DNA of 64,000 bases from Sporocytophaga myxococcoides DSM 11118 (GTDB lineage: Bacteria > Bacteroidota > Bacteroidia > Cytophagales > Cytophagaceae). Both the position numbers and the translations under genes were made by a program. Below the pieces are notes generated by a model. The model ran no database searches and was not told the DNA's origin. It worked only from the letters and a program-made list of their open reading frames with translations. The stretch is from NCBI RefSeq assembly GCF_000426725.1, contig NZ_KE384560.1:642960-706959 (forward strand). Direction: 5' to 3'. Within the stretch, counting starts at the first letter, position 1; each line of letters opens with the position of its first letter. Positions 1 through 64,000 of the stretch are shown here, one piece after another.

Positions 1-183
1 CTCCATCCCATTGATACCGGGAAGCATAAGATCAAGTATAACCAGGTCAAATGCGTGATCAGTCATCATCTGAAGACCGGTAGCTCCGTCCATAGCTATG
101 CTTGCGGAATGTCCTTCTTCCTGAAAGCCTCTCATAATAAAAGAAGCGACATTTACTTCATCTTCAATGATCAGAATTTTCAT
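1..183 (-). CDS. Response regulator receiver domain (5' part only)
   Basis: Reading the minus strand from an ATG at 183 gives the N-terminal 61 residues of a CheY-like receiver domain; the rest lies beyond the window edge. It opens MKILIIEDE, with the acidic pocket at Glu7/Asp8 and the likely phosphoacceptor Asp51 in the motif VILDLMLPG. This start and the LMLPG motif are typical of OmpR/PhoB-type regulators, which carry a C-terminal winged-helix DNA-binding domain, but that part is not visible. A partner histidine kinase would be expected further left. The gene is transcribed away from the AAA ATPase at 475. Confidence 0.85.
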   Translation of the reverse strand, partial: MKILIIEDEVNVASFIMRGFQEEGHSASIAMDGATGLQMMTDHAFDLVILDLMLPGINGME

Positions 184-474
184 TTTTTGTAAATCTAAAT
201 TCAAATATACTTACCGTTCTTTTTTAATTTTTAGTATGAAGAAAATTTCCTTTGACTTTTTATAGTTTTTGAGCAAAAACTTAAAATGTAAAGTCGGAAA
301 TGATTCCGTAGGATCTTGATTATAAATGATTTTTAAAAAACTTTGAGCTATGTTTTTTAAACAGAAACTTTTTTAAGATAGTTTGAAATAATTAAATAAG
401 TTTTATTTTTACCTTAATCAATTCCATTAAAAGAGTCTCCCACTCTTTCCCTTGAACTTAATAATACCAGTAAA
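184..474. other. Divergent intergenic region
   Basis: About 290 AT-rich bases separate the response regulator (leftward) from the AAA ATPase (rightward), so promoters for both should lie here. I see no clear consensus promoter, palindrome or RNA structure. Confidence 0.4.
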
Positions 475-1821
475 ATGACAACGCAAACTGAGGTTATCCG
501 GCGGAATTATGCAGCTTTAAATATGGATATCTCCTGGCTGGAATCTGTTCTTGATCTGAGAATTTCATTCCAGGTTTTTGAAGGGGATTTGCTCTCTCTA
601 GTCCCGGCTCCCGAAGTGTTGGTAGGAGATATCTATAGTTCCATTATTGAAAAATGTAATCTTTCACCGGCAGAAAGGCTGATACTTGTATTGAGTCTTA
701 GTCCATTTTTAAAGCCGGAATTAAGCAATAGATTTCTTTCCGTAAAAAATCAGCTGGAAATGATACCATCAGAAATAGGTGGTACTCTTGGCAAGGCTTA
801 CAGAGGCTTTATACCTACAATACAAACTGCACTTTATCTGCTTGCTGGTAGACAGGGAAATGCACTTGATTGGTTGTATTTGTTTAATCCGGAAGAGAAA
901 TTGAGCGCATTTCACCTTATTTCTCTTTATGCAGCCCAGACTGATGAGCCTTTCACAAGCCAGTTACTAAATCCTTCAAAGGAAATCATAGATTGTCTGA
1001 TTAATGGGAAGGCACTGGAACCTCACTATTCACCTGATTTTCCTGCTGAAAAAATATCAACTTCACTGGAATGGAATGATCTGGTGTTAAATAAGGAAAC
1101 ACAGGATCAGGTTGAAGATATTCTTGATTGGGTTCGTTTTGAAAAACAGTTGTTAAGTAATAAAGACTATGCCCGAAAGACAATGCCTGGTTATAGGGCA
1201 TTATTTGCAGGGCCTCCCGGAACAGGAAAAACTCTAACAGCTTCCTTAATCGGAAAAGTTACAGGAAGGGAAACTTATAAGATAGATCTATCTATGATCG
1301 TATCAAAGTATGTAGGAGAGACAGAAAAAAATCTTTCAAAAATTTTTAGCAGAGCACAAGGACAAAATTGGATCCTTTTTTTTGATGAAGCTGATGCATT
1401 ATTTGGTAAAAGATCAGAAACGAAAGATGCTCATGACAGATATGCGAATCAAGAGGTAGCATACTTACTTCAACGTGTGGAGCAATATGATGGACTTGTT
1501 ATACTAGCCAGCAATTACAAAAAAAATATTGATCAGGCATTTTATAGAAGACTTCAATCAATTGTGAGCTTTTCCTTGCCTGACTATTCAGAACGGTTGC
1601 TGTTGTGGGAAAAAACAAAACCAGAGGGGTTTGTTTATGATGAAGGTGTAGACCTGAATAATCTTGCAGAACGTTATAAAATTTGCGGAGGATCTGTAAC
1701 AAATGTATTGCGCCATTGCTGTCTCAAGGCTGTCTCAAGAAGCTCAAATAAAATAATGTCTAAAGATTTACTGACTGGTATAAACAGAGAATTTGCAAAA
1801 GAGGGTAAAGCAGGTGTTTAA
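475..1821 (+). CDS. AAA family ATPase
   Basis: A 448-residue protein. The C-terminal half is a classical AAA module: Walker A GPPGTGKT at residues 246-253, Walker B ILFFDEAD with Asp304/Glu305, a sensor-1 region LASNYKKNID near 342, and a probable arginine finger in AFYRRLQS. Residues 1 to about 195 form a helical domain I cannot assign. AAA ATPases of this size and layout occur singly in Bacteroidota, and related ones accompany extracellular contractile injection (phage-tail-like) clusters, but no tail gene is visible here. The gene has no operon partner: it follows a 290-base gap and is followed by 180-270 bases before the next gene. ATPase activity is well supported; the substrate is unknown. 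Confidence 0.85.
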   Translation: MTTQTEVIRRNYAALNMDISWLESVLDLRISFQVFEGDLLSLVPAPEVLVGDIYSSIIEKCNLSPAERLILVLSLSPFLKPELSNRFLSVKNQLEMIPSEIGGTLGKAYRGFIPTIQTALYLLAGRQGNALDWLYLFNPEEKLSAFHLISLYAAQTDEPFTSQLLNPSKEIIDCLINGKALEPHYSPDFPAEKISTSLEWNDLVLNKETQDQVEDILDWVRFEKQLLSNKDYARKTMPGYRALFAGPPGTGKTLTASLIGKVTGRETYKIDLSMIVSKYVGETEKNLSKIFSRAQGQNWILFFDEADALFGKRSETKDAHDRYANQEVAYLLQRVEQYDGLVILASNYKKNIDQAFYRRLQSIVSFSLPDYSERLLLWEKTKPEGFVYDEGVDLNNLAERYKICGGSVTNVLRHCCLKAVSRSSNKIMSKDLLTGINREFAKEGKAGV

Positions 1822-2091
1822 TATTTATAAGAAATAAATTGTCTTTTAAACTTATCTTTAAATCGTCAAAGGAGTATTGAATAAATTGCTCTTGAACCAT
1901 TTGTAAATTCCACAACCCTGAAGCCAAATAGGAGAAGGTGATTAAGATAAGAAAAGAGGTTATGACCTTATTACATTCAAATATTAGATTGGCAGATTTT
2001 AATGATGGTTTCTACAGGATATGAAAAAAGTATATCTTGCAATAAACAACAGAAAATCATAGAACTATATAGTTTTCGGCACCTTAAGCAT

Positions 2092-2547
2092 ATGATAAAA
2101 GATCAAGGAGTACAAATTTATTTCAATTCATTGCCAGAAGATCGAAAGGTAGCAATGACAGAACTTAGGGATGTTATAGTCAATAATCTACCCAAAGGTT
2201 TTGAAGAAGTAATAAGTTATGGGATGCCAGGTTACGTAGTTCCGCATTCTTTATTTCCACAGGGATACCATTGTGATCCTAAATTACCACTACCTTTTAT
2301 CAGTATAGCTTCCCAGAAAAACTTTATAGCTCTCTATCATATGGGTATTTATGCAGATGATACTTTGTTGAAATGGTTTATTGATGAATATGCAAAAGTA
2401 AACAAAACAAAGCTGGATATGGGTAAAAGCTGTGTCAGGTTTAAAAAGATAGAGCAGATACCCTTTAAGCTAATAGGGGAGCTTGTTTCTAAAATGACTC
2501 CAGAGGCATGGATAAATCTTTATAAGCAAAAGTTAATTCGGTCATAA
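2092..2547 (+). CDS. DUF1801 family protein
   Basis: The protein matches DUF1801: the segments FNSLPEDRK, EEVISYGMPGY, HCDPKLPLPFISIASQKN, LYHMGIYAD and DMGKSCVRFKK are typical of the longer members. DUF1801 has a compact alpha/beta fold, found as single genes and next to stress-type ECF sigma genes; its molecular function is not established. The frame is open from an ATG at 2002 (181 residues), but family similarity begins right after the ATG at 2092, so the first 30 residues are probably untranslated. Neither start has a strong ribosome binding site. A second, shorter DUF1801 protein lies at 37758. Confidence 0.75.
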   Translation: MIKDQGVQIYFNSLPEDRKVAMTELRDVIVNNLPKGFEEVISYGMPGYVVPHSLFPQGYHCDPKLPLPFISIASQKNFIALYHMGIYADDTLLKWFIDEYAKVNKTKLDMGKSCVRFKKIEQIPFKLIGELVSKMTPEAWINLYKQKLIRS

Positions 2548-2649
2548 ATGGATTTTGGATAATTATTCGGATATATAATAAGTTGAGTGCATCTTTACTT
2601 TAGAAAAAATATTTTAAAAATTTTATTAATTGGTAGTTAAATTAAATAT

Positions 2650-2880
2650 ATGGGATTTGAGTATTTTATTCATGTAGAACTCTCCGAAGACAACAAAGAA
2701 AAGCTAAGACAAATGGTGGACTTTGAATCTGACGATGAAAATTGGGGAGATGTAATCGAGGTTGAAGAATCCGGAATTTATGTGTGTAAAAGTGTTAAAC
2801 GGGAAGTTTGGGAAGGTCTTGAAGAGCTTAAGTTGTTTCTTGATAAAAATTCGTTAAAGTATAATATTGAAGAATTATAG
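2650..2880 (+). CDS. Small acidic hypothetical protein
   Basis: A 76-residue, strongly acidic protein without signal peptide or membrane segment. I do not recognise a family. The two Trp residues in the middle (NWGDVIEVEE and REVWEGLEEL) and the predicted alpha/beta pattern suggest a small folded domain. It ends 8 bases before the following membrane protein gene, so the two may be co-transcribed. Codon use and composition look genuine, but the evidence is limited. Confidence 0.5.
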   Translation: MGFEYFIHVELSEDNKEKLRQMVDFESDDENWGDVIEVEESGIYVCKSVKREVWEGLEELKLFLDKNSLKYNIEEL

Positions 2881-2888
2881 CTTAAGTT

Positions 2889-3353
2889 ATGTACCCGATA
2901 ATATTTTCATTTCATTCAATAATAAGATGGTTATTGGTTCTGGGACTTATAGGAACTACCATACTTTTTGCAAGTAATAGAAATAATGGTAAGGCTGCTT
3001 TTAAGCTCGGTGATATATTTAAATCAGCAACTGTCTCTTTTGCTCATCTTCAGCTTATTTTAGGTTACTATCTTTATTTTGAAAGCCCAATGGTGAAATA
3101 TTTCAGGGCTAATATAAAAGAAGGTCTGGCCATTCCTGAAATGGCTTTTTTTGGTTTGTATCACGTATCAATGATGACCATCGCTGTATTTGTATTAACA
3201 ATAGGATCTTCTATTATTAAAAGATCTCAGACATATGAGCTGAAAAGGAAATATGTATTGATCTATTTTGGAATTGTGATATTCATCATCTTTCTTGCTG
3301 TACCATGGCCCTTTTCTCCTTTTATATCCAGGCCATATTATAGAAGCTTCTAG
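2889..3353 (+). CDS. Four-helix cytochrome-b-like membrane protein
   Basis: A 154-residue integral membrane protein with four hydrophobic segments (about 6-27, 45-65, 85-110, 120-142). It fits a Bacteroidota family usually labelled cytochrome B: a conserved first helix with FHSIIRW, a second with AHLQLILGYYLYF, and a third with YHVSMM. The three helix-embedded His residues are plausible haem ligands, but haem binding is not demonstrated for this family as far as I know. It follows the small acidic gene by 8 bases and ends about 40 bases before the convergent Rieske gene. Confidence 0.65.
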   Translation: MYPIIFSFHSIIRWLLVLGLIGTTILFASNRNNGKAAFKLGDIFKSATVSFAHLQLILGYYLYFESPMVKYFRANIKEGLAIPEMAFFGLYHVSMMTIAVFVLTIGSSIIKRSQTYELKRKYVLIYFGIVIFIIFLAVPWPFSPFISRPYYRSF

Positions 3354-3393
3354 AATGAAATCAAGAGTATTATCAATAATACTCTTGATTTTT

Positions 3394-4446
3394 TTAATGT
3401 TCAATTTCTTCTTCTGTTAATACTTTTTTATACTCTTTTTGGAAATATAATTTCTCCATTAATTTTCTATTAGGCATAATTTGTTTGTCAAGATAGGTGA
3501 GTTTCCAATTGGTTCCGTCTTCAGGATCTTCAGCAGCAAATTTGGCAATACCTGCATCAGCCCAAATTTCATATCTGGTTATAAGTATCGTGGATAATTT
3601 TAAAACGGGCTTCAGGAGTTTTAACCATTTGTTTTTAATGGCCATTTGCACAAAGACTTGAATTTTTGTCTCATTAGCATTAACAGGGACAAGAAAGCTG
3701 GTTATAATAAAGGAAACAGCCCGTTCAGTTGTTTTGTGTTTATCAGTCCAATAGTTTTTGTATGATCCATGCAACGGCCTGAACTTGAATATCCAATCAT
3801 TGTGATAGTGATCGCCTTTTTTTATCCCGAAAAATGAACTTAGAAACATGGGCAAGTTTCTGTATTTACAGTCGAGAAAACCATAGGTCTGTTCTTCTTC
3901 AATTTTAACCTTGAAGTCTACTGTATTAAGATCATTAGAACTGGGACCAATAAAAGTATGTACTTTAAACGCATGCTCAATTTCACCAAAGTTATCAAGT
4001 GCAACTTTTACAGGAGCATTAAAGTGAGAAGAAAATTTATCTATAAATTCATATCCAGGTTGCATAAACTCAGGAAATGTGTCATCAGGTGTGTTCTGGT
4101 TAGCAATCCAGATAAAGCCATATTTATCCCAGGTCTTTAAGCTATGTACTTCGCAGGTTTTGTTTGGTACGGAAGGACTCTGAGCTTGTCCTGATGCATT
4201 GATCCTCCAGGCATGATAGGCACATACAAGTTCTCCTTCTTTATTTATTTTGCCTTTAGATAATAGAGCTCCCCGGTGTGGACATGCTATGGGAAATGCA
4301 ACAGGTTTACCATTGTTGTCTCTATAGAGTACATATTTTTTTCCATTCACTGTTACCTCTTTTATCTTTTTCTTTAATGAAGAAGATTTTAGTACAGGAT
4401 GAGGGAATCTAAGTATATCAGACTCTTCGCAATTATGTTTTTTCAT
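3394..4446 (-). CDS. Rieske-type aromatic-ring-hydroxylating oxygenase (terminal oxygenase)
   Basis: A 350-residue terminal oxygenase subunit. The N-terminal Rieske [2Fe-2S] domain has its ligands at Cys55, His57 (CPHRG), Cys75 and His78 (CAYHAW). The catalytic domain has the mononuclear iron motif around residues 151-163 (DNFGEIEHAFKVH), with His158 and His163 as likely iron ligands. The length matches single-component-type oxygenases related to pheophorbide a, choline or vanillate oxygenases. No ferredoxin or reductase gene lies nearby, so electrons must come from elsewhere. It is the last gene of the four-gene operon with the ScoE-like oxygenase, starting 12 bases after the methyltransferase stop. 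It probably oxidises or demethylates the operon's product; this role is inferred. Confidence 0.9.
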   Translation of the reverse strand: MKKHNCEESDILRFPHPVLKSSSLKKKIKEVTVNGKKYVLYRDNNGKPVAFPIACPHRGALLSKGKINKEGELVCAYHAWRINASGQAQSPSVPNKTCEVHSLKTWDKYGFIWIANQNTPDDTFPEFMQPGYEFIDKFSSHFNAPVKVALDNFGEIEHAFKVHTFIGPSSNDLNTVDFKVKIEEEQTYGFLDCKYRNLPMFLSSFFGIKKGDHYHNDWIFKFRPLHGSYKNYWTDKHKTTERAVSFIITSFLVPVNANETKIQVFVQMAIKNKWLKLLKPVLKLSTILITRYEIWADAGIAKFAAEDPEDGTNWKLTYLDKQIMPNRKLMEKLYFQKEYKKVLTEEEIEH

Positions 4447-4457
4447 ACAAGGTCAAT

Positions 4458-5345
4458 TTATTTATAAGAAATTCTAGCATGGACCATTCTTACATGTCCA
4501 AGTGTCTGGCCTATAATCTTTCCTTTCCTGTTTCTCAGATACATATTCTCTTGCTCCTCTGGTCCGCAATCAGTTATTACAGACAAGTTTATTTTGGATA
4601 AGAATGAACTTATTTCATCCGCATTCAGGCCAAATAAAAATGGTTCTTTAATTTTTTTCAGCCATTTAGCGATTTCTTTTCCTCCATGGGTACTGTGGTC
4701 ACCATTTACGAAGTCTTTTGTAGCATAGTCGAACACGATAGAACTTCCGATCGCGCATTGAGATATAAAGCTGAGAACTTGTACAACGACCTTTTCAGGC
4801 AGATAATAAGAAACTCCTTCCCACAAAAAAAGAGTACGTTTATTTTTGGAGAATCCAGCTTCCATTAAAGCTTCATGAAAAGGCCTTTCATTAAAGTCTA
4901 ATGGAATAAAATGAATATTAGAAGGAATTTCTTCAGGAAGGTGAACCAACTTCTTTCTTTTATTCCTCTGAGTTCCGGGAAAGTCAACTTCAAATACTTT
5001 TATTTTCTTGAGATGTATTTTAAATCTTATTCCTCTTGTATCATATCCTGCACCTAGTATCACTACTTGTTCTATATCTCCGGAAATTTCCTTGAGAAGG
5101 ATTTCGTCAAAGAACTTAGTTCTGATGATAGCGAAACAATAACTCCCGGGAGACATCGCTTCAATTATCTTTTGGAGAAGCCATTGAGGTTTTATGCTTG
5201 TAATAAGACGGTACTTAAATCCAATGAAAAATTTTGCAAGGTAATCTTCGCACTGGATTAGAATATCCTCTTCTTTAGCCGTGGCTGCTCTGAGTGCAGC
5301 CACGGTTTCCGCAGAGCGGATTGCATTGTTTTTTTGTTTATTCAT
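4458..5345 (-). CDS. LCM-family (class I) SAM-dependent methyltransferase
   Basis: The protein resembles the leucine carboxyl methyltransferase/TIGR00027-type family: an N-terminal TKE-like segment (ATAKEEDILIQCEDYLAKFF), the SAM-binding loop VVILGAGYDTRGIRF, the acidic motif FEVDFPGTQ, and LDFNERP followed by LFLWEGVSYYLP. Family members often methylate carboxylates or hydroxyls of natural products. The frame is open from 5492, but the ATG at 5345 (295 residues) fits the family length and overlaps the end of the thioesterase gene by 8 bases, typical of translational coupling. As a member of the putative isonitrile operon it could methylate a carboxyl or hydroxyl of the product; the substrate cannot be read from the sequence. 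Confidence 0.85.
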   Translation of the reverse strand: MNKQKNNAIRSAETVAALRAATAKEEDILIQCEDYLAKFFIGFKYRLITSIKPQWLLQKIIEAMSPGSYCFAIIRTKFFDEILLKEISGDIEQVVILGAGYDTRGIRFKIHLKKIKVFEVDFPGTQRNKRKKLVHLPEEIPSNIHFIPLDFNERPFHEALMEAGFSKNKRTLFLWEGVSYYLPEKVVVQVLSFISQCAIGSSIVFDYATKDFVNGDHSTHGGKEIAKWLKKIKEPFLFGLNADEISSFLSKINLSVITDCGPEEQENMYLRNRKGKIIGQTLGHVRMVHARISYK

Positions 5346-5919
5346 GAATCGGATTGAAGGCAAGTACGACAGAACCTTTGCATTTAACACCATCTTCATC
5401 TGAGAAGGAGACAGTCGTGTAAGCGAAGTGAGCATCATTAGAGGAAATGACCTTATCAATTGATATCTCTCCATAAAAGCCATCGCTGTCAAGCTGTTTT
5501 AGGAATTTTCCTTCGATCTTTACTATGAGCATTGAGGAAAGCTGCTGTTTAAGGAAGATGTCATAGTCAAGTTTTATTTTACTTTCCCAGATTGGTATGA
5601 GCCTTTGAAAGATCCCTTTCTGAAGGCATTTTCCAAACATTACATATGCTAGCTGATTAAAACAAATATTGAACTCGACTGCATTGAAATGTCCTGTATC
5701 ATCAATGTAACAGCTTTCAGGGATTGAGAATTTTCCTCTGGCAGTGATTAAGCTGGAGGTAGAATTAGGCTCCAGCTTTTCCAGGAAATGAGTGATCTCA
5801 GCTTCATGCAGATATTTAGCATGATTTCTATAAGGCTTTAATATAAGATCAAGAAAATCGGGTGAAATTTCTATTGTCGGAGTTTCGCTTTTATAAGTGT
5901 TATTTAGGGCAGTTGTCAT
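5338..5919 (-). CDS. FcoT/ScoD-like (Rv0098-type) thioesterase of isonitrile biosynthesis
   Basis: A 193-residue hot-dog-fold protein. I recognise the FcoT signature: YIDDTGHFNAVE at 71-82, CFNQLAY at 86-92 and QLSSMLI at 126-132, all nearly identical to mycobacterial Rv0098 as I recall it. Rv0098 was described as a long-chain acyl-CoA thioesterase; its Streptomyces homologue ScoD acts in isonitrile lipopeptide biosynthesis, adding glycine to an alpha,beta-unsaturated acyl-ACP and releasing the product. The gene starts 7 bases after the stop of the ScoE-like gene, the same pairing seen in those clusters. Family and pairing are well supported; the actual acyl substrate here is unknown because no ACP or acyl-ACP ligase is adjacent. 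Confidence 0.82.
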   Translation of the reverse strand: MTTALNNTYKSETPTIEISPDFLDLILKPYRNHAKYLHEAEITHFLEKLEPNSTSSLITARGKFSIPESCYIDDTGHFNAVEFNICFNQLAYVMFGKCLQKGIFQRLIPIWESKIKLDYDIFLKQQLSSMLIVKIEGKFLKQLDSDGFYGEISIDKVISSNDAHFAYTTVSFSDEDGVKCKGSVVLAFNPIHE

Positions 5920-5926
5920 AGTAGTA

Positions 5927-6844
5927 TCAGTTTTGTAATGTTGTTACATCTTCATGGAGTTGAGAGGCACACAAAGGAAATGCATCCTTTAAAGTAATTC
6001 TGTACATCATAGTTTCTTCTTCTTTCTTCACATCTTCGTGAATGTTTTCAGTGATGGCTTTTTTTCGTCCTGAACAGTGAGCAAGAAAGCGATTATCCCA
6101 TATAATAAGATCACCGAGAGACCAGGTAACTTCTCTGATAAACTGATCTGTTTCAGCAAAATCAAATATTTCGTTTAGTATCCTTTGAGAATCATCCAAA
6201 GACTTGTTTTTAATTCCTACAGTAAAGCCTCTTGTAGCATATACAATTTTTTCTTTAGTATATGGATGTTCAAGTATGGCAGGATGATTAACTGGTGGGG
6301 CATAGAAGTCAATCATTTCCAGCATTTCAGAGATATCGATACCTGCATCTTCAGGGCGGATTTTATATTTCCATCTGCCGCTATGGATAAATTCTTCACC
6401 TTCTATTTCATTAAGAAGATTCTTTGGAAGTGATTTGTATACTGCGTTCATGTCAATGAACTTAGTTGTTCTTTTAACAGTTGATGGAAGTACCTTAGGA
6501 AGTAACATAGTAAGTACTTTCGGATCCTTTTCAAATGAAGTATCAGAGTGCCAATAGCCACCGGTACGAGGTACTCCTATCTGTTTTCCATCTTTCTTTA
6601 CATTTGATGATACGAATATCAGTGGGAATTTTGGGTGATGATAGTTCTCCTGCAGATAGGGTATTGGAGTACCAAACCTAGTAGCAAAGTTGCAATAAGC
6701 TTCATCAGAAATATTCTGATTCTTCAGAATGATGATTCTGTTTTTGTAAAGCTCATTTTGCAATGTACTGATTTCAGCATCTGAAATGTTGTTTACGTCA
6801 ACGCCGTGTATATTACAGCCGATAGCAATTTTTTCTGTTTTCAT
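5927..6844 (-). CDS. ScoE/Rv0097-like Fe(II)/2-oxoglutarate oxygenase (probable isonitrile synthase)
   Basis: A 305-residue TauD-fold enzyme. The iron triad is His99-x-Asp101 (GGYWHSDTSF) and His256 (DNRFLAH), and Arg282 (YRITL) is the likely 2-oxoglutarate anchor. Beyond the generic TauD fold it shares subfamily features with ScoE/Rv0097: NYHHPKFPLIFVSS at 67-80, GVPRTGGYWH at 90-99, KIRP at 161-164 and a GDLIIWDNR block. ScoE converts an N-(carboxymethyl)amino acid into an isonitrile by oxidative decarboxylation. Position 102 is Thr where ScoE has Tyr after the HxD, so the substrate may differ. It is the first gene of a four-gene operon with the FcoT-like thioesterase. The subfamily assignment rests on remembered sequences. 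Confidence 0.82.
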   Translation of the reverse strand: MKTEKIAIGCNIHGVDVNNISDAEISTLQNELYKNRIIILKNQNISDEAYCNFATRFGTPIPYLQENYHHPKFPLIFVSSNVKKDGKQIGVPRTGGYWHSDTSFEKDPKVLTMLLPKVLPSTVKRTTKFIDMNAVYKSLPKNLLNEIEGEEFIHSGRWKYKIRPEDAGIDISEMLEMIDFYAPPVNHPAILEHPYTKEKIVYATRGFTVGIKNKSLDDSQRILNEIFDFAETDQFIREVTWSLGDLIIWDNRFLAHCSGRKKAITENIHEDVKKEEETMMYRITLKDAFPLCASQLHEDVTTLQN

Positions 6845-7801
6845 AAATGTCTTTTTTAATAAATTTTTTCCTGAATATTATAAATGATATAGTGCGCCTG
6901 GCCCAGATTTATATTACCTGGATGGTGATACTGATGAAGCCAAAACGGTACTGGTTTATTATGCCTTGAAAGACACAATAGGTTGGTGGTTTAAGAATGA
7001 AGCGCGCTTTTCTTCTTAGATACATAAGGGTTATAGAAGGACCTTGTCAGAAACGTAGCTAGTGTTTATGACCATAACCCGGATCAAAAGTATATAATAA
7101 AAAAATATCTAAAAATTTTTGAAATACTTTTTTTGCTTTTGTTATTAAAAATGCAGTAAAGGGGTAGAAGCCTTTAAATGTTTGTGTTTTAGGAAATTAA
7201 AATACATCGTAAATGCTCGCTGTTTCGGCGATAAAGAGTTTAATGTTATGGGTAATTGGTATTTTATAAAGTGAATGTTGAATTAATCATTGTTGTATCT
7301 ATAGCAGCATCTTTAGTTGTTATACTTACAAAATATGGTTGAGTTTTTAAGATAAAGTCTGTTAATCTCAAAATATATCTATAAAGTAATGCTGATTGAT
7401 TAAGTCGGCAATATAGTGGTATTAAGAATAGGTAATCTATCATCTTCATGATTTATTCCAATGGAATTGTTTTTGCATCTCAGGCTTTCAAGTTATATTA
7501 AAATTTATGGGTGATGTTAACTCTATAAAAGTTAGGGAACTCAACAAGGCATTGATGGAAATATCTTTAAAAGGATATATTACTGGCATGGTGGCAGAAG
7601 GTTTTCATTTTATGGATATTCATTTTTATTAGGTGTTATTTGGAAGATCCCTTAGAGCGGAATTTTAATAAATTAGTTTGTGTTTTATTTTATTGATTTT
7701 TAATTGCTTATTCTTTTGTTGGAAAACTTTTGTTTTGGGGGGGCGTACAGATTTCTGGTAAAAAGTGAAAATTTAATTACTATATAGAAAGCATTTATTT
7801 T
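6845..7801. other. Gene-poor region upstream of the isonitrile-like operon
   Basis: About 950 AT-rich bases with no convincing gene. Two short open stretches deserve mention. One is the plus-strand frame 6888-7019, open without a start codon and reading APGPDLYYLDGDTDEAKTVL near its beginning, which looks like a protein remnant. The other is a 41-codon plus-strand frame 7507-7632. A 61-codon minus-strand frame at 7264-7449 looks spurious. The promoter of the operon ending at 3394 should lie just above 6844, but I see no clear consensus. Confidence 0.4.
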
Positions 7802-8545
7802 ATGAACATAGAAATCTTTTCATCTTACTTTTAATTTTTCAGTTTAATTTAAAAGTTTTTGCTCAGGTCCCAACGAATGGACTTGTTGGTTATTTCCCTT
7901 TTAATGGTAATGCCAATGATTTATCTGGTGGCGCAAATAATGGCGTTGTCAATGGTGCAGTTCTTGTTGAAGATAGATTCGGAAATCCGAATTCTGCATA
8001 TTATTTTGATGGAGTTAATGATTACATAAAAATCAGCGGAGCAGAAGAGTTGAGGAATCCTACCTATACTTATAGCTTTTGGGTAAAGGTAGCATCTTAT
8101 CCATCAAATGAGTCGGCTGGCGCGATGCTTGAATTCGGAAGTGTTCCGGCTCAGCCTAAATATGGAATTAATGTTTCGTTAAATAATAATTATCTTACTT
8201 CTCAAGGTAGGGTATATACAAGTGGAAGTACGAATTTTACGTGGATAAGTACTAAAAATACAGCCTTACCTTCACTCGCAAGATGGTATCATATCTTGGT
8301 CTCAAGAAATGATAAAATGAACGTATGGGTCGATGGAGAATTAGTAAGTACTTCTTCAGTGGATGGATTAACTCAATACTATACTACTCCTCTTGATGGA
8401 TACATTGATAGTGTATTCCGGACAAGTGAATCAGGAAGAGGCGATTGTTGACTTATCTTCATGGGGGGGACCTGGAATATATCTTGTTCAGGTTTTGGAT
8501 GGTGGAAATAACATAAAAGAAACCAGAAAAATAGTTCTTCAATAA
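7802..8545 (+). pseudogene. Decayed LamG-domain T9SS cargo protein
   Basis: The main open frame encodes a LamG/concanavalin-like lectin domain (GLVGYFPFNGNANDLSGG near 7877, then AYYFDGVNDYIKI, YTYSFWVK, ARWYHILVSRNDKMNVWVDG). Upstream the same frame reads RNLFILLLIFQFNLKVFAQ, a signal peptide, but the only sensible ATG (7802) is one base out of frame; restoring one A would give MKHRNLF. At about 8405-8450 the LamG frame runs into a stop, while another frame continues as EEAIVDLSSWGGPGIYLVQV and ends at 8545, a typical T9SS sorting tail. The end of LamG and the usual linker are missing, so an internal deletion plus frameshift is likely. Sequencing error cannot explain the missing segment. Confidence 0.7.
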
Positions 8546-8557
8546 TAGATGAGATAT

Positions 8558-8606
8558 AAAAAGAAAGCCCTTTGATTCATATGGATCAAAGGGCTTTCTT
8601 TTTATA
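8558..8606. terminator. Bidirectional rho-independent terminator
   Basis: A 17-bp stem (AAAGAAAGCCCTTTGAT at 8560-8576 pairing with 8585-8601) with an 8-base loop, flanked by A and T runs on both sides. It sits between the convergent LamG pseudogene and the efflux operon and can serve both. Confidence 0.85.
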
Positions 8607-8622
8607 TTAAGTGAAATTTGCC

Positions 8623-9813
8623 TTAATCAGCAAAAACACCACCTATCTTCTTCTTCCTTTCCATTTCTATAGCCATCACATTGTTGACGGCTACGAATAT
8701 TTCATTTTCTACTGGATTTGGGAAAATAACTTCTGCAAGCTTTTCATTTTTGTCTCCAAGATCTACTTTATGTTTGCTGAGCTTAATCTTACCATCTTTT
8801 ACTTTCTTATCGGTTAAGAAAATATAGTAAAGGTCATCTTCCTGCAGTATGCTGGAACGTGGCACTGTAGGAGCAGGAGTATTATTACTCTTATTCTCTA
8901 ATGTCGCCATGATGTTCATATCTGGAAGTATGATGCTTTTGTCAGGAGCAGAGAATTTAACAAAGACATTGATGGCTTTAGTGCTTTCATCAATTACTTT
9001 ATCAATATTAAATACAGTCCCCTGCACTTCTCCGAATGAATGGTTGATAAAGTCAAGGGTTACAGGTTGACCGGACTTAATAAGGTCTATATCTTTCTCA
9101 TAAACATAAATTTCAGCAAGAAGCTGGCTCACATCTATCAATTCAGCAAGGATAGTTTCTGATGAAGCAATCATACCAACACTCACCGGCAAAGAATGGA
9201 TATATCCGGAGATAGGAGCTTTAATGGATAATTTCGTTCTTATTGCATCAGATCCATTACCTTCCATGTCAATGCCTAATAAAGCTAGTTTAGCTTTCAG
9301 AGATGCTTGTCTGTTTAAGGAAGCTCTATGTTTGGTTTGTACAGTTTGAAGATCCACAAGCGCTCCTACATTGTTTTTTCTGAGTTCTTCTTGTCTGGTC
9401 AGTTCAATAGTTAAAAAATCCGTTTCATTTTTTGCCGCAAAATATTCTTCTTGTAGTTCTACAAGTCTCATGCTGCTTAATTCAATAAGAGGTTTTCCTT
9501 TCTCCACATAATCACCTTCATGAACAAATACTTTTTCTATTTTTCCCTGTACATTGGAGCTTACCTCTGCACGATAATTGGGTAAGGCTACAATTTTTCC
9601 ATTAAAATGTATGTATGACTCCAAAGCCTTTTTCTCAGGGGCAACAAGACTTATTTCAAGTCTTCTCAATTGGTCCTCGGTTAGTTCAATGGAGTTCTCA
9701 TCAATGACTGGTGCTGAAGCACTTTTATTATCTTTGTGACATGCTTGCAATATAATAATGAGCATGCAACATAGATAGCTTGATATTAATTTATGCGAAA
9801 TTGAATTTATCAT
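8623..9813 (-). CDS. RND efflux periplasmic adaptor (CzcB/CusB family lipoprotein)
   Basis: A 396-residue membrane fusion protein. An N-terminal hydrophobic segment ends in a lipobox (LQAC, Cys25), so it is probably anchored as a lipoprotein. The body follows the usual adaptor order: a lipoyl-like half (VQGKIEKVFVHEGDYVEKGKPLIEL near 90-113), a helical hairpin (about 115-185), the second lipoyl half (IKAPISGYIHSLPVSVG), beta-barrel and membrane-proximal domains. It links the inner-membrane pump to the outer-membrane channel and may present metal to the pump. I see no His- or Met-rich metal-binding extension. It is the last gene of the czcCBA-type operon, beginning 23 bases after the pump gene. 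Confidence 0.9.
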   Translation of the reverse strand: MINSISHKLISSYLCCMLIIILQACHKDNKSASAPVIDENSIELTEDQLRRLEISLVAPEKKALESYIHFNGKIVALPNYRAEVSSNVQGKIEKVFVHEGDYVEKGKPLIELSSMRLVELQEEYFAAKNETDFLTIELTRQEELRKNNVGALVDLQTVQTKHRASLNRQASLKAKLALLGIDMEGNGSDAIRTKLSIKAPISGYIHSLPVSVGMIASSETILAELIDVSQLLAEIYVYEKDIDLIKSGQPVTLDFINHSFGEVQGTVFNIDKVIDESTKAINVFVKFSAPDKSIILPDMNIMATLENKSNNTPAPTVPRSSILQEDDLYYIFLTDKKVKDGKIKLSKHKVDLGDKNEKLAEVIFPNPVENEIFVAVNNVMAIEMERKKKIGGVFAD

Positions 9814-9836
9814 GATAAAGTATGTTTAGGAGTGTT

Positions 9837-12800
9837 TTAATTATTTTCCGGCAGGTATTTTTTATACCAGCTTTCTGATTGATCCTTTTTAAATATTGTA
9901 TAAAAAACAGGTAGTACAATTAGTGTGAGGAACGTGGCTGTAAACAAACCTCCGATCACCACTGTTGCAAGCGGTTTTTGTACTTCGGCTCCTGCGCTGG
10001 AAGACATAGCCATAGGAAGGAAACCTAAGGCAGCAACAAAGCTGGTCATTAATACAGGTCTTAATCTGTCTTTAAGTCCTATTAACACACGTTGTTTAGG
10101 GTCTATAATTCCTTCTTGAAGCAAATCGTTAAATTTACTAACAAGCAAAATTCCATTCAGCACAGCTACACCGAATAACGCAATGAATCCTACACCAGCA
10201 GAGATACTGAAGTTCATATCTCTAATCAATAATGAGAACACACCTCCCACTGCAGAAAGGGGAACAACTGAAAATATTAAGAAGCTGTCTCTGAAAGTAC
10301 CGAATGAAATAAACAGTAGAATAAAGATAATTAGAAGTGCAATGGGCACAACTATTGATAACCTGTTTTTTGCTCGTTCAAAATTTTCGAATTCACCACC
10401 ATATTGCACAGTATAACCTTGAGGTATAAATATTTCATTATTTATTCTGGTACGAACGTCAGTTACGACAGACGCAAGATCTCTGCCCCTTACATTAAAG
10501 CCTATGTTGGATTTCCTCTGTAAATTTTCATGACCTATTTCTGATGGCCCTACATCTTCGCTGATTTCAGCAAGGTGGTGCAATGGAAGCGGATTTCCAT
10601 CTTTATCACTGATGAGAAGATTATTGATGTTTTCAGTTTTACTTCTTTCATCACTGGATAATCTGACACTAAGATCAAAACGTTTGTTGTTTTCGTAGAT
10701 AATCCCTGCGATACCTCCTGCGAATGCCGTCTGAATAGCTCTGTTGATTTGGGAAACAGTTACACCGTAATAAGCCATATGGTCTCTGTTATACTTAATG
10801 TTGATCTGAGGTAATCCATAGATTTTGTTTTCCTGAACATCGGTAGCTCCTTCCACTTCCTTTATAATTCCGATGATCTGATTGCTTTTGCTCACCAGCG
10901 TATCAAGGTCAGGTCCGAATACCTTAACTACAACATCCGTTCTTGCTCCACTCATCAATTCATTTACTCTGTTTTCTATAGGCTGCTGAATTGAAACCAC
11001 AATTCCAGGGAATTTTTGCATTACCTCAGATACAAGGTCTGCCAGATCCTCCTGAGTCTTTGCTTTTTTCCAGTGATCCTTATCTTTCAGCACCACTACA
11101 ATTTCCTGAGCTTCCAGAGGCATTGGATCTACTGGTACTTCAGATGTTCCTATTTTCGAAACAATACGTTCAATCTCATTAGGAAACTCCCTGATGAGTT
11201 CAGTCTGGATCTTATCGCTAAGTTTTAAAGATTCAGAAAGTGAAGTTCCAACAGGAAGGTTTACTTCTATTACCAGATCTCCTTCCTGAAGTTTTGGAAT
11301 AAATTCTCCTCCGATAATGGCAAACCCGAATATCCCTGCACCGAGGACAGCAAGCGCAAAACCTATGATAGCAGCTTTCTTTTCCATGCCCCACACAAGG
11401 ATTTTTCTGAGGAAATTATATACAGCATCGATGAGCTTTTGAGAAATTCCATGATCTTCGTGTGAAGAGGGCTTTATAATCAAAGCAGACATCATGGGTA
11501 CGTAAGTTATGGATAAAAGCAAAGCTCCTATGATCGCAAAGCTTACTGTTTTGGCCATCGGTGTAAACATCTTACCTTCTATACCAGTAAGAGTGAGTAT
11601 AGGAAAATAAACGATCAGAATAATCAGTCCTCCGAATACTACAGATTTTTTTACATCAGATGCAGCATTGATAACAATTTCTTGTCTCTCTCCATATCGC
11701 ATTTTCTGATTTGTTCTTCCTGCCATTTTCAGAGAAAGATGTAAAACTGCAGCTTCTACAACGATGATGGCTGGATCTACAAGTAATCCGAAGTCTATAG
11801 CACCTAGACTCATCAGGTTTCCAACCACACCAAATTCCTTCATCAGACCAAAAGCAAAGAGCATGGATAGTGGAATAACAGATGCTGCAAGCAAGCTGGC
11901 TCTCCAGTTGCCAAGGAAGAATAGAATTACCAGCACTACTATTATTGCGCCTTCAATTAAATTGGTATAAACAGTCTTTATAGCTTTGGAAACAAGTTTC
12001 TCTCTGTCAATGAAAGGTTCAATAATCAAGCCTTCGGGAAGAGAGGCTTCAATTTCTTTCATTCTCGATTTTATCCTTGCGATTACATCACTTCCATTTT
12101 CACCTTTCATCATCATGATAATCCCTCCGACTACCTCACCATTTCCGTTCATGGTCATGGCTCCGTATCGAATACTATTACCATAGTCAACTTCAGCTAC
12201 ATCTCTTATTAATACAGGTGCTCCCACGTTGTTTTTAACAACTGATTTTCCGATTTCTTCAAGCGTTGTTGCCAGACCAATTCCTCTGATGGTAAAAGCT
12301 TTGTTGTTTTTTTCTATATAAGCTCCTCCTGTATTGCTGTTTCCACGGCTAAGGGCATCAAACAGTTCATCAATAGAAACTCCCAGCGCTTTCATTCTGT
12401 CTGGTTTTATTTTAGCCTGATATTCTTTTTTATATCCTCCGAAGCCGCTTACCTCAGCGATTCCTGGTATGCCCAGCAATTGTTTTCTTATGTTCCAATC
12501 CTGCAGGGTTCTTATTTCCATTAAGGAAAAGCTTTTATCCTTTGGATTTTCAGGTCTTACTACATATTGAAATACTTCACCAAGTCCTGTGGAAACTGGT
12601 CCCATATAAGGCTTTCCAAGTTCTTCCGGGATCTCTGCCTGCACAGCCTGAATCCTTTCGAATACCTGTTGTCTGGCCCAGTACACATCTGTATTGTCTG
12701 TAAAGACCAGTTTCACAACGCTTAGTCCAAACTTTGATGTTGACCTCATTTCAATAAGGCCCGGAATATTAGACATTGACATTTCTATCGGAGCAGTAAT

Positions 12801-12992
12801 GAATTTTTCAATCTCAAGAGATGCAAGGCTCGGACTGTTGGTAATCACATCTACCTGATTGCTTGTTACATCAGGTACTGCATCCACTGGGAGTTCAGAC
12901 AATGAGTAACTTCCCCATAAAATCAATATCAATGTTAAAACCAGAACAACAATGTAATTGCGTACGCTGAAGCTTATAATCTTTTCAATCAT
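9837..12992 (-). CDS. czcA: CzcA-type heavy-metal efflux RND transporter
   Basis: A 1051-residue RND pump of normal length, with the N-terminal segment SVRNYIVVLVLTLIL, two large periplasmic domains and 12 predicted membrane helices. The proton-relay/metal signature in helix 4 is DFGLLVDPAIIVVE with Asp400, Asp406 and Glu413. The two Asp and one Glu match the zinc/cobalt/nickel (HME1-like) pattern, not the copper/silver (CusA) pattern; Pro407 replaces the usual Gly. It exports divalent metal ions with proton influx as part of a tripartite complex. The gene starts 2 bases after the stop of the outer-membrane component gene. No metal-sensing regulator is adjacent. Confidence 0.93.
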   Translation of the reverse strand: MIEKIISFSVRNYIVVLVLTLILILWGSYSLSELPVDAVPDVTSNQVDVITNSPSLASLEIEKFITAPIEMSMSNIPGLIEMRSTSKFGLSVVKLVFTDNTDVYWARQQVFERIQAVQAEIPEELGKPYMGPVSTGLGEVFQYVVRPENPKDKSFSLMEIRTLQDWNIRKQLLGIPGIAEVSGFGGYKKEYQAKIKPDRMKALGVSIDELFDALSRGNSNTGGAYIEKNNKAFTIRGIGLATTLEEIGKSVVKNNVGAPVLIRDVAEVDYGNSIRYGAMTMNGNGEVVGGIIMMMKGENGSDVIARIKSRMKEIEASLPEGLIIEPFIDREKLVSKAIKTVYTNLIEGAIIVVLVILFFLGNWRASLLAASVIPLSMLFAFGLMKEFGVVGNLMSLGAIDFGLLVDPAIIVVEAAVLHLSLKMAGRTNQKMRYGERQEIVINAASDVKKSVVFGGLIILIVYFPILTLTGIEGKMFTPMAKTVSFAIIGALLLSITYVPMMSALIIKPSSHEDHGISQKLIDAVYNFLRKILVWGMEKKAAIIGFALAVLGAGIFGFAIIGGEFIPKLQEGDLVIEVNLPVGTSLSESLKLSDKIQTELIREFPNEIERIVSKIGTSEVPVDPMPLEAQEIVVVLKDKDHWKKAKTQEDLADLVSEVMQKFPGIVVSIQQPIENRVNELMSGARTDVVVKVFGPDLDTLVSKSNQIIGIIKEVEGATDVQENKIYGLPQINIKYNRDHMAYYGVTVSQINRAIQTAFAGGIAGIIYENNKRFDLSVRLSSDERSKTENINNLLISDKDGNPLPLHHLAEISEDVGPSEIGHENLQRKSNIGFNVRGRDLASVVTDVRTRINNEIFIPQGYTVQYGGEFENFERAKNRLSIVVPIALLIIFILLFISFGTFRDSFLIFSVVPLSAVGGVFSLLIRDMNFSISAGVGFIALFGVAVLNGILLVSKFNDLLQEGIIDPKQRVLIGLKDRLRPVLMTSFVAALGFLPMAMSSSAGAEVQKPLATVVIGGLFTATFLTLIVLPVFYTIFKKDQSESWYKKYLPENN

Positions 12993-12994
12993 GA

Positions 12995-14194
12995 TTAAAT
13001 GTCTCCTAAAAGATAATTAAGGTGAATAATGGACTGGTTGTAGTTTTTCAGTGCTTCAAGGTAATTGAGCTCTATTGAAAATGCCTGCTCTATATTTAAT
13101 AAGTAGACATAATATGTAATGCTTCCGAGTCTGTAGCTTTCAGAAGCAGATTTCAATGTTTGCGCAGCTTCCAGCAGGCCGGCAGATTCATAATAGTTTA
13201 GCTCCTGAGTAAACTGCCTGTATCTGCTTACTGCATGTATATACTCTCCATTGAGTTTGTATTTGCCTAGTATTAACTGATTCTCTGCTATTTCAATACC
13301 TTTGTCAGCGGCCTTTATTCTTGAATGATAGGCCCAGTAAAAGATTGGTAAGGTAACACCCATTCTTAGCCTGTATTTAAAAGCAGTATGTTCATCGCCT
13401 TGATTTAAATAGCCAACAATTAATCCTGGCATTCTCCTTGCCCTCTCGAGTTTTAAAAGCCTTTTGCTGAGATCCTGTTGTCTTTGGTAGTAGTGGTATA
13501 CAGGGTTGTTGGTTAAATGCTCTGTTGTGGAGCTGTTAATAATCAGTGGTGGAAATTTTTCTATACTTCTATCAGGTATATAAGATGTATCTTCAGGTGT
13601 GCCAATGGCAAGCAAAAATTGCTTTCTGGAATTTCTGAATTCAGCAGATGCCTGCAATAGCTGCAGTTCAATGCCTTTGTACTTTGCTTCTCCGCTTATT
13701 TTTTCAAGAATACTTATTTGGCCTACATTATATCTTACCTCATTGATCTTCAATAGGCCTCGCAATATGGAGTCTTGATTTTTCAGTATTTGAAATCTTT
13801 CTCTCCAGTATTGGTAACTGATATAAGTATTTCGGACATTGAACTTTATGAGGTTTGTATTAACAGCCCTATCAGCTTTCATCAGATTGATATTAGCCTG
13901 TTGTGTTTTGTACTGCTGCATGTAAACAGTAGGGAAATCAATAGATTGAAGTATGCCTGGTCTAAGTTCATTACCCTGTGGCGCTTCAAACAGCAATTCT
14001 GTATTATAAATCTGGAGACTACTTCCTTTTAAAAGTTGTTGTTGCTCTACCTGAAGGTTTGAGACTTTTATTTGTGGGTGATTAATCAATGCTATCTGAA
14101 TAGCAGAATCCGGGGATATGCTTTTCTGGCTATAACCCAGCCTGTAAAGCAAGAATAATCCTCCATAAAGGAGTAGTTTTACTCGTAGTCTCAT
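12995..14194 (-). CDS. TolC-family outer membrane efflux protein (CzcC-like)
   Basis: A 399-residue outer-membrane channel protein with an N-terminal signal peptide (about 1-22, ending near GYSQ). The rest is long amphipathic helices typical of the OEP/TolC family, such as SPDSAIQIALINHPQIKVSN at the start of the mature part and a repeated half containing LRMGVTLPIFYWAYHSRIKAA. It forms the exit duct for the CzcA/CzcB pair. First gene of the operon; its stop lies 2 bases before the pump start, so translation is probably coupled. Confidence 0.9.
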   Translation of the reverse strand: MRLRVKLLLYGGLFLLYRLGYSQKSISPDSAIQIALINHPQIKVSNLQVEQQQLLKGSSLQIYNTELLFEAPQGNELRPGILQSIDFPTVYMQQYKTQQANINLMKADRAVNTNLIKFNVRNTYISYQYWRERFQILKNQDSILRGLLKINEVRYNVGQISILEKISGEAKYKGIELQLLQASAEFRNSRKQFLLAIGTPEDTSYIPDRSIEKFPPLIINSSTTEHLTNNPVYHYYQRQQDLSKRLLKLERARRMPGLIVGYLNQGDEHTAFKYRLRMGVTLPIFYWAYHSRIKAADKGIEIAENQLILGKYKLNGEYIHAVSRYRQFTQELNYYESAGLLEAAQTLKSASESYRLGSITYYVYLLNIEQAFSIELNYLEALKNYNQSIIHLNYLLGDI

Positions 14195-14729
14195 TGTTAA
14201 AAATTAAAATTAAATATTAGAATTGTTCAATATTGGCAAATTCTCCTCTATTAGAATAAGACAATTTTGTTTTTTGCCTCTTGAGGAAATATTAGAAGCT
14301 GAATAAATATATTTCAATGTTTTGTAAATGTCAAGTGGATTTTTCTTACATGATTAACTTGGAATTGTAATAATTTTAATAATCCTAGTGGTTCAATTGT
14401 CTTAAGGAAAAAGACAATTGTATTGATTTTAAAACTCTTACCTGACCTGCAAAGGAGTTAAAATGTGGTTAAAAGGACATTAAAATGTCATTAAAAAACA
14501 CTAATCTTTTTGTCCATATTTATAGTCGACTGAATAAAAGGGAGATTTAAGGAGGATCAGAAAAGTGGTTCAATCTTTGAATGACAATGGTTTAAAACTA
14601 TAAAAGGATGAATAGATTTTATGTAATTATTGACAGTCAGGATTTTCCACATCGGGGAATATTGTTGATCAAACTTTAAGCTTTTAATGAAATCACTTCA
14701 ATTTTTATTTACCTAACTAAGGAATTAAT
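14195..14729. promoter_or_regulatory. Divergent control region of czcCBA and yiaA
   Basis: This 535-base gap lies between the leftward efflux operon and the rightward yiaA-like gene. It holds a perfect 10-bp inverted repeat (CAATTGTCTT at 14394-14403, AAGACAATTG at 14411-14420; 7-base loop) and a smaller palindrome GACATT-AA-AATGTC at 14476-14489. Either could be an operator. AAGACAATT also recurs at about 14258. No gene is visible. Confidence 0.45.
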
Positions 14730-15131
14730 ATGAATCAAAAACCATCAAATGCATTTATTGCCGCTTCATGGATAGCTTTGGGCGCTGGAATATGCGGCTA
14801 TTTAATTGGTCTGTGGAGGGCAGAAATGCTTCTTAATGAAAAAGGATATTATTTTACAGTACTGATGTTCGGTCTGTTTTCAGTAATATCGGTACAGAAG
14901 AGCGTGAGAGACAAGCTTGAAGGGGTACCTGTAACGGATCTGTATTATGGCTTAAGTTGGTTTGCAACTCTATTGTCCATAGTACTTCTTGCAATAGGAC
15001 TTTGGAATGCGGTGTTATTGCCCAGTGAAAAAGGCTTTTACGCTTTTGCATTCCTGTTAGCTATTTTCGGAGCTATCACCGTTCAGAAAAATACCAGAGA
15101 TGTTCAGGCGGCCAATAAGGCCGCATTATAG
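14730..15131 (+). CDS. yiaA: YiaA/YiaB family inner membrane protein
   Basis: A 133-residue membrane protein made of two copies of the two-helix YiaAB domain. The first copy has [17 protein letters not shown], then [20 protein letters not shown] and QKSVRDK; the second has [17 protein letters not shown], then [20 protein letters not shown] and QKNTRD. The internal duplication is clear by eye and is diagnostic for the family. Function is unknown; in E. coli these genes lie near stress and xylose-related loci. Monocistronic, followed by an inverted-repeat region. Confidence 0.9.
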
Positions 15132-15133
15132 AA

Positions 15134-15204
15134 AACAGCAACAGCTCGAGCAACAGTAAGAACATTAATGCAGTATTATGTTGCTGTTGCTCAAACTGTT
15201 GCTC
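15134..15204. repeat. GAGCAACAG-type inverted repeats downstream of yiaA
   Basis: GAGCAACAGT at 15148-15157 pairs with ACTGTTGCTC at 15195-15204, and AACAGCAAC at about 15134 pairs with GTTGCTGTT near 15180. Nested stems can form just after the yiaA stop. They may act as a terminator or be a REP-like element. The remaining bases up to 15539 hold no gene. Confidence 0.45.
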
Positions 15205-15448
15205 TATTCTTCTTTTACTACTTCTGTCTTATACAGCAAGAAAACTTATTTTTTAGTCTTTTTCTCTAAGTTGACTGCGCTGAAGGAGAAGGACTTTAAC
15301 CAATCTAAAAAAGCTTTTTACTACTTTCATGCCTGTTGGTGAATTCTCTCTTGATTAAGGTTTAGTAATATGCCTTCCTGTTTTTTTATTGATCTTTATC
15401 AAGATTCTTTCTTAATCTGGATCAAGGAAGATTAGGAATGAGGCAGTG

Positions 15449-15456
15449 TATCTTTG
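15449..15456 (+). promoter_or_regulatory. Candidate -7 promoter element (TATCTTTG)
   Basis: TATCTTTG matches the Bacteroidota -7 consensus TAnnTTTG and lies about 85 bases before the mhqO-like start. No clear TTG -33 element sits 19-21 bases upstream, so support is partial. Confidence 0.3.
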
Positions 15457-15539
15457 TGTTATTAGTTCAGAGCAGAATAAGGTTCTGGTTCTGAGAAACA
15501 ATTGAAGAAGGTTATACTTATACTATTAACACTAAAGTT

Positions 15540-16475
15540 ATGAAAGACGTCATATCAGGTTTACACCATATAACTGCAATAGCAGGTTCTGCACAGCGCA
15601 ATCTTGACTTTTATACAAAAGTATTAGGTCTGAAACTTATTAAAAAGACAGTGAACTTTGATGATCCTGGCACTTATCATTTCTATTTTGGTGATCAGGT
15701 TGGTACTCCGGGTTCTATCCTGACTTTCTTTCCCTGGGAAGGAATTACTCCGGGAAGAAGAGGTACAGGAATGGCTACAGAGATAGGGTATGCTGTTCCG
15801 AAAGGAAGTCTGGATTTCTGGGTTAAAAGATTTGATAAACTTAATGTTACTTATAATAAACCCTCAGATAGATTTGGAGAAAAGTATCTGACCTTTCTTG
15901 ATCCTGATGGATTAAAGTTAGAGTTGTATGAAACAACTGATAGCCGTACTCCTTACGTATCCGGAGATGTAGCTGCAGATGCGGCAACAAGAGGGTTTCA
16001 CAATGTTACTCTGACTTTAAGCTCTATTAAAGATACTGCTGCAGTATTAACTGATATTTTCGGATTTAAACTTGATGCTGAAAATGTAAATCGTTTCAGG
16101 TTTAAAACTGATGCAGTAGAAAATGCCAACATAGTAGATCTCGTAGAGGCTGCAGGAGAAGGTCGTGGACATGTTGCCGGTGGCACTGTTCACCATGTTG
16201 CATTCAGGGTAAAAGATGAGGAGGTATTGATGAAATACAGGGATGTCGTAGTCGGTAAAGGTTTTAATATTACTCCGAAGATTGACAGGAATTATTTCTA
16301 TTCCTTATACTTCAGGGAGCCAGGTGGAGTACTCTTTGAAATAGCAACTGATAATCCTGGATTTGCAGTGGATGAGGATGTGAATGAATTAGGTAAAAAC
16401 TTGAAGCTGCCGGCTCAATATGAGTCAAAGAGAAGTCAGATAGAAAAAGTTTTGCCTAAACTTGTAGAAGCTTAA
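15540..16475 (+). CDS. Ring-cleaving dioxygenase, MhqO-like (VOC superfamily)
   Basis: A 311-residue protein with two glyoxalase/VOC modules (about 5-135 and 150-275). It begins with GLHHITAIAGSAQRNLDFY, typical of the MhqO/LinE-like ring-cleaving dioxygenase family. Likely iron ligands are His10, one of His218/His219 and Glu267 (LFEIATDNPGF). MhqO of Bacillus acts in resistance to methylhydroquinone and related quinones by aromatic ring opening. The next gene, 11 bases downstream, encodes an MhqD-like hydrolase, the usual partner. No MhqR regulator is adjacent. Substrate not provable from sequence. Confidence 0.87.
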   Translation: MKDVISGLHHITAIAGSAQRNLDFYTKVLGLKLIKKTVNFDDPGTYHFYFGDQVGTPGSILTFFPWEGITPGRRGTGMATEIGYAVPKGSLDFWVKRFDKLNVTYNKPSDRFGEKYLTFLDPDGLKLELYETTDSRTPYVSGDVAADAATRGFHNVTLTLSSIKDTAAVLTDIFGFKLDAENVNRFRFKTDAVENANIVDLVEAAGEGRGHVAGGTVHHVAFRVKDEEVLMKYRDVVVGKGFNITPKIDRNYFYSLYFREPGGVLFEIATDNPGFAVDEDVNELGKNLKLPAQYESKRSQIEKVLPKLVEA

Positions 16476-16486
16476 TATTAAAAATT

Positions 16487-17122
16487 ATGCATCAGATTAA
16501 TATTGTATATAGAGGTAAAAAACTTGAAGAGGCAGGGAAGGTGCTTATAATGTTACACGGGAGAGGGGCGTCGGCTGAAGACATCCTTTCCCTGTCTTCT
16601 TATTTCAAGATGAATGATGATTTTGCAATTATCGCTCCGCAGGCAACTAATCATACATGGTATCCTTATTCTTTTCTGGCTGAGCCTTCGCGGAATGAAC
16701 CATTTCTGTCGTCAGCGATTGATTTATTGAATGGTATTGTAAATGATCTTGTCTCAAAGGGGATAGCAAAGGAGAATATATATATCCTAGGCTTTTCTCA
16801 GGGGGCTTGTCTTACTTTGGAGTTTGTTGCGAGAAACGCAACCAGATGGGGAGGAGCCATCGCATTTACCGGCGGATTGATCGGTGATAAATTATATGCC
16901 GAAAAATATAAGGGGGATTTTGCAGGTACTCCAATCTTTATAGGTACAAGTGATCCTGATTTTCACGTTCCTGTTCAAAGGGTAAAGGATAGCACCTCTT
17001 TACTGACAAAGATGAATGCGAATGTAAAAGAGATTGTCTATAAAGATATGGGACACACCATTATTCAGGAAGAGATAGATTGGGCGAATAAGTGGGTTTT
17101 AAATAGTAATCAAAATGTTTAG
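16487..17122 (+). CDS. MhqD-like phospholipase/carboxylesterase
   Basis: A 211-residue alpha/beta hydrolase of the carboxylesterase type 2 (acyl-protein thioesterase-like) family. The nucleophile elbow is GFSQG with Ser104; the acid is probably the Asp in GTSDPDFHVP near 165 and the base the His in DMGHTI near 190. The oxyanion segment is MLHGRGASAEDIL. It sits between an MhqO-like dioxygenase (11 bases upstream) and a cupin gene that overlaps it by 8 bases. The pairing with MhqO suggests hydrolysis of ring-cleavage or quinone adducts, but the family is broad. Confidence 0.87.
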   Translation: MHQINIVYRGKKLEEAGKVLIMLHGRGASAEDILSLSSYFKMNDDFAIIAPQATNHTWYPYSFLAEPSRNEPFLSSAIDLLNGIVNDLVSKGIAKENIYILGFSQGACLTLEFVARNATRWGGAIAFTGGLIGDKLYAEKYKGDFAGTPIFIGTSDPDFHVPVQRVKDSTSLLTKMNANVKEIVYKDMGHTIIQEEIDWANKWVLNSNQNV

Positions 17123-17468
17123 TATAACAAAAGTATACAGCGATGTTAATGGAGACAGTCATTTTGAAGATGTCTCCATTGATTTGAAAGAAGCGGGTAC
17201 CATTGGAAGGCTCTCTGAAACCCAACCGACCAAAGGTGTGATATTCAGAGAAGTGGAGCCTTCTTATGATTTTGATTTTCATACTGCTCCTCAAAAGCAA
17301 TATATTATATTACTTGATGGGGAAATTGAAATAGAAACTTCTTTGGGAGTAAAAAGAAGTTTTAAGGGAGGAGATATCCTTTTAATGGAAGACACAGAGG
17401 GAAAAGGGCATAGAACCAGAAATCTTACTCCAATCAGGAGAAAATCAATTTTTATAACCCTGCCATAA
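17115..17468 (+). CDS. Small cupin-domain protein
   Basis: A 117-residue single-domain cupin. The beta-barrel core includes FDFHTAPQKQYIILLDGEIE (52-71) and the later GGDILLMEDTEGKGHRTRN. These positions hold the cupin motif 1 and 2 histidines only partly (His56 and His103), so metal binding is uncertain. The start overlaps the upstream hydrolase gene by 8 bases (ATGTTTAG), which suggests translational coupling and a shared role in metabolism of aromatic or electrophilic compounds. The function is otherwise unknown. Confidence 0.75.
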   Translation: MFSITKVYSDVNGDSHFEDVSIDLKEAGTIGRLSETQPTKGVIFREVEPSYDFDFHTAPQKQYIILLDGEIEIETSLGVKRSFKGGDILLMEDTEGKGHRTRNLTPIRRKSIFITLP

Positions 17469-17586
17469 TAGATTTTAGAGTATTTTTTATTTTATATATT
17501 TCTCCTCTCTTTTCTTGATACAGGTCAATCTGTTTCCGTATATAAATTTCTAATTTTATATCGTTTACAGATTAATTAACATTGAT

Positions 17587-18375
17587 ATGAAACATCTGAT
17601 TTTATGCATGCTATCTGCACTGGTTTTAAGTGCCAATGCCCAGACAAAACCAGAAGGTCAGTTTAAGTATGTTCTTCATAAGGCCAATACAAGAGGAACT
17701 TCTGAAATAGCCTGGTTGCTTAGTTACCATACATTTTCATTCAGTGATTACTACGATCCTGACAGAATGAATTTTGGCACTCTCAGAGTCCTGAACGATG
17801 ACAGGATAGACGGTGGAAAAGGCTTTGGTACACATCCTCATAATAATATGGAAATCATCACAATTCCTTTAGAGGGGACGGTTGAACATAAAGACAATAT
17901 GAAAAACAGAGGTCTGATTAATGCAGGTGATGTACAGATAATGTCAGCCGGGACAGGTATTACACATTCAGAATATAACTACTCTAAATCAGACACATTA
18001 AGACTCCTTCAGATCTGGGTGTTTCCTAATCAGCAAAATGTTCAACCAAGGTATCAGCAGAAAAATGGTGTATTAAAAAATCAGCCCATAAATACTTTGG
18101 TAAAAGTAGTTTCTCCTAATGATACCACTGCTCTTTTTCTTTATCAGAATGCAGTGTTCTCGGTTGGGAAATTTAAAAAGAACCATAAGGTTGCTTATCC
18201 ATTAGCTTTTAAAGGGAATGGTGTATATGCCTTCATAATTAAAGGCAAAGCAAAGATAAATGGAATAGACCTGGCTGCAAGAGACGGGCTTGGTATCTGG
18301 AATGCAGACAAGATCTCTATAGAAGCTTCAGAAGATCTTCAGATTTTATTGATGGACGTTCCAATGATTGACTGA
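17587..18375 (+). CDS. Exported pirin-family protein
   Basis: A 262-residue pirin-like bicupin (YhhW/quercetinase-like group). The metal-site motif THPHNNMEIITIPLEGTVEH and the later GITHSEYN hold the expected His/His/His/Glu set. Unlike most pirins, it begins with a clear signal peptide (MKHLILCMLSALVLSANAQ, cleavage near residue 19), so it should act in the periplasm or outside the cell. Some pirins have quercetin dioxygenase activity; the role here is unknown. It follows the cupin gene after 118 bases, and its stop overlaps the start of the HupE/UreJ-like gene. Confidence 0.87.
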   Translation: MKHLILCMLSALVLSANAQTKPEGQFKYVLHKANTRGTSEIAWLLSYHTFSFSDYYDPDRMNFGTLRVLNDDRIDGGKGFGTHPHNNMEIITIPLEGTVEHKDNMKNRGLINAGDVQIMSAGTGITHSEYNYSKSDTLRLLQIWVFPNQQNVQPRYQQKNGVLKNQPINTLVKVVSPNDTTALFLYQNAVFSVGKFKKNHKVAYPLAFKGNGVYAFIIKGKAKINGIDLAARDGLGIWNADKISIEASEDLQILLMDVPMID

Positions 18376-19001
18376 TGTACCTGCATATTCTTCATCCTAT
18401 ATTTGATGCGGAGTTTTATGACTACGTAAAACTTGGCTGGGATCATATCATAGATATTAAAGCCTATGATCATCTCTTATTCGTTATGACTTTATGTGCC
18501 TTGTTTACCTTCAATGAGTGGAGGAAGATATTAGTGATCATTACAGCTTTTACTATCGGCCATTCCCTGACATTGGCACTCTCGACGCTTGATTATATAT
18601 TGCTACCTCCGGACTGGGTGGAAGTTTTAATTCCCATGACAATCTTTTTTACAGCAATGACAAATATTGTCAGAAAGAAAAAAGAGTCTGAAGGAAAAAC
18701 GTTTGACAAACTTGTTGTGGTAAATTACTTTATCGCATTATCCTTCGGGTTGATACATGGTTTGGGTTTTGCTAATAATTTTAAATTCATGATGGGAGAG
18801 GATTCAAGTATTATTAAGCAACTCTTTGCATTTAATTCAGGTCTTGAACTTGGCCAGGTAACAATTGTAATAATGTTTCTTGCTCTTTTATATATTTCTA
18901 CAAGGGTGTTTAATGTATTGCACAGAGAGTGGACGGTGTTCTTCTCAGGCGCCGGGGCCGGACTTTCTTTGATGATGATAATAGACAATCTTTTTAAATG
19001 A
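18375..19001 (+). CDS. HupE/UreJ family membrane protein
   Basis: A 208-residue protein with about six membrane helices. The conserved features are GWDHIIDIKAYDHLLFV at 22-38 and TAFTIGHSLTLALS near 56-70, followed by SFGLIHGLGFANN; these His-rich helices are the family hallmark and are thought to bind or pass nickel or other metals. Family members accompany hydrogenase or urease loci, but in Bacteroidota this version is usually paired with a DUF6702 gene, as here. The start overlaps the pirin stop and the stop overlaps the next start (ATGA). Confidence 0.85.
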   Translation: MYLHILHPIFDAEFYDYVKLGWDHIIDIKAYDHLLFVMTLCALFTFNEWRKILVIITAFTIGHSLTLALSTLDYILLPPDWVEVLIPMTIFFTAMTNIVRKKKESEGKTFDKLVVVNYFIALSFGLIHGLGFANNFKFMMGEDSSIIKQLFAFNSGLELGQVTIVIMFLALLYISTRVFNVLHREWTVFFSGAGAGLSLMMIIDNLFK

Positions 19002-19510
19002 AAAAAATCCTTTCATATCTGATTGTTTTATGTCTCATGCCATGCATGTCCTCTGCACATCCCCTGAAAATGGCTTATACTTCTGTAAAGTATGATGAAG
19101 TGAAGAAGGTCTTTGAAATCACTCATAGAGTCTTTCAGGATGATTTTGAAAAAACACTTCATGATACTTATCGCTATACAGGAGGTGATGTTTATATTAA
19201 TCAGAAAAATCAGGTTACTCAGAAATTTGTTAATGAATTCTTTCAAAAGAACTTTTCAATAATGATTAATAAGTCGTTTACAAAACTTAAATATTTGAAA
19301 ACGGAACAAAAGAATCAGATGGGCATTGTTATTTATTATGAAACAGAAAAAGTAGACATATCTAAAATTACTTCAATTCAAGTTTATAATTTCATTATGA
19401 TGGAGAGTTTTAAAGAGCAGGTAAATATGTTTCATTTGAATATTAATGATGAAATTAAGAGGACGGTAAAATTCGAGATTGATAAAACGAAAGAGAATAT
19501 TCTGCTTTAG
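18998..19510 (+). CDS. DUF6702 family exported protein
   Basis: A 170-residue protein with an N-terminal signal peptide (about 1-20, ending SSAHP). The mature part begins with HPLKMAYTSVKYDEVKKVFEITHRVFQDDFEK, the pattern of DUF6702, a Bacteroidota family nearly always next to a HupE/UreJ-like membrane protein. Its 4-base overlap with that gene fits a shared function, perhaps as a periplasmic metal-binding partner; the N-terminal His after cleavage is suggestive but unproven. Confidence 0.8.
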   Translation: MKKILSYLIVLCLMPCMSSAHPLKMAYTSVKYDEVKKVFEITHRVFQDDFEKTLHDTYRYTGGDVYINQKNQVTQKFVNEFFQKNFSIMINKSFTKLKYLKTEQKNQMGIVIYYETEKVDISKITSIQVYNFIMMESFKEQVNMFHLNINDEIKRTVKFEIDKTKENILL

Positions 19511-19555
19511 CAGAAGGTTAAAAGCACAAATTGTAAGGCTTAAATATTTTAGGTT

Positions 19556-19834
19556 ATGAATATTCAAAATGCAGAAACAGAGGGTGAAGGCACATTTTTC
19601 ATAGAAGAAGAAAATGAAAGATTGGCAACGATGTATTATAGATGGAGAGGGGAGGATAGAATTATTATAGAACATACAGAGGTATCAGATAAACTTAAAG
19701 GAAAAGGTATAGGGAAACAACTGGTTGATCATGCAGTGGCATTTGCAAGAGAAAAGCATATTAAAATTATTCCTTTATGTCCTTTCACAAAGTCAGTATT
19801 TGAAAAATTTAAGGGATATGAGGATGTTTTGTGA
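19556..19834 (+). CDS. Small GNAT-like N-acetyltransferase (YjdJ type)
   Basis: A 92-residue minimal acetyltransferase of the N-acetyltransf_CG type. It contains EHTEVSDKLKGKGIGKQLV, which carries the acetyl-CoA pyrophosphate-binding loop (KGKGIGKQL), and ends with the IIPLCPFTKSVF segment typical of the family, where the Cys is conserved. The acceptor substrate is unknown. It stands 45 bases after the DUF6702 gene and may be the last gene of that operon. Confidence 0.88.
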   Translation: MNIQNAETEGEGTFFIEEENERLATMYYRWRGEDRIIIEHTEVSDKLKGKGIGKQLVDHAVAFAREKHIKIIPLCPFTKSVFEKFKGYEDVL

Positions 19835-20044
19835 ATGATTTTTTTTAGAAGTTTCGTTATACGATTCTTTTTGATAAATAGTTTTTAAAGTTTTTTGTAA
19901 TTATTTTTTGAAATAATCAATGGATATTGATTTCCTCTGTTGATAAGGGCTACAGAGGTTTTAGTAACTATATCGATAATTTTCCCGTTTGCTTTTATAG
20001 AACGTATTCACTGACGTTTTTACAAAAAAAAGTACAACTTCTAC

Positions 20045-21991
20045 ATGAGTTATTTACGGTTAAATCGGTTAGAGTCTTTTATTGTGAACTTCGGGAAGAA
20101 GCGGTGCAAGCCTGCTTTTTTAACTTTGATACTGGTAGTTCTGCTTAGTGCCTTCAATATTTCAGGATATGCAAATGGCACTGAAATGAATAAAAATGCG
20201 ATAGAAATTATCAATGGGGATAAAACATTTTTAGTAAGAGGGCCTTACCTCCAAAAGGCTACTCCAACGTCCATTATACTTCGCTGGAGGACTAATAATA
20301 AAGTGAACAGTATAGTTAAGTACGGATTATCTCCCACTGATCTATCCCAAAGCTCTGTTAATTTTAGTGAAAATACAGAACATACAGTGTTGCTCTCTGA
20401 TCTTAACCCATATACAAAATACTATTATTCCATTGGGTTTGGGGACAGTGTCTTACAAGGGGATGAGCAAAATTATTTTCTGACACCTCCTGTTAAAGAT
20501 TCTCAAGGGAAGTACTCCTTTTGGGTGGTAGGAGATTGTGGAAATAATTCAACAAATCAAATAAAGGTAAGGGATCAGTTTTATAGACATAGAGGAAATA
20601 ATCTTACGAATGGAATGCTTTTGCTTGGGGATAATGCCTATTGGAGTGGTAATGATGATGAATACAAAACCAGTTTTTTTTCGATATATGAAAGGAATGC
20701 GTTGAAAAACATTCCTTTATATCCAGCTCCTGGAAACCATGATTATGCTATGAACATTGATCGTCAAGGGGATCATAAAATTGCTTATTATGATATATTT
20801 GATACCCCAGCAAATGGTGAATCTGGCGGAGTACCTTCTGGGACAGAAGCTTTTTATTCTTTTGATTATGGGAATATTCATTTTATTTCCCTTGATTCCT
20901 ATGGTAAGGAGGATAATGCCACCAGGTTGTATGATACTTTAGGTGCCCAGGTAGAATGGGTGAAAAGAGATCTTGAAGCTAACAAAAGCAAGTGGATTAT
21001 TGCATACTGGCATCATGCTCCATACACTATGGGACATCACAATTCTGATACAGAAACAGAGCTCGCTTTAATCAGAAGTAACTTTATAAGGATACTTGAG
21101 CGATATGGTGTAGACCTTATTATGTGCGGTCATAGCCATTCTTATGAACGCAGCAAGCTTATCAAAGGCCATTATGGTATGGAATCGACTTTTGATGCGA
21201 ATGTCCATAATGTAAGCCATTCAAGCGGAAGATATGATGGCTCACCCAATTCATGTACCTATCTGAAAGACTCTCTCCATAAAGCAGGTGGAACTGTATA
21301 TGTGGTTTCGGGTGCATCAGGATGTGTTGGGGGAAATCCACATGTAGCCTATCCACATAATGCAATGGAGGGGTTTAATGATATAACCAACGGAGGATCT
21401 TTAATACTGGAAATAGAAGGATCTCGATTAGATGCCAGATGGCTCAATGCAGACGGCATGGTAAGGGATAAGTTTACAATTATAAAAGATGCCGGAAAAA
21501 TAAAGAATATAAAAGTCAGTCTTGGAGATTCTATTTCACTTAGTGCATCCTGGAAAGGTGATTATGTTTGGTCTCATGATAATAGTAAAGAACGAAATGT
21601 CAGTTTCTATCCTGAAGAAGACCAGGTGGTTGTTGTGACAGATCAGTTTCAATGCATTGCTGATACATTTAATATAAAGGTGGAAGCAACTATAGAATTA
21701 ATTACAGATGTTTCCGCTCCTTCTTTTGAAGAAGAGATTAAGGTCTTTCCTAATCCTTTTAATGAGGAAATAACGGTATCCTATAATGGTCCTGAGCCAA
21801 CGAAAATAGAGTTATTCAATCTTAACGGAACATTAGTGAAAAATCCTGTTATCTCAAAATCGATGAATCCCGGTGATTATTCTTTTACTTTAAATGCAAA
21901 AGCATCAGCCATCCCAACAGGGATTTACATTCTTAGAATAGGAAACGAAAGCAAAAGTAAAATTGTCCGTATCAATTATATTTCAGAATAA
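20045..21991 (+). CDS. Secreted purple-acid-phosphatase-like metallophosphoesterase with T9SS tail
   Basis: A 648-residue exported enzyme. A long signal peptide (hydrophobic 24-40, ending near GYANG) is followed by a fibronectin-like N-terminal domain (RGPYLQKATPTSIILRW, about 63-150), as in purple acid phosphatases. The metallophosphoesterase domain follows (about 155-480), with GDCG (Asp164), GDNAYW, GNHDYA and GHSHSYERS (His363/His365) as metal ligands. Residues about 570-648 form a T9SS sorting domain (KVFPNPFNEEITVSYNG, ending GIYILRIGNESKSKIVRI). It probably releases phosphate from organic esters at the cell surface. Monocistronic. Confidence 0.9.
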   Translation: MSYLRLNRLESFIVNFGKKRCKPAFLTLILVVLLSAFNISGYANGTEMNKNAIEIINGDKTFLVRGPYLQKATPTSIILRWRTNNKVNSIVKYGLSPTDLSQSSVNFSENTEHTVLLSDLNPYTKYYYSIGFGDSVLQGDEQNYFLTPPVKDSQGKYSFWVVGDCGNNSTNQIKVRDQFYRHRGNNLTNGMLLLGDNAYWSGNDDEYKTSFFSIYERNALKNIPLYPAPGNHDYAMNIDRQGDHKIAYYDIFDTPANGESGGVPSGTEAFYSFDYGNIHFISLDSYGKEDNATRLYDTLGAQVEWVKRDLEANKSKWIIAYWHHAPYTMGHHNSDTETELALIRSNFIRILERYGVDLIMCGHSHSYERSKLIKGHYGMESTFDANVHNVSHSSGRYDGSPNSCTYLKDSLHKAGGTVYVVSGASGCVGGNPHVAYPHNAMEGFNDITNGGSLILEIEGSRLDARWLNADGMVRDKFTIIKDAGKIKNIKVSLGDSISLSASWKGDYVWSHDNSKERNVSFYPEEDQVVVVTDQFQCIADTFNIKVEATIELITDVSAPSFEEEIKVFPNPFNEEITVSYNGPEPTKIELFNLNGTLVKNPVISKSMNPGDYSFTLNAKASAIPTGIYILRIGNESKSKIVRINYISE

Positions 21992-22285
21992 GACATGAAT
22001 GCAATTAAAAGGCGCTTAACAGATTTTTAACTTCTTTATAACCAACTGATAATATTTAAGGTGTTTTTTTATGTTATAATTTTAAGCATTCAAAATGCAT
22101 AGTATGATGTCTTGTTCTACAAAAGAATAAGATTGTTTGCTAATTACTTAAAGAATTCAACCTATGCTAAAGGTCCAGCAAAGAGAAAACATTAAATTTG
22201 AAATCAGGTATATTCATTTTGAGGGTTTAATTTTGCGTATTGCTATTAAAAGATAATCCCTTTTTTCATTATACGATCGCCTGGC

Positions 22286-24169
22286 ATGAGATTCTGGATA
22301 TTTATTCTCTCAATAATATGTTTTATGGCTTCTACAGGAGTGAGCCTTTATAAAACATCCCCAAATGAAGCCTCCGAACAATACAGACCTTATTTACTGG
22401 AAGAGATGGCAAAATGCAATGAACAACTCATCGGTATTTTAAATGAAAAATCCTTTAACCAAAGCAAATTAAAGAAGCATTACGTAAGTGCTAGAAAGCA
22501 TTATAAACATATTGAGTTTATCATCGAATATATTTCGCCGAAAGAAGCAAAATACTATATAAATGGTCCCTTAGTGCCAAAGTATGATGCAGACATGGGA
22601 AGTGAGGTTTTTTATCCTCAAGGATTTCAGAAGATCGAAGAGATTATTTATGATGGAGACGTTAGGCAGTTTCAATTGCTTAAAGGTCAGGTTAGCGATT
22701 TGAAAGATCAGTTAAGTAAACTTCGGGATTATTATAAAGATGTTGAATTGAGAGATGGTCAGCTCCTTGAAATGATGCAGTTGCAACTTTTTAGATTAGC
22801 TACAATGAGCTTCAATGGTTATGATGCTACCATTTCTCTTGATGGTATTAAAGAGTCAGAATGGAGTCTGGAAGGTGTGAACAAGGCATTTACTTTTTTT
22901 AATATTTACGCAGAAAGAGATCCTTTAGTGTTGCAGCCATATCAGCGAAGTGTAAGTTTGTTTAAATCTGCACATAAGCATCTGGTTGCGAATACAGATT
23001 TTAATTCATTTGACAGACTAAATTTTATAGTTAATTATATTAATCCTATTAATGAGAATATAGTTAAGTTACACAATACTGCTCATCTTTCCTGGTCAGG
23101 AAGAAAGCAGGCTTTAAACTTAAATAGCAGTACTTTGTTCAGCAGGAAAAATTTTAATCTGCAGCATTTTTCTATTTATTACGATGATACTTTGTTTAAT
23201 GAAAAGCAGGCTGCATTAGGGAAGTTATTGTTTTTTGATCCAAGGCTTTCAGGAGGAAATAACATGTCATGTGCAACATGTCACAATCCGGATAAAGGAT
23301 TTACAGACGGTAGAAATTTAACAGTGACGACAGGATTGATTAAAGATAATATCAGGAATACACCGTCTCTGCTTGATGTGGCTTTTCAAAAAGCTTTCTT
23401 CTTTGATGGAAGGGCTTATCAGTTAGAACAACAGGTGTTTGATGTTGTTCATAATAAAAATGAAATGCATAGTACTTTGGATGAAGCAATAAGCAAACTC
23501 AATAAAAGTGTGGAGTACAGAATGCTCTTTGACAAAGCATTCGAAGATAAGTCTGGTATCACCGCATATAATATTCAGAAAGCCATATCTGAATACGAAA
23601 AAACTCTAGTTACCTTCAATAGTGCATTTGATAAATACATACAAGGAGATCTTACCAGTCTTAGTAAAGAAGCTGTTGATGGGTATAATTTATTTGCAGG
23701 AAAAGCACTTTGTGGAAGTTGTCACTTTTTTCCCGTTTTCAATGGCGCTGTACCTCCATTTTATAATGATTCCGAATTTGAAGTGCTTGGAGTACCTGCC
23801 TCTGCCGGAGCTAAAGAGATTGATCCTGATAAAGGAAGATTTAATGTCACCGGTGTAAAGGAATTTATGTATGCCTTTAAAACACCTACAGTAAGGAATA
23901 GCGCTTTAACAGCTCCTTATATGCATAATGGAATTTACAATACTCTGGAGGAAGTGGTTGACTTTTATCACAAAGGAGGAGGAGCAGGTTTGGGAATTCC
24001 TATTGAAAATCAAACATTGCCCTTTGATTCACTTGACCTCAACGCTTATGAAAAGAAAGCTATTGTTTCTTTTCTTGAATCACTAACTGATACTTCTGGA
24101 ATAGGATCAAGGCCGCAGAGGTTACCTGAGATAAATGAAGATATTATAAGAGAGGAAATAAGATATTAG
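22286..24169 (+). CDS. Di-haem cytochrome c peroxidase (MauG/CcpA type) with extra N-terminal domain
   Basis: A 627-residue protein with an N-terminal signal or anchor segment. Two c-type haem motifs are visible: CATCH at 329-333 and CGSCH at 476-480, each starting one half of a bacterial di-haem peroxidase (ALGKLLFFDPRLSGGNNMSC upstream of the first; FKTPTVRNSALTAPYMHNG near the end). Residues about 25-290 form a helical extension resembling the imelysin-like region fused to such peroxidases in Bacteroidota. It should act in the periplasm on peroxide or as a MauG-like oxidase. About 290 bases without features precede it. Confidence 0.9.
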   Translation: MRFWIFILSIICFMASTGVSLYKTSPNEASEQYRPYLLEEMAKCNEQLIGILNEKSFNQSKLKKHYVSARKHYKHIEFIIEYISPKEAKYYINGPLVPKYDADMGSEVFYPQGFQKIEEIIYDGDVRQFQLLKGQVSDLKDQLSKLRDYYKDVELRDGQLLEMMQLQLFRLATMSFNGYDATISLDGIKESEWSLEGVNKAFTFFNIYAERDPLVLQPYQRSVSLFKSAHKHLVANTDFNSFDRLNFIVNYINPINENIVKLHNTAHLSWSGRKQALNLNSSTLFSRKNFNLQHFSIYYDDTLFNEKQAALGKLLFFDPRLSGGNNMSCATCHNPDKGFTDGRNLTVTTGLIKDNIRNTPSLLDVAFQKAFFFDGRAYQLEQQVFDVVHNKNEMHSTLDEAISKLNKSVEYRMLFDKAFEDKSGITAYNIQKAISEYEKTLVTFNSAFDKYIQGDLTSLSKEAVDGYNLFAGKALCGSCHFFPVFNGAVPPFYNDSEFEVLGVPASAGAKEIDPDKGRFNVTGVKEFMYAFKTPTVRNSALTAPYMHNGIYNTLEEVVDFYHKGGGAGLGIPIENQTLPFDSLDLNAYEKKAIVSFLESLTDTSGIGSRPQRLPEINEDIIREEIRY

Positions 24170-24191
24170 GATTTTTCTTAAAACTTACCAC

Positions 24192-25253
24192 TTAAAACTT
24201 ATAACTAGATTCAACTTCCGAAAGCACTTTCAATAGCTGTTCAACTCTTATATCCTTCGCACATTTAAAATGTCCTTGCGGACAAGCTTTGTATCCATGC
24301 AGGTTACAAGGGCGACATTGCAGTTCGCTTTCCATCTGAACTATTCTCGAAAAATCACTTAGCGGTCCGAAACCAAATGATGGCACTGTCGAACAGAATA
24401 TCGCACAGACATTGGCATTTACACTGCTGGCAAGGTGAAGAGGTCCTGAATCATTAACATAGTTAAGGACAGCATCTTTCATTAGTGTGCATGACTGGAG
24501 GAGAGAAAGCTTCCCCGCCAGGCTTTCAATGTTTTTATTTTCGGACTTGTTTATAATAGAATTACAAAGGCCTGAATCACCAGGGCCTCCGAGTAAATAT
24601 ATTTTGTATTTTGAATCTATTCCGTTCATGAGCTCCACCCACTGGTCTTCCGGAAACTGCTTGGTAAACCAGACAGATGCAGGTGCCATGCAGAGGTATG
24701 GATTGTCTTTAAGGGGTTGTACCTTTTGCTCATCTTCTTTGCTGAAATAAAGTCTTGGTTTTTCAGGCTTGCTATCAGTGAGGTCTTCAATAAGACTGAG
24801 GTTACGACTTACTTCATGCGTGTTGTCAACGATTTGATGCGTGATCCTTTTGTTATAGCAGAATGCAAATGGATTTTTATCAAAACCGATTTTATATTTT
24901 GCTCCTGATAAAAAACTTATAACGCCAGAGGAACCGAAACGATGAAGATTAATAAGCAGATCATATTTGTTAGAGCGAATCTTTGATATGATTTTAGTCA
25001 GGTTCTTGAGCTTGTCTTTTTTTTCAAAAACCAATACCTCATTCAGGATAGGATTGTTATTCAGTAGACTTTCATTGCCTTTTTTAACCAGAAAATCAAT
25101 TTGGGCATTAGGGTAATGTCTATGCAATTTTTCTACAAGTGGAGTTGCCAGAATTACGTCGCCCAGAAAGGCAGTCTGAATAATGAGTATTCTTTTAAAA
25201 TCTTTTTTCACGCACTTCAATATTAGGCAAAAATACTGTTTTCTTAAACCCAA
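24192..25253 (-). CDS. Glycosyltransferase family 9 (heptosyltransferase-like)
   Basis: A GT-B enzyme of family 9. Visible features are the N-terminal RILIIQTAFLGDVILATPLVEKL, the middle LINLHRFGSSGVISFLSG, and the C-terminal donor-site block NYVNDSGPLHLASSVNANVCAIF with the FGFGPLS segment. Such enzymes add heptose or related sugars to lipopolysaccharide cores in the cytoplasm. The frame is open from an ATG at 25253 (353 residues), but a GTG at 25211 (339 residues) lies closer to the conserved start. It converges on the peroxidase gene with 22 bases between. Confidence 0.88.
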   Translation of the reverse strand: MGLRKQYFCLILKCVKKDFKRILIIQTAFLGDVILATPLVEKLHRHYPNAQIDFLVKKGNESLLNNNPILNEVLVFEKKDKLKNLTKIISKIRSNKYDLLINLHRFGSSGVISFLSGAKYKIGFDKNPFAFCYNKRITHQIVDNTHEVSRNLSLIEDLTDSKPEKPRLYFSKEDEQKVQPLKDNPYLCMAPASVWFTKQFPEDQWVELMNGIDSKYKIYLLGGPGDSGLCNSIINKSENKNIESLAGKLSLLQSCTLMKDAVLNYVNDSGPLHLASSVNANVCAIFCSTVPSFGFGPLSDFSRIVQMESELQCRPCNLHGYKACPQGHFKCAKDIRVEQLLKVLSEVESSYKF

Positions 25254-25457
25254 TTAATATAGCTATTGAAAAATCCTGTTATTCATTATAATCCATAGCT
25301 CGAATTTACCCGGTAGTGGAATTGTTTAACATTTACAATTTTTTTAATGCTTAATCCCGATTAGTTTATTTGGCCTGAGTATTAACGAAGAAACTTCCCT
25401 TTTCAACAAAATATTTTCATGTTAAGTTAATTTCTTAAGGGAAATGGAGGAAGAAAA

Positions 25458-26309
25458 ATGAGATCAATGTGGTCAGGTGCAATCAGTTTTGGTTTGGTAA
25501 ACATTCCAATCAAATTGTACAGCGCTTCAGGAGAGAGTAGCCTGGATCTGGATATGCTGGCAAAAAAAAATCTTGCACCTATACGATATGCAAAAATTAA
25601 TACCATTACAGGTGAAGAAGTTGATTTTAAAGAGATTGTCAAAGGATATGAAATCGACAAGGGTAAATATGTTGTTCTGGAAGATAAAGATTTTGAACAG
25701 GCTAATGCCCGCAAAACAAAGGCAATTGAGATAAAGGAATTTGTTAGTGAAGAGGAAATAGATCCGCTTTATTATGAAAAACCCTATTTTCTGGAGCCTG
25801 ATAGATTTGCTGAAAAGCCATATGCCCTCTTAAGGGAAGCGCTGAGAGAGTCAAAGAAAGTAGGCATAGGAAGTTTTGTTCTTCGTAACAGAGAACATAT
25901 CTGTGCTTTAAAAGCTGTAGGAGATGTGATTATTCTGAATCAGCTGAGGTATTATGCGGATTTGAGAGATTACAATGAATTAAAGCTTCCTGCGGCTGAT
26001 ATTATAGGTAAAGGAGAGAAGTCCATGGCGCTTAAGTTGATAGACCAGTTGACAGAGAAGTTTCAACCAGAGCAGTTTAAAGATACTTATATCGATGAAC
26101 TGAAAAGTATCATTGAGGCTAAAGCTAAAGGTTTAAAAATTGAAGTAACTGAAAAGGCCCCAGAGCCAACTGAGGTAAGAGATTTGATGGAAACCTTAAA
26201 AGCCAGTTTGTCTGCCTCGAAAGAAAGAGTCCCTGAAAACAGAGAGCCGGAAAAGAAAAAAGTAGCGGAAAAGAAACCTGCTGCAAAGAGGAAAGCTAAA
26301 AAGGAATAA
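25458..26309 (+). CDS. ku: Ku protein (non-homologous end joining)
   Basis: A 283-residue bacterial Ku. It starts MRSMWSGAISFGLVNIPIKLY, the standard Ku opening, and continues with the bridge-forming core (FVLRNREHICALKAVGDVII near 140). The last 40 residues are charged and Lys-rich (EKKKVAEKKPAAKRKAKKE), a tail that extends DNA binding in many bacterial Ku proteins. Homodimers load onto double-strand ends and recruit LigD, encoded 6 bases downstream, so the two are clearly one operon. Confidence 0.95.
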   Translation: MRSMWSGAISFGLVNIPIKLYSASGESSLDLDMLAKKNLAPIRYAKINTITGEEVDFKEIVKGYEIDKGKYVVLEDKDFEQANARKTKAIEIKEFVSEEEIDPLYYEKPYFLEPDRFAEKPYALLREALRESKKVGIGSFVLRNREHICALKAVGDVIILNQLRYYADLRDYNELKLPAADIIGKGEKSMALKLIDQLTEKFQPEQFKDTYIDELKSIIEAKAKGLKIEVTEKAPEPTEVRDLMETLKASLSASKERVPENREPEKKKVAEKKPAAKRKAKKE

Positions 26310-26315
26310 GGGATT

Positions 26316-28997
26316 ATGGGACTTCAGGAATACAGGAAAAAAAGAACTTTTGAGGAAACCCCCGAACCACAGGGCGAAGAAAAGGAGGGAGAAGGCAGGC
26401 TCACTTTTGTTGTGCAGAAACATGATGCCTCTCATCTGCATTACGACTTCAGACTTGAAATAGATGGTGTGTTAAAAAGTTGGGCTGTTCCAAAAGGTCC
26501 TTCGCTTAATAATAAGGACAAGCGTCTTGCAATGATGGTGGAAGATCATCCTATTGAATATGGTGGTTTTGAAGGTATCATTCCAAAAGGAAATTATGGT
26601 GGAGGAACGGTGATGCTCTGGGATCGTGGAGTATTTTATGCTCCGAACATTGATCCTGATAATAGAGAGGAAAATGAAAAGGCCTTGAGAGCCGGTCTTC
26701 ATGCCGGAAACCTGAAGTTTATTCTTAATGGAGAAAAGCTTAATGGAGAGTTTGCTCTTGTAAAGACCTATAAGCCAGGAGGAAAAGGTAATGAATGGCT
26801 GCTCATCAAAAAGAATGATGCATACGCAACTGACGCAGATGTGAAAGAACAGGACAGGTCAATACTTTCGGGAAGGTCAATGGAGGAAATAGCCAGACAG
26901 TCCGAAAAAGAGGGAGATGTATGGATTTCGGGTTCAAAAGAAGTTCCTCTTGATCTGAGTGATGCTGTTGAACAGCCTATGCCGCATCAGATCCAGCCCA
27001 TGATGGCAACACTACTGGAGGAACCTTTTAATAATAAAAACTGGATCTTTGAAATAAAGTGGGACGGTTATCGTGCAGTGGCTGAAGTCAATCATACAGA
27101 TGTTCAGCTTTACTCCAGAAATAATAATTCATTTAACCAGCTATTTAAACCAGTCCTTGTTGAGTTGAAAAAAATGGGACTACAGGCTGTTTTTGACGGG
27201 GAAATCGTAGTGCTCAACAATAATAATATTGCTGACTTTGGATTAATTCAGAATTACAAGAGAACAGGGGAAGGTAATCTTGTTTACTATGTGTTTGATC
27301 TTCTTTACCTCAATGGATATGATCTTACTTCTTTACCATTAGTAAAAAGGAAAGAGTTATTAAAACAGATCCTTCCTAAGAATAATGTGATCAGATATAA
27401 CGATCATATAAAAGAAGCTGGTGTTCCATTCTTTGAGAAGGCCGTGCAGCAAGGTGTTGAAGGTATTATCGGAAAGAAGGCAGACAGTGTTTATCTCCGG
27501 AATAAAAGAAGTCGTGATTGGGTAAAGATTAAAACAGCGCAAAGACAGGAAGCTGTTATTGCCGGTTTTACTGAACCGAGAGGGTCACGCAAACATCTGG
27601 GATCACTGATTCTTGGAGCATATGAAAACGGTAAGTTTGTTTACATAGGCCATTCAGGAGGAGGGTTCGATGATACCGCCCTTAACGATATTTATGAAAG
27701 ACTTGTAAGCCTTGAAATTAAAAAAGCTCCTTTTAAAAATTTTCCCAAGCTTCCTGGCATCATCCACTGGGTAAAACCGGAGCTTGTATGTGAGATAAAA
27801 TTTCAGGAATGGACCTCAGAGGGATTGATGCGGATACCCATCTTCATGGGGCTTAGAGAAGATAAGTCTCCTGAAGAAGTTGTGAAAGAGATAGAAGCTG
27901 ATAAGAAAGAGGCTGAAGTAATTATTAATGCGCCAAAAGAAAAGCCTTCAAAGGAAAGACAACGTGAGGCAGTGCCGCGTAAAAAAGCTCTGGAAGGAAA
28001 AACGAAGAAGAAGTCAAAAACAGTTACTACACTTCCTGAAGAAGCATATGAAAGCGTGATCAGTGAAGAGACGATGGATAAAAAGAAACAGGATGCTTTA
28101 GTTGAAATCGGTGGACAGTCATTGAAGTTTACAAATCTTAAAAAGGTCTTCTGGCCTGAAGAAGGCTATGTGAAACAAGATCTGATTGAATATTATGATC
28201 ATATTGCTTCGATTATTTTACCTTATCTGAAAGACAGGCCTGAAAGCCTGAGACGTAATCCTAATGGTTATGACAAACCAAGTTTTTTTCAAAAGGATAT
28301 GCCTGATTCTATTCCTCAATGGGTTGAAACTGTAAAGATATATTCAGATTCTAACGAAAAGGAATTGAACTATATGTTGTGTCAGGATAAAGCGACTTTA
28401 CTTTACATGGCCAATCTGGGATGCATTGAAATCAATCCATGGAGCAGCAGAATACAATCGCCGGAACAACCGGATTATATTGTGATAGATCTTGATCCGG
28501 TGGGTGTCACATTTGATGTAGTAATAGAAGTCGCTCAGGCGGTGAAACATGTTTTAGACAGAGGAAAGATAGAGGGATTTTGTAAAACATCAGGTTCGAA
28601 AGGAATTCATATATATATACCATTAGGGGCTCAGTATACTTATGACCAGGGAAAGGACTTTGCCTATTTGATTGCTATGCTTACACATAACCTGGTGCCT
28701 CAGCTTACAAGCCTTGAACGTATGCCTAAAAACAGGCCGAACAAGGTCTATCTTGATTACCTCCAGAACAGGATGGGACAAACCCTTGCAGCACCTTATT
28801 GTCTGAGGCCTAAGCCAGGAGCCACTGTCAGTACACCGCTTGAGTGGAGTGAGGTCAAAAAAGGTTTGAATCCAATGGAGTTTAATATTAAAACGATATT
28901 TAAGAGGATTAAAGAAAAAGGAGATATATTTAAGCATGTATTAACCCATGTCAATGATATGGATAAAAGTCTGACTTATCTCAGACAAAACGGTTAA
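26316..28997 (+). CDS. ligD: LigD multifunctional NHEJ DNA ligase
   Basis: An 893-residue LigD with all three domains, in the order phosphoesterase (about 25-180), ligase (about 220-525), polymerase/primase (about 600-890). The order matches Pseudomonas LigD; in mycobacteria the polymerase comes first. The phosphoesterase has HDASHLHYDFRLE and GNYGGGTV. The ligase nucleophile is Lys248 in EIKWDGYR. The polymerase has VIDLDPVGVTFD with the catalytic Asp pair and KTSGSKGIHIYIPL. A basic, low-complexity linker (about 545-590) joins ligase and polymerase. It trims, fills and seals double-strand breaks with Ku. Confidence 0.95.
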   Translation: MGLQEYRKKRTFEETPEPQGEEKEGEGRLTFVVQKHDASHLHYDFRLEIDGVLKSWAVPKGPSLNNKDKRLAMMVEDHPIEYGGFEGIIPKGNYGGGTVMLWDRGVFYAPNIDPDNREENEKALRAGLHAGNLKFILNGEKLNGEFALVKTYKPGGKGNEWLLIKKNDAYATDADVKEQDRSILSGRSMEEIARQSEKEGDVWISGSKEVPLDLSDAVEQPMPHQIQPMMATLLEEPFNNKNWIFEIKWDGYRAVAEVNHTDVQLYSRNNNSFNQLFKPVLVELKKMGLQAVFDGEIVVLNNNNIADFGLIQNYKRTGEGNLVYYVFDLLYLNGYDLTSLPLVKRKELLKQILPKNNVIRYNDHIKEAGVPFFEKAVQQGVEGIIGKKADSVYLRNKRSRDWVKIKTAQRQEAVIAGFTEPRGSRKHLGSLILGAYENGKFVYIGHSGGGFDDTALNDIYERLVSLEIKKAPFKNFPKLPGIIHWVKPELVCEIKFQEWTSEGLMRIPIFMGLREDKSPEEVVKEIEADKKEAEVIINAPKEKPSKERQREAVPRKKALEGKTKKKSKTVTTLPEEAYESVISEETMDKKKQDALVEIGGQSLKFTNLKKVFWPEEGYVKQDLIEYYDHIASIILPYLKDRPESLRRNPNGYDKPSFFQKDMPDSIPQWVETVKIYSDSNEKELNYMLCQDKATLLYMANLGCIEINPWSSRIQSPEQPDYIVIDLDPVGVTFDVVIEVAQAVKHVLDRGKIEGFCKTSGSKGIHIYIPLGAQYTYDQGKDFAYLIAMLTHNLVPQLTSLERMPKNRPNKVYLDYLQNRMGQTLAAPYCLRPKPGATVSTPLEWSEVKKGLNPMEFNIKTIFKRIKEKGDIFKHVLTHVNDMDKSLTYLRQNG

Positions 28998-29021
28998 TAG
29001 TTTATATCTTATTTATTCTTT

Positions 29022-29627
29022 ATGGCACAATTGATTATCGTTCGACACGGACAATCTGTTTGGAATCTTGAAAACAGGTTTACCGGAATTACCGATGTTG
29101 ACCTTACACCTCTGGGAAGGGAAGAAGCAAAGCAGGCTGGTGTCTTGTTAAAGCCCTATAATTTTGAAATAGCCTATACTTCAGTGCTTAGAAGGGCTAT
29201 AGAAACTTTAAATATTATTCTGAGGGAATGTGATAAGACAAGAATACCTGTCTTTGGTTCTCCTGCATTAAATGAACGTCATTATGGAGATCTTCAGGGC
29301 TTGAATAAAAAACAAACAGAGATAAAATACGGAGAGCAACAGTTTCAACTATGGAGAAGGAGTTATGAAGTTGCTCCGCCCCACGGAGAAAGTCTGAAAG
29401 ATACAAGAAATCGTGTGGTGCCTTATTATCAGAAGGAAATAGAACCCAAACTAAAAGCTGGTAAAAATATTCTTATATCGGCTCATGGAAACAGCCTCAG
29501 AGCGTTAATGATGTTTCTTGAAGAGATTAGCCCTGAAGAGATCCCAAATGTTACTTTAGCTACGGGTGTGCCTAGGATTTATGAGTTTGATCAGGAGATG
29601 AAGATTGAAAAGGTTTTTGATTTGTAG
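29022..29627 (+). CDS. gpmA: 2,3-bisphosphoglycerate-dependent phosphoglycerate mutase
   Basis: A 201-residue histidine-phosphatase-fold enzyme. The phosphorylated His9 lies in IVRHGQSVWN, followed by the family segment NRFTGITDVDLTPLGREEA; ERHYGDLQGLNK carries the acid Glu and SAHGNSLRAL the second His (155). It interconverts 3- and 2-phosphoglycerate in glycolysis. At about 200 residues it is the short form common in Bacteroidota (E. coli GpmA has 250). It starts 24 bases after ligD, so it may share its transcript, though no functional link is obvious. Confidence 0.93.
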   Translation: MAQLIIVRHGQSVWNLENRFTGITDVDLTPLGREEAKQAGVLLKPYNFEIAYTSVLRRAIETLNIILRECDKTRIPVFGSPALNERHYGDLQGLNKKQTEIKYGEQQFQLWRRSYEVAPPHGESLKDTRNRVVPYYQKEIEPKLKAGKNILISAHGNSLRALMMFLEEISPEEIPNVTLATGVPRIYEFDQEMKIEKVFDL

Positions 29628-29710
29628 AAGGCCATGCATGGCGCTTCAAAATGCCAATCAGGCAAGCCTTTCTTTTTTTGTATATATTTTATTGAATAAA
29701 AAACGTTTGT

Positions 29711-29758
29711 CAATTATAATGAAAATGGCCCCGAATTTCGAGGCTATTTTCATTATTG
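29711..29758. terminator. Bidirectional terminator-like hairpin
   Basis: ATAATGAAAATGGCC at 29716-29730 pairs with GGCTATTTTCATTAT at 29742-29756, with one G-T mismatch position and an 11-base loop. It lies between the convergent gpmA and oxygenase genes. Confidence 0.65.
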
Positions 29759-29778
29759 AAAGGATTTAACTTTTATTC

Positions 29779-30336
29779 TTAATAGGATTCAACAATTTGT
29801 TTATACATTACATCTGAACGTAGTGCATATTTAATGCCGTTCTTTACCGGACATCCTTCATGCTTCAATTCATGAATAAAGCATAATGCCATGCCCGTTC
29901 TAGGAATTACTGTAACCTCATCAAATGCTGTTTCTCCACCATCATACTCCTCATTTAAATAGATCATAAAAGTGATCCGGCTTTCTTCTGTATCATTTCT
30001 TCTGAACCTACCATCTATATGTCTTTTAAATCTCTGATCAAGTTCATACTTATAAAACCTGAATTGTTCATTTAATCCTATCGGATAGGTGTTATCAATT
30101 TCTTTGGGACAGAAGCCTATTAGTCTGTCCCAAAGGGTAGATGCAAGGCCAATGTCAGAATGAATTACTCTTTCATTGTTCCTTAAGCTCTTGATCATTT
30201 TGGCACCCGTAGGCAGACTGACCTCCGCTTCTTTGTATCCGATGTTTTCACTTAATGCTATCAGATCATTGCACTCGGACTTAGTTAGGAAATTCTCGAT
30301 TGACCAGATTTGGTCGGTGTGAAAAATTGCATTCAT
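29779..30336 (-). CDS. 2OG-Fe(II) oxygenase, prolyl-4-hydroxylase-like
   Basis: A 185-residue double-stranded beta-helix oxygenase. The iron ligands are His106 and Asp108 (FKRHIDGRF) and His159 (LKHEGCPV), and Arg173 (YALRSDVMYK) should bind 2-oxoglutarate. YLNEEYDGGETAF in the middle is typical of the P4Hc domain family. The N-terminal half (IENFLTKSECNDLIALSE) matches the same family's helical start. The substrate could be a protein or small molecule. Monocistronic, transcribed leftward with about 160 bases upstream before the sigma factor gene. Confidence 0.85.
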   Translation of the reverse strand: MNAIFHTDQIWSIENFLTKSECNDLIALSENIGYKEAEVSLPTGAKMIKSLRNNERVIHSDIGLASTLWDRLIGFCPKEIDNTYPIGLNEQFRFYKYELDQRFKRHIDGRFRRNDTEESRITFMIYLNEEYDGGETAFDEVTVIPRTGMALCFIHELKHEGCPVKNGIKYALRSDVMYKQIVESY

Positions 30337-30499
30337 AATCTTACTAGTTTAGGTGGTTAGTATATATGTACTGCTTGTGATCCAAGTTAGAAGTTTAGAG
30401 GATAACTAAAAGTGAATTAAAAAGAAATTGAAGCGGATCTTAAAATTTGGTAGAAGTATGATATTTTAACTTGAAAATATCCTGTATTGGATAAAATTT

Positions 30500-31723
30500 T
30501 TACTTTAGACTATCGATCAACCTAGTTATGGACAACTTGTCTGACTTCGTTTTTGCTAGCTCAAGAGCCTTTTGTAAGTAAGTCTTAGCTTTCTCCTTAT
30601 TTTCTTTTTTATAAAGGTCACCAAGAAGAATATAATAAAAATGATTTTCGGTTAGTTGCAGCTCTTCAGCTTCTTTGATAGCCTCAGTATTGCTGTTTGC
30701 TTTGGAAAGTGCATATATTCTGTTAAGTGCAATGACTGGAGAGTATTCTATTAGTAATAATTTGTTATAAAGGTTTAAAATGTTTTCCCATTTTTCCTTT
30801 GTGTCATTTTTTTGAGTATGCCAATAGGCAATGCCAGCTTCAAGATGATAGCGTGAAATGTGAACTCCATGAGATGCTCTGTTGAGATAGTATGCTCCTT
30901 CTGCTATGAGCTCATAATTCCACAAGGCTTCATTCTGTTCATGATATAAAATAATTTCATCTGAATTATTTTTTCTTGCAGGAAATCTGGAAGCATAAAA
31001 ACACATAAGTGCATAAAGCGCATTTACAGAAGGAAGATCTGTTGTTTTATTCTCAATGAGCAGTAACGTAAGGCGCATCGCTTCCTGACAAAGATCTTCA
31101 CGAATCACACTGTCATTACTTTCGGAATAATATCCTTCGTTGAATAGCAGATATAATGTTGTCAGCACAGGATCGAGCCTTGAATTGATTTCTGATTCCG
31201 AAGGAAATTCGATTTTTACTTTTTCTGTTTTTAATTTTTCTTTTGCTCTGTATAGTCTTTTGTTGATAGTTTCTTTGTTGGTTAAAAATGCATTGGCAAT
31301 TTCTTCTATTCCAAATCCACAGAGAATGCGCAGTGCAAGCGCTATCTGTGCTTCCTTAGGGATGGTGGGATGGCAGATAGCAAAAAGCATTTGCAATTGA
31401 CTATCTGTAATATTTTTTTCAGAGAGGTCTAATTCAAATGTTGTTGCTGAATTACCTGATAGCAGAGGAATGATTTTGTCGGAAAAGACTTGTGTTCTTG
31501 TGAAATGATTTCTGGCTTTGTTTTTGGCTACCGTATAAAGCCAGGCTACAGGGTTTTCCGGAATTCCTTTGTATGTCCAGGTTTCCAGAGCTGATAAAAA
31601 TGTTTCGCTCGCTATGTCTTCTGCGGTATCGCAATGTTCAATGCCCATAAGTCTTGTAAGAACGGAGCATATTTTACTAAACTCCGTCCTGAAAAGATGT
31701 GGTATCAATTCATTTTGCTTCAT
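30500..31723 (-). CDS. ECF RNA polymerase sigma factor with DUF6596/TPR extension (ECF42-like)
   Basis: A 407-residue sigma factor. Residues about 5-75 form region 2 (AEDIASETFLSALETW and NPVAWLYTVAKNKARNHF), about 105-170 region 4 (ALRILCGFGIEEIANAFLTN), and the remaining 230 residues the DUF6596 domain (EGYYSESNDSVIREDLCQEA) with TPR-like helices. This architecture plus the neighbouring DGPF/YCII gene is diagnostic of group ECF42, which usually lacks an anti-sigma factor and is thought to be controlled through the C-terminal extension. Likely targets are the small stress-type genes upstream (32127-33543), by analogy with other ECF42 loci. Confidence 0.9.
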   Translation of the reverse strand: MKQNELIPHLFRTEFSKICSVLTRLMGIEHCDTAEDIASETFLSALETWTYKGIPENPVAWLYTVAKNKARNHFTRTQVFSDKIIPLLSGNSATTFELDLSEKNITDSQLQMLFAICHPTIPKEAQIALALRILCGFGIEEIANAFLTNKETINKRLYRAKEKLKTEKVKIEFPSESEINSRLDPVLTTLYLLFNEGYYSESNDSVIREDLCQEAMRLTLLLIENKTTDLPSVNALYALMCFYASRFPARKNNSDEIILYHEQNEALWNYELIAEGAYYLNRASHGVHISRYHLEAGIAYWHTQKNDTKEKWENILNLYNKLLLIEYSPVIALNRIYALSKANSNTEAIKEAEELQLTENHFYYILLGDLYKKENKEKAKTYLQKALELAKTKSDKLSITRLIDSLK

Positions 31724-31764
31724 TCTTAAGAATGTATTTAAGTAATAATCAGAACCCTGTTTAC

Positions 31765-32127
31765 TTAATGTGTTCCATCATCTTTGGCAATTTTGCGGAC
31801 CTCAATGCTATTGCCTTCTCCCTGCAATACCGGACTGCCCTTTGCGAATTCAACAGCTTCTTCAATTGAAGCAGCTTTAATTACTATGATACCTCCGATT
31901 GTTTCTTTGATATCTCCAAACGGGCCATTGGTAACGACCTTTCCTTTATCGCTTGCAGTTATCACACGTGCATTGTCAAATGGCAGACCGGTACCGCTTA
32001 CAAATTTGTTTTGAGCTGAAATGCTCCCGATCCAGTCCATTGTTTGCTGCATCCATATCTGAATTTGCTCTGGGGAAGCAACTTTTTTGCCATCCTCATG
32101 TCTCATAATCAATGCGTATTGTTCCAT
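31765..32127 (-). CDS. YCII/DGPF-domain protein
   Basis: A 120-residue YCII-related protein. The name-giving motif appears as TNGPFGDIKETIGGIIVIKAAS, with the early MEQYALIMRHEDGKK. DGPF proteins are the standard partner of ECF42 sigma factors and are thought to be their main target or a co-regulator; no reaction is established. The frame is open up to 32166, but the ATG at 32127 begins exactly at the domain and removes a hydrophobic 13-residue extension. The stop is about 40 bases before the sigma gene start. Confidence 0.87.
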   Translation of the reverse strand: MEQYALIMRHEDGKKVASPEQIQIWMQQTMDWIGSISAQNKFVSGTGLPFDNARVITASDKGKVVTNGPFGDIKETIGGIIVIKAASIEEAVEFAKGSPVLQGEGNSIEVRKIAKDDGTH

Positions 32128-32291
32128 GTTTTTAATTTTTAAGATGAAGTTGAATGTTGGTTTCAACTATATGACAATTGACCTTACCCGGATTGGACAA
32201 GTTTGAGGAAAATATTAAAAAATTTTGAAAAATAATTTCCATAAGGGGATTATAGTCTTGTACATCAGCGGAATATTTTGATGGATAAAAA

Positions 32292-32654
32292 CTACTTCCC
32301 AGATAGTTTTATTTGAGCGTCTTCTCTTGAATTGACGAAATTAATGTTGCCCAGTTTATTGCTTTCATACATGAAGTCTTTCAGACTTTTACTTGGGTAC
32401 GCTGTAAAATCTCCTATGATAGCCAGTTTGATTCTATAGTTTGAAAACTTCTGCAATATCTCTCCGGCCAACCCTGAACTCAGATCAAAAAATGTTGAGG
32501 TAATATTTTTCTCATAAAGCATGATACCATCAAACCCTTAGTAATAAAGATCGGCAAGCTGATCCAACGCATCCTGTGGGTTGGTAATAAGGATTGACTC
32601 AGATAAAACTTCAGCCAATTGTATATCATTTATCGTCTGAGATTCAATCTTCAT
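32292..32654 (-). pseudogene. DUF4180 protein interrupted by a nonsense codon
   Basis: From an ATG at 32654 the frame reads MKIESQTINDIQLAEVLSES and on to DLYY, then a TAA (codon 39, bases 32538-32540), then continues in the same frame as GFDGIMLYEKNITSTFFDLS, GEILQKFSNYRIKLAIIGDF and SLKDFMYESNKLGNINFV to 32292. Both parts together make a full-length DUF4180 domain of about 120 residues. DUF4180 often has YQG at the interrupted position, so a CAA-to-TAA change is the simplest explanation. Reinitiation at the ATG at 32522 could make a 76-residue fragment. Function of DUF4180 is unknown. Confidence 0.78.
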
Positions 32655-32744
32655 ATGTATATTTTTTAAGATGATAAATTATCAGTATTTAATAAAGCAC
32701 AATTTACATTATTCCGATTACATTATTGGAAACCTTCCTGATTT

Positions 32745-33116
32745 CTATAGCTCCCATTGGCCAGACTCTTTTGCGATATTGATCAATCGTTGCCCATATG
32801 CTGTCATACGACCTTCTTTAATAAGTTTTTCAGCTCTTTCTATGTTGGGTTTACTCCATTTGCTTCTTTTGGGATTGCGCGGCGTAAAAGTGAGGTAATA
32901 ACTTTCATCATCTCTTTTTTTTGCCAGGCTGTCAATCCACCCAAAGCAGAGTGCTTCTTCGGTTGCTTCAATAATATTCACAGAAGGGACTTTGCTTTTT
33001 TTATGGTAAAGGATAAGCCAGACAGATTTTTCTGTCTGGCTGTTTTGCTCCAGCCAGTCTCGCCAGTCTTCTCTTGTTTTAGCATATATAGCCGGTTTGC
33101 CGTCTTTAAACTCCAT
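32745..33116 (-). CDS. YdeI/OmpD-associated family protein, C-terminally short
   Basis: The 123 residues from an ATG at 33116 match the YdeI family: MEFKDGKPAIYAKTREDWRD, SVWLILYHKKS, EALCFGWIDSLAKKRDDES and TPRNPKRSKWSKPN. YdeI-like proteins are linked to resistance to antimicrobial peptides and stress in other bacteria. Full-length members as I recall are near 190 residues; this one stops soon after IAKESGQWEL, so it lacks the C-terminal helical part and may be truncated. The start lies 4 bases after the VOC gene stop, so the longer frame from 33140 is unlikely. Confidence 0.82.
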   Translation of the reverse strand: MEFKDGKPAIYAKTREDWRDWLEQNSQTEKSVWLILYHKKSKVPSVNIIEATEEALCFGWIDSLAKKRDDESYYLTFTPRNPKRSKWSKPNIERAEKLIKEGRMTAYGQRLINIAKESGQWEL

Positions 33117-33120
33117 AGTC

Positions 33121-33543
33121 TTACTTATTTGACTTTTCAAGTATTTCCAGATAGTGCATATTAGTCATAATGCCAAGGATGTTTCCAAATGGATCGGTAA
33201 CAGAAGCTGTCACAAATCTTCCAGCACCCTGACTATGATCTGTAATTGGTTGATAAGGCGTTGATCCCAGGGAGATCAATCTGTCAAGAGTCTCCTGTAG
33301 ATTATCGACATGCCAGTATGCAATTGCGCCAGCTGGTTTTTCTGTTGCACCAGCGGGAGCATATTTACTATCAATGATGCCCAATTCATGCTGGTAGTCT
33401 CCTAGACGAAACTCTGCATACCCGGGAACATTGAAATAAGGCTCTATTCCTAAAAAGTCACTATACCATTTCTTGGCAGCTTCATGGTCTGCTGCGTAAA
33501 AACTAATTGTTGCTAAACCTCTAAGTATGTGTGTGTTTTTCAT
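33121..33543 (-). CDS. VOC (glyoxalase/bleomycin resistance) family protein
   Basis: A 140-residue single-domain VOC protein starting MKNTHILRGLATISFYAAD at 33543, preceded by GCAGGAAT as a plausible ribosome binding site. It contains AAKKWYSDFLGIEPYF, YQHELGIIDSKYAP and VTDPFGNILGIM, a standard VOC layout with two beta-alpha-beta-beta-beta repeats. The frame is open to 33723, but the extra 60 residues are Cys/His-rich and unlike the family, so I reject them. It heads a short leftward group (VOC, YdeI, DUF4180, YCII, ECF42 sigma) typical of ECF42-associated genes. Confidence 0.85.
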   Translation of the reverse strand: MKNTHILRGLATISFYAADHEAAKKWYSDFLGIEPYFNVPGYAEFRLGDYQHELGIIDSKYAPAGATEKPAGAIAYWHVDNLQETLDRLISLGSTPYQPITDHSQGAGRFVTASVTDPFGNILGIMTNMHYLEILEKSNK

Positions 33544-33655
33544 TTTATTCCTGCTCTTAAATTGATGATGTATCAAAATTAATTGACGCGTGTGACAGCA
33601 GTATGTCAGTAGTTTGTTGTTATTTTTAAAATTACTGCAGAGAGGTGATTTTGTT

Positions 33656-33829
33656 GTAGAGACGCCATGCTGGCGTCTCCAAGCGTTCAATACCAATACC
33701 AATGTACCTTTCCAGTTTAACAAACATTAACGATTGTGTGAATGCATTTTTGCATTTCAATTAATGTGCCTATTGAAATGAATAGGGTTGTTGTAATTGC
33801 CAAGGAGACGCCAGACATGGCGTCTCTAC
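33656..33829. repeat. Pair of inverted palindromic repeats (MITE/REP-like)
   Basis: Two imperfect palindromes, GTAGAGACGCCATGCTGGCG... at 33656-33680 and GGAGACGCCAGACATGGCGT... at 33804-33829, are inverted copies of each other about 123 bases apart. Each also folds on itself (GAGACGCCA/TGGCGTCTC). This looks like the two ends of a small non-coding mobile element, or two REP-type repeats. No transposase lies between. Confidence 0.6.
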
Positions 33830-33990
33830 GAGCCCCAAAATCCATTCTGGTTGGAAATTAAACCTTCCCCAGACTCCAAAAAAAGAAATCTCTTTCCCTA
33901 AAATCTGACTATCTATGACTTCCCTTAAAAATATTTTAAGTTTATTAAGATGTTGAATTTTAGTTGTTTGATGTGTTTTAGGCTAGTTTT

Positions 33991-34325
33991 TCTCCTTCCG
34001 GAGGCACTTCCTGATGCTCCGGGAGTGCTCCCCGTTCATCCGCGCTTACTCCCCGAAGCTCCGTGAGTAAGCACGGAGCTTCGGAGAGTAAGCACAATAG
34101 TTGGACGCTTACTCACGGAACATTGGGAAGCCCCACGGAAGTTGGGGAAGCATTTCCGGGAGTCCCGGGAGGGCTTCAGGAGGTCTCGGGAACACTTCCG
34201 GAACTCCCGGGCTTAAGCACAGAAGTTTGAGGAGTAAGCACGGAAACTCCATGCTTAAGTTTCTATGTCTCGCGCTTAAGCTCCGAAGTCCCATGCTTAA
34301 GCCCCTAAGACGATTGAGTATGCTG
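33991..34325. repeat. Degenerate 21-bp tandem array, GC-rich
   Basis: The sequence can be cut into 16 consecutive blocks of 21 bases (one of 20, at 34117-34136) beginning at 33991. Blocks share a loose pattern: a GGAA/CGAA start, a C/G-rich middle and an end such as GCTTAAGCAC, GAGTAAGCAC or GCTTACTCCC. Units occur in both orientations; 34044-34065 and 34072-34093 form a 22-bp hairpin with one mismatch. The block is far richer in G+C than its surroundings. Both strands have short frames here (34101-34331 plus, 34109-34294 minus), but neither resembles a normal protein. Confidence 0.75.
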
Positions 34326-34441
34326 GAATGATCTGGATGTATTTTCGGATGAACCGAACTTAAGGGTTAGGAGGAACGGAGTAAGGATAAATGAAATCAG
34401 TTTTAAGAGGATAAGTTTACAATATAAAGAAGTGGCAAAAA

Positions 34442-34465
34442 AAAGAGAGGCACTCGCCTCTCTTT
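34442..34465. terminator. Rho-independent terminator
   Basis: AAAGAGAGGC (34442-34451) pairs with GCCTCTCTTT (34456-34465) around a 4-base loop, with A and T runs on the flanks. It ends the leftward FISUMP lipoprotein gene. Confidence 0.85.
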
Positions 34466-34507
34466 AATATTTTTTCTTATATCCTTTAAGAATTTATAGC
34501 AGGACTT

Positions 34508-36559
34508 TTAGTCTTTTATACACCTGCAGCTTTTGCCATCAAATTTTCTCCTTACTCCATCATCCAAATCAGATGAAGAACCCCAGAGTATAAAATAGTA
34601 AGCAGCATCGCTGTCATATTCTGATGAGCTCCAGAAAAAGGCTGCTGTTCCAAAGGCTCGGTAAAACAATTCTGTAGAACTGGCATCATTTACTTCACCT
34701 GCAGGAAGGGCAGAAAAACCACTCAGGTTTGTGGCTCCCTCATTAGGCTCCTTCCAGTATAATAATGATTTCATTGCACCGCCTGAAGTGCCTAAATTAT
34801 TTTCAACAATAGATCTTAATGAAAACCATTCTTCTGACTTTGGAACGTGCCATCCGCTGGGGCAAAGGCCATTTGAATTATTTACAGCATACCAATTGTA
34901 GAATAGTCCATAAATATTTTTGTTGGCAGCATCTTTATCCGGGTAGGTATAGGCTCCGGTTTTGTCTGCAAGCCAATCAGTACCTGAAAGGCCTGATCGG
35001 ATTGGGCTCCCATTATTATATTTAGTTGATGCCAGATTTTCAGCAAACCATGTTTTGCTACCTATCTTAACGGTTTTGTAATAGCGCTCCTGATAGAGGA
35101 TTGAATCGATCTGACCGAATAATGCATCCTCACCTTTTCCTTTCGTGAAAAAGTATGTATGCCCTTCATTATCGCTTACTCTTATTTTATTTTGCTCCGC
35201 AATATGAAGGTCTCCGTAACCAGGCATGCCTCTATAACCTATTAGTCCAATATGTGAGTAGGTAGAACTATGAACCATTGTTGAAGCCCATGAAAGTTTG
35301 CTCATTACAGAAGGTCCGATTTCAACCTTCAGGGTATATTTGTTTGCTTTTGTAGTAGCATCTATGAAATTAGCGCTTCCCAGCTTGTCCTGATAAATAT
35401 ATCCGGCAGACCTTCCTGAAGAATAGTTTCTAGCAATGTCGGAATAATGAGTTTTCGAATAGATCACATCGCTTGGTGTTTCCGGAATCGTCATGTTTAT
35501 TTTTTCACCTCTGCCATTGCTTTCACATTTCCAGTCTCCTGAGAAATTATAAAAAACATAGCAGCCATACCATGATCCGACATAGTTATTGTCAATAGGT
35601 CTGAATCGGCCTCTTCCCGGACTTACTGCAGTGATATTTGAAGAGCCGCTTATTACACCTCCTGGTTCTGTTTCTACCTGTACTGCATCTTCAAAAGAAG
35701 TAAGCAGGTTTACTACATACTTCCCGTCTGACTGAAGTGTTCTTACTCCGATAAACTTTAAACCTGTTAGTGGCCTGGATACTGCTCCAGGTAAAGTAAA
35801 ATATTCCGGGTAGCTTCCCCAATCCAGAGAGATATGCATAACTCTTGGTTCTTCTACTGAAGTTCTCTGTTTGGGAGATACATCAGAGAATGGTAATGCG
35901 GATATGTTTTTATAGAATAGAATGGTTGCAGATCCAAATAACAGCTGATCATTTGATATAGCTGTAGCCCTGTAAAATCCTTCATCCAGTTTTATCGAAG
36001 TGCCGGGTTCCCATTCATAATCCTTGTTCTGATTAGAGAATATCACTTTAAAGTTACCAGTCACTGCTTTTCCAAGGCGATTTAATAAGGATGGAGTAAA
36101 GATGATATTTTCATCTAGATTAAAAATTAATATTGGCTTGGAGAAGCTAACCAGATAAGGTTGATTTAAATCAGGAAGGTTTTCACTTTGGATATTTACT
36201 TCGATTGTAACATCAGGTCCTTTATTGTTGCTACCGGTAATAATGCAGCTTCCATTTGCGACAGCAGAAATTTTCCCATCTGAAACAATTGCAACAGAAG
36301 GATCGGAGCTTGAATAAACAATATCTGTAGTTTCAGTGCCTGAAATGCTTTTGGTATTTATATCTGCAGATTCACCAGGTGCCATCAGAAGTTTTTCAGC
36401 ATTAGAATATATAAGGGCAACAGTGGAATCCAGTTTGATTTCTTTAACCTTTGTTTCGGTAGTATTGATATTTGTTCCAGGTTCAACTTTCCCGTCTTTT
36501 TTGTTGCATTGCGCAAAAACTAAAACGATGAGAATAAAGTGTAAGTAAAATTTTTTCAT
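34508..36559 (-). CDS. FISUMP-domain lipoprotein with Ig-like (Big_2) domain
   Basis: A 683-residue surface or periplasmic lipoprotein. The signal ends in a lipobox (VFAQC, about Cys17). Residues about 55-128 are a Big_2-like Ig domain (KLLMAPGESADINTKSISG, SSDPSVAIVSDGKISAVANG). The middle is unassigned. From about 495 the Fibrobacter succinogenes major paralogous domain follows: TVKIGSKTWFAENLASTKYN, IYGLFYNWYAVNN, LCPSGWHVPKSEEW, GFSALPAGE and FWSSSEYDSDAAYYF, ending GKSCRCIKD. FISUMP proteins are abundant in Bacteroidota and Fibrobacter; their function is unknown. Monocistronic, with terminator at 34442. Confidence 0.88.
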   Translation of the reverse strand: MKKFYLHFILIVLVFAQCNKKDGKVEPGTNINTTETKVKEIKLDSTVALIYSNAEKLLMAPGESADINTKSISGTETTDIVYSSSDPSVAIVSDGKISAVANGSCIITGSNNKGPDVTIEVNIQSENLPDLNQPYLVSFSKPILIFNLDENIIFTPSLLNRLGKAVTGNFKVIFSNQNKDYEWEPGTSIKLDEGFYRATAISNDQLLFGSATILFYKNISALPFSDVSPKQRTSVEEPRVMHISLDWGSYPEYFTLPGAVSRPLTGLKFIGVRTLQSDGKYVVNLLTSFEDAVQVETEPGGVISGSSNITAVSPGRGRFRPIDNNYVGSWYGCYVFYNFSGDWKCESNGRGEKINMTIPETPSDVIYSKTHYSDIARNYSSGRSAGYIYQDKLGSANFIDATTKANKYTLKVEIGPSVMSKLSWASTMVHSSTYSHIGLIGYRGMPGYGDLHIAEQNKIRVSDNEGHTYFFTKGKGEDALFGQIDSILYQERYYKTVKIGSKTWFAENLASTKYNNGSPIRSGLSGTDWLADKTGAYTYPDKDAANKNIYGLFYNWYAVNNSNGLCPSGWHVPKSEEWFSLRSIVENNLGTSGGAMKSLLYWKEPNEGATNLSGFSALPAGEVNDASSTELFYRAFGTAAFFWSSSEYDSDAAYYFILWGSSSDLDDGVRRKFDGKSCRCIKD

Positions 36560-36954
36560 TTAAAAATGTTGTAAAGTTTTGACTTTAAGTAAAATGGATA
36601 GGTTTGATGGAGTATTTAAATGCCTCTATAGTTAATTATTACTATGAAATTAGGGATAAAAGAAAAAACTGGAAATACCCGCCAATGAGTATTTTTAAGA
36701 GGCTTCGCTCAATTTTACTATAAGATAGATGAGCAATAATAACTAATCGATTTGTGTTTTTGGTTTTATTGATGATTATATGCGAAAAAGGTAGATTTTT
36801 TTGAATCATATATTCTAGGATTTATGAGTTTTACTTTCTAACAGCTGAATTAGTTCGAAGGTTGAGGGGAAATAGATACCGTTTAAACAACAAAATTTAA
36901 TATTATTGCCTCAGTATATAAATTGGTATTCATGATTTATTATAAAGACATCAG
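36560..36954. other. Non-coding gap
   Basis: About 395 AT-rich bases. The only structure I see is AAATAC (36673-36678) and GTATTT (36689-36694), inverted with a 10-base spacer (CCGCCAATGA), which could be a protein-binding site. The promoter of the leftward lipoprotein gene and of the rightward gene at 36955 should lie here. Confidence 0.35.
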
Positions 36955-37443
36955 GTGAGAAGGATCAGAATCACTTTATTCGTTATTCTTGGAGTGTTTA
37001 TTTTAGTTTTATTGACACTGTTGCATCCTTATTTTAACGGGAAAAACAGACTTTTATCTTATTACCATCATCTTGTATGGGGAGATGTTTTAAAAGTGAC
37101 AGTGAGCCCGTCTTTAAATATTAAAGAGGTAATGATTGTTTTCAAAGATGAGTATCAACTATTGAAGGAGAGACGGCCAAATGAATATTATCGCTCAAGG
37201 TTTCGATTAAGTTACAAGCCAATTAATAAGGTAATTTATGTAAATGGAATGCAAGTGAGCGAAATTCCATATGAATATGGTAAGCAGATTCTCCAAGTGA
37301 TTTATGATGGAAATATAGTGGGCGAATTATGGCATTGGCAAACAAATGGATATCATTCCCATCGCTACTTTATTGATTTAAGATTAGAAAATGGAGTTGT
37401 AAAATATGAAGGATATATTGAAGGTCCAGATGCCGAATTCTAA
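36955..37443 (+). CDS. Hypothetical single-pass membrane or exported protein
   Basis: A 162-residue protein with an N-terminal hydrophobic segment (ITLFVILGVFILVLLTLLHP, about 6-25) and a polar, Tyr-rich remainder that would sit outside the inner membrane. I recognise no family. The start is GTG; no ATG lies upstream in the frame before a stop at 36943, so GTG or a later start must be used. The next small membrane protein gene begins 50 bases on and may be co-transcribed. Confidence 0.55.
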   Translation: MRRIRITLFVILGVFILVLLTLLHPYFNGKNRLLSYYHHLVWGDVLKVTVSPSLNIKEVMIVFKDEYQLLKERRPNEYYRSRFRLSYKPINKVIYVNGMQVSEIPYEYGKQILQVIYDGNIVGELWHWQTNGYHSHRYFIDLRLENGVVKYEGYIEGPDAEF

Positions 37444-37493
37444 TGGTAGTGACTTAAATTAAGTTTGATTTCTCCTGGTGAATTTGCGAACAT

Positions 37494-37688
37494 ATGTTAA
37501 AGTCTAAAACCTTAGGAAGGACATTTATTATCGTAGGTGTCGTTTATTTATTCAGAAGAGTAACTGGTCATTACAGTTGTTTTGGTGGTTATGTAGATAA
37601 TTCAAAAGAGATTATTGCAATTAGCTTTGTTCTTCTATTGTCAGGAATTGTGATGTTAGTATTGAAGAGTAAAGCTATTGAGAAGTAA
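37494..37688 (+). CDS. Small two-helix membrane protein
   Basis: A 64-residue protein with two hydrophobic segments (about 9-22 and 41-58) separated by a short polar loop with two residues of interest (HYSCFGGY). No family recognised. The composition is convincing for a real small membrane protein, and it follows the preceding membrane protein gene closely. Confidence 0.45.
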   Translation: MLKSKTLGRTFIIVGVVYLFRRVTGHYSCFGGYVDNSKEIIAISFVLLLSGIVMLVLKSKAIEK

Positions 37689-37757
37689 TATTGATTGCAA
37701 TTGGATATATGCTAGTATGGTGTAGGAAAAGGAAGATAACAAAAAAAACAATTTCTT

Positions 37758-38126
37758 TTATTTAACTTTTATTACCCCATTCCTATACAAGTCCAGCGCT
37801 TGTTTCAGAATAAGTTGAATTTTTTTTATGGGTAAATTTTTCTTTGGGTTGACTCTAAAGATCTTCATTCTCGATCTATTGCCAGCTTCTAATTCAGGGT
37901 GGTCAAGATGTTTTCCTTCAACCATCAGAATATATGGCTCGTTCGTCTTTTTATCTGTCCAAAGGTAACAGAACATCTTCTTCTTATAGGTAAAGCAGGG
38001 CATTCCATACTTCCTGGTTTCAGCGACCTCTTTATCCTGTTCGAGAATAATACTTCGCAAGGCAAGCAGACAACTTTTGTTTGGCTCATCCTGCTTTAAA
38101 TAGAAGGTGTCGAGATCTTGGAGCAT
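37758..38126 (-). CDS. DUF1801 family protein
   Basis: A 122-residue short DUF1801 protein: ETRKYGMPCFTYKKKMFCYLW and PYILMVEGKHLDHPELE are typical, and RSRMKIFRVNPKKNLPIKKI forms the usual C-terminal part. The function is unknown. It stands alone on the minus strand. A longer relative lies at 2092. Confidence 0.85.
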   Translation of the reverse strand: MLQDLDTFYLKQDEPNKSCLLALRSIILEQDKEVAETRKYGMPCFTYKKKMFCYLWTDKKTNEPYILMVEGKHLDHPELEAGNRSRMKIFRVNPKKNLPIKKIQLILKQALDLYRNGVIKVK

Positions 38127-38232
38127 AGAATAATGGTTTGTTTAAACTAAGGGGTTTATGCGCATAGCGTAAAGCTGTTTATCTGATTTCCTTGATTATT
38201 TCATCATAGTATTAATAGATAGTTTTATTCTT

Positions 38233-38781
38233 TTATCTTATCTGTTTATTTAAAAGTTGGGTTATTTTGTTACCCAGTAAAAGCGCTTCATTAGAGTCGG
38301 AATTATTCATTTGAAAATTTAAGATGGGCATTTCTTTATCTGTCATTATTAAATAATGGGTTATACTTATATAAGTTGAAGATGTCGGAGCGGTTGCTCT
38401 GCTGATTCTTATTCTATCATTGCGCATCGTGATTTTCATGTTAGGGTCAACAGTTACAGTGGAGTTTCTGAGATTATAGCGAAAGATAATTTTACCATCT
38501 ATTATTTTAACACGGTCATTAGCCTGCCTGATTATTGTCAGAATTGATAAAATCAGGAAAGCTGTTCCAATTATCGAGCACAGAACTCTGGATGTAGTAT
38601 CTGAGATCGTGGTGAAAGAAATCAGGAGAAGAAATAATCCGCCGAGTAGAAAAATTACCACTCCCCAAAGTGATTTGTCTTTTAGACTCAATTTCTGCCC
38701 TATAAAAACCATATCCGAAGCAACGATTATTTTGAGATTTGCCCGATTCGCAATTTTCAGGATGTTGTTATCTAGTGTCAT
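38233..38781 (-). CDS. Hypothetical two-helix membrane protein (PH-like layout)
   Basis: A 182-residue protein with two adjacent membrane helices (about 38-58 and 66-84), a cytoplasmic N-terminal part and a C-terminal beta-rich part (VKIIDGKIIFRYNLRNSTVTV onward, ending in the helix LLLGNKITQLLNKQ). This helix-hairpin plus beta-domain layout resembles bacterial PH-domain membrane proteins, but no motif confirms that. Lies about 60 bases downstream of the EF-hand-like lipoprotein gene and may be co-transcribed with it. Confidence 0.55.
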   Translation of the reverse strand: MTLDNNILKIANRANLKIIVASDMVFIGQKLSLKDKSLWGVVIFLLGGLFLLLISFTTISDTTSRVLCSIIGTAFLILSILTIIRQANDRVKIIDGKIIFRYNLRNSTVTVDPNMKITMRNDRIRISRATAPTSSTYISITHYLIMTDKEMPILNFQMNNSDSNEALLLGNKITQLLNKQIR

Positions 38782-38838
38782 TTAAACCTTATGTTTTGTT
38801 CTCCAGAAATTATAGAAATGCTTAGCTCCTAAAGCTCA

Positions 38839-39627
38839 CTAATACTGCCTCCCATTTCTCTCAGGTGCCTTTAAGTCAATCCAGAAAATATGGACAGCCT
38901 CTTTATCATCACTAGTACCGTTTTTATTTGCATCTAGTTTGGCAAAGACATACATATAGTCATTTGCGGGATCATATTCCGACTTCACAACAGAGTAATT
39001 AACAGGAATCAATGGCTTTTTATTCTGTGCATCGATGTCGAAGTAATAGAGACGTCTCAGATCCTTCATGTTAATCGATCCGTCTTTATTGGTATCTTCG
39101 TTGTAAACAGAAACCAAATAATAGTTTCTGTTTACCGGTTTATGATTTAATGTGTCTTTAGAAAAAGAAGGGTAATAAAAAGTTTTTATCAATACAGGCT
39201 TCTCAAAGAAGTTTTTTTGAGTTTGGGTTTCTGTGTTGTAATGAGATATGTTAACCAGATTATATCCATGCACAGCTTGTAATCCGGGCATAAAATTGTA
39301 ATTCCATTGGTTACCGTTTGTTCTGCCGATTTCCTTGTCATTGCCATATAATTCATTTTCTCCAATGAAACTTGTCTGATCTTCTCTATAGTTTACCTTG
39401 TAAATTGTTGAGATCCGGTATTTAGGAATTCCCGTTAAAAGCACGTTGCTTGGTCTGGTTTCAAAGAGAAGAGAGTCTTTCGAAAATCCATCAATATTAT
39501 TAGTTTCTTCTGTTGTAGTGGACTCCTGTGAAGCTACTCTGAATCCTTTTTCCTCAAGCTTGTCTGAAGTGCAGGCAGCTAATACTATGAAAGCAGTTAA
39601 AAATGAAATAGACTTTAAAAAGTTCAT
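38839..39627 (-). CDS. Lipoprotein with EF-hand-like calcium loops
   Basis: A 262-residue lipoprotein with lipobox LAAC (Cys19). The family is not recognised. Two segments look like calcium-binding EF-hand loops: DTNKDGSINMKDL near 175-190, which fits the DxNxDGxxxxxD/E pattern well, and DANKNGTSDDKE near 236-247. Such loops occur in dockerins and in Bacteroidota surface proteins. It could be a calcium-dependent surface protein; the ligand is unknown. Confidence 0.65.
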   Translation of the reverse strand: MNFLKSISFLTAFIVLAACTSDKLEEKGFRVASQESTTTEETNNIDGFSKDSLLFETRPSNVLLTGIPKYRISTIYKVNYREDQTSFIGENELYGNDKEIGRTNGNQWNYNFMPGLQAVHGYNLVNISHYNTETQTQKNFFEKPVLIKTFYYPSFSKDTLNHKPVNRNYYLVSVYNEDTNKDGSINMKDLRRLYYFDIDAQNKKPLIPVNYSVVKSEYDPANDYMYVFAKLDANKNGTSDDKEAVHIFWIDLKAPERNGRQY

Positions 39628-39770
39628 GATGAATTACTGTTTAATTTTTGGGCTCAAAAAAATAGAATATATTTTTATTTATACATCTAAGATAATAGAA
39701 TCAAATGACATTATATAAATCTGAAATATTATGCTCTTGAGTATAATTAGAGGCTTTTTCCTTCGAATAA

Positions 39771-39814
39771 AACAAAAAGAGTCTGCCCCAGATAGGAAGC
39801 AGACTCTTTTTGTT
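39771..39814. terminator. Bidirectional rho-independent terminator
   Basis: AACAAAAAGAGTCTGC (39771-39786) pairs perfectly with GCAGACTCTTTTTGTT (39799-39814), loop 12 bases. It ends the leftward TauE-like exporter gene. Confidence 0.88.
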
Positions 39815-39858
39815 GTTTCTCGTTTTCCTTCAGATAAAGAATTGGAAACAAGGTATTT

Positions 39859-41001
39859 TTAGAACAAGCCCAGGATATTATCCCAAAGTTTTGTATAGTT
39901 AGTATTAACGAAAGTTCTTATGCTAAGTCCAATGATCAGCAATGAAACTGTAATCATGATCGGCTTACGTTTTACTCTCGATACAAGGAATGCTGCAAAA
40001 GGAGAAGCGATGATACCACCGATCACAAGTCCTATAATTGTTTGCCATCCTGATATACCTGCAAAGATCAGGAATGTACCGGCACCTGCAAGAGCAATAA
40101 AGAACTCAGCAAGGTTTACAGATCCGATTGTATAGTTAGCGGTTCTTCCTCTGCTTAAAAGTGTTGAAGTAACTATCGGTCCCCAGCCACCGCCACCAAC
40201 GGCATCCATAAATCCTCCAAATCCAGCCAACCAGCCGAGGTTTTTAGTTTTCTTTTTAACCTGTGTTTTACGAAATGCCTTTCTCAAAATAATAACACCC
40301 AGTATTAGAAGATAAACAGAGATGAATGGTTTTATAATATCACCATTGATGACATCAGATAACAGGTAAGCTCCAAGAACAGCACCAAGCATTCCTGGTA
40401 TTAGAAGGTATTTGAATAATTTTTTATTTACGTTTCCGAATTTTAAGTGTGAAACTCCTGAAGCACCAGTTGTAAAAATTTCGGCTACGTGCACACTAGC
40501 ACTTGCTACAGAAGGAGGTACGCCAAGGCTTAGAAGAAAAGAGCTGCAGGTTGCCCCATAAGCCATACCTAAAGCACCGTCAACCATCTGAGCTGCCAAA
40601 CCTACAAGTATGAAATCTATCAGATTGACGTTAAAAATGCTCTCAATGAACAGTGTTATTGGTTGAAGCAATTCTGGCTGAGAGACTATTATATTGTATG
40701 AAATAAGGAAGGCCACTACCACAAATGCAAGCGTACCACCTACAATCCAGCGTATTTTAGGACTCTTTGCGTTAAATTCATTGATTTTATCAATGAGTTG
40801 TTCATTCACCTCAAGGTCAGCTCCGGCGTTCTCGAGCTGCTCAATTTCGGTTTCGATTTTATTCAGCTCTTGATCTTGTGTTTTATCTTTATCAGCATCT
40901 TCTGCAGGCAAGAATGTCGAATTTGTTTCCATGGGTTTATTGTTTTTTTTGGTGGTTCTAATTTTGTCACTCTTGAAATTCCCTTTTGAGGAGTATTCCA
41001 T
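39859..41001 (-). CDS. TauE/SafE family sulfite exporter-like permease
   Basis: A 380-residue membrane protein of the TSUP (TauE/SafE) family: eight or so helices, with the first repeat GLAAQMVDGALGMAYGATCSS and the second GWLAGFGGFMDAVGGGGWGP, the two glycine-rich motifs that define the family. Members export sulfite, sulfoacetate or other organosulfur anions. The first 75 residues are unusual: a charged, coiled-coil-like cytoplasmic extension (NKIETEIEQLENAGADLEV). An ATG at 40935 is an alternative start that keeps most of this extension. No sulfur-metabolism gene is adjacent. Confidence 0.88.
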   Translation of the reverse strand: MEYSSKGNFKSDKIRTTKKNNKPMETNSTFLPAEDADKDKTQDQELNKIETEIEQLENAGADLEVNEQLIDKINEFNAKSPKIRWIVGGTLAFVVVAFLISYNIIVSQPELLQPITLFIESIFNVNLIDFILVGLAAQMVDGALGMAYGATCSSFLLSLGVPPSVASASVHVAEIFTTGASGVSHLKFGNVNKKLFKYLLIPGMLGAVLGAYLLSDVINGDIIKPFISVYLLILGVIILRKAFRKTQVKKKTKNLGWLAGFGGFMDAVGGGGWGPIVTSTLLSRGRTANYTIGSVNLAEFFIALAGAGTFLIFAGISGWQTIIGLVIGGIIASPFAAFLVSRVKRKPIMITVSLLIIGLSIRTFVNTNYTKLWDNILGLF

Positions 41002-41192
41002 ATTACAAATATAGCAAAAGTTTTGATGAAATATGTAAACTCTATAGAATTAATATAGAATTAATTTATAAGTACTGCATATTGTTTTCATTTTTGAAAA
41101 CTTTCAGGATTGGATGCCAATTGATGGTTGTTTAATGTTTGATAAACAGGTTTTTGTGTGTGTTAAGCCAAAAACCTGTTAAGGATATCTTT

Positions 41193-42008
41193 TTACAATT
41201 TCGTTTGATTGATCGTCCTCCTGATAAATTTTTCATTCATCATTGCACTTTTGGAGAAGGAAAAAATGTGTTTTGCAAAAAAGGCAAGCATTCTGTTTTC
41301 TTTTCCAGGAACAATAGAAAGCTGTTTGCCGAATTTTTCAATTGCCTCCATTGCTACTTCATCTGAACTCATGATTTTCACCTTTGATTTGGTCCAGTCA
41401 ATTCCAGTTTTATCAGACATTGGAGTTTGGGTAACACCAGGAGAGAGGACTGAAACAGTTATACCTCTTGCTTTTAATTCCGCATGCAAGGATAAACCAA
41501 AATTTAAAATATACGATTTGGATGCTGCGTAATTGGCAAAATATGGACTTGGCATATGTCCTATTACGCTGGATATCAGTAAAATACCTCCTCGTCCTAT
41601 GTTAACCATTCTTTGGCTGAAAATATGAGAAAGTGTCATGGTTGAAATTACATTCAGCTGCAATAGGCTGAGCTCCTTCTGAAAATCATTTTTAGGAAAA
41701 AATCCATTGTTTTCAAGCCCGGCTGAATGCACCAAAAGACCAATTTCAAACGCTTTGGTTTGATTTTCAATGGCTATAATATCTTCATGTTTCCTTAGGT
41801 CCGCAACTATTGTTTTAATATGAACTCCTGTGGATTTTTTAATCTCATTTGCAGTTTGGGTTAATGCTTCTGCGCCTCTGGCTACCAAAATGAGATTCAA
41901 TCCTTTTCTTGCAACTTCGAATGCAATTGACTTTCCGATACCGGAACTGCCTCCGGTAATTAAAGCCCAGTCACCATAAAGATCTTTGAATGTTAGTGAT
42001 TTCTTCAT
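41193..42008 (-). CDS. Short-chain dehydrogenase/reductase
   Basis: A 271-residue SDR. The cofactor loop is TGGSSGIG at residues 18-25, with LVHSAG for the structural NAG motif, a catalytic Ser in LLISSVIGHM and YAASK for the catalytic Tyr and Lys. The layout matches the DltE/YqjQ-like SDR group. The frame is open to 42047, but the ATG at 42008 has AAAGAAATG upstream and starts at the usual position. It is divergent from an HxlR regulator gene with 83 bases between, which suggests control by that regulator. Substrate unknown. Confidence 0.88.
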   Translation of the reverse strand: MKKSLTFKDLYGDWALITGGSSGIGKSIAFEVARKGLNLILVARGAEALTQTANEIKKSTGVHIKTIVADLRKHEDIIAIENQTKAFEIGLLVHSAGLENNGFFPKNDFQKELSLLQLNVISTMTLSHIFSQRMVNIGRGGILLISSVIGHMPSPYFANYAASKSYILNFGLSLHAELKARGITVSVLSPGVTQTPMSDKTGIDWTKSKVKIMSSDEVAMEAIEKFGKQLSIVPGKENRMLAFFAKHIFSFSKSAMMNEKFIRRTINQTKL

Positions 42009-42030
42009 TTCTTTAATATAGAATTTGGTT

Positions 42031-42081
42031 TTACTTTCGTTTTGCAAGTAAAATTAAATTACTTTTAAAATGCAAGTGAAA
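42031..42081. promoter_or_regulatory. Candidate HxlR operator between SDR and hxlR genes
   Basis: A direct repeat TGCAAGTAAAA (42043-42053) / TGCAAGTGAAA (42071-42081), spaced 28 bases start to start, is mixed with TTACTT at 42031-42036 and about 42059, giving alternating inverted half-sites. Position and symmetry fit an operator for the adjacent HxlR protein. Confidence 0.45.
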
Positions 42082-42091
42082 TACTGGAAAT

Positions 42092-42505
42092 ATGGATTAT
42101 AAATTCAGATCCAACTGTCCGATCAGTTCAGTTTTGGACATAATTGGTGATAAATGGTCGTTGTTGATTCTCAGAGATTTGATGTTTGCGGGGAAGAAAA
42201 CATTTGGAGAATTTTCCTCTTCAACAGAAAAAATTGCCACTAACATACTTACCGACCGACTGCAAACATTGGAACAAACGGGACTGATAACCAAGGGGAA
42301 ACTGCCCGATAATAAAAAGACCAATATCTATAAGCTTACTGAAAAAGGAATAGATTTCCTGCCCATTCTGGTAGAAGTAATGTTATGGAGCAATAAGCAC
42401 CTGAATGACCATGTTTCAGAAGAAAATCAAAAGGTGGCTGCAATGATTCAAAAAGATAAAGAGGCTTTTATTAAAGGTATGCGGTCACGCCTTGCCAGTA
42501 GCTGA
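42092..42505 (+). CDS. HxlR family transcriptional regulator
   Basis: A 137-residue winged-helix regulator of the HxlR/MarR-like group: CPISSVLDIIGDKWSLLILRDLM, then GEFSSSTEKIATNILTDRLQ (recognition helix) and the wing LTEKGIDFLPILVEVMLW. The Cys at position 9 is where redox- or quinone-sensing relatives (HypR, YodB) carry their reactive Cys. It is divergent from the SDR gene and probably controls it. Cys-based sensing is a possibility, not shown. Confidence 0.92.
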   Translation: MDYKFRSNCPISSVLDIIGDKWSLLILRDLMFAGKKTFGEFSSSTEKIATNILTDRLQTLEQTGLITKGKLPDNKKTNIYKLTEKGIDFLPILVEVMLWSNKHLNDHVSEENQKVAAMIQKDKEAFIKGMRSRLASS

Positions 42506-42625
42506 TATATTCCCAATCCAATTTGGTCTTTAATGATCTTCTTGTATTAAGTCCTCATCTTCCTGGTAATTGTATCCAATGCCAGCTTAAATAGTCGTAT
42601 ATTTAAAGTTCGAAAATTATCTATA

Positions 42626-43765
42626 ATGTCTTTCAATTCTCTTGGTTTATCTCTGTCTTTAGTAAAAGCCATTGAACAACAGTACAAAACGGCCTATCCT
42701 ATTCAACAACAAGCTATCCCCATAATTTTACAAGGAAAGGATGTTTTGGGAATAGCACAGACAGGCTCAGGTAAAACAGCAAGTTTTGTATTGCCTGTTT
42801 TAGATCTTTTGCAAAAGAAAATTCCTTCAAGAAATAGGTATATTAAAGTGCTGACTCTGGTGCCAACAAGAGAACTTGCAGTGCAGGTTGCAGAAGTATT
42901 TCAGCAGTTCAGTTCAGGTCTTCCTGAGAAAATAAAGACCTTGGCTGTTTACGGCGGAGTTTCTATAAATCCTCAGATGATGGCTATGAGTGGCACAGAT
43001 ATTCTTGTTGCAACTCCTGGTCGTTTGCTTGAGCTCATTGATAACAATGCTGTATTTCTATCCGATGTCAGAATATTGATTCTTGATGAAGCTGATAAAA
43101 TGCTGAACCTGGGCTTTGAACAAGAAATGGATAAAGTATTTAAACTTCTTCCAAAGCAGCGTCAGACAATACTTTTTTCAGCAACATTAGGAGAGGCTGT
43201 TAATTCTATCAAGGAAAATCTGCTTAAGGACCCTGTTAGTATTGAAATTAAAAAAGATGAACAATCCGTAGAGCTTATAAAGCAATCGGCCTATCATGTT
43301 CATCCGGATAGGAAAGGAGTGTTGTTAAGATATCTTATAAAAAACCACAATATGCAACAGGTTCTGGTTTTCGTTTCTTCCAAAAAACGAGCAGATAATG
43401 TTGCTGTCAAGCTAAATAAAAATGGCATTGAAGCAGCAGCTTTTCATGGAGATAAAAGTCAGGGAGGACGTATGGATGCATTGAAGAAATTTAAGACAGG
43501 AAAGCTAAGAGTGCTGGTTGCTACAGACCTTGCTGCCAGAGGTATCGACATTCAGTTTCTTCCTTTTGTAATCAATTACGAGCTCCCGAGGTCACCAATA
43601 GATTACGTTCATCGAATAGGGAGGACGGGAAGAGCAGAATCTCCGGGGGAAGCCATTACTTTATTATGTGAAGAAGATAATCATCATTTTGGTGTCATTC
43701 AAAAAAAGATGAAGAAGCAGGTCCCCGTTATAGAAACCAATGATCTTGACCTTAAAGGTTATTGA
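42626..43765 (+). CDS. DEAD-box RNA helicase (RhlE-like)
   Basis: A 379-residue DEAD-box helicase with all core motifs: Q motif (YPIQQQAIP), motif I AQTGSGKT (44-51), PTREL, TPGR, DEAD (154-157), SAT, the second RecA domain with ATDLAARGID and HRIGRTGRA. It ends soon after the second RecA domain without a long basic tail, unlike many RhlE proteins. It unwinds short RNA duplexes in ribosome assembly or RNA turnover. The CvfB-like RNA-binding gene follows 58 bases later. Confidence 0.93.
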   Translation: MSFNSLGLSLSLVKAIEQQYKTAYPIQQQAIPIILQGKDVLGIAQTGSGKTASFVLPVLDLLQKKIPSRNRYIKVLTLVPTRELAVQVAEVFQQFSSGLPEKIKTLAVYGGVSINPQMMAMSGTDILVATPGRLLELIDNNAVFLSDVRILILDEADKMLNLGFEQEMDKVFKLLPKQRQTILFSATLGEAVNSIKENLLKDPVSIEIKKDEQSVELIKQSAYHVHPDRKGVLLRYLIKNHNMQQVLVFVSSKKRADNVAVKLNKNGIEAAAFHGDKSQGGRMDALKKFKTGKLRVLVATDLAARGIDIQFLPFVINYELPRSPIDYVHRIGRTGRAESPGEAITLLCEEDNHHFGVIQKKMKKQVPVIETNDLDLKGY

Positions 43766-43823
43766 TGCCCCAATGGTTTTATCCATAAAGAATTTATTAA
43801 GAAATTAGAAATACCTTTACAGC

Positions 43824-44660
43824 ATGTTTGAGATAGGAAAATTTAACAAATTAAGGGCTTTGAGGCTGACTCCCCCGGGAATGTTTTTGGGAAAAGACGG
43901 AGAAGAAGAGGTTGTTTTGCTGCCTCACAGATATATTCCTGCAGATCTGGTTGTGGATGGGGAAGTAGATGTTTTCATATACCTAGATTCTGAAGATAGG
44001 ATTATCGCTACGACTCAGATACCTAAGGTTCAGCTTAATCAGTTTGCCTGCCTTGAGGTGAAAGATATAAACAGTGCCGGAGCATTTCTTGACTGGGGAC
44101 TGGAAAAGGATCTTATGGTCCCCTTTGGCGAACAGAAAAAGAATATGAAGCGCGGCGAAAGCTATCTTGTTTATTTATTTCTTGATGAGGTGAGCAATCG
44201 TCTTGTTGCTACGAGCAAGATAGATCCATATTTGGAAAAAGAAAATATGGAACTGGAAGAAGAAGAAGAGGTCGATATACTCATTGGTGATTCTTCTGAA
44301 ATCGGTGTAAACGTGATCATCAATAACCGTTATAAAGGATTGATTTATCACAATGAAATCTTTAAGAACATTTATCCGGGCGATAAGACTAAAGGTTATA
44401 TCAAAGCAATTCGTGAAGATAACAAAATAGATGTAAGCCTTCAGCAACAAGGAGTTAAAAATATAGATCCTACCGCTGAATTCATCCTGCAAAAACTTAA
44501 AGCAAATGATGGATATCTTGATCTGAATGATGACAGCGATGCTGGTGAGATCATGGTCAGATTGCAGATGAGCAAGAAGTCTTTCAAAAAAGCTGTAGGG
44601 CTATTATATAAGAAAAGACTAATTGTACTGGAACAAGAAGGAATAAGATTGGCCAGATAA
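43824..44660 (+). CDS. CvfB/YitL family S1 RNA-binding protein
   Basis: A 278-residue protein with the CvfB layout: three S1-type beta-barrels and a C-terminal winged helix. Visible pieces are GKFNKLRALRLTPPGMFLG, KDINSAGAFLDWGLEKDLMVP (second S1), VIINNRYKGLIYHNEIF (third S1) and the winged helix from DDSDAGEIMVRLQMSKKSFK. In Staphylococcus CvfB influences virulence gene expression through RNA binding; the general role is RNA-related. It follows a DEAD-box helicase, consistent with RNA metabolism. Confidence 0.9.
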   Translation: MFEIGKFNKLRALRLTPPGMFLGKDGEEEVVLLPHRYIPADLVVDGEVDVFIYLDSEDRIIATTQIPKVQLNQFACLEVKDINSAGAFLDWGLEKDLMVPFGEQKKNMKRGESYLVYLFLDEVSNRLVATSKIDPYLEKENMELEEEEEVDILIGDSSEIGVNVIINNRYKGLIYHNEIFKNIYPGDKTKGYIKAIREDNKIDVSLQQQGVKNIDPTAEFILQKLKANDGYLDLNDDSDAGEIMVRLQMSKKSFKKAVGLLYKKRLIVLEQEGIRLAR

Positions 44661-44696
44661 AAGGAGAGTATAAGTTTTTCACTTACAAAAGGATGC

Positions 44697-44727
44697 TTGT
44701 TTTCCCCTAGAGTTACTGTTATATTTG
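44697..44727 (+). promoter_or_regulatory. Candidate Bacteroidota promoter
   Basis: TTG (44697-44699), 20 bases, then TATATTTG (44720-44727): both elements of the Bacteroidota consensus (TTG, 19-21 bases, TAnnTTTG) at good spacing, about 28 bases before the start codon at 44755. Confidence 0.55.
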
Positions 44728-44754
44728 TAGGGAAAACCCCTAATTAACTTTACT

Positions 44755-45264
44755 ATGAAACACACATTACTACTGTTAGTTTCAATGTTTGTCATTTGCA
44801 TTGCAAATGCTCAGACAAAGGACTACCTCCAAGGCCACGGAAAAGAAGTTCAGGCAGTTATAAAAAATGAAAAAGGAGTCATAAGAGGATATGATTTCGG
44901 CGTTTCTGCTGAAACTGTAAGAAAGACAGAAGACGCTCAGTTCGTTGCAGATGGTAAGAACTTTATGATCTTTAAGAAAGAGATAGATAAGAATGAATAT
45001 GCTGAAATTATCTATTATCTCGATGAACAGCAAAAAGTGAAGGGCTTTGGTATAGCATTCATCGAAAATATAAACTTAACATTTGAAGAGTCTTTGATTG
45101 ATGATTTTCAAAAGTATTTTAATGAACGCTATGGTAAATTCGTTACCAATGACAAGAACGATGAGTTGTGGACTTCTAAAGATGGAGGATATGTAGTTGA
45201 AATGGGAGATTCTAGTGAAGGTGGTGATTTGATGGAGATTGAAATAGAAATTTATAAGAAATAG
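44755..45264 (+). CDS. Exported hypothetical protein
   Basis: A 169-residue protein with a clean signal peptide (MKHTLLLLVSMFVICIANAQ, cleavage after ANA). The mature part is acidic and alpha/beta in pattern, with a conserved-looking ELWTSKDGGYVVEMGDSSEG near the end. I recognise no named family; similar short exported proteins are common in Cytophagales. It has its own promoter-like sequence and converges on a response regulator gene. Confidence 0.65.
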   Translation: MKHTLLLLVSMFVICIANAQTKDYLQGHGKEVQAVIKNEKGVIRGYDFGVSAETVRKTEDAQFVADGKNFMIFKKEIDKNEYAEIIYYLDEQQKVKGFGIAFIENINLTFEESLIDDFQKYFNERYGKFVTNDKNDELWTSKDGGYVVEMGDSSEGGDLMEIEIEIYKK

Positions 45265-45273
45265 ACCATTGAT

Positions 45274-45642
45274 TTAGAATGCAGTTGCAGGAAAGAGCAG
45301 CTGCATTTTTTCAAGTGTTAAAGGCTTTTGAACCACTTTGAAATCGCCGAGCAGGCTTAGCTTTTCTTCTTCTCTGTTAAAATTAGTAAAAACAAGAACA
45401 GGTATTTTTTTATCCAGTCCGGATTTTTTCAGTTGATTTATAAATTCATATCCATCCATCACCGGCATATCAATATCAAGAAAAATTAATGAAGGAAGTT
45501 TCTCTGATACAAGTAAATGTCTGTACGCTTCAAGGCCATTGGTAAAGATTTTTACTTCTTTACAGAACTTCAATTTTAAAAGCAGCTTTTCTACAAGAAA
45601 GTTACTTATGGAATCATCATCAATTACAAATATCTGATCCAT
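45274..45642 (-). CDS. Single-domain response regulator (CheY-like)
   Basis: A 122-residue stand-alone receiver domain. The acidic pocket is Asp8-Asp10 (VIDDD), the phosphoacceptor is Asp56 (IFLDIDMPVMDG), the switch Thr is in LVFTN and the Lys in VVQKPL. Without an output domain it must act by protein-protein contacts, for example in a phosphorelay or hybrid-kinase pathway. No kinase is adjacent, so the partner is unknown. Confidence 0.92.
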   Translation of the reverse strand: MDQIFVIDDDSISNFLVEKLLLKLKFCKEVKIFTNGLEAYRHLLVSEKLPSLIFLDIDMPVMDGYEFINQLKKSGLDKKIPVLVFTNFNREEEKLSLLGDFKVVQKPLTLEKMQLLFPATAF

Positions 45643-45940
45643 TATTCTGTATGACTAATTAATGTAGCAATATTACAAAATTGTTTTGTCAAAATGATAC
45701 TTTAGTCGTTATTATTGCTTGCTTAGTCCTTTATTTGCTGATGATTGTAGAAACTTTCTACATGTTTTTAAATTTATTTTATTAAAGGAAAAAATGTAAA
45801 ACGATAGAATTATTTCATTATCAGGTTGAAAAGTCTTACATCATATGAGTTAATGTCAAATAAGCCAATAGAGATTCAACAATGAATTTGATAATCAGAT
45901 TTCTTAGTAAGATATTAGCTGAATAATAATAGCCCTCTTC

Positions 45941-46900
45941 ATGAAAACCCTGGAAAGTAGAATATCTCAGGAAAGAATAAATAACGCATCAACAGTCATT
46001 GATCCTGTATTCCTAAATTCTCCTCAATACTTATGTGAATCATTGTCAGAAGTTCTTGAAACTAATATTTATTTAAAGGTTGAGATCCAGAACCCTGTTG
46101 GTTCATTTAAAGGCAGAGGTGCCGAATTGCTGGTAGCAAACCTGAAAGATGAAACAGAACTTATCTGTGCAAGTGCAGGAAACTTTGGCCAGGCAATGGC
46201 TTATTCCTGTCAGAAGAAAGGAATAGACCTTACTGTATTTGCAAGTTTTAATGCCAGCACAGCTAAAGTTAACCTTATGAGAAAGCTTGGGGCTAACGTT
46301 ATTTTATTTGGTGATGATTTTGAAGGTGCTAAAGAAGGATCAAGATATTTTGCTAAAAGATCGGGTGTCAGAGTTATAGAAGACAGCCTTGATATAGACA
46401 CTGTTGAAGGTGCCGGTACTATAGGAGTTGAACTTGCTGCTTTGCCGGAGAAATTAGATTATCTGTTGATTGCATTAGGCAATGGGTCTTTATTTAATGG
46501 TGTAGCAAGTGTATTTAAAAGCATTAGTCCTCAAACAAAAATGGTTGCCATTCAGGCTGAAGAAGCTTCTGCAATGATTGACTCATGGAAGAAAGGAGAG
46601 ATAGTTATTCATCACAGAAAATTAAATACTGTTGCTGATGGTATTGCTGTGCGTGTACCAATTCCTCAGGCTCTTCAAGACATGAATGGATTAATTGATG
46701 AAGGATTTTTAGTGAAAGAGAAGAGTATCATAGAAGCTGTTAAACTGATCTACAAGCATACAGGTCTGAAGGTGGAGCCATCTTCTGCTGTAGGTATTGC
46801 TGCAGTTATGGAATATAAAAATAAGTTTAAGAACAAGAATGTCGGTGTGATCCTTTGCGGAGGCAATCTGACTGAAGAGCAGGAAAAGGAGTGGTTTTAA
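45941..46900 (+). CDS. PLP-dependent threonine/serine dehydratase-like enzyme
   Basis: A 319-residue fold-type II PLP enzyme. The PLP-binding Lys57 lies in NPVGSFKGRGAELL, followed by CASAGNFGQAMAYSCQKKG (substrate and phosphate contacts) and the GNGSLFNGVASV phosphate-binding loop. GVILCGGNL near the C-terminus is also typical. There is no C-terminal ACT domain, so it resembles catabolic threonine or serine dehydratases. A racemase-like or other lyase activity cannot be excluded. Preceded by a 298-base gap with no visible feature. Confidence 0.87.
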   Translation: MKTLESRISQERINNASTVIDPVFLNSPQYLCESLSEVLETNIYLKVEIQNPVGSFKGRGAELLVANLKDETELICASAGNFGQAMAYSCQKKGIDLTVFASFNASTAKVNLMRKLGANVILFGDDFEGAKEGSRYFAKRSGVRVIEDSLDIDTVEGAGTIGVELAALPEKLDYLLIALGNGSLFNGVASVFKSISPQTKMVAIQAEEASAMIDSWKKGEIVIHHRKLNTVADGIAVRVPIPQALQDMNGLIDEGFLVKEKSIIEAVKLIYKHTGLKVEPSSAVGIAAVMEYKNKFKNKNVGVILCGGNLTEEQEKEWF

Positions 46901-47003
46901 AGAATCATTCCTTCTCGAAATTTTTTTATCTATAATATTTGACTCGCTTTATTGAGAATCACTTGCTTACTGTACTTCGTTTTTTCTTTCAGAAAAGATA
47001 CTC

Positions 47004-47011
47004 TATCTTTG
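47004..47011 (+). promoter_or_regulatory. Candidate -7 promoter element (TATCTTTG)
   Basis: TATCTTTG fits the TAnnTTTG consensus and lies about 180 bases upstream of the RNA ligase start, implying a long leader. The -33 element is not clear. Confidence 0.35.
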
Positions 47012-47190
47012 CATTATCATAAAAGACAATTTTTTAAATAATTGAAGTCATGTAATTTCTTTTATTCCTCCTCTTTAAACACTCGCTGCTAAAAAATAGC
47101 AGTGCAGAATTCTATTATCCAAACAATTGATTTTACGGGATTTGCAGCAAACTGAAAAGCGCAATCGCCCTTTACTTTAATTTTACTTTT

Positions 47191-47901
47191 ATGAGTCTTT
47201 CTAATAAATACGGAAGGACATATCATTATCCCTTTTCTCCTGGTACATCCAGCGACGACAGGATAAGCCATCATTATTGGAATGATATGTCCGTTATAAA
47301 ACAGGTGGTCCATACAGAAAAACTGGATGGTGAAAACTCCTGCCTGAATAAATATGGTGTGTTTGCACGCTCACATGCTGCCCCTACGGTGCATCCATGG
47401 GCAAGGCATCTGCAACAGAAATGGGAATTGATCAAGAACGATCTGGGAGATCTGGAGATTTTTGGTGAAAATCTTTATGCCATTCATTCTATAAAATATG
47501 TAAACCTTCCTGAACACTTCTTTGTGTTTGGAGTAAGAGAACATGATCAATGGCTATCCTGGGAAGAGACTAAGTTCTATGCAGCAATGCTTGATTTTAG
47601 TACCGTACCTGAAATTAAAACAGTGAACCCTTCAAACGAAGAGGAGTTTAGAAAAGAAGTCCTTTCAATCGTATGTCAGCAAAGTGTATTCGGATCAGAA
47701 GATGTTCATACAAAATCGGCATGTACGATGGAGGGTCTGGTAACGCGCAATGCAGAAGGCTATACTGTTGACGCCTTTAAGAATAATGTATTCAAATATG
47801 TAAGAAAAGGACACGTAAAGACAGACGAACATTGGACGAGAAACTGGAAACGTGCGCCCTTATTAAGAGAGAAAGGAGACCGGTATGTGGAAGATCTTTA
47901 G
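47191..47901 (+). CDS. RNA ligase (T4 Rnl2-like nucleotidyltransferase)
   Basis: A 236-residue covalent nucleotidyltransferase. Motif I is TEKLDGEN with Lys44 as the AMP-accepting residue; motif III-like LEIFGENLYAIHS follows, then EGLVTRN (motif IV) and FKYVRKGHVKT (motif V). The size and motif spacing fit RNA_ligase (Rnl2-like) enzymes without a large C-terminal domain. It joins 3'-OH and 5'-phosphate RNA ends using ATP. Its gene overlaps by 17 bases with an HD-Pnk gene whose product makes exactly those ends. Confidence 0.9.
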   Translation: MSLSNKYGRTYHYPFSPGTSSDDRISHHYWNDMSVIKQVVHTEKLDGENSCLNKYGVFARSHAAPTVHPWARHLQQKWELIKNDLGDLEIFGENLYAIHSIKYVNLPEHFFVFGVREHDQWLSWEETKFYAAMLDFSTVPEIKTVNPSNEEEFRKEVLSIVCQQSVFGSEDVHTKSACTMEGLVTRNAEGYTVDAFKNNVFKYVRKGHVKTDEHWTRNWKRAPLLREKGDRYVEDL

Positions 47902-48994
47902 TACATACGATTGGGATAAATTAAAATCAGAATTTGAATGGATCAGGGACATGCAGGGTGTCCCTCAGGATCCCATTTTTCATGGTGAAGGGGATGTTGA
48001 AGTCCATACAAGAATGGTTGCCGAAGCATTGACCAGTCTTGATGAATTCAAATCCCTTGATGAACAGAATCAGCATATTCTTTTTGCTTCAGCATTGTTA
48101 CATGATGTCGAAAAAAGATCTACTACAGTCATTGAAGATGATGGAAGGATCACTTCGAAAGGGCATGCTAAAAAAGGTGAGATTACAGCCAGGAACATTT
48201 TGTATACGGAGATAGAGACTCCGTTTTTCATCAGAGAAGCAATAGCCAAACTTGTACGACATCATGGTTTGCCACTTTGGATATTTGAAAAGGAAGATCC
48301 AGTGAAAGCTGCGATCAGTGCGAGCCTTGAAGTGAATACAGAACACCTGGCTCTCCTGGCTCAGGCAGACGTGCTAGGAAGAGAATGCCCTGACAAAGAT
48401 GAATTGCTTTATAAGATCGACTTGTTCAGAGAATTATGCAGAGAGCATGACTGCTTTGGTAAAGCAAAGCAGTTTCATGATAATCTCTCTAAGTTTTATT
48501 ATTTAAGCAGAAAAGAAAGCGGAGCAGACTTTGTACCTTTTGATGATACGAAATTTGAAGTAATCATAATGGCTGGTATTCCCGGTGCAGGAAAGGATAC
48601 TTATGTGAAAAAGCATTTCTCTGATCTGCCTGTGGTTTCGCTGGATGACATAAGACGCAGACTAAAGATTGCTCCAACAGATTCTAAAGGAAACGGAACG
48701 GTCATTCAGGCAGCAAAAGAAGCGGCGAAAGTTTATATGAGAGCAAGGAAATCTTTTGTGTGGAATGCCACTAATATCACTAGTTCCATGAGGGAACAGT
48801 TAATTGATCTGTTTACTTCTTATGGAGGCAGAGTGAAGATCATTTATATTGAAGTTCCTTATAAAGTTCTTGTGAAGCAAAATGAAAACAGGGAATATTC
48901 TGTGCCTTTAAATGTAGTACAGAGGATGATAATGAAGCTGGAAGTGCCTTCGGCAGTGGAGGCGCATGAGGTACTTTATATAGTTGGAAATTGA
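47885..48994 (+). CDS. HD-Pnk: 2',3'-phosphoesterase and polynucleotide 5'-kinase
   Basis: A 369-residue fusion. The N-terminal HD domain (about 30-205) has His41 (VEVHTRM), the His73-Asp74 pair (LLHDVEK) and further ligands in GHAKKGE and RHHGLP. The C-terminal P-loop kinase (about 225-369) has GIPGAGKDT (231-239), catalytic Asp in SLDDIRRRL and an NREYSVPLNVVQRM lid. The same architecture has been characterised as HD-Pnk in Runella, a related Cytophagales: it removes 2',3'-cyclic or 3'-phosphates and phosphorylates 5'-OH ends. The 17-base overlap with the RNA ligase gene indicates one repair operon. Confidence 0.9.
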   Translation: MWKIFSTYDWDKLKSEFEWIRDMQGVPQDPIFHGEGDVEVHTRMVAEALTSLDEFKSLDEQNQHILFASALLHDVEKRSTTVIEDDGRITSKGHAKKGEITARNILYTEIETPFFIREAIAKLVRHHGLPLWIFEKEDPVKAAISASLEVNTEHLALLAQADVLGRECPDKDELLYKIDLFRELCREHDCFGKAKQFHDNLSKFYYLSRKESGADFVPFDDTKFEVIIMAGIPGAGKDTYVKKHFSDLPVVSLDDIRRRLKIAPTDSKGNGTVIQAAKEAAKVYMRARKSFVWNATNITSSMREQLIDLFTSYGGRVKIIYIEVPYKVLVKQNENREYSVPLNVVQRMIMKLEVPSAVEAHEVLYIVGN

Positions 48995-49021
48995 AATCTT
49001 AAATGGCGATATTTAAATGTC

Positions 49022-49256
49022 TGCATTGACTCTTTTATCTTCATCATTGACTCTTTTTGCTCCTTTGAATCTTTTCACCCAAACATTGACTCTTTCTACC
49101 GGAAAATTGATTCTTTTAGCACGAAAATTCACTCTAAAAGAGCGAAAATTCAGGGGGCACCCCTGAATTTTCGGGCAAATAGACTCAATTTTCGGGCAAT
49201 AAGACTCAATTTTTGGGGTAAATGCTTTGATCTTGTCTTTAAAAGAATCAAACTCC
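49022..49256. repeat. 21-bp repeat array arranged as an inverted repeat, AT-rich
   Basis: From 49022 the sequence reads as 21-base blocks (one shortened to 17 at 49064-49080) sharing ATTGACTCTTTT or GAAAATT(G/C)A(C/T)TCT. At 49143-49173 a perfect palindrome (14-bp arms CGAAAATTCAGGGG and CCCCTGAATTTTCG, loop GCA) forms the centre, and beyond it four more 21-base blocks run in the opposite orientation (AGACTCAATTTT). The minus strand has an 81-codon frame (49013-49258) whose product is a 7-residue repeat (PKIES twice, then PKIQG). Protein or non-coding element is not clear. Confidence 0.75.
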
Positions 49257-49332
49257 AATCGCAGAGCCCCTGAAAATAAAAGAAGGAAAGCTTTTGCTTC
49301 CCCTCAGATTTAAAGGACTATTTAATTTATCC

Positions 49333-51834
49333 TTAATAAACATTCACCTTCATTCTTACTTGGTTTTCATCTTTATCAAAAATTAGCAAATATAATCCGG
49401 CAGGTATATTCTGAAATGAAAACTCCTGCTTTGCCTCTGAATCAAGCACTCCTTGTGCAATCTGATTTCCATTTGTATTCATTAGTTTCCACTGACCATT
49501 TTTAAATATTTCAGGAACTGCAACTTCAAAAGTGCCGTCATTTGGATTGGGATACAAGTCTATTTTTTCTTCTGAAGCCTTTTTTTTTACAGGACTAAGA
49601 ATCTTTTCATCATAAATACTTTTTAAAGCATTCAATGAATACACAAGCGCAGAGTTGATATTAATAGCCACCTCGTTAGTCGGAGCGCTGCATTCATCAT
49701 CGAGGTAGGTGAAGGCTGGTATAGTAGTAAGATAGGTGCAAAAGCTGAGATCATCATTATGGGGACCATTAACAATTAAACCAGGTACGGGCTCACTCAC
49801 TCCATCTGCAAAGGAAATGCGATGATGAGGATGTTGAGGTGATTGAGTTCCAAAGCCTGTTACAAAGCAATAGTTCAATGGGTTCCTTCCGAGCAGGTAA
49901 TCTATATTTGATAATGCTGTGTTGAAATACTCCTTATTCTCTGTAAGCTCATAAGCATGAAGCAAAATCATAGAATGGTTTGCTGCATTGGCATTGCTGT
50001 TCCAGCCAAAGTCCCAGGCCATAGCTCCAATAGAGGTACCATATGAAGATTTTTTGGCATATTCATTTAGAACAATAGCAAATGATATCAAACGGCTTTC
50101 TGCATGTTCGGCATCATAGGAAGAAAATTTGTCTTTATTTTTTAACAATGAAATAATTCCCATAAACTCCGTGTTCGACCATTTAGGCACTTCAACAGGC
50201 TTGTCAGGAAAATTTATTTTATTTAAATACTTCTGTTTTCCTGTTGCAATGTATAATTCTACCGAAGCCCAGAACCACTCATCCGCCCAGTCAATATTAT
50301 AACTTTGCAAACCATAGTCACCTGTATGTACATCAGGATCATAGTTCTGGTTGATCAAATCCTGATCATATTGTTCGTCAGGATGAGCAAGAGCCCATTC
50401 CCATGCCTTTTCAGCCTGGGCAAGCCAGGAATTCGCAATGTCTGTTTTATATTCGGGAAATTGCCCGTATACCCTGCTGGCTTTTGTCAGCATAGAAGCA
50501 AAGTTCAGGGCAGCGGCAGTGGTTTTTTTTACAACATATCTCGGAGTAGTTGCATCTGTTGGCATTACCATGGGATCAAATTCGGCATTCGTAAGCTTAT
50601 GATACACACCACCATCAACAGGGTCCTGCATAGACTGTATCCATTCTATTTCCCAGAGCGCTTCATCAAGTATATCGGGAAGATTATTAATGCTTTCGGG
50701 AATCGCTAAATTCAAAGTATTAGTCTCAGACCTGAAGTATTCCCATGATGAAAGCAGCTGCCATACTGATATTCCCGCGGGAACAACATACTTATTATAG
50801 TCTCCGGCATCATACCAGCCTTTAGGAGAAGAGATAATCGTGCCTTCCGGTCTTTCATCAGAAGCAGCTGAGGAATGAATGAGTACCTTATCATCAGGAT
50901 GCCCTTTCGCACGGCTCCATTTTCCTCCATATGGCTCTGTTATGTCAATAGAAGCTCTGTTAAAATAAAAAGCCTTTATGGCAGCAGTTTGCAGATTATT
51001 TAAAACAGTGTCACTTATTGCAAAGTCAAAGGAAGCTTTTAATCCTTCGGCTAAAAGATAATAATGCCCTTCCTGTTCAAGTTCGGAAAAGTCAGCTTTT
51101 ACAACTGATTCCTCAGAATATTGCCATTTTGAAGGTGCAGATGTAGTGTTCTTGAAAACAGGAACTCCTGTTGCCTTTTCTATAATTTGAAAATTAAGTC
51201 TTTTATTGGAAGGAATGATAGCAACTTTCGGTGATTTGATAAGATAGCCTAACTGATTTACTTTAGGCTGATAAACAACAGGATCATAAGGAAGCTTCAC
51301 TGAATTAGAATCTCCGAAAATGATTTCGTCAATGTAAACCCATCCTGTATAATCGGGGCCGCCTCCATTGAGTATGATGGCTAATTTTACAATCTCTCTA
51401 CTGTTGACAGTATCATTTGTCGGCCAGCTTTGTTTGAATTTATTAGTATAATCAAATGTGATCCATTGATATTCTTCACTTGGAGAAACGGAAATTTTTG
51501 GGCTATTGTCGTTCGTTTCTTTATTCGCCTTATCAAGTAACCTAAGTTCAAACTTTACAGGATATTGAGTTTTGACTTTTACATATACAAAAGGATTAAA
51601 GCTTAAATCTGTTTTAGGAAAATAGCCTACAAAATTTTCATAATTTGATCCCACAGCTTGAGCATCGATGTTCAGAATACCATCCGTATTTTTTACGGCG
51701 AAGTCCGGATGGCTATAGGAAGGTTTCCAGTCATTGCTGTTAAAATCGAGTTTGTAACCCTTAGATTGTGCGGTTGATTTATTATAAAGGAAACAAATGG
51801 ACAGGATTAAAATCAATACGTTCTTTTGTATCAT
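49333..51834 (-). CDS. GH9 endoglucanase with N-terminal CBM-like domain and T9SS tail
   Basis: A secreted cellulase of about 833 residues (numbering below from the longer frame start at 51891). Signal peptide MIQKNVLILILSICFLYNKS ends near AQ. A beta-rich domain (about 45-195) resembles a carbohydrate-binding module; the CelD_N Ig-like domain follows (PKVNQLGYLIKSPKVAIIPS), then the GH9 catalytic domain with GWYDAGDYNKYV (Asp361 and Asp364), HHRISFADG and the acid Glu740 in NEVAIN. The last 75 residues are a T9SS sorting domain (DLYPNPNDGTFEVAVPE, ending MKVNVY). The ATG at 51834 gives the proper signal peptide. The AraC-type regulator upstream is the probable control gene. Confidence 0.92.
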   Translation of the reverse strand: MIQKNVLILILSICFLYNKSTAQSKGYKLDFNSNDWKPSYSHPDFAVKNTDGILNIDAQAVGSNYENFVGYFPKTDLSFNPFVYVKVKTQYPVKFELRLLDKANKETNDNSPKISVSPSEEYQWITFDYTNKFKQSWPTNDTVNSREIVKLAIILNGGGPDYTGWVYIDEIIFGDSNSVKLPYDPVVYQPKVNQLGYLIKSPKVAIIPSNKRLNFQIIEKATGVPVFKNTTSAPSKWQYSEESVVKADFSELEQEGHYYLLAEGLKASFDFAISDTVLNNLQTAAIKAFYFNRASIDITEPYGGKWSRAKGHPDDKVLIHSSAASDERPEGTIISSPKGWYDAGDYNKYVVPAGISVWQLLSSWEYFRSETNTLNLAIPESINNLPDILDEALWEIEWIQSMQDPVDGGVYHKLTNAEFDPMVMPTDATTPRYVVKKTTAAALNFASMLTKASRVYGQFPEYKTDIANSWLAQAEKAWEWALAHPDEQYDQDLINQNYDPDVHTGDYGLQSYNIDWADEWFWASVELYIATGKQKYLNKINFPDKPVEVPKWSNTEFMGIISLLKNKDKFSSYDAEHAESRLISFAIVLNEYAKKSSYGTSIGAMAWDFGWNSNANAANHSMILLHAYELTENKEYFNTALSNIDYLLGRNPLNYCFVTGFGTQSPQHPHHRISFADGVSEPVPGLIVNGPHNDDLSFCTYLTTIPAFTYLDDECSAPTNEVAININSALVYSLNALKSIYDEKILSPVKKKASEEKIDLYPNPNDGTFEVAVPEIFKNGQWKLMNTNGNQIAQGVLDSEAKQEFSFQNIPAGLYLLIFDKDENQVRMKVNVY

Positions 51835-51931
51835 TTTAGTGTTTCTTTTTTTACACCAAATACTGAAAAGGGCCTTAAAATGACTTTGCATTTTGCCACA
51901 GAATCCTTCACAAAAGGGATTTATGAACGAA

Positions 51932-53032
51932 TCAGGAGGTTTTTAACAGGTTTTTCCGGTATTCATTTGGCGAACACCCGAGATTTTCTTTAAACACTCT
52001 GTTAAAATGAGGAATATTAGCATAACCCACTTTGTAGGCAATATCGCTTACCTGTCTGTCTGTTTCAGTCAATAATCTGCAAGCCTCCTGAAGTCGGATT
52101 GTATTAAGGTATTTTTTTGCGGTGGTATTCAAAGTTGTTTTAAAAAGGGAGGTGATTTTATTTTCTGTCATCCCTAATTCTTTTTGTATTACTTCAGAAT
52201 TAAGCTCTTCCCGATGATAGTTCTCAGCCATATACTGAATTAGTTTTTGTGCCTCCTCATCAGCGATGTTAGCTACATCAAGTTTTTGATAAGGAAATTG
52301 ATTGACGGAAGGGGTCTTCTGCTTCAATTTTTTATAAAGGAAAACCATGCCATAAAATAGAAAAGTAAAGGAAGCTATAATAGTAATAGGCAACCGGTTG
52401 TCCTTTCCTGCTTTTACATAAGACACTTTAATTCTTTCCCTTACTCCCGTTTTCAATAATTGGCAATTTTGTATGGAAAAAGAAGGAACCTGGGAATAAT
52501 CCGGCTGACCAACTTTGTCTTCATTCACCTGCCACTTGGTAAACCACCAGCTTGGCGTCTTAAACTTGCTAATGTATAGTTTGTAAATTTTTTGATCAGA
52601 AGAATAATCAATTTCCTGTTCCATTTGACGATAGCTCACTGCGTCTTTAGAAGTGGAAAATCCGGGTACATTTACAAGAATGTGAATAGGAATCCTTTTA
52701 GAGTTATCAGCTTCTATTTCGATTTCCAGGTAATCAAAACCTGAAAGGTCCACAAATCCTGATTCCGGGAAAATAGAAACACCAAGGTATGGATAAGGAG
52801 CTCCATTATTTAAGGTGTATTCAAATAGAAGTTTATGATCTGTGGTATCAAGGAAATGAAGCTCCGAATTACCGTGATCATTAGGCTTGTCACTATAAGA
52901 AGAGACCTTCATTGTGGGATAAATCATCCAGTCTGACTGATATGAAAAATACATTGAAACAACTGCTGCAATCAAGGGAAGTAGCAGCAGCTGTTTGGCA
53001 AACTTTCCTTTAGAAGGAATTATCTTTTTCAT
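51932..53032 (-). CDS. Membrane-anchored AraC-family regulator with external sensor domain
   Basis: A 366-residue one-component regulator. A first membrane helix (about 14-31) is followed by a beta-rich periplasmic domain of about 180 residues (SELHFLDTTDHKLLFEYTL, FPESGFVDLSGFDYLEIEIE) that looks like a CBM or galactose-binding-like sandwich, a second helix (213-233, LPITIIASFTFLFYGMVFLY) and a C-terminal AraC HTH (about 260-364: VIQKELGMTENKITSLFK, VSDIAYKVGYANIPHFNRVF). It lies about 100 bases upstream of, and in the same direction as, the GH9 cellulase gene. Sensing of cellulose-derived sugar is inferred. Confidence 0.87.
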   Translation of the reverse strand: MKKIIPSKGKFAKQLLLLPLIAAVVSMYFSYQSDWMIYPTMKVSSYSDKPNDHGNSELHFLDTTDHKLLFEYTLNNGAPYPYLGVSIFPESGFVDLSGFDYLEIEIEADNSKRIPIHILVNVPGFSTSKDAVSYRQMEQEIDYSSDQKIYKLYISKFKTPSWWFTKWQVNEDKVGQPDYSQVPSFSIQNCQLLKTGVRERIKVSYVKAGKDNRLPITIIASFTFLFYGMVFLYKKLKQKTPSVNQFPYQKLDVANIADEEAQKLIQYMAENYHREELNSEVIQKELGMTENKITSLFKTTLNTTAKKYLNTIRLQEACRLLTETDRQVSDIAYKVGYANIPHFNRVFKENLGCSPNEYRKNLLKTS

Positions 53033-53127
53033 TGTCAGGATTAAAGTAGCAATTTATATATTTTTGACTTAAGAAGATTAACGGGAATTTAAATGCGGAG
53101 ATTATATTTCTCTGATTGAATTACTCT

Positions 53128-53916
53128 ATGAATATTAATATGATGGAAGTTTACGAGGATATGCTTGGACAGAAGATTGTTCTTAACAAACCTGTAAAAA
53201 GGATTGTGAGTCTTGTTCCTTCAGTTACAGAATTTTTATTCGATATAGGTTTGGGAAATGAAGTGGTCGGAGTGACCAGATTCTGCAAATATCCTGATGC
53301 GGTTTCTGATAAACTGAAAGTTGGAGGGACAAAAAATGTTGACATTGATAAGATAGATTCCCTTGCTCCGGATCTGATCATTGCGAATAAAGAAGAAAAT
53401 GAAAAGCCAGCAATAGATGAATTACAGAAAAGATATCCGGTATGGGTTGGTGAAGTAAAGACTATTGATGACGCATTTGTAATGATGAATAATTTAGGGG
53501 TATTAACAGGAAAAGTTAATAACGCGACAAATTTGATAACAGGAATTAAAGATTCCATCTCTGCATTCAAATCCTCAACAAATCTTCGGGCATGTTACCT
53601 TATCTGGAAAAAACCATTTATGACAGTAGGAGGAGATACTTTTATCAATTCTATGATGGAAAAGGCCGGTTTTGAAAATGTATTTAAAGACAGGACTAGA
53701 TATCCCATAACAGATTTAGATGAAATTATGGCTCTTTCGCCGGATGTAATTCTGTTATCTTCAGAACCTTATTTTTTTAAGGAAAAAGACAAGGTGGAGA
53801 TAGAACAACTCTGCTCCGGACAGACCGTTAAACTCATTAACGGGGAGATTTTTTCCTGGTATGGAAGCAGAATGAGATTAGCATCAGATTATTTCAAATC
53901 TTTGTTTAAGTCCTGA
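53128..53916 (+). CDS. BtuF-like helical-backbone metal/cobalamin-binding protein
   Basis: About 262 residues with the periplasmic binding protein fold of the BtuF/FhuD group: PVKRIVSLVPSVTEFLFDIG, VVGVTRFCKYPD, VGGTKNVDIDKIDSLAPDLI and LDEIMALSPDVILLSSEPY. The usual signal peptide is missing: ATGs at 53128 or 53140 start directly before the domain, and the frame's upstream TTG at 53116 adds nothing hydrophobic. It may therefore be cytoplasmic or use an unrecognised export route, as do several cobalamin-binding relatives of this size. The TPR gene follows after 2 bases. Confidence 0.8.
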   Translation: MNINMMEVYEDMLGQKIVLNKPVKRIVSLVPSVTEFLFDIGLGNEVVGVTRFCKYPDAVSDKLKVGGTKNVDIDKIDSLAPDLIIANKEENEKPAIDELQKRYPVWVGEVKTIDDAFVMMNNLGVLTGKVNNATNLITGIKDSISAFKSSTNLRACYLIWKKPFMTVGGDTFINSMMEKAGFENVFKDRTRYPITDLDEIMALSPDVILLSSEPYFFKEKDKVEIEQLCSGQTVKLINGEIFSWYGSRMRLASDYFKSLFKS

Positions 53917-53918
53917 CA

Positions 53919-55145
53919 ATGAAAAGAATTACATTTGTTTTTTTACTGTTAATGCTCTCCAGACTCAGTTTTAGTCAGGTTATAGATCCAAAGGCTAAGA
54001 CTTTGTATGAAAGTGGAAACCAGAAGCTAAAAGAAGGGAAATTTCAGGAATCGGTTGATGATTTTACTGCAGCAATAGCAATTCAACCGGATTATCAGGA
54101 AGCTTTGCTTGGAAGAACAGAGGCAAATGATAAACTGGGTAACAACTTCCAATCCATGGAAGATCTTGACAAGCTAACCAAGCTAAACCCCAAAAACGCA
54201 GATTATTTTTTCCGAAAAGCAAAACTGAAATCTAAGATCGGTCTGGATGATGAAGCTTTGTTGGATTACTCCCAGCTCATCATGATTGATCCAAAGCATT
54301 TTTCTGCATTATATGAAAGAGGAATTTTGTATAATCTTATGGGGATGTATGAAGAGGCTTTTATTGATTTTAAAAAATGCAGCGAAATAAAGCCTACAGC
54401 AGAGATATTATATACACTAGGAGTACTTAGCTATAGGTTGGGAAGAGATTCGGATGCCGTTAATTATTTTACCAAATCGATCACCTTCGATAGTCAAAAT
54501 AAGAACTATTTCATCTATCGTGCAAAGGCTAATAACAGGCTTGGGAATTATAATCAGGCTATGGCAGATGTGAAGATTGCAATGAAACTTTCCCCTGAAG
54601 ATGCAGAGGTATATTTCATTCTCGGAATGACATATCAGTATCTGAGAGATTTTACAAATGCACTCGCAGCATTGGATAAAGCAATTATGATCAAGAAAGA
54701 TGAATTTGATTTTTACTTTTTCAGAGCTTCAATCAGAACAAATCTTGGAAATTTGCAGGCAGCAATAGAAGATTATGACCAAAGTTCTAAACTAATGCCT
54801 GATAAAATGGATGTTTATTTAAACAGAGGTAATCTATATATGAAGTTGAATAATTTTGATAAAGCAGAATCCGATTACACTAAATATCTTGAACTCAATC
54901 CGGGAAATTTTTCACTATATCAAAAACGTGCTGAAGCAAATATTGGGAGAGGCAAATTCAGAGAAGCAGTAAACGATCTTAACACTCTGATAGAAATAAG
55001 ATCTTCAAGTGCTCAAGCGCATTATTTAAGAGGAGTAGCAAAGCTTAATCTGAATGAAAAAGAAGAAGCCTGTAAAGATCTAACCAAGTCAATTGAGTTA
55101 GGATCTTCACAGGCTTCAGAGTTGATCAAAGCAAATTGCAATTGA
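53919..55145 (+). CDS. Exported TPR-repeat protein
   Basis: A 408-residue protein with a signal peptide (MKRITFVFLLLMLSRLSFSQ) and about ten consecutive tetratricopeptide repeats covering the rest, for example LYESGNQKLKEGKFQESVDD and ALYERGILYNLMGMYEEAFI. TPR arrays are protein-binding scaffolds; the periplasmic partner is unknown. Two bases separate it from the BtuF-like gene, so the two are co-transcribed. It converges on aroA with only 18 bases between and no obvious terminator. Confidence 0.88.
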   Translation: MKRITFVFLLLMLSRLSFSQVIDPKAKTLYESGNQKLKEGKFQESVDDFTAAIAIQPDYQEALLGRTEANDKLGNNFQSMEDLDKLTKLNPKNADYFFRKAKLKSKIGLDDEALLDYSQLIMIDPKHFSALYERGILYNLMGMYEEAFIDFKKCSEIKPTAEILYTLGVLSYRLGRDSDAVNYFTKSITFDSQNKNYFIYRAKANNRLGNYNQAMADVKIAMKLSPEDAEVYFILGMTYQYLRDFTNALAALDKAIMIKKDEFDFYFFRASIRTNLGNLQAAIEDYDQSSKLMPDKMDVYLNRGNLYMKLNNFDKAESDYTKYLELNPGNFSLYQKRAEANIGRGKFREAVNDLNTLIEIRSSSAQAHYLRGVAKLNLNEKEEACKDLTKSIELGSSQASELIKANCN

Positions 55146-55163
55146 TCAGATATTTATTGAGGA

Positions 55164-57062
55164 TTAGAAACTAAATCCTGCTTTTTCCAGATCATCCCAG
55201 AAGTGAGGATAAGATTTTTCTACTACTCCAGGGTTTTCAATCTTAATTGGTCCCAATACAGCCAGAGGAGCAAAAGCTAGAGCCATACGGTGATCTTCAT
55301 AAGTTTCAACTTCCTGACCGTTTACTTCGAAGTCTCCTTTTACAATTTTGTATACAGAGTTTTCTTCTACTTCAACCAGGTCGCTTCCGAATTTTTTAAG
55401 TTCGTTCTGAAGAGCGGTGATTCTGTCAGTTTCTTTTATTCTAAGGCTTTCAAGACCTGTCAATGTAAGCTCAATACCTTTAGCTGCAGCAATTACAGCG
55501 ATAGTTTGAGCAAGATCAGGATTGTCAGAGAAGTCTAGTGATTCAACGCCTTTTACTTCCTGGCTTTCAAGAGAGATACCTTCTTCAAGGTATGTTGTTT
55601 TTACTCCTAAAAGATCCATAAAATCAGCAATTTTGCTGTCGCCCTGGATTGAACCATATTTGTAGCCGCTTAGCTCAATTTTAGCATCAGGTGCTAAAGC
55701 AGCTATAGCATACCAGTAGCTCGCAGCAGACCAGTCAGATTCCACTGTATAATCAGCAGGGATAAATTCCTGATTTTTGATTGTAATGTAATTGCCTTCC
55801 CATTCGCTTTCTATTCCAAAATGGAAAAGAAGATCTAGAGTCATTTCGATGTATGGTTTAGAGCTTACTTTTCCTGTAAGTTCAAGAACCAGACCGTTTG
55901 GAAGCAGAGGAGCGATCATCAGAAGAGCAGAAATATACTGGCTGCTAACATCGCCTCTGATCTGAATTCTGTTATTTTCAGCCTTTTCTTTATCGAAACC
56001 TGCAATTTTAATAGGAGGGAAACCTTCTTTTCCTTCATACTCAATTTCAGCACCAAGTTGTCTTAGTGCGTCTACCAGAATTCCAATAGGTCTTTCCTTC
56101 ATTCTTTTTGTACCTGTAAGTACTACTTCTTTTCCGGTTACTGCGCTATATGCAGTAAGGAATCTCATAGTAGTGCCGGCATCAAGCACGTCAAACACAT
56201 CATCTTCTGATTTAAGAAGGTTAATTAACGTTTGCGTATCTCTGGCATTTGAAAGGTTTTCGAGTTTTGCAGAACCACCTGCAAGTGCATTAATAACCAA
56301 TACACGGTTACTTTCGCTCTTCGAAGCAGGAGGGTTGATTGCAACTTCAATAGTTTGAGATAGTTTGTTGATGCTTAGAACATTTTCCTGAGCAGAAGGA
56401 GAGATTTGTTCTGTCTGCGTAATTTCAGGCTGAACTTGAGAAATTACTTCAGTAGTTACTTTTTTAGTTGCAGGCTTTTTAGCGACTGTCTTTTTAGCAA
56501 CAGCTTTTTTAGCAACAGTCTTTTTAGCGACTGTCTTCTTAGCAACAGCCTTTTTAGCGACTACTGCTTTTTTAGCTACAGTTTTCTTAGCTACCGCCTT
56601 TTTAGCAACAACAGCTTTTTTAGCTGTAGTTTTTTTAGCAACAGCTTTTTTGCTAACGGCCTTTTTGGAAACTGCTTTCTTAGCAACAGCTTTTTTGCCA
56701 GCCACCTTTTTGCCAACTGCTTTTTTTGCTGTAGCTTTTTTAGCTACTGCTTTTTTTACAGCTGCTTTTTTACCGGTCACTTTTTTAGCTACTGCTTTTT
56801 TACCTGCTGCTTTCTTAGCAACTGATTTTTTAGCAGTAGTTTTTTTAGATGCAACCTTTTTGGTGGCAGCTTTTTTGCCGGTAGCTTTTTTAGCAGCAGC
56901 TTTCTTAGCCACTGTTTTTTTAGCGGTGGTCTTTTTGCTTACAGCTTTCTTAGCTGTAGCCTTTTTCGCAGCTGCTTTCTTCGCGGTAGCTTTCTTGCCC
57001 GCTGCTTTTTTTACGGCTGCTTTCTTGGCCATTGTTTTAGCTTTCAGTTTCTTTTTTGCCAT
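55164..57062 (-). CDS. aroA: EPSP synthase with N-terminal histone-H1-like Lys/Ala repeat domain
   Basis: A 632-residue fusion. Residues 1 to about 203 are almost entirely (A/T/V)KK(A/T) repeats, like the C-terminal tail of histone H1 and bacterial H1-like proteins. A short Gln/Glu/Ser linker follows (to about 228), then an EPSP synthase domain: NPPASKSESNR (PEP/shikimate-phosphate site), DAGTTMRFLTAYSA, TKRMKERPIG, ETDRITALQNEL and YEDHRMALAFA. It catalyses the sixth shikimate step. No in-frame ATG, GTG or TTG lies between the repeats and the first enzyme motif, so the enzyme cannot be started separately. It starts 2 bases after the aroB stop. Confidence 0.9.
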   Translation of the reverse strand: MAKKKLKAKTMAKKAAVKKAAGKKATAKKAAAKKATAKKAVSKKTTAKKTVAKKAAAKKATGKKAATKKVASKKTTAKKSVAKKAAGKKAVAKKVTGKKAAVKKAVAKKATAKKAVGKKVAGKKAVAKKAVSKKAVSKKAVAKKTTAKKAVVAKKAVAKKTVAKKAVVAKKAVAKKTVAKKTVAKKAVAKKTVAKKPATKKVTTEVISQVQPEITQTEQISPSAQENVLSINKLSQTIEVAINPPASKSESNRVLVINALAGGSAKLENLSNARDTQTLINLLKSEDDVFDVLDAGTTMRFLTAYSAVTGKEVVLTGTKRMKERPIGILVDALRQLGAEIEYEGKEGFPPIKIAGFDKEKAENNRIQIRGDVSSQYISALLMIAPLLPNGLVLELTGKVSSKPYIEMTLDLLFHFGIESEWEGNYITIKNQEFIPADYTVESDWSAASYWYAIAALAPDAKIELSGYKYGSIQGDSKIADFMDLLGVKTTYLEEGISLESQEVKGVESLDFSDNPDLAQTIAVIAAAKGIELTLTGLESLRIKETDRITALQNELKKFGSDLVEVEENSVYKIVKGDFEVNGQEVETYEDHRMALAFAPLAVLGPIKIENPGVVEKSYPHFWDDLEKAGFSF

Positions 57063-57064
57063 TT

Positions 57065-58102
57065 TTATAAAGAATAAAAACGAATTGAATCCATTATGTC
57101 TTTAAATGTGAGAGGATGATTATAGGTTGAATGCCCTATCGGGTTTAATAAGGAACCTAGTATTTCATCTTGCTCATTTTTTTTGTCCTGCAAAGTTAAA
57201 GGTAGAATTTTTTCCGAATCGTATTCAAAAATTTCTGTTTTTCCAAAAATTGCAATGATATAATTTTTTATTTCATTCAGTTCCTGTTGCGAAATAAAGC
57301 CTTTTTTCATTGATATATAAGCCTCGCAAATCATTCCTATTGCAATTGCCTCGCCATGCAGCAATTTTTTGTGAGGTATATTCAGAAAGTAGCTTTCTAT
57401 CGCATGGCCGATTGTGTGGCCAAAGTTCAGAATTTTTCTCAGTCCTTTTTCCTCCGGATCTTCTTCTGTAACTTTTTTCTTTATCAGCACTGAATGTTCT
57501 ACAAGGTTTTGCCACTCTTGCTGAGCAAGACTCTTTTGTCTTATCTCTTCCCACTTGCTCTTGTCAGCTATGAGTGTATGTTTTATTATTTCTGCAAACC
57601 CGGAACGTAGTTCATTGTTTGGTAAAGTCTTTAGAAAAATAGTATCGATAAGCACTGCATCAGGAATACGAAAGACTCCTATATGATTTTTGAACAGATG
57701 AAAATCAATACCTAATTTGCCTCCTACACTTGCATCCACTTGTGCCAGAAGGGTGGTAGGCACTTGCACAAATGATATTCCTCTTTTGTATGTAGCAGCA
57801 CAAAATCCGCCCATATCCCCAATGACGCCCCCGCCAAGGTTGATAAGCAATGCTTTTCTGTCGAGTCTAAGGTCTGTGAGCTTATCCCAAATGTACTCAC
57901 AAGTGCGCAAATTCTTTTGCTCTTCACCGCTTTTTATTACAATTATTTGTTCTTCCGGCAGGTTCAGGCCTAAGAGAGGAAAACAATATTTGTATGTATT
58001 TTCATCTGCAAGCAATACAATTCTAGAAAATTTTCTTTCTCTTAAAAACTTGTTCAGTTCTTCTCTGATGCTTGTTGTGATGACTACTAATTGGTTGCTC
58101 AT
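57065..58102 (-). CDS. aroB: 3-dehydroquinate synthase
   Basis: A 345-residue AroB. Diagnostic motifs are LINLGGGVIGDMGGFCAATY (NAD-binding), FVQVPTTLLAQVDASVGGK, GFAEIIKHTLI, ILNFGHTIGHAIES (zinc His) and LLHGEAIAIGM (zinc His). It makes 3-dehydroquinate from DAHP in the second shikimate step. It is the first gene of an operon with aroA (2-base gap). The upstream DAHP synthase gene points the same way but is separated by about 250 bases with a terminator. Confidence 0.95.
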   Translation of the reverse strand: MSNQLVVITTSIREELNKFLRERKFSRIVLLADENTYKYCFPLLGLNLPEEQIIVIKSGEEQKNLRTCEYIWDKLTDLRLDRKALLINLGGGVIGDMGGFCAATYKRGISFVQVPTTLLAQVDASVGGKLGIDFHLFKNHIGVFRIPDAVLIDTIFLKTLPNNELRSGFAEIIKHTLIADKSKWEEIRQKSLAQQEWQNLVEHSVLIKKKVTEEDPEEKGLRKILNFGHTIGHAIESYFLNIPHKKLLHGEAIAIGMICEAYISMKKGFISQQELNEIKNYIIAIFGKTEIFEYDSEKILPLTLQDKKNEQDEILGSLLNPIGHSTYNHPLTFKDIMDSIRFYSL

Positions 58103-58262
58103 GAATTTTAAACTTATGAGTTAAGGTTTCTCTGACTAAAAGATTCGATCCAAAATCTTTTGAAAAGCTCTGCTTAGCTTGATTTTATAGGGGAGGCAGA
58201 GGTATGTTCTAAAGAAAAATTCGGATTCTTACTCAGGTGCACCTTAACACAAGTACAAAAAT

Positions 58263-58293
58263 AAACCCGCAAAGTTAATAACCTTGCGGGTTT
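58263..58293. terminator. Rho-independent terminator of the DAHP synthase gene
   Basis: AAACCCGCAA (58263-58272) pairs with TTGCGGGTTT (58284-58293), loop 11 bases, followed on the minus strand by a T-rich stretch. A second, weaker hairpin (AGGCATTG 58312-58319 / CAATGCCT 58330-58337) precedes it. Confidence 0.82.
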
Positions 58294-58354
58294 AAAGATT
58301 TTTTTTCACAAAGGCATTGAAGTTGAAAACAATGCCTCAAGTAAAAAACTAGAA

Positions 58355-59461
58355 TTAAGCTTTTGAAGCGACAGCTTTCATGATCTCTGTCTGCTTTCTG
58401 ATGCTTTCTTCGTGAATGATTTTATAGATTTCTATAATGTATTCAGGATTCAGACTCATCTTGGTAGCAAGATCAGCTCTGTTCTTCATGATGTCATCCC
58501 ATCTCTTAACCTGATAGGTAGTCACATTATTTTCTCTCTTGTATTCGCCGATTTTCTCAACTATAGCCATTCTCGCAGCAAGTACTTCTATAAGTTCTCT
58601 GTCAAGATTGTCTATTTTCTTTCTTAAATCATCAAGATGATCGTTGAAATCCTTGTCAGAAGAAGAGTCTTTTCTAACTTTCAATTCAGAAAGAATTTCC
58701 TCAAGTCTGGCAGGAGTTACTTGCTGATCTGCATCACTCCATGCTTTCTCAGGTGTGATGTGAGTTTCGATCATCAAACCATCAAAGTTAAGGTCAAGAG
58801 CCTTCTGAGAAATTTCAAATATAAGATCTCTTTTTCCTCCGATGTGGCTAGGATCACAGATAATAGGAATCTGTGGAGCTATTCTTCTTAGTTCGATAGG
58901 AATCTGCCACATTGGAATATTTCTGAATTTTGATTTATCAGATGTTGCAAATCCTCTATGGATAGCTGCAAGGTCTCTTATACCCGCTCTATATAGTCTT
59001 TCGAATGCTCCGATCCACAATGGAAGTTCAGGGTGAGTTGGGTTTTTAACCAAAACCGCAACATTCTTCACACCTTGAAGTGCATCAGCCATCTCCTGTA
59101 CAGAGAATGGACTTACAGTTGTTCTGGCACCGATCCAAAGCACGTCAATTCCGTATTTCAGAGCTTCTTCAACATGTTGGGTATTTGCTACTTCAGTTCC
59201 TACTGGTATGCCAAGTTCTTTTTTTACGTCGGCAAGCCATTTCAAACCTTCTGCACCTGCACCTTCGAAGCTGTTAGGTCTTGTTCTGGGTTTCCAGATA
59301 CCTGCCCTAAGTACATCTACTTTTCCAAGGTCTTTTAACAGTTTCGCAGTTGCCATTAACTGTTCAGGTGTTTCAGCACTGCAAGGCCCTGCAATGACAA
59401 GTGGTTTGCCCTTTACTTTTGCCCACTTCTCTAAGGGATTTACTTGTAAGTTAACTTCCAT
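58355..59461 (-). CDS. Bifunctional DAHP synthase / chorismate mutase
   Basis: A 368-residue fusion common in Bacteroidota. Residues about 10-265 are a type I-beta DAHP synthase: KPLVIAGPCSAETPEQL, LRAGIWKPRTRPNSFEG, GTEVANTQHVEEAL, WIGARTTVSPFSVQEMA and CDPSHIGGKRDLI. Residues about 275-360 are an AroQ-type chorismate mutase helical domain (LRKKIDNLDRELIEVLAARM, KIGEYKREN). It therefore catalyses both the entry step of the shikimate pathway and the step from chorismate to prephenate, which allows feedback by phenylalanine or tyrosine pathways. It has its own terminator at 58263. Confidence 0.93.
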   Translation of the reverse strand: MEVNLQVNPLEKWAKVKGKPLVIAGPCSAETPEQLMATAKLLKDLGKVDVLRAGIWKPRTRPNSFEGAGAEGLKWLADVKKELGIPVGTEVANTQHVEEALKYGIDVLWIGARTTVSPFSVQEMADALQGVKNVAVLVKNPTHPELPLWIGAFERLYRAGIRDLAAIHRGFATSDKSKFRNIPMWQIPIELRRIAPQIPIICDPSHIGGKRDLIFEISQKALDLNFDGLMIETHITPEKAWSDADQQVTPARLEEILSELKVRKDSSSDKDFNDHLDDLRKKIDNLDRELIEVLAARMAIVEKIGEYKRENNVTTYQVKRWDDIMKNRADLATKMSLNPEYIIEIYKIIHEESIRKQTEIMKAVASKA

Positions 59462-59524
59462 AATTTTTTTCTAAGAATAAATTAGACCAACAATTCATTG
59501 TCCATTGTCGTTCTTATCTAACGT

Positions 59525-60709
59525 ATGGACAATCACAACCTTGTATCTTTTGACGACACTTCGGCAGCTTTTTCTTCCCGTCCTGATCGTGAGCTAAAAA
59601 AAATGAATTTCTTATTCACAATTATGGGGATGGGTAAGTTAACAAAGATAGGCAGTTATTTTGTAAAAAGTGCATTAAAATGGAAACTTCCTGTTAAAAA
59701 AGTAATAAAAACTACTCTTTTTAATCATTTCTGTGGAGGGGAAAATCTGGACGAATGCAAAAATGCAATCGATAAGCTGAGTTTTTCCGGAATTAAAACA
59801 ATTCTGGACTATGCAGTGGAAGGTGAAAGCTCAATGGCTGCTTATGATCATACAATGGACGTGCTTCGAAGGTCTATAGATTTAGCGGCTTCAGATAAGA
59901 ATATCCCGTTTGTTGTATTTAAAATGACAGCACTATGCCGTCTCTCCATATTAGAAAAAACTCAAAGTGGGATTGAATTAAATTTTACTGAAAAGGAGGA
60001 ATTCTCACATTTCAATCAAATGGTAGAAAAAATTGCAGCTTATGCCTCTGATGCAGGAGTCAGAATTATGGTTGACGCAGAGGAAAGCTGGATTCAGGAT
60101 ACTATTGATGCCGTTACATTGAAATTAATGAACCATTACAACAAAAATAATGCTTTAATTTATAGGACCTTTCAGATGTACAGGGTTGATATGCCTTATC
60201 TTTTAAGAGATGCTTTAAAATCGTCAAAGGAAAGTGGTTATAAACTAGGGATAAAACTTGTGCGAGGGGCTTATATGGAAAAGGAGCGCAAAAGGGCTTC
60301 GGATTTAGGGTATCCTTCTCCAATTTTTCCCACTAAGGAGGAAACAGATCAGGCATTTAATGAAGCGCTTGAGTTTTGCCTTAATAATCTCAATTATATA
60401 TCAATTGTTTCAGGAAGTCACAATGAGCATAGTAATTTACTTCAAACGAAAATTATGTCTTCGATGAAATTAAATAATAATGATGACAGAGTCTATTTTG
60501 CCCAGCTTTATGGCATGGGTGATCATATTTCCTTTAATTTGTCAAGGAAAAGTTTCAATGTTGGAAAGTACTTGCCATTTGGGCCATTAGAGGCTGTGAT
60601 GCCTTATTTACTCAGACGGGCGGAAGAAAATAAATCCATTAAAGGCCAGTCTGGACGCGAGCTTTCACTTATTCGGAAAGAAATCGAAAGAAGAAAAATC
60701 CAGCCTTGA
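59525..60709 (+). CDS. Proline dehydrogenase
   Basis: A 394-residue FAD-dependent proline dehydrogenase (PRODH domain) of the stand-alone, eukaryote-like type. Recognisable segments are LDYAVEGES, VFKMTALCR, YRTFQMYRVDMPYLL, GYKLGIKLVRGAYMEKER (substrate and FAD site), YGMGDHISFNL and FGPLEAVMPYLLRRAEEN with the Arg pair that binds proline carboxylate. It oxidises proline to pyrroline-5-carboxylate. It is divergent from the DAHP synthase gene and converges directly on the sigma factor gene with no spacer. Confidence 0.92.
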   Translation: MDNHNLVSFDDTSAAFSSRPDRELKKMNFLFTIMGMGKLTKIGSYFVKSALKWKLPVKKVIKTTLFNHFCGGENLDECKNAIDKLSFSGIKTILDYAVEGESSMAAYDHTMDVLRRSIDLAASDKNIPFVVFKMTALCRLSILEKTQSGIELNFTEKEEFSHFNQMVEKIAAYASDAGVRIMVDAEESWIQDTIDAVTLKLMNHYNKNNALIYRTFQMYRVDMPYLLRDALKSSKESGYKLGIKLVRGAYMEKERKRASDLGYPSPIFPTKEETDQAFNEALEFCLNNLNYISIVSGSHNEHSNLLQTKIMSSMKLNNNDDRVYFAQLYGMGDHISFNLSRKSFNVGKYLPFGPLEAVMPYLLRRAEENKSIKGQSGRELSLIRKEIERRKIQP

Positions 60710-61267
60710 TTAAATTTGCTGTAATTGATCTACTTTTTCACCTTTCCCTAATAGAGTTTTAAGGATTTTTTTAGCATTAAAAAACTGAGATTTGGAAGTC
60801 CCTTCTGAAATTTGCATCAATTCACTGATTTCTTTGTGAGAATATCCTTCTATCACAAAAAGATTAAATACCATTCTGGACCCCTCTGGCAGCTGGTGGA
60901 TTACAGTCATCAATTCTTCTCCTGACATTTTCTCAATAACATCATCATCAGTGAACACAGGCAAATTAAATGATTCAGGTTCTGATAGAGAAGATAAGTA
61001 TTTTCTTTTGCGAAATTCTTTGATGGCATTATTGGTAATAATGCGACGCATCCAACCTTCTATGGAGCCTTTTTCTTCAAATGAGTGAAGGCTTTGAAAT
61101 ATTTTAATCATCGACTCCTGAAACAGGTCTTCTGCATCTTCTCTGCAGGAAGAGTACCTGAGGCAAACAGTCATAAGTTTTTTTGAATATAGCTTAAAAA
61201 GTGCTTCCTGTGCAATAGAGTCGTTTTTCTTACATCCTCTTATAATTTCCTCTATAGACAGGTGCAT
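60710..61267 (-). CDS. ECF RNA polymerase sigma factor
   Basis: A 185-residue sigma-70 ECF protein: region 2 (LRYSSCREDAEDLFQESMIKIF, GSIEGWMRRIITNNAIKEFR) and region 4 (LPEGSRMVFNLFVIEGYSHKEISELMQISEG). No anti-sigma gene is adjacent, unlike many Bacteroidota ECF genes. It is divergent from the XRE regulator gene, and the shared 204-base region holds two strong inverted repeats. Confidence 0.92.
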   Translation of the reverse strand: MHLSIEEIIRGCKKNDSIAQEALFKLYSKKLMTVCLRYSSCREDAEDLFQESMIKIFQSLHSFEEKGSIEGWMRRIITNNAIKEFRKRKYLSSLSEPESFNLPVFTDDDVIEKMSGEELMTVIHQLPEGSRMVFNLFVIEGYSHKEISELMQISEGTSKSQFFNAKKILKTLLGKGEKVDQLQQI

Positions 61268-61312
61268 ACTTGAAATTAGGTATTGCTTAGGTTTTTGAAT
61301 TTAAACATTAAA

Positions 61313-61345
61313 CTAATACTTGTTTCTTTTTGAAACAAGTATTAG
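61313..61345. promoter_or_regulatory. Perfect 14-bp inverted repeat
   Basis: CTAATACTTGTTTC (61313-61326), TTTTT, GAAACAAGTATTAG (61332-61345). It lies 46 bases upstream of the ECF sigma gene start and may be an operator or a transcript hairpin in the divergent control region. Confidence 0.6.
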
Positions 61346-61425
61346 TGGGAATTTATTAAAGATTGTACGAGTTATTCATGAAAAGGATTTATTGGCATTA
61401 TATTTTTTTAATATGTTGCTTTAAG

Positions 61426-61460
61426 AAACAATTTGGTTGTTTTTGTGGTACAAATTGTTT
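61426..61460. promoter_or_regulatory. Candidate XRE operator
   Basis: AAACAATTTG (61426-61435) and CAAATTGTTT (61451-61460) form a perfect 10-bp inverted repeat, and AAACAA-N4-TTGTTT can be read inside it. It lies immediately upstream of the XRE regulator start at 61472, the usual place for an autoregulatory site. Confidence 0.55.
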
Positions 61461-61471
61461 AAATAGTAACT

Positions 61472-61918
61472 ATGGATGGCGTAAATTTTTATAAAGTGTT
61501 AAAAGAGTTGAGGTTGGAAGAAAACCTTACTCAGGAAGATATTTCCAATCTTCTACATATAGATAGGAGTAACATCGCCAATTACGAAAGAGGAAAGCGC
61601 CTTCCTTCGATAGAATCCTTAATAAAAATTGCAGAATTTTTTAATGTTTCATTGGATCATCTTATTCTCGGGAAGCGATTCGGGGCTGAAAAAGGAGAAG
61701 ATGGAGAAATTTATTCTCAGGAAACAATCCGTGAACTGATGGCTGATAATACTGCGCTTATGGAGGAACAGCTTCGTCTTTCTGAAATAGTAACTCAAAA
61801 AGAGGAAGAAATCAAGATTTTGAAAAATTATCTGAATTCAGTAAAGGAATATAATAGTTTTTTGGAGGGTAAAATTAATTCCATTGAAAATCAAATAATA
61901 AAGGGTGTAGCTGAGTGA
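61472..61918 (+). CDS. XRE-family regulator with C-terminal coiled coil
   Basis: A 148-residue protein. Residues about 6-62 are a Cro/CI-type helix-turn-helix (LRLEENLTQEDISNLLHIDR, SNIANYERGKRLPSIESLIK, FNVSLDHLI). From about 80 the rest is Glu/Lys-rich and strongly helical (LMEEQLRLSEIVTQKEEEIK, NSVKEYNSFLEGKINSIENQ), a probable dimerising coiled coil in place of a sensor or peptidase domain. A palindrome just upstream suggests autoregulation. The small exported protein gene follows. Confidence 0.9.
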   Translation: MDGVNFYKVLKELRLEENLTQEDISNLLHIDRSNIANYERGKRLPSIESLIKIAEFFNVSLDHLILGKRFGAEKGEDGEIYSQETIRELMADNTALMEEQLRLSEIVTQKEEEIKILKNYLNSVKEYNSFLEGKINSIENQIIKGVAE

Positions 61919-61981
61919 AATTTAAACCTTCCCTTCCGTAATCAGGTTAAACTTTTAGATAATTTGGAAAGGGAAGATATT

Positions 61982-62290
61982 ATGAAATGGTTGTTTGGAT
62001 TAATTGCTTTCTTGGGTATTTCAGTATTTTCATATGGTCAGGGAGAAGCGGCGAAGGAGCAGGAAGAAGATGTCTCTATAAGTTGCGCCTGGGTAGATAA
62101 TGAAAATATTGTTTGCTTTGCAGTACCTGAGGGAGAAGGGGGGGCGACAGATTCCTTAAATCAAGACGGGGTTGAAGTGGAAGAGGAAGTTATTCCTAAA
62201 GAAACTCCAATTCCTAACTCAAATTCTAAAAGGGATGATGGAGGAAGCAATAGTAATGTTGTTGTGGAGAAAAGAAAAATTCGCCTTTAG
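61982..62290 (+). CDS. Small exported hypothetical protein
   Basis: A 102-residue protein from an ATG at 61982, which gives a clean signal peptide (MKWLFGLIAFLGISVFSYGQ). The mature part is very acidic (EQEEDVSIS; EVEEEVIPKETPIPN) and ends in a Ser/Asn-rich, then basic, tail (VVVEKRKIRL). Two Cys residues (ISCAW and IVCFAV) could form a disulfide. No family recognised. The frame is open to 61964, but six extra charged residues would precede the signal. Confidence 0.55.
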   Translation: MKWLFGLIAFLGISVFSYGQGEAAKEQEEDVSISCAWVDNENIVCFAVPEGEGGATDSLNQDGVEVEEEVIPKETPIPNSNSKRDDGGSNSNVVVEKRKIRL

Positions 62291-62326
62291 AAGCTAAGCT
62301 TGTATTTATTACAAATTATAAAAAAA

Positions 62327-62349
62327 GGCGGCTCTTAATAAGAGCCGCC
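62327..62349. terminator. Strong bidirectional terminator
   Basis: GGCGGCTCTT (62327-62336), loop AAT, AAGAGCCGCC (62340-62349), flanked by six A on the left and five T on the right. It separates the small exported protein gene from the convergent sdhB. Confidence 0.92.
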
Positions 62350-62373
62350 TTTTTATTATTTTAATGTATAATA

Positions 62374-63138
62374 TTAAACATTCTTAGAGCTTGCTTTAGC
62401 AGCATAGTACTCTCTGTTCATTGTTGCAATTGTATCTTGAGAAATTTCTTTCGGGCATTCTACAGAACAAGCTCCGGTATTAGTGCAAGCACCAAATCCT
62501 TCCGCTTCCATTTGAGCTACCATTTTTTCAACTCTTGCTGCTCTTTCTACTTGTCCTTGAGGCAATAGGGCTAACTGAGTGATTTTCGCAGCAACGAAAA
62601 GTGAAGCTGATGCATTTTTACAGGATGCTACGCATGCTCCGCAACCTATACAAGTAGCAGCATCAAAAGCGGCATCTGCATCTACTTTAGAAATTGGAAT
62701 CGCATTGGCGTCAGGAACACCTCCAGTGTTTACAGAAACGAATCCACCCGCATTGATAATTCTGTCAAATGCACCTCTGTCTACTACAAGGTCCTTTACA
62801 ACCGGGAATGCAGAAGCTCTCCATGGTTCTACGACGATCGTATCCCCATCTTTGAAGCTACGCATATGGAGCTGACAGGTAGTGATACCCGTTTTTGGTC
62901 CGTGCGCCCTTCCATTAATATACATACTGCACATACCACAGATACCTTCGCGGCAGTCATGGTCAAAAGCGATAGGCTCATCTCCTTTGCTTATAAGGTC
63001 CTCGTTCAGAACGTCGAACATTTCAAGGAAAGACATGTCTGGAGATACGTCTTTTACATTGTAAGAGACCATCTTGCCTTCAGATTTAGAATTTTTCTGA
63101 CGCCAGACTTTTACAGTTAAGTTCATTGTTCCGCTCAT
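62374..63138 (-). CDS. sdhB: Succinate dehydrogenase/fumarate reductase iron-sulfur subunit
   Basis: A 254-residue iron-sulfur subunit. The [2Fe-2S] cluster is held by Cys62, Cys67, Cys70 and Cys88 ([10 protein letters not shown] ... TTC). A [4Fe-4S] ferredoxin motif follows at Cys163, 166, 169, 173 ([11 protein letters not shown]), then the third set at Cys218, 224 and 228 ([12 protein letters not shown]). The insert and spacing fit the type B quinone-reductase form used in Bacteroidota. It passes electrons from SdhA to the membrane quinone site. Its start overlaps the sdhA stop by one base. Confidence 0.95.
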
Positions 63139-64000
63139 TATTTGTAACTTCTCTGGGTTAATTTAACAGTTTCAAACTTTAGGTTTTCTTTGTGAAGCTC
63201 TTCTGCCTTATCCTCTCCTTTAAACTCCCAGGCTGCAACATAGGCATAGTTTTCATCATCTCTTCTCGCTTCGTTTTCTTCAGTCTGATATTCTTCTCTG
63301 AAGTGTCCTCCGCATGATTCATTTCTATTCAGGGCATCTTCCACCATCAATGCTCCAAGTTCTATAAAGTCAGCAACTCTTCCTGCTTTCTCAAGGCTTT
63401 GATTTAGTTCTTCACCTTCCCCAAGAACTTTAACGTTTTTCCAGAAATCTTCTTTTAATTCCTTTATTAATCCTTTAGCTTTTGTAAGACCTTCAGCATT
63501 TCTAGCCATTCCGCAGTAATCCCACATGATTTTACCAAGTTCTCTGTGGTAATGCGTTACGCTTTTAGTTCCTTTTATGGAAAGGAATTTTTTCGTTAAT
63601 GCTTTAACTTTATCTTCAGCTTCTTTAAAAGCCGGGTGATTTTTATCAACTGGTTTAGTACCTAAACCAGCAAGGTAATCTCCCACAGTATAAGGAATTA
63701 CGAAGTAACCATCTGCAAGTCCCTGCATCAGTGCACTGGCTCCCAGTCTGTTCGCACCGTGATCTGAGAAGTTAGCTTCTCCAAGGGCATAAAGTCCAGG
63801 AATGGTTGTCATAAGATTGTAATCAACCCAAAGTCCACCCATGGTATAGTGAACAGCAGGATAAATACGCATTGGAGATTTGTACGGATTTTCTCCGGTA
63901 ATCTGAGCATACATGTCAAACAGGTTACCATATTTAGCACGTACTGAATTTTCTCCAAGTCTCTTTATAGCGTCGGCAAAATCAAGATAAACAGCAAGGC
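63138..64000 (-). CDS. sdhA: Succinate dehydrogenase/fumarate reductase flavoprotein subunit (3' part)
   Basis: The C-terminal 286 codons of SdhA; the frame stays open to the window edge, so the N-terminal FAD-binding part is outside. Visible are [19 protein letters not shown] (active-site His/Arg region), [20 protein letters not shown] (FAD contact), [20 protein letters not shown] and the C-terminal [23 protein letters not shown] segment. The active site oxidises succinate to fumarate or the reverse. Gene order A then B, with the cytochrome b subunit presumably beyond the edge. Confidence 0.95.

Follow-up and report, generated by a model that had tools for sequence, protein, structure and literature searches.

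A candidate isonitrile operon of Sporocytophaga myxococcoides that lacks a neighbouring peptide synthetase

Sporocytophaga is a cellulose degrader of soil. In the 64 kb stretch of S. myxococcoides DNA analysed here (the window), four minus-strand genes span positions 6844-3394. The first encodes a ScoE-type Fe(II)/2-oxoglutarate oxygenase (5927..6844, 305 aa), a predicted isonitrile-forming oxidase/decarboxylase, and the second an FcoT/ScoD-type thioesterase (5338..5919, 193 aa), whose predicted reactions are glycine addition to a (2E)-enoyl-ACP and hydrolysis of the thioester. They are followed by a SAM methyltransferase of the LCM/TIGR00027 family (4458..5345, 295 aa), a predicted carboxyl O-methyltransferase, and by the oxygenase component of a Rieske non-haem iron oxygenase (3394..4446, 350 aa). 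No gap exceeds 11 nt: the ScoE and FcoT genes are separated by 7 nt, the methyltransferase gene (in-frame ATG at 5345) shares an 8-bp overlap with the FcoT gene, and 11 nt separate it from the Rieske gene. This is the compact four-gene operon, in a Bacteroidota host, that was described in the first-pass annotation, and both points are supported. The operon is present in all four genomes of the genus that were searched. Its genes have dN/dS values of 0.033-0.086 in one species pair (G000 vs G395); the operon is under purifying selection, and the low values led us to reject the idea of a relic.

Upstream of the ScoE gene lies a conserved non-coding block (7031..7160, minus strand), with 94.7% identity in G396, 90.8% in G395 and 90.9% in G397; within each species, this exceeds the identity of all 11 genes used for comparison. 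G000 and G395 each have a single copy of the stretch enclosing it (6860-7310). The block is probably the promoter or control region of the ScoE gene. It includes a palindrome, TTATGGTCATAA (7066-7077), that is perfect in just two of the four species, so we make no claim for an operator. An Rfam scan of 6700-8700 returned 32 matches up to E 1, with none above the gathering score. At the other end, a 16-pair hairpin between two convergent genes (3357..3392; listed by the terminator search on the + strand only) is a possible operon terminator; the region has three terminator-like sites vs a mean of 3.7 in shuffled sequences, i.e. no excess.

The oxygenase matches the ScoE profile NF049937 at 247 bits (E 2.1e-73) vs 98 bits for the TauD-type profile NF007104, and the ScoE structure 6dch is matched at E 2.2e-55. 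As the score is under the 400-bit NCBIfam equivalog cut-off, like that of an NRPS-linked relative (L008, 276 bits), we regard the protein as a member of the wider ScoE family, outside the equivalog. In the ScoE tree it falls inside the FcoT-linked ScoE family with the characterised ScoE, SfaA and Rv0097 (support 99/96), relative to an outgroup of seven plasmid TauD-family rows for which the program gave long-branch warnings. The best fold match of its structure model (pLDDT 91.7) is ScoE 6l6w (TMq 0.86); ScoE, SfaA, MmaE and Rv0097 rank ahead of all other TauD-family enzymes, with the first taurine dioxygenase at rank 37. With ScoE nearer by profile, tree and fold, a TauD-type sulfonate dioxygenase was rejected. 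By profile, tree, active-site residues and modelled fold alike, the oxygenase groups with the isonitrile-forming enzymes rather than with TauD, in agreement with the first-pass annotation.

The iron triad that had been called intact, His99/Asp101/His256, aligns with ScoE His132/Asp134/His295, and the subfamily motifs quoted for the two proteins are found in their sequences. Ten of 12 compared ScoE positions are retained, the exceptions being Tyr97 (Leu64 here) and His299 (Arg260). The substrate-binding Tyr96, Lys193 and Arg310 and the 2-oxoglutarate-binding Arg157 of ScoE correspond to Y63, K161, R282 and R125, and Phe207 occupies the position of Rv0097 G204, as in ScoE. According to the available part of PMC7949033, Lys193 and Arg310 of ScoE anchor both carboxylate groups of the free substrate, a Y96F variant gives no product, and two 2-oxoglutarate are used per isonitrile. 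Together with the triad, Y96, Y101, R157, K193, D198 and R310 are found in 5/5 cassette rows (three of them near-identical Sporocytophaga rows) and in 81/81 other FcoT-linked rows; position 157 is Gly in 9/9 TauD-family rows.

The thioesterase matches the FcoT profile PF10862 at 140.3 bits (gathering cut-off 27), as anticipated by the first-pass annotation, and the ScoD profile NF049938 at 116.9 bits (E 7.1e-34), under the 250-bit equivalog cut-off. Its best solved relatives are 5wsy/5wsx (E 6e-25), which we take to be SAV606, and Rv0098 (E 3e-16). C70, Y71, I72, T75, G76, H77, N79, V81, E82, N84, N88 and Q89 are invariant in all 37 aligned rows, the same alignment from which this core set was derived. 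On profile and tree, the protein belongs with FcoT/ScoD. The family matches of both the oxygenase and the thioesterase greatly exceed chance expectation. A scan of viral contigs with the FcoT protein yielded no relative. In the family of G080, an FcoT search had no match among 291 genomes, and 14 control genomes were without a match in every FcoT search, so these blank results do not prove that FcoT is absent. Matches below the cut-off, with internal stops, were seen in G935 and G1304.

The methyltransferase scores 133.2 bits against PF04072 and 180 bits against TIGR00027 (cut-off 93.55). The Rieske protein scores 66.6 bits against PF00355 and reached no equivalog cut-off in an NCBIfam search; its C55, H57, C75 and H78, as well as E155, H158 and H163, are invariant in 4/4 aligned rows, and its structure model, based on those four rows, has a pLDDT of 40.

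We scanned 84,980 species and retained the best 80 FcoT loci. Ligase and/or PKS/NRPS homologs are nearby in 76 of these (in one case a lone ketosynthase only), and AMP-ligase homologs are near 72. The methyltransferase is near four (two Sporocytophaga, one other Bacteroidota and one gammaproteobacterium), none of which has an AMP-ligase homolog nearby. The first-pass annotation had the pathway as described mainly in actinobacteria; the ScoE/FcoT pair extends beyond that group, to other Bacteroidota, methanotrophs, planctomycetes, cyanobacteria and a myxobacterium. Among 395 genomes sampled across Bacteroidota, FcoT was found in one, the window's own. The cassette proteins form their own clade in both the ScoE tree (100/97) and the FcoT tree (98/97), and by these trees they are a third deep branch, not near characterised ScoE/ScoD. 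The first-pass annotation had called the two proteins close relatives of ScoE and ScoD/FcoT: family membership stands, but this branching and scores below both NCBIfam equivalog cut-offs mark them as divergent relatives.

At E 1e-3, the window and a further 14 kb to its left contain no homologs of the ligase, NRPS, PKS, ketosynthase, carrier protein or dehydratase (queries for these absence tests included the L008 ligase, the L008 NRPS and PKS-NRPS, and the L014 carrier protein). The two other cassette lineages were searched over about 20 kb each at the same threshold: L015 has no homologs of the L008 NRPS or PKS-NRPS, and in L014 a lone ketosynthase is the sole match. L014, the other Bacteroidota member, carries FabA-domain, ketosynthase and PP-binding genes immediately 5' of ScoE, in the usual place of the ligase (the dehydratase, ketosynthase and carrier protein score above Pfam cut-offs and below NCBIfam cut-offs), suggesting that fatty-acid synthesis may supply the enoyl substrate. 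For Sporocytophaga this supply is extrapolated from that single other lineage, as no ortholog of the L014 ketosynthase was found there (best 34%). An assignment of L014 to Williamsia was discarded in view of its GC content (0.494) and a neighbour protein whose identity to Bacteroidota proteins reaches 76% (57/148 genomes matched).

The adjacent oxygenase and thioesterase recall the isonitrile-lipopeptide clusters of actinobacteria, which we take to be sco (Streptomyces coeruleorubidus), sfa and Rv0096-Rv0101/mma, and the oxygenase shares the active-site residues and best folds of their enzymes except at Tyr97 and His299. In contrast to those clusters, the window lacks an acyl-ACP ligase, a carrier protein and an NRPS; it has instead the LCM methyltransferase and Rieske oxygenase, and its proteins lie in a separate deep clade. 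The operon is not an isonitrile-lipopeptide cluster, and the missing genes indicate a different kind of pathway. The enzyme pair is also common to PKS/NRPS-type clusters of Bacteroidota and methanotrophs (L008/L025, L016, L017, L023, L032, L040, L053, L019 and others), partly in the window's phylum and even its family (G400); however, these have the order ligase-ScoE-FcoT-PKS/NRPS, and the window ScoE is outside their clade. The aerocyanidin/amycomicin epoxy-isonitrile pathway has an isonitrile fatty-acid-like product with no peptide, as is predicted here. It involves AmcQ, AmcB and P450s (PMC13273461, in the portion available), whereas there is no P450 among the four genes of the window. An FcoT-type thioesterase is also shared with the CmiS1/SAV606 cremimycin starter pathway. 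In the accessible text of PMC11284099, CmiS1 is dual-function, adding glycine by Michael addition and then hydrolysing the thioester, and the FAD-dependent dehydrogenase CmiS2 leads to a beta-amino acid; here the partner of the thioesterase is a ScoE-type oxygenase, not CmiS2.

These features can be arranged in a pathway for which gene content, families, active-site conservation, clade, oxygenase fold and purifying selection come from this analysis, and the chemistry of the second and third steps from papers on relatives. A (2E)-enoyl-ACP, presumably short and drawn from fatty-acid synthesis, would receive glycine on its beta carbon from the FcoT/ScoD protein, which would then hydrolyse the thioester to release a free N-carboxymethyl-beta-amino acid. 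In two 2-oxoglutarate/O2 rounds, the ScoE-type oxygenase would convert the N-carboxymethyl group to an isonitrile with loss of CO2, giving a beta-isocyano acid. The methyltransferase may then esterify the remaining carboxylate and the Rieske enzyme may oxidise the chain, in either order. We consider it probable that the cassette makes an isonitrile without an NRPS; capping of the product as a methyl ester is a slightly worse than even prospect. More tentative is the full proposal: a third deep ScoE/ScoD lineage that turns enoyl-ACP from fatty-acid synthesis into small carboxyl-methylated, oxidised beta-isocyano fatty acids with no peptide synthetase, and that may be the older form behind the NRPS-linked clusters.

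Alternatively, the cassette could make only an isonitrile-acid building block, with an unlinked ligase and PKS/NRPS finishing the metabolite as in isonitrile lipopeptides. Several huge ketosynthase-bearing frames, up to 5157 aa, lie on the same contig of G000 (C19:229-290 kb), and ligase and/or PKS/NRPS homologs are found with the pair at the great majority of the 80 loci. Nevertheless, we think this unlikely: ligase and NRPS are missing from the stretches covered around the cassette in three lineages (64 kb plus 14 kb for the window, about 20 kb each for L014 and L015), all three have the methyltransferase, ScoE and FcoT of the cassette form their own clade, and a carboxyl methyltransferase would be expected to block loading.

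Even less likely is that the oxygenase has drifted to another reaction, such as formation of a hydroxylated or N-dealkylated beta-amino acid, leaving a beta-amino ester as the product. Arg260 replaces His299, whose change to Gln in S. coeruleorubidus ScoE abolished production of isonitrile and succinate (PMC7949033, part available), and residues next to the triad (G96, S100, T102) are peculiar to the cassette, none being shared by more than 3% of the other 81 FcoT-linked rows; beta-amino acid pathways also use CmiS1-type thioesterases (PMC11284099, as far as its available text goes). Against this, the substrate-holding Y96, K193 and R310 are retained, the other two genes encode a methyltransferase and a Rieske oxygenase rather than a CmiS2-like FAD oxidase, and residue 299 varies in many NRPS-linked relatives as well (His in 45/81 other FcoT-linked rows, another residue in 36/81).

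Known chalkophores have two isonitriles per molecule, while one is expected here. The metal-binding role raised by the first-pass annotation is conjectural. In one version of it, the operon would serve copper handling, supplying an isonitrile as copper ligand that is exported through the neighbouring CusABC-like efflux system. The genes of that system are the immediate upstream neighbours, in the same orientation, at 4/4 Sporocytophaga loci, and mycobacterial diisonitrile lipopeptides are chalkophores (PMC9600254, in the part available); we find this copper version highly improbable, as 0.64-1.78 kb separate those genes from the operon with the conserved block before it, CusA of G397 is split into three frames beside an intact operon, and CusABC-type genes adjoin the cassette only in Sporocytophaga among those seen (the L014 and L015 stretches lack CusA, CusB and outer-membrane-factor homologs, L015 having no more than a fragment of the MMPL family, which is encoded on the other strand).

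ScoE/ScoD-route isonitriles are mostly known within copper-binding lipopeptides. We know of no description of carboxyl-methylated, oxidised beta-isocyano fatty acids made by this route, and the open-access literature searched held no paper joining isonitrile with Bacteroidota, or isonitrile with Rieske and methyl ester. Isonitrile formation by the cassette without an NRPS, the reading that we prefer, points to a kind of small-molecule isonitrile so far undescribed, and the operon adds a rare case from Bacteroidota. If correct, the NRPS-free four-gene version would mean that the ScoE/ScoD route can yield stand-alone small molecules; it would also offer a compact system for laboratory isonitrile production, and the origin of the pathway would become testable.

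The cassette is a minus-strand operon of four genes on contig C19 of a 6.34-Mb genome, encoding a ScoE-type oxygenase (6844-5927, 305 amino acids [aa]), an FcoT/ScoD-type thioesterase (5919-5338, 193 aa), an LCM-family methyltransferase (5345-4458, 295 aa) and a Rieske oxygenase (4446-3394, 350 aa). The first two genes lie 7 nt apart, the thioesterase and methyltransferase genes overlap by 8 bp, and 11 nt separate the methyltransferase gene from the Rieske gene, the last of the operon, directly beyond which lies a hairpin of 16 pairs. Compared with a second Sporocytophaga genome (G395), dN/dS values for the four genes are 0.041, 0.033, 0.068 and 0.086, respectively. The nearest named loci in a species scan for FcoT are from Sporocytophaga MAGs.

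The oxygenase matches the NCBIfam ScoE model with 247 bits (E 2.1e-73, below the equivalog cut-off of 400) and the NCBIfam taurine dioxygenase model with 98 bits. Its top solved relatives are 6l86 (E 7.9e-56) and ScoE itself (6dch, 2.2e-55), followed by mycobacterial enzymes; other TauD-family structures match only from 1e-19 onward. In the structure comparison suggested by the first-pass annotation, the top match of the model (pLDDT 91.7) is ScoE (E 1.5e-34, TMq 0.86), followed by SfaA, MmaE and Rv0097, with the first taurine dioxygenase at rank 37. The 193-aa protein belongs, as had been proposed, with the FcoT family (PF10862, 140 bits) and scores 116.9 bits against the ScoD model "(2E)-enoyl-ACP glycyltransferase" (cut-off 250). 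The motifs quoted in that annotation are correct, as is its iron triad: H99, D101 and H256 align with ScoE His132, Asp134 and His295. The observation is real and the enzymatic reading of the pair is sound.

In the alignment with ScoE, the oxygenase also keeps Tyr96 (Y63), Tyr101 (Y68), Arg157 (R125), Lys193 (K161), Arg195 (R163), Asp198 (D166) and Arg310 (R282). Residues Y96, Y101, R157, K193, D198 and R310 are present in 5/5 cassette rows (three of them Sporocytophaga) and in 81/81 other FcoT-linked rows, some of which are near-copies; position 157 is Gly in all nine TauD-family rows. Excerpts of PMC7949033 describe Lys193 and Arg310 of ScoE as gripping both carboxylates of the free N-carboxymethyl-beta-amino acid (CABA), a Y96F variant that gives no product, and an H299Q variant that forms neither isonitrile nor succinate. 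Two residues are changed: Tyr97 to Leu64 and His299 to Arg260. Because H299Q is inactive, the latter speaks against a simple transfer of ScoE function, but among the other 81 FcoT-linked rows just 45 have His at this position. Phe207 aligns with ScoE Phe239 and Rv0097 Gly204 (the natural residue, as taken from the aligned u170747 row and PDB titles) and hints at a short-chain substrate, a weak hint since Phe also occupies this position in 72/81 of the other rows.

A tree of 95 ScoE rows places the oxygenase inside the FcoT-linked ScoE family, as the annotation had anticipated: all FcoT-linked rows, together with the three PDB rows, split from seven plasmid TauD-family rows with support of 99/96. 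The window, a Sporocytophaga locus (L011), L014 from another Bacteroidota and L015 from a gammaproteobacterium form one clade (100/97), which the FcoT tree recovers at 98/97 (5/38 rows). The 84 other rows make up its sister group (95/82). Within that group, one subclade (96/94) unites Bacteroidota, methanotrophs, planctomycetes and some cyanobacteria with a myxobacterium and one further gammaproteobacterium; the second (100/100) joins actinobacteria and other cyanobacteria with a single gammaproteobacterium. The unity of the cassette clade is secure; its early position is not, because the tree carries long-branch warnings, mainly for the outgroup.

FcoT is rare in the phylum. It was found in 1/395 genomes sampled from the phylum and, over cut-off, in 1/395 from the class (the window's own in each case), in 7/390 from the order, and in 5/59 relatives, including all four genomes of the genus. 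The FcoT-pattern scan covered one genome per species (84,980 species) and gave 203 relatives, and the surroundings of FcoT were examined in each of the best 80 loci. At E 1e-5, FcoT is adjoined by AMP-ligase homologs in 72 and by PKS/NRPS homologs in 76 of these best 80 loci (in L014, a ketosynthase alone), and has a methyltransferase homolog nearby in four (L012-L015) and a Rieske homolog in three (L012-L014). Neither ligase nor PKS/NRPS is present in L012, L013, L015 or L024 (the L024 contig stops 4.5 kb past FcoT). The ordinary ligase-type form occurs in other Bacteroidota: a genome of the same family (G400) combines a ligase, ScoE and FcoT with a KS-C-A hybrid, a C-A NRPS that weakly matches a thioesterase, and a MATE transporter. 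In the window and 14 kb leftward, no ligase, NRPS, PKS, KS, ACP or dehydratase homologs were found at E 1e-3, and an isonitrile-lipopeptide operon was rejected for want of the ligase, ACP and NRPS. The cassette is an NRPS-free branch of the ScoE/ScoD route in its own right, found here in three lineages; searches of the open-access literature turned up no description of it that we recognised. Elsewhere on the contig, approximately 350 kb from the operon, C19:229-290 kb has many ketosynthase matches, with frames of up to 5157 aa.

ScoE/FcoT also occurs in ten Methylococcaceae loci (L019, L021, L022, L026, L028, L029, L031, L035, L037 and L038), most of them with a ligase and PKS/NRPS; Methylomonas koyamae clusters carry two tandem ScoE genes each (L028:2422-4278, L035:8096-9956). 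An open-access literature search turned up nothing evident on isonitrile clusters of methanotrophs; methane oxidisers with such clusters could own chalkophores other than methanobactin. A Halotia branconii plasmid (L116) has a cyanobacterial ScoE/FcoT/ACP/NRPS cluster with a ligase, neighboured by MFS transporters and a TonB-dependent siderophore receptor. On a Burkholderia stagnalis plasmid (L114:7793-15276), a TauD-family oxygenase approximately 30% identical to ScoE neighbours 5-aminolevulinate synthase, ketoacyl-ACP synthase III and MFS genes, with FcoT not annotated.

Upstream of the operon lies a 130-bp block (7031-7160) that shows 94.7, 90.8 and 90.9% identity in three other Sporocytophaga genomes (G396, G395 and G397, respectively). 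The block is more conserved than each of 11 genes compared (84-92%) and the stretch around it occurs once in each of two genomes searched, which makes a conserved control region for the operon probable. CusABC-like genes lie upstream in 4/4 Sporocytophaga. The CusB-ScoE spacer (6845-8622) is 1778 bp, approximately 1.1 kb longer than in the three others (635-648 bp), and contains a Laminin_G_3 gene piece (8050-8451). CusA of the G397 MAG is broken into three overlapping frames (L010:13201-16358), reflecting either real decay or an assembly error. No CusABC homolog was found in the L014 or L015 stretches; an MMPL-family piece does lie downstream in L015, on the opposite strand. Mycobacterial diisonitriles have a copper role (excerpts of PMC9600254), and by analogy one is possible but unsupported for this operon.

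L014 (JADCRZ010000048.1) is filed as Williamsia (Actinomycetota), a misleading public name: it appears to belong to a genome that a genome search places in the window's own class, and a Williamsia origin was rejected. Its cassette is 64% (ScoE), 51% (FcoT), 52% (methyltransferase) and 61% (Rieske) identical to that of the window. Directly ahead of it are a FabA-domain protein, a ketosynthase and a carrier protein, whose exact reactions we infer because they pass Pfam but miss NCBIfam cut-offs; a fatty-acid-desaturase-family gene lies downstream. No ortholog of this ketosynthase was found in Sporocytophaga (best 34%), where a housekeeping system would therefore have to supply enoyl-ACP.

According to excerpts of PMC11284099, CmiS1, an FcoT-type thioesterase, first attaches glycine to an enoyl thioester, which it then hydrolyses, and such thioesterases also feed isonitrile pathways; ScoE turns the free acid into an isonitrile using two 2-oxoglutarate (excerpts of PMC7949033). 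Fatty-acid synthesis would provide the enoyl-ACP on which the FcoT/ScoD-type protein may act in this way, and the ScoE-type oxygenase would convert the resulting free acid into an isonitrile. That Lys161 and Arg282 are retained implies that the substrate is a free dicarboxylate, and the methyltransferase should therefore act after the oxygenase. LCM-family enzymes, such as TcmP, are able to methylate carboxyls. The Rieske protein has intact cluster ligands and two iron histidines, with Glu155 where its closest solved relative has Asp. L015 has no Rieske protein; alongside ScoE, FcoT and the methyltransferase it contains a second TauD-family oxygenase. Since an oxygenase of another family is carried where the Rieske protein is missing, we read these cassettes as forms of a single pathway in which the oxidation step can be replaced and the enoyl-ACP comes from fatty-acid synthesis.
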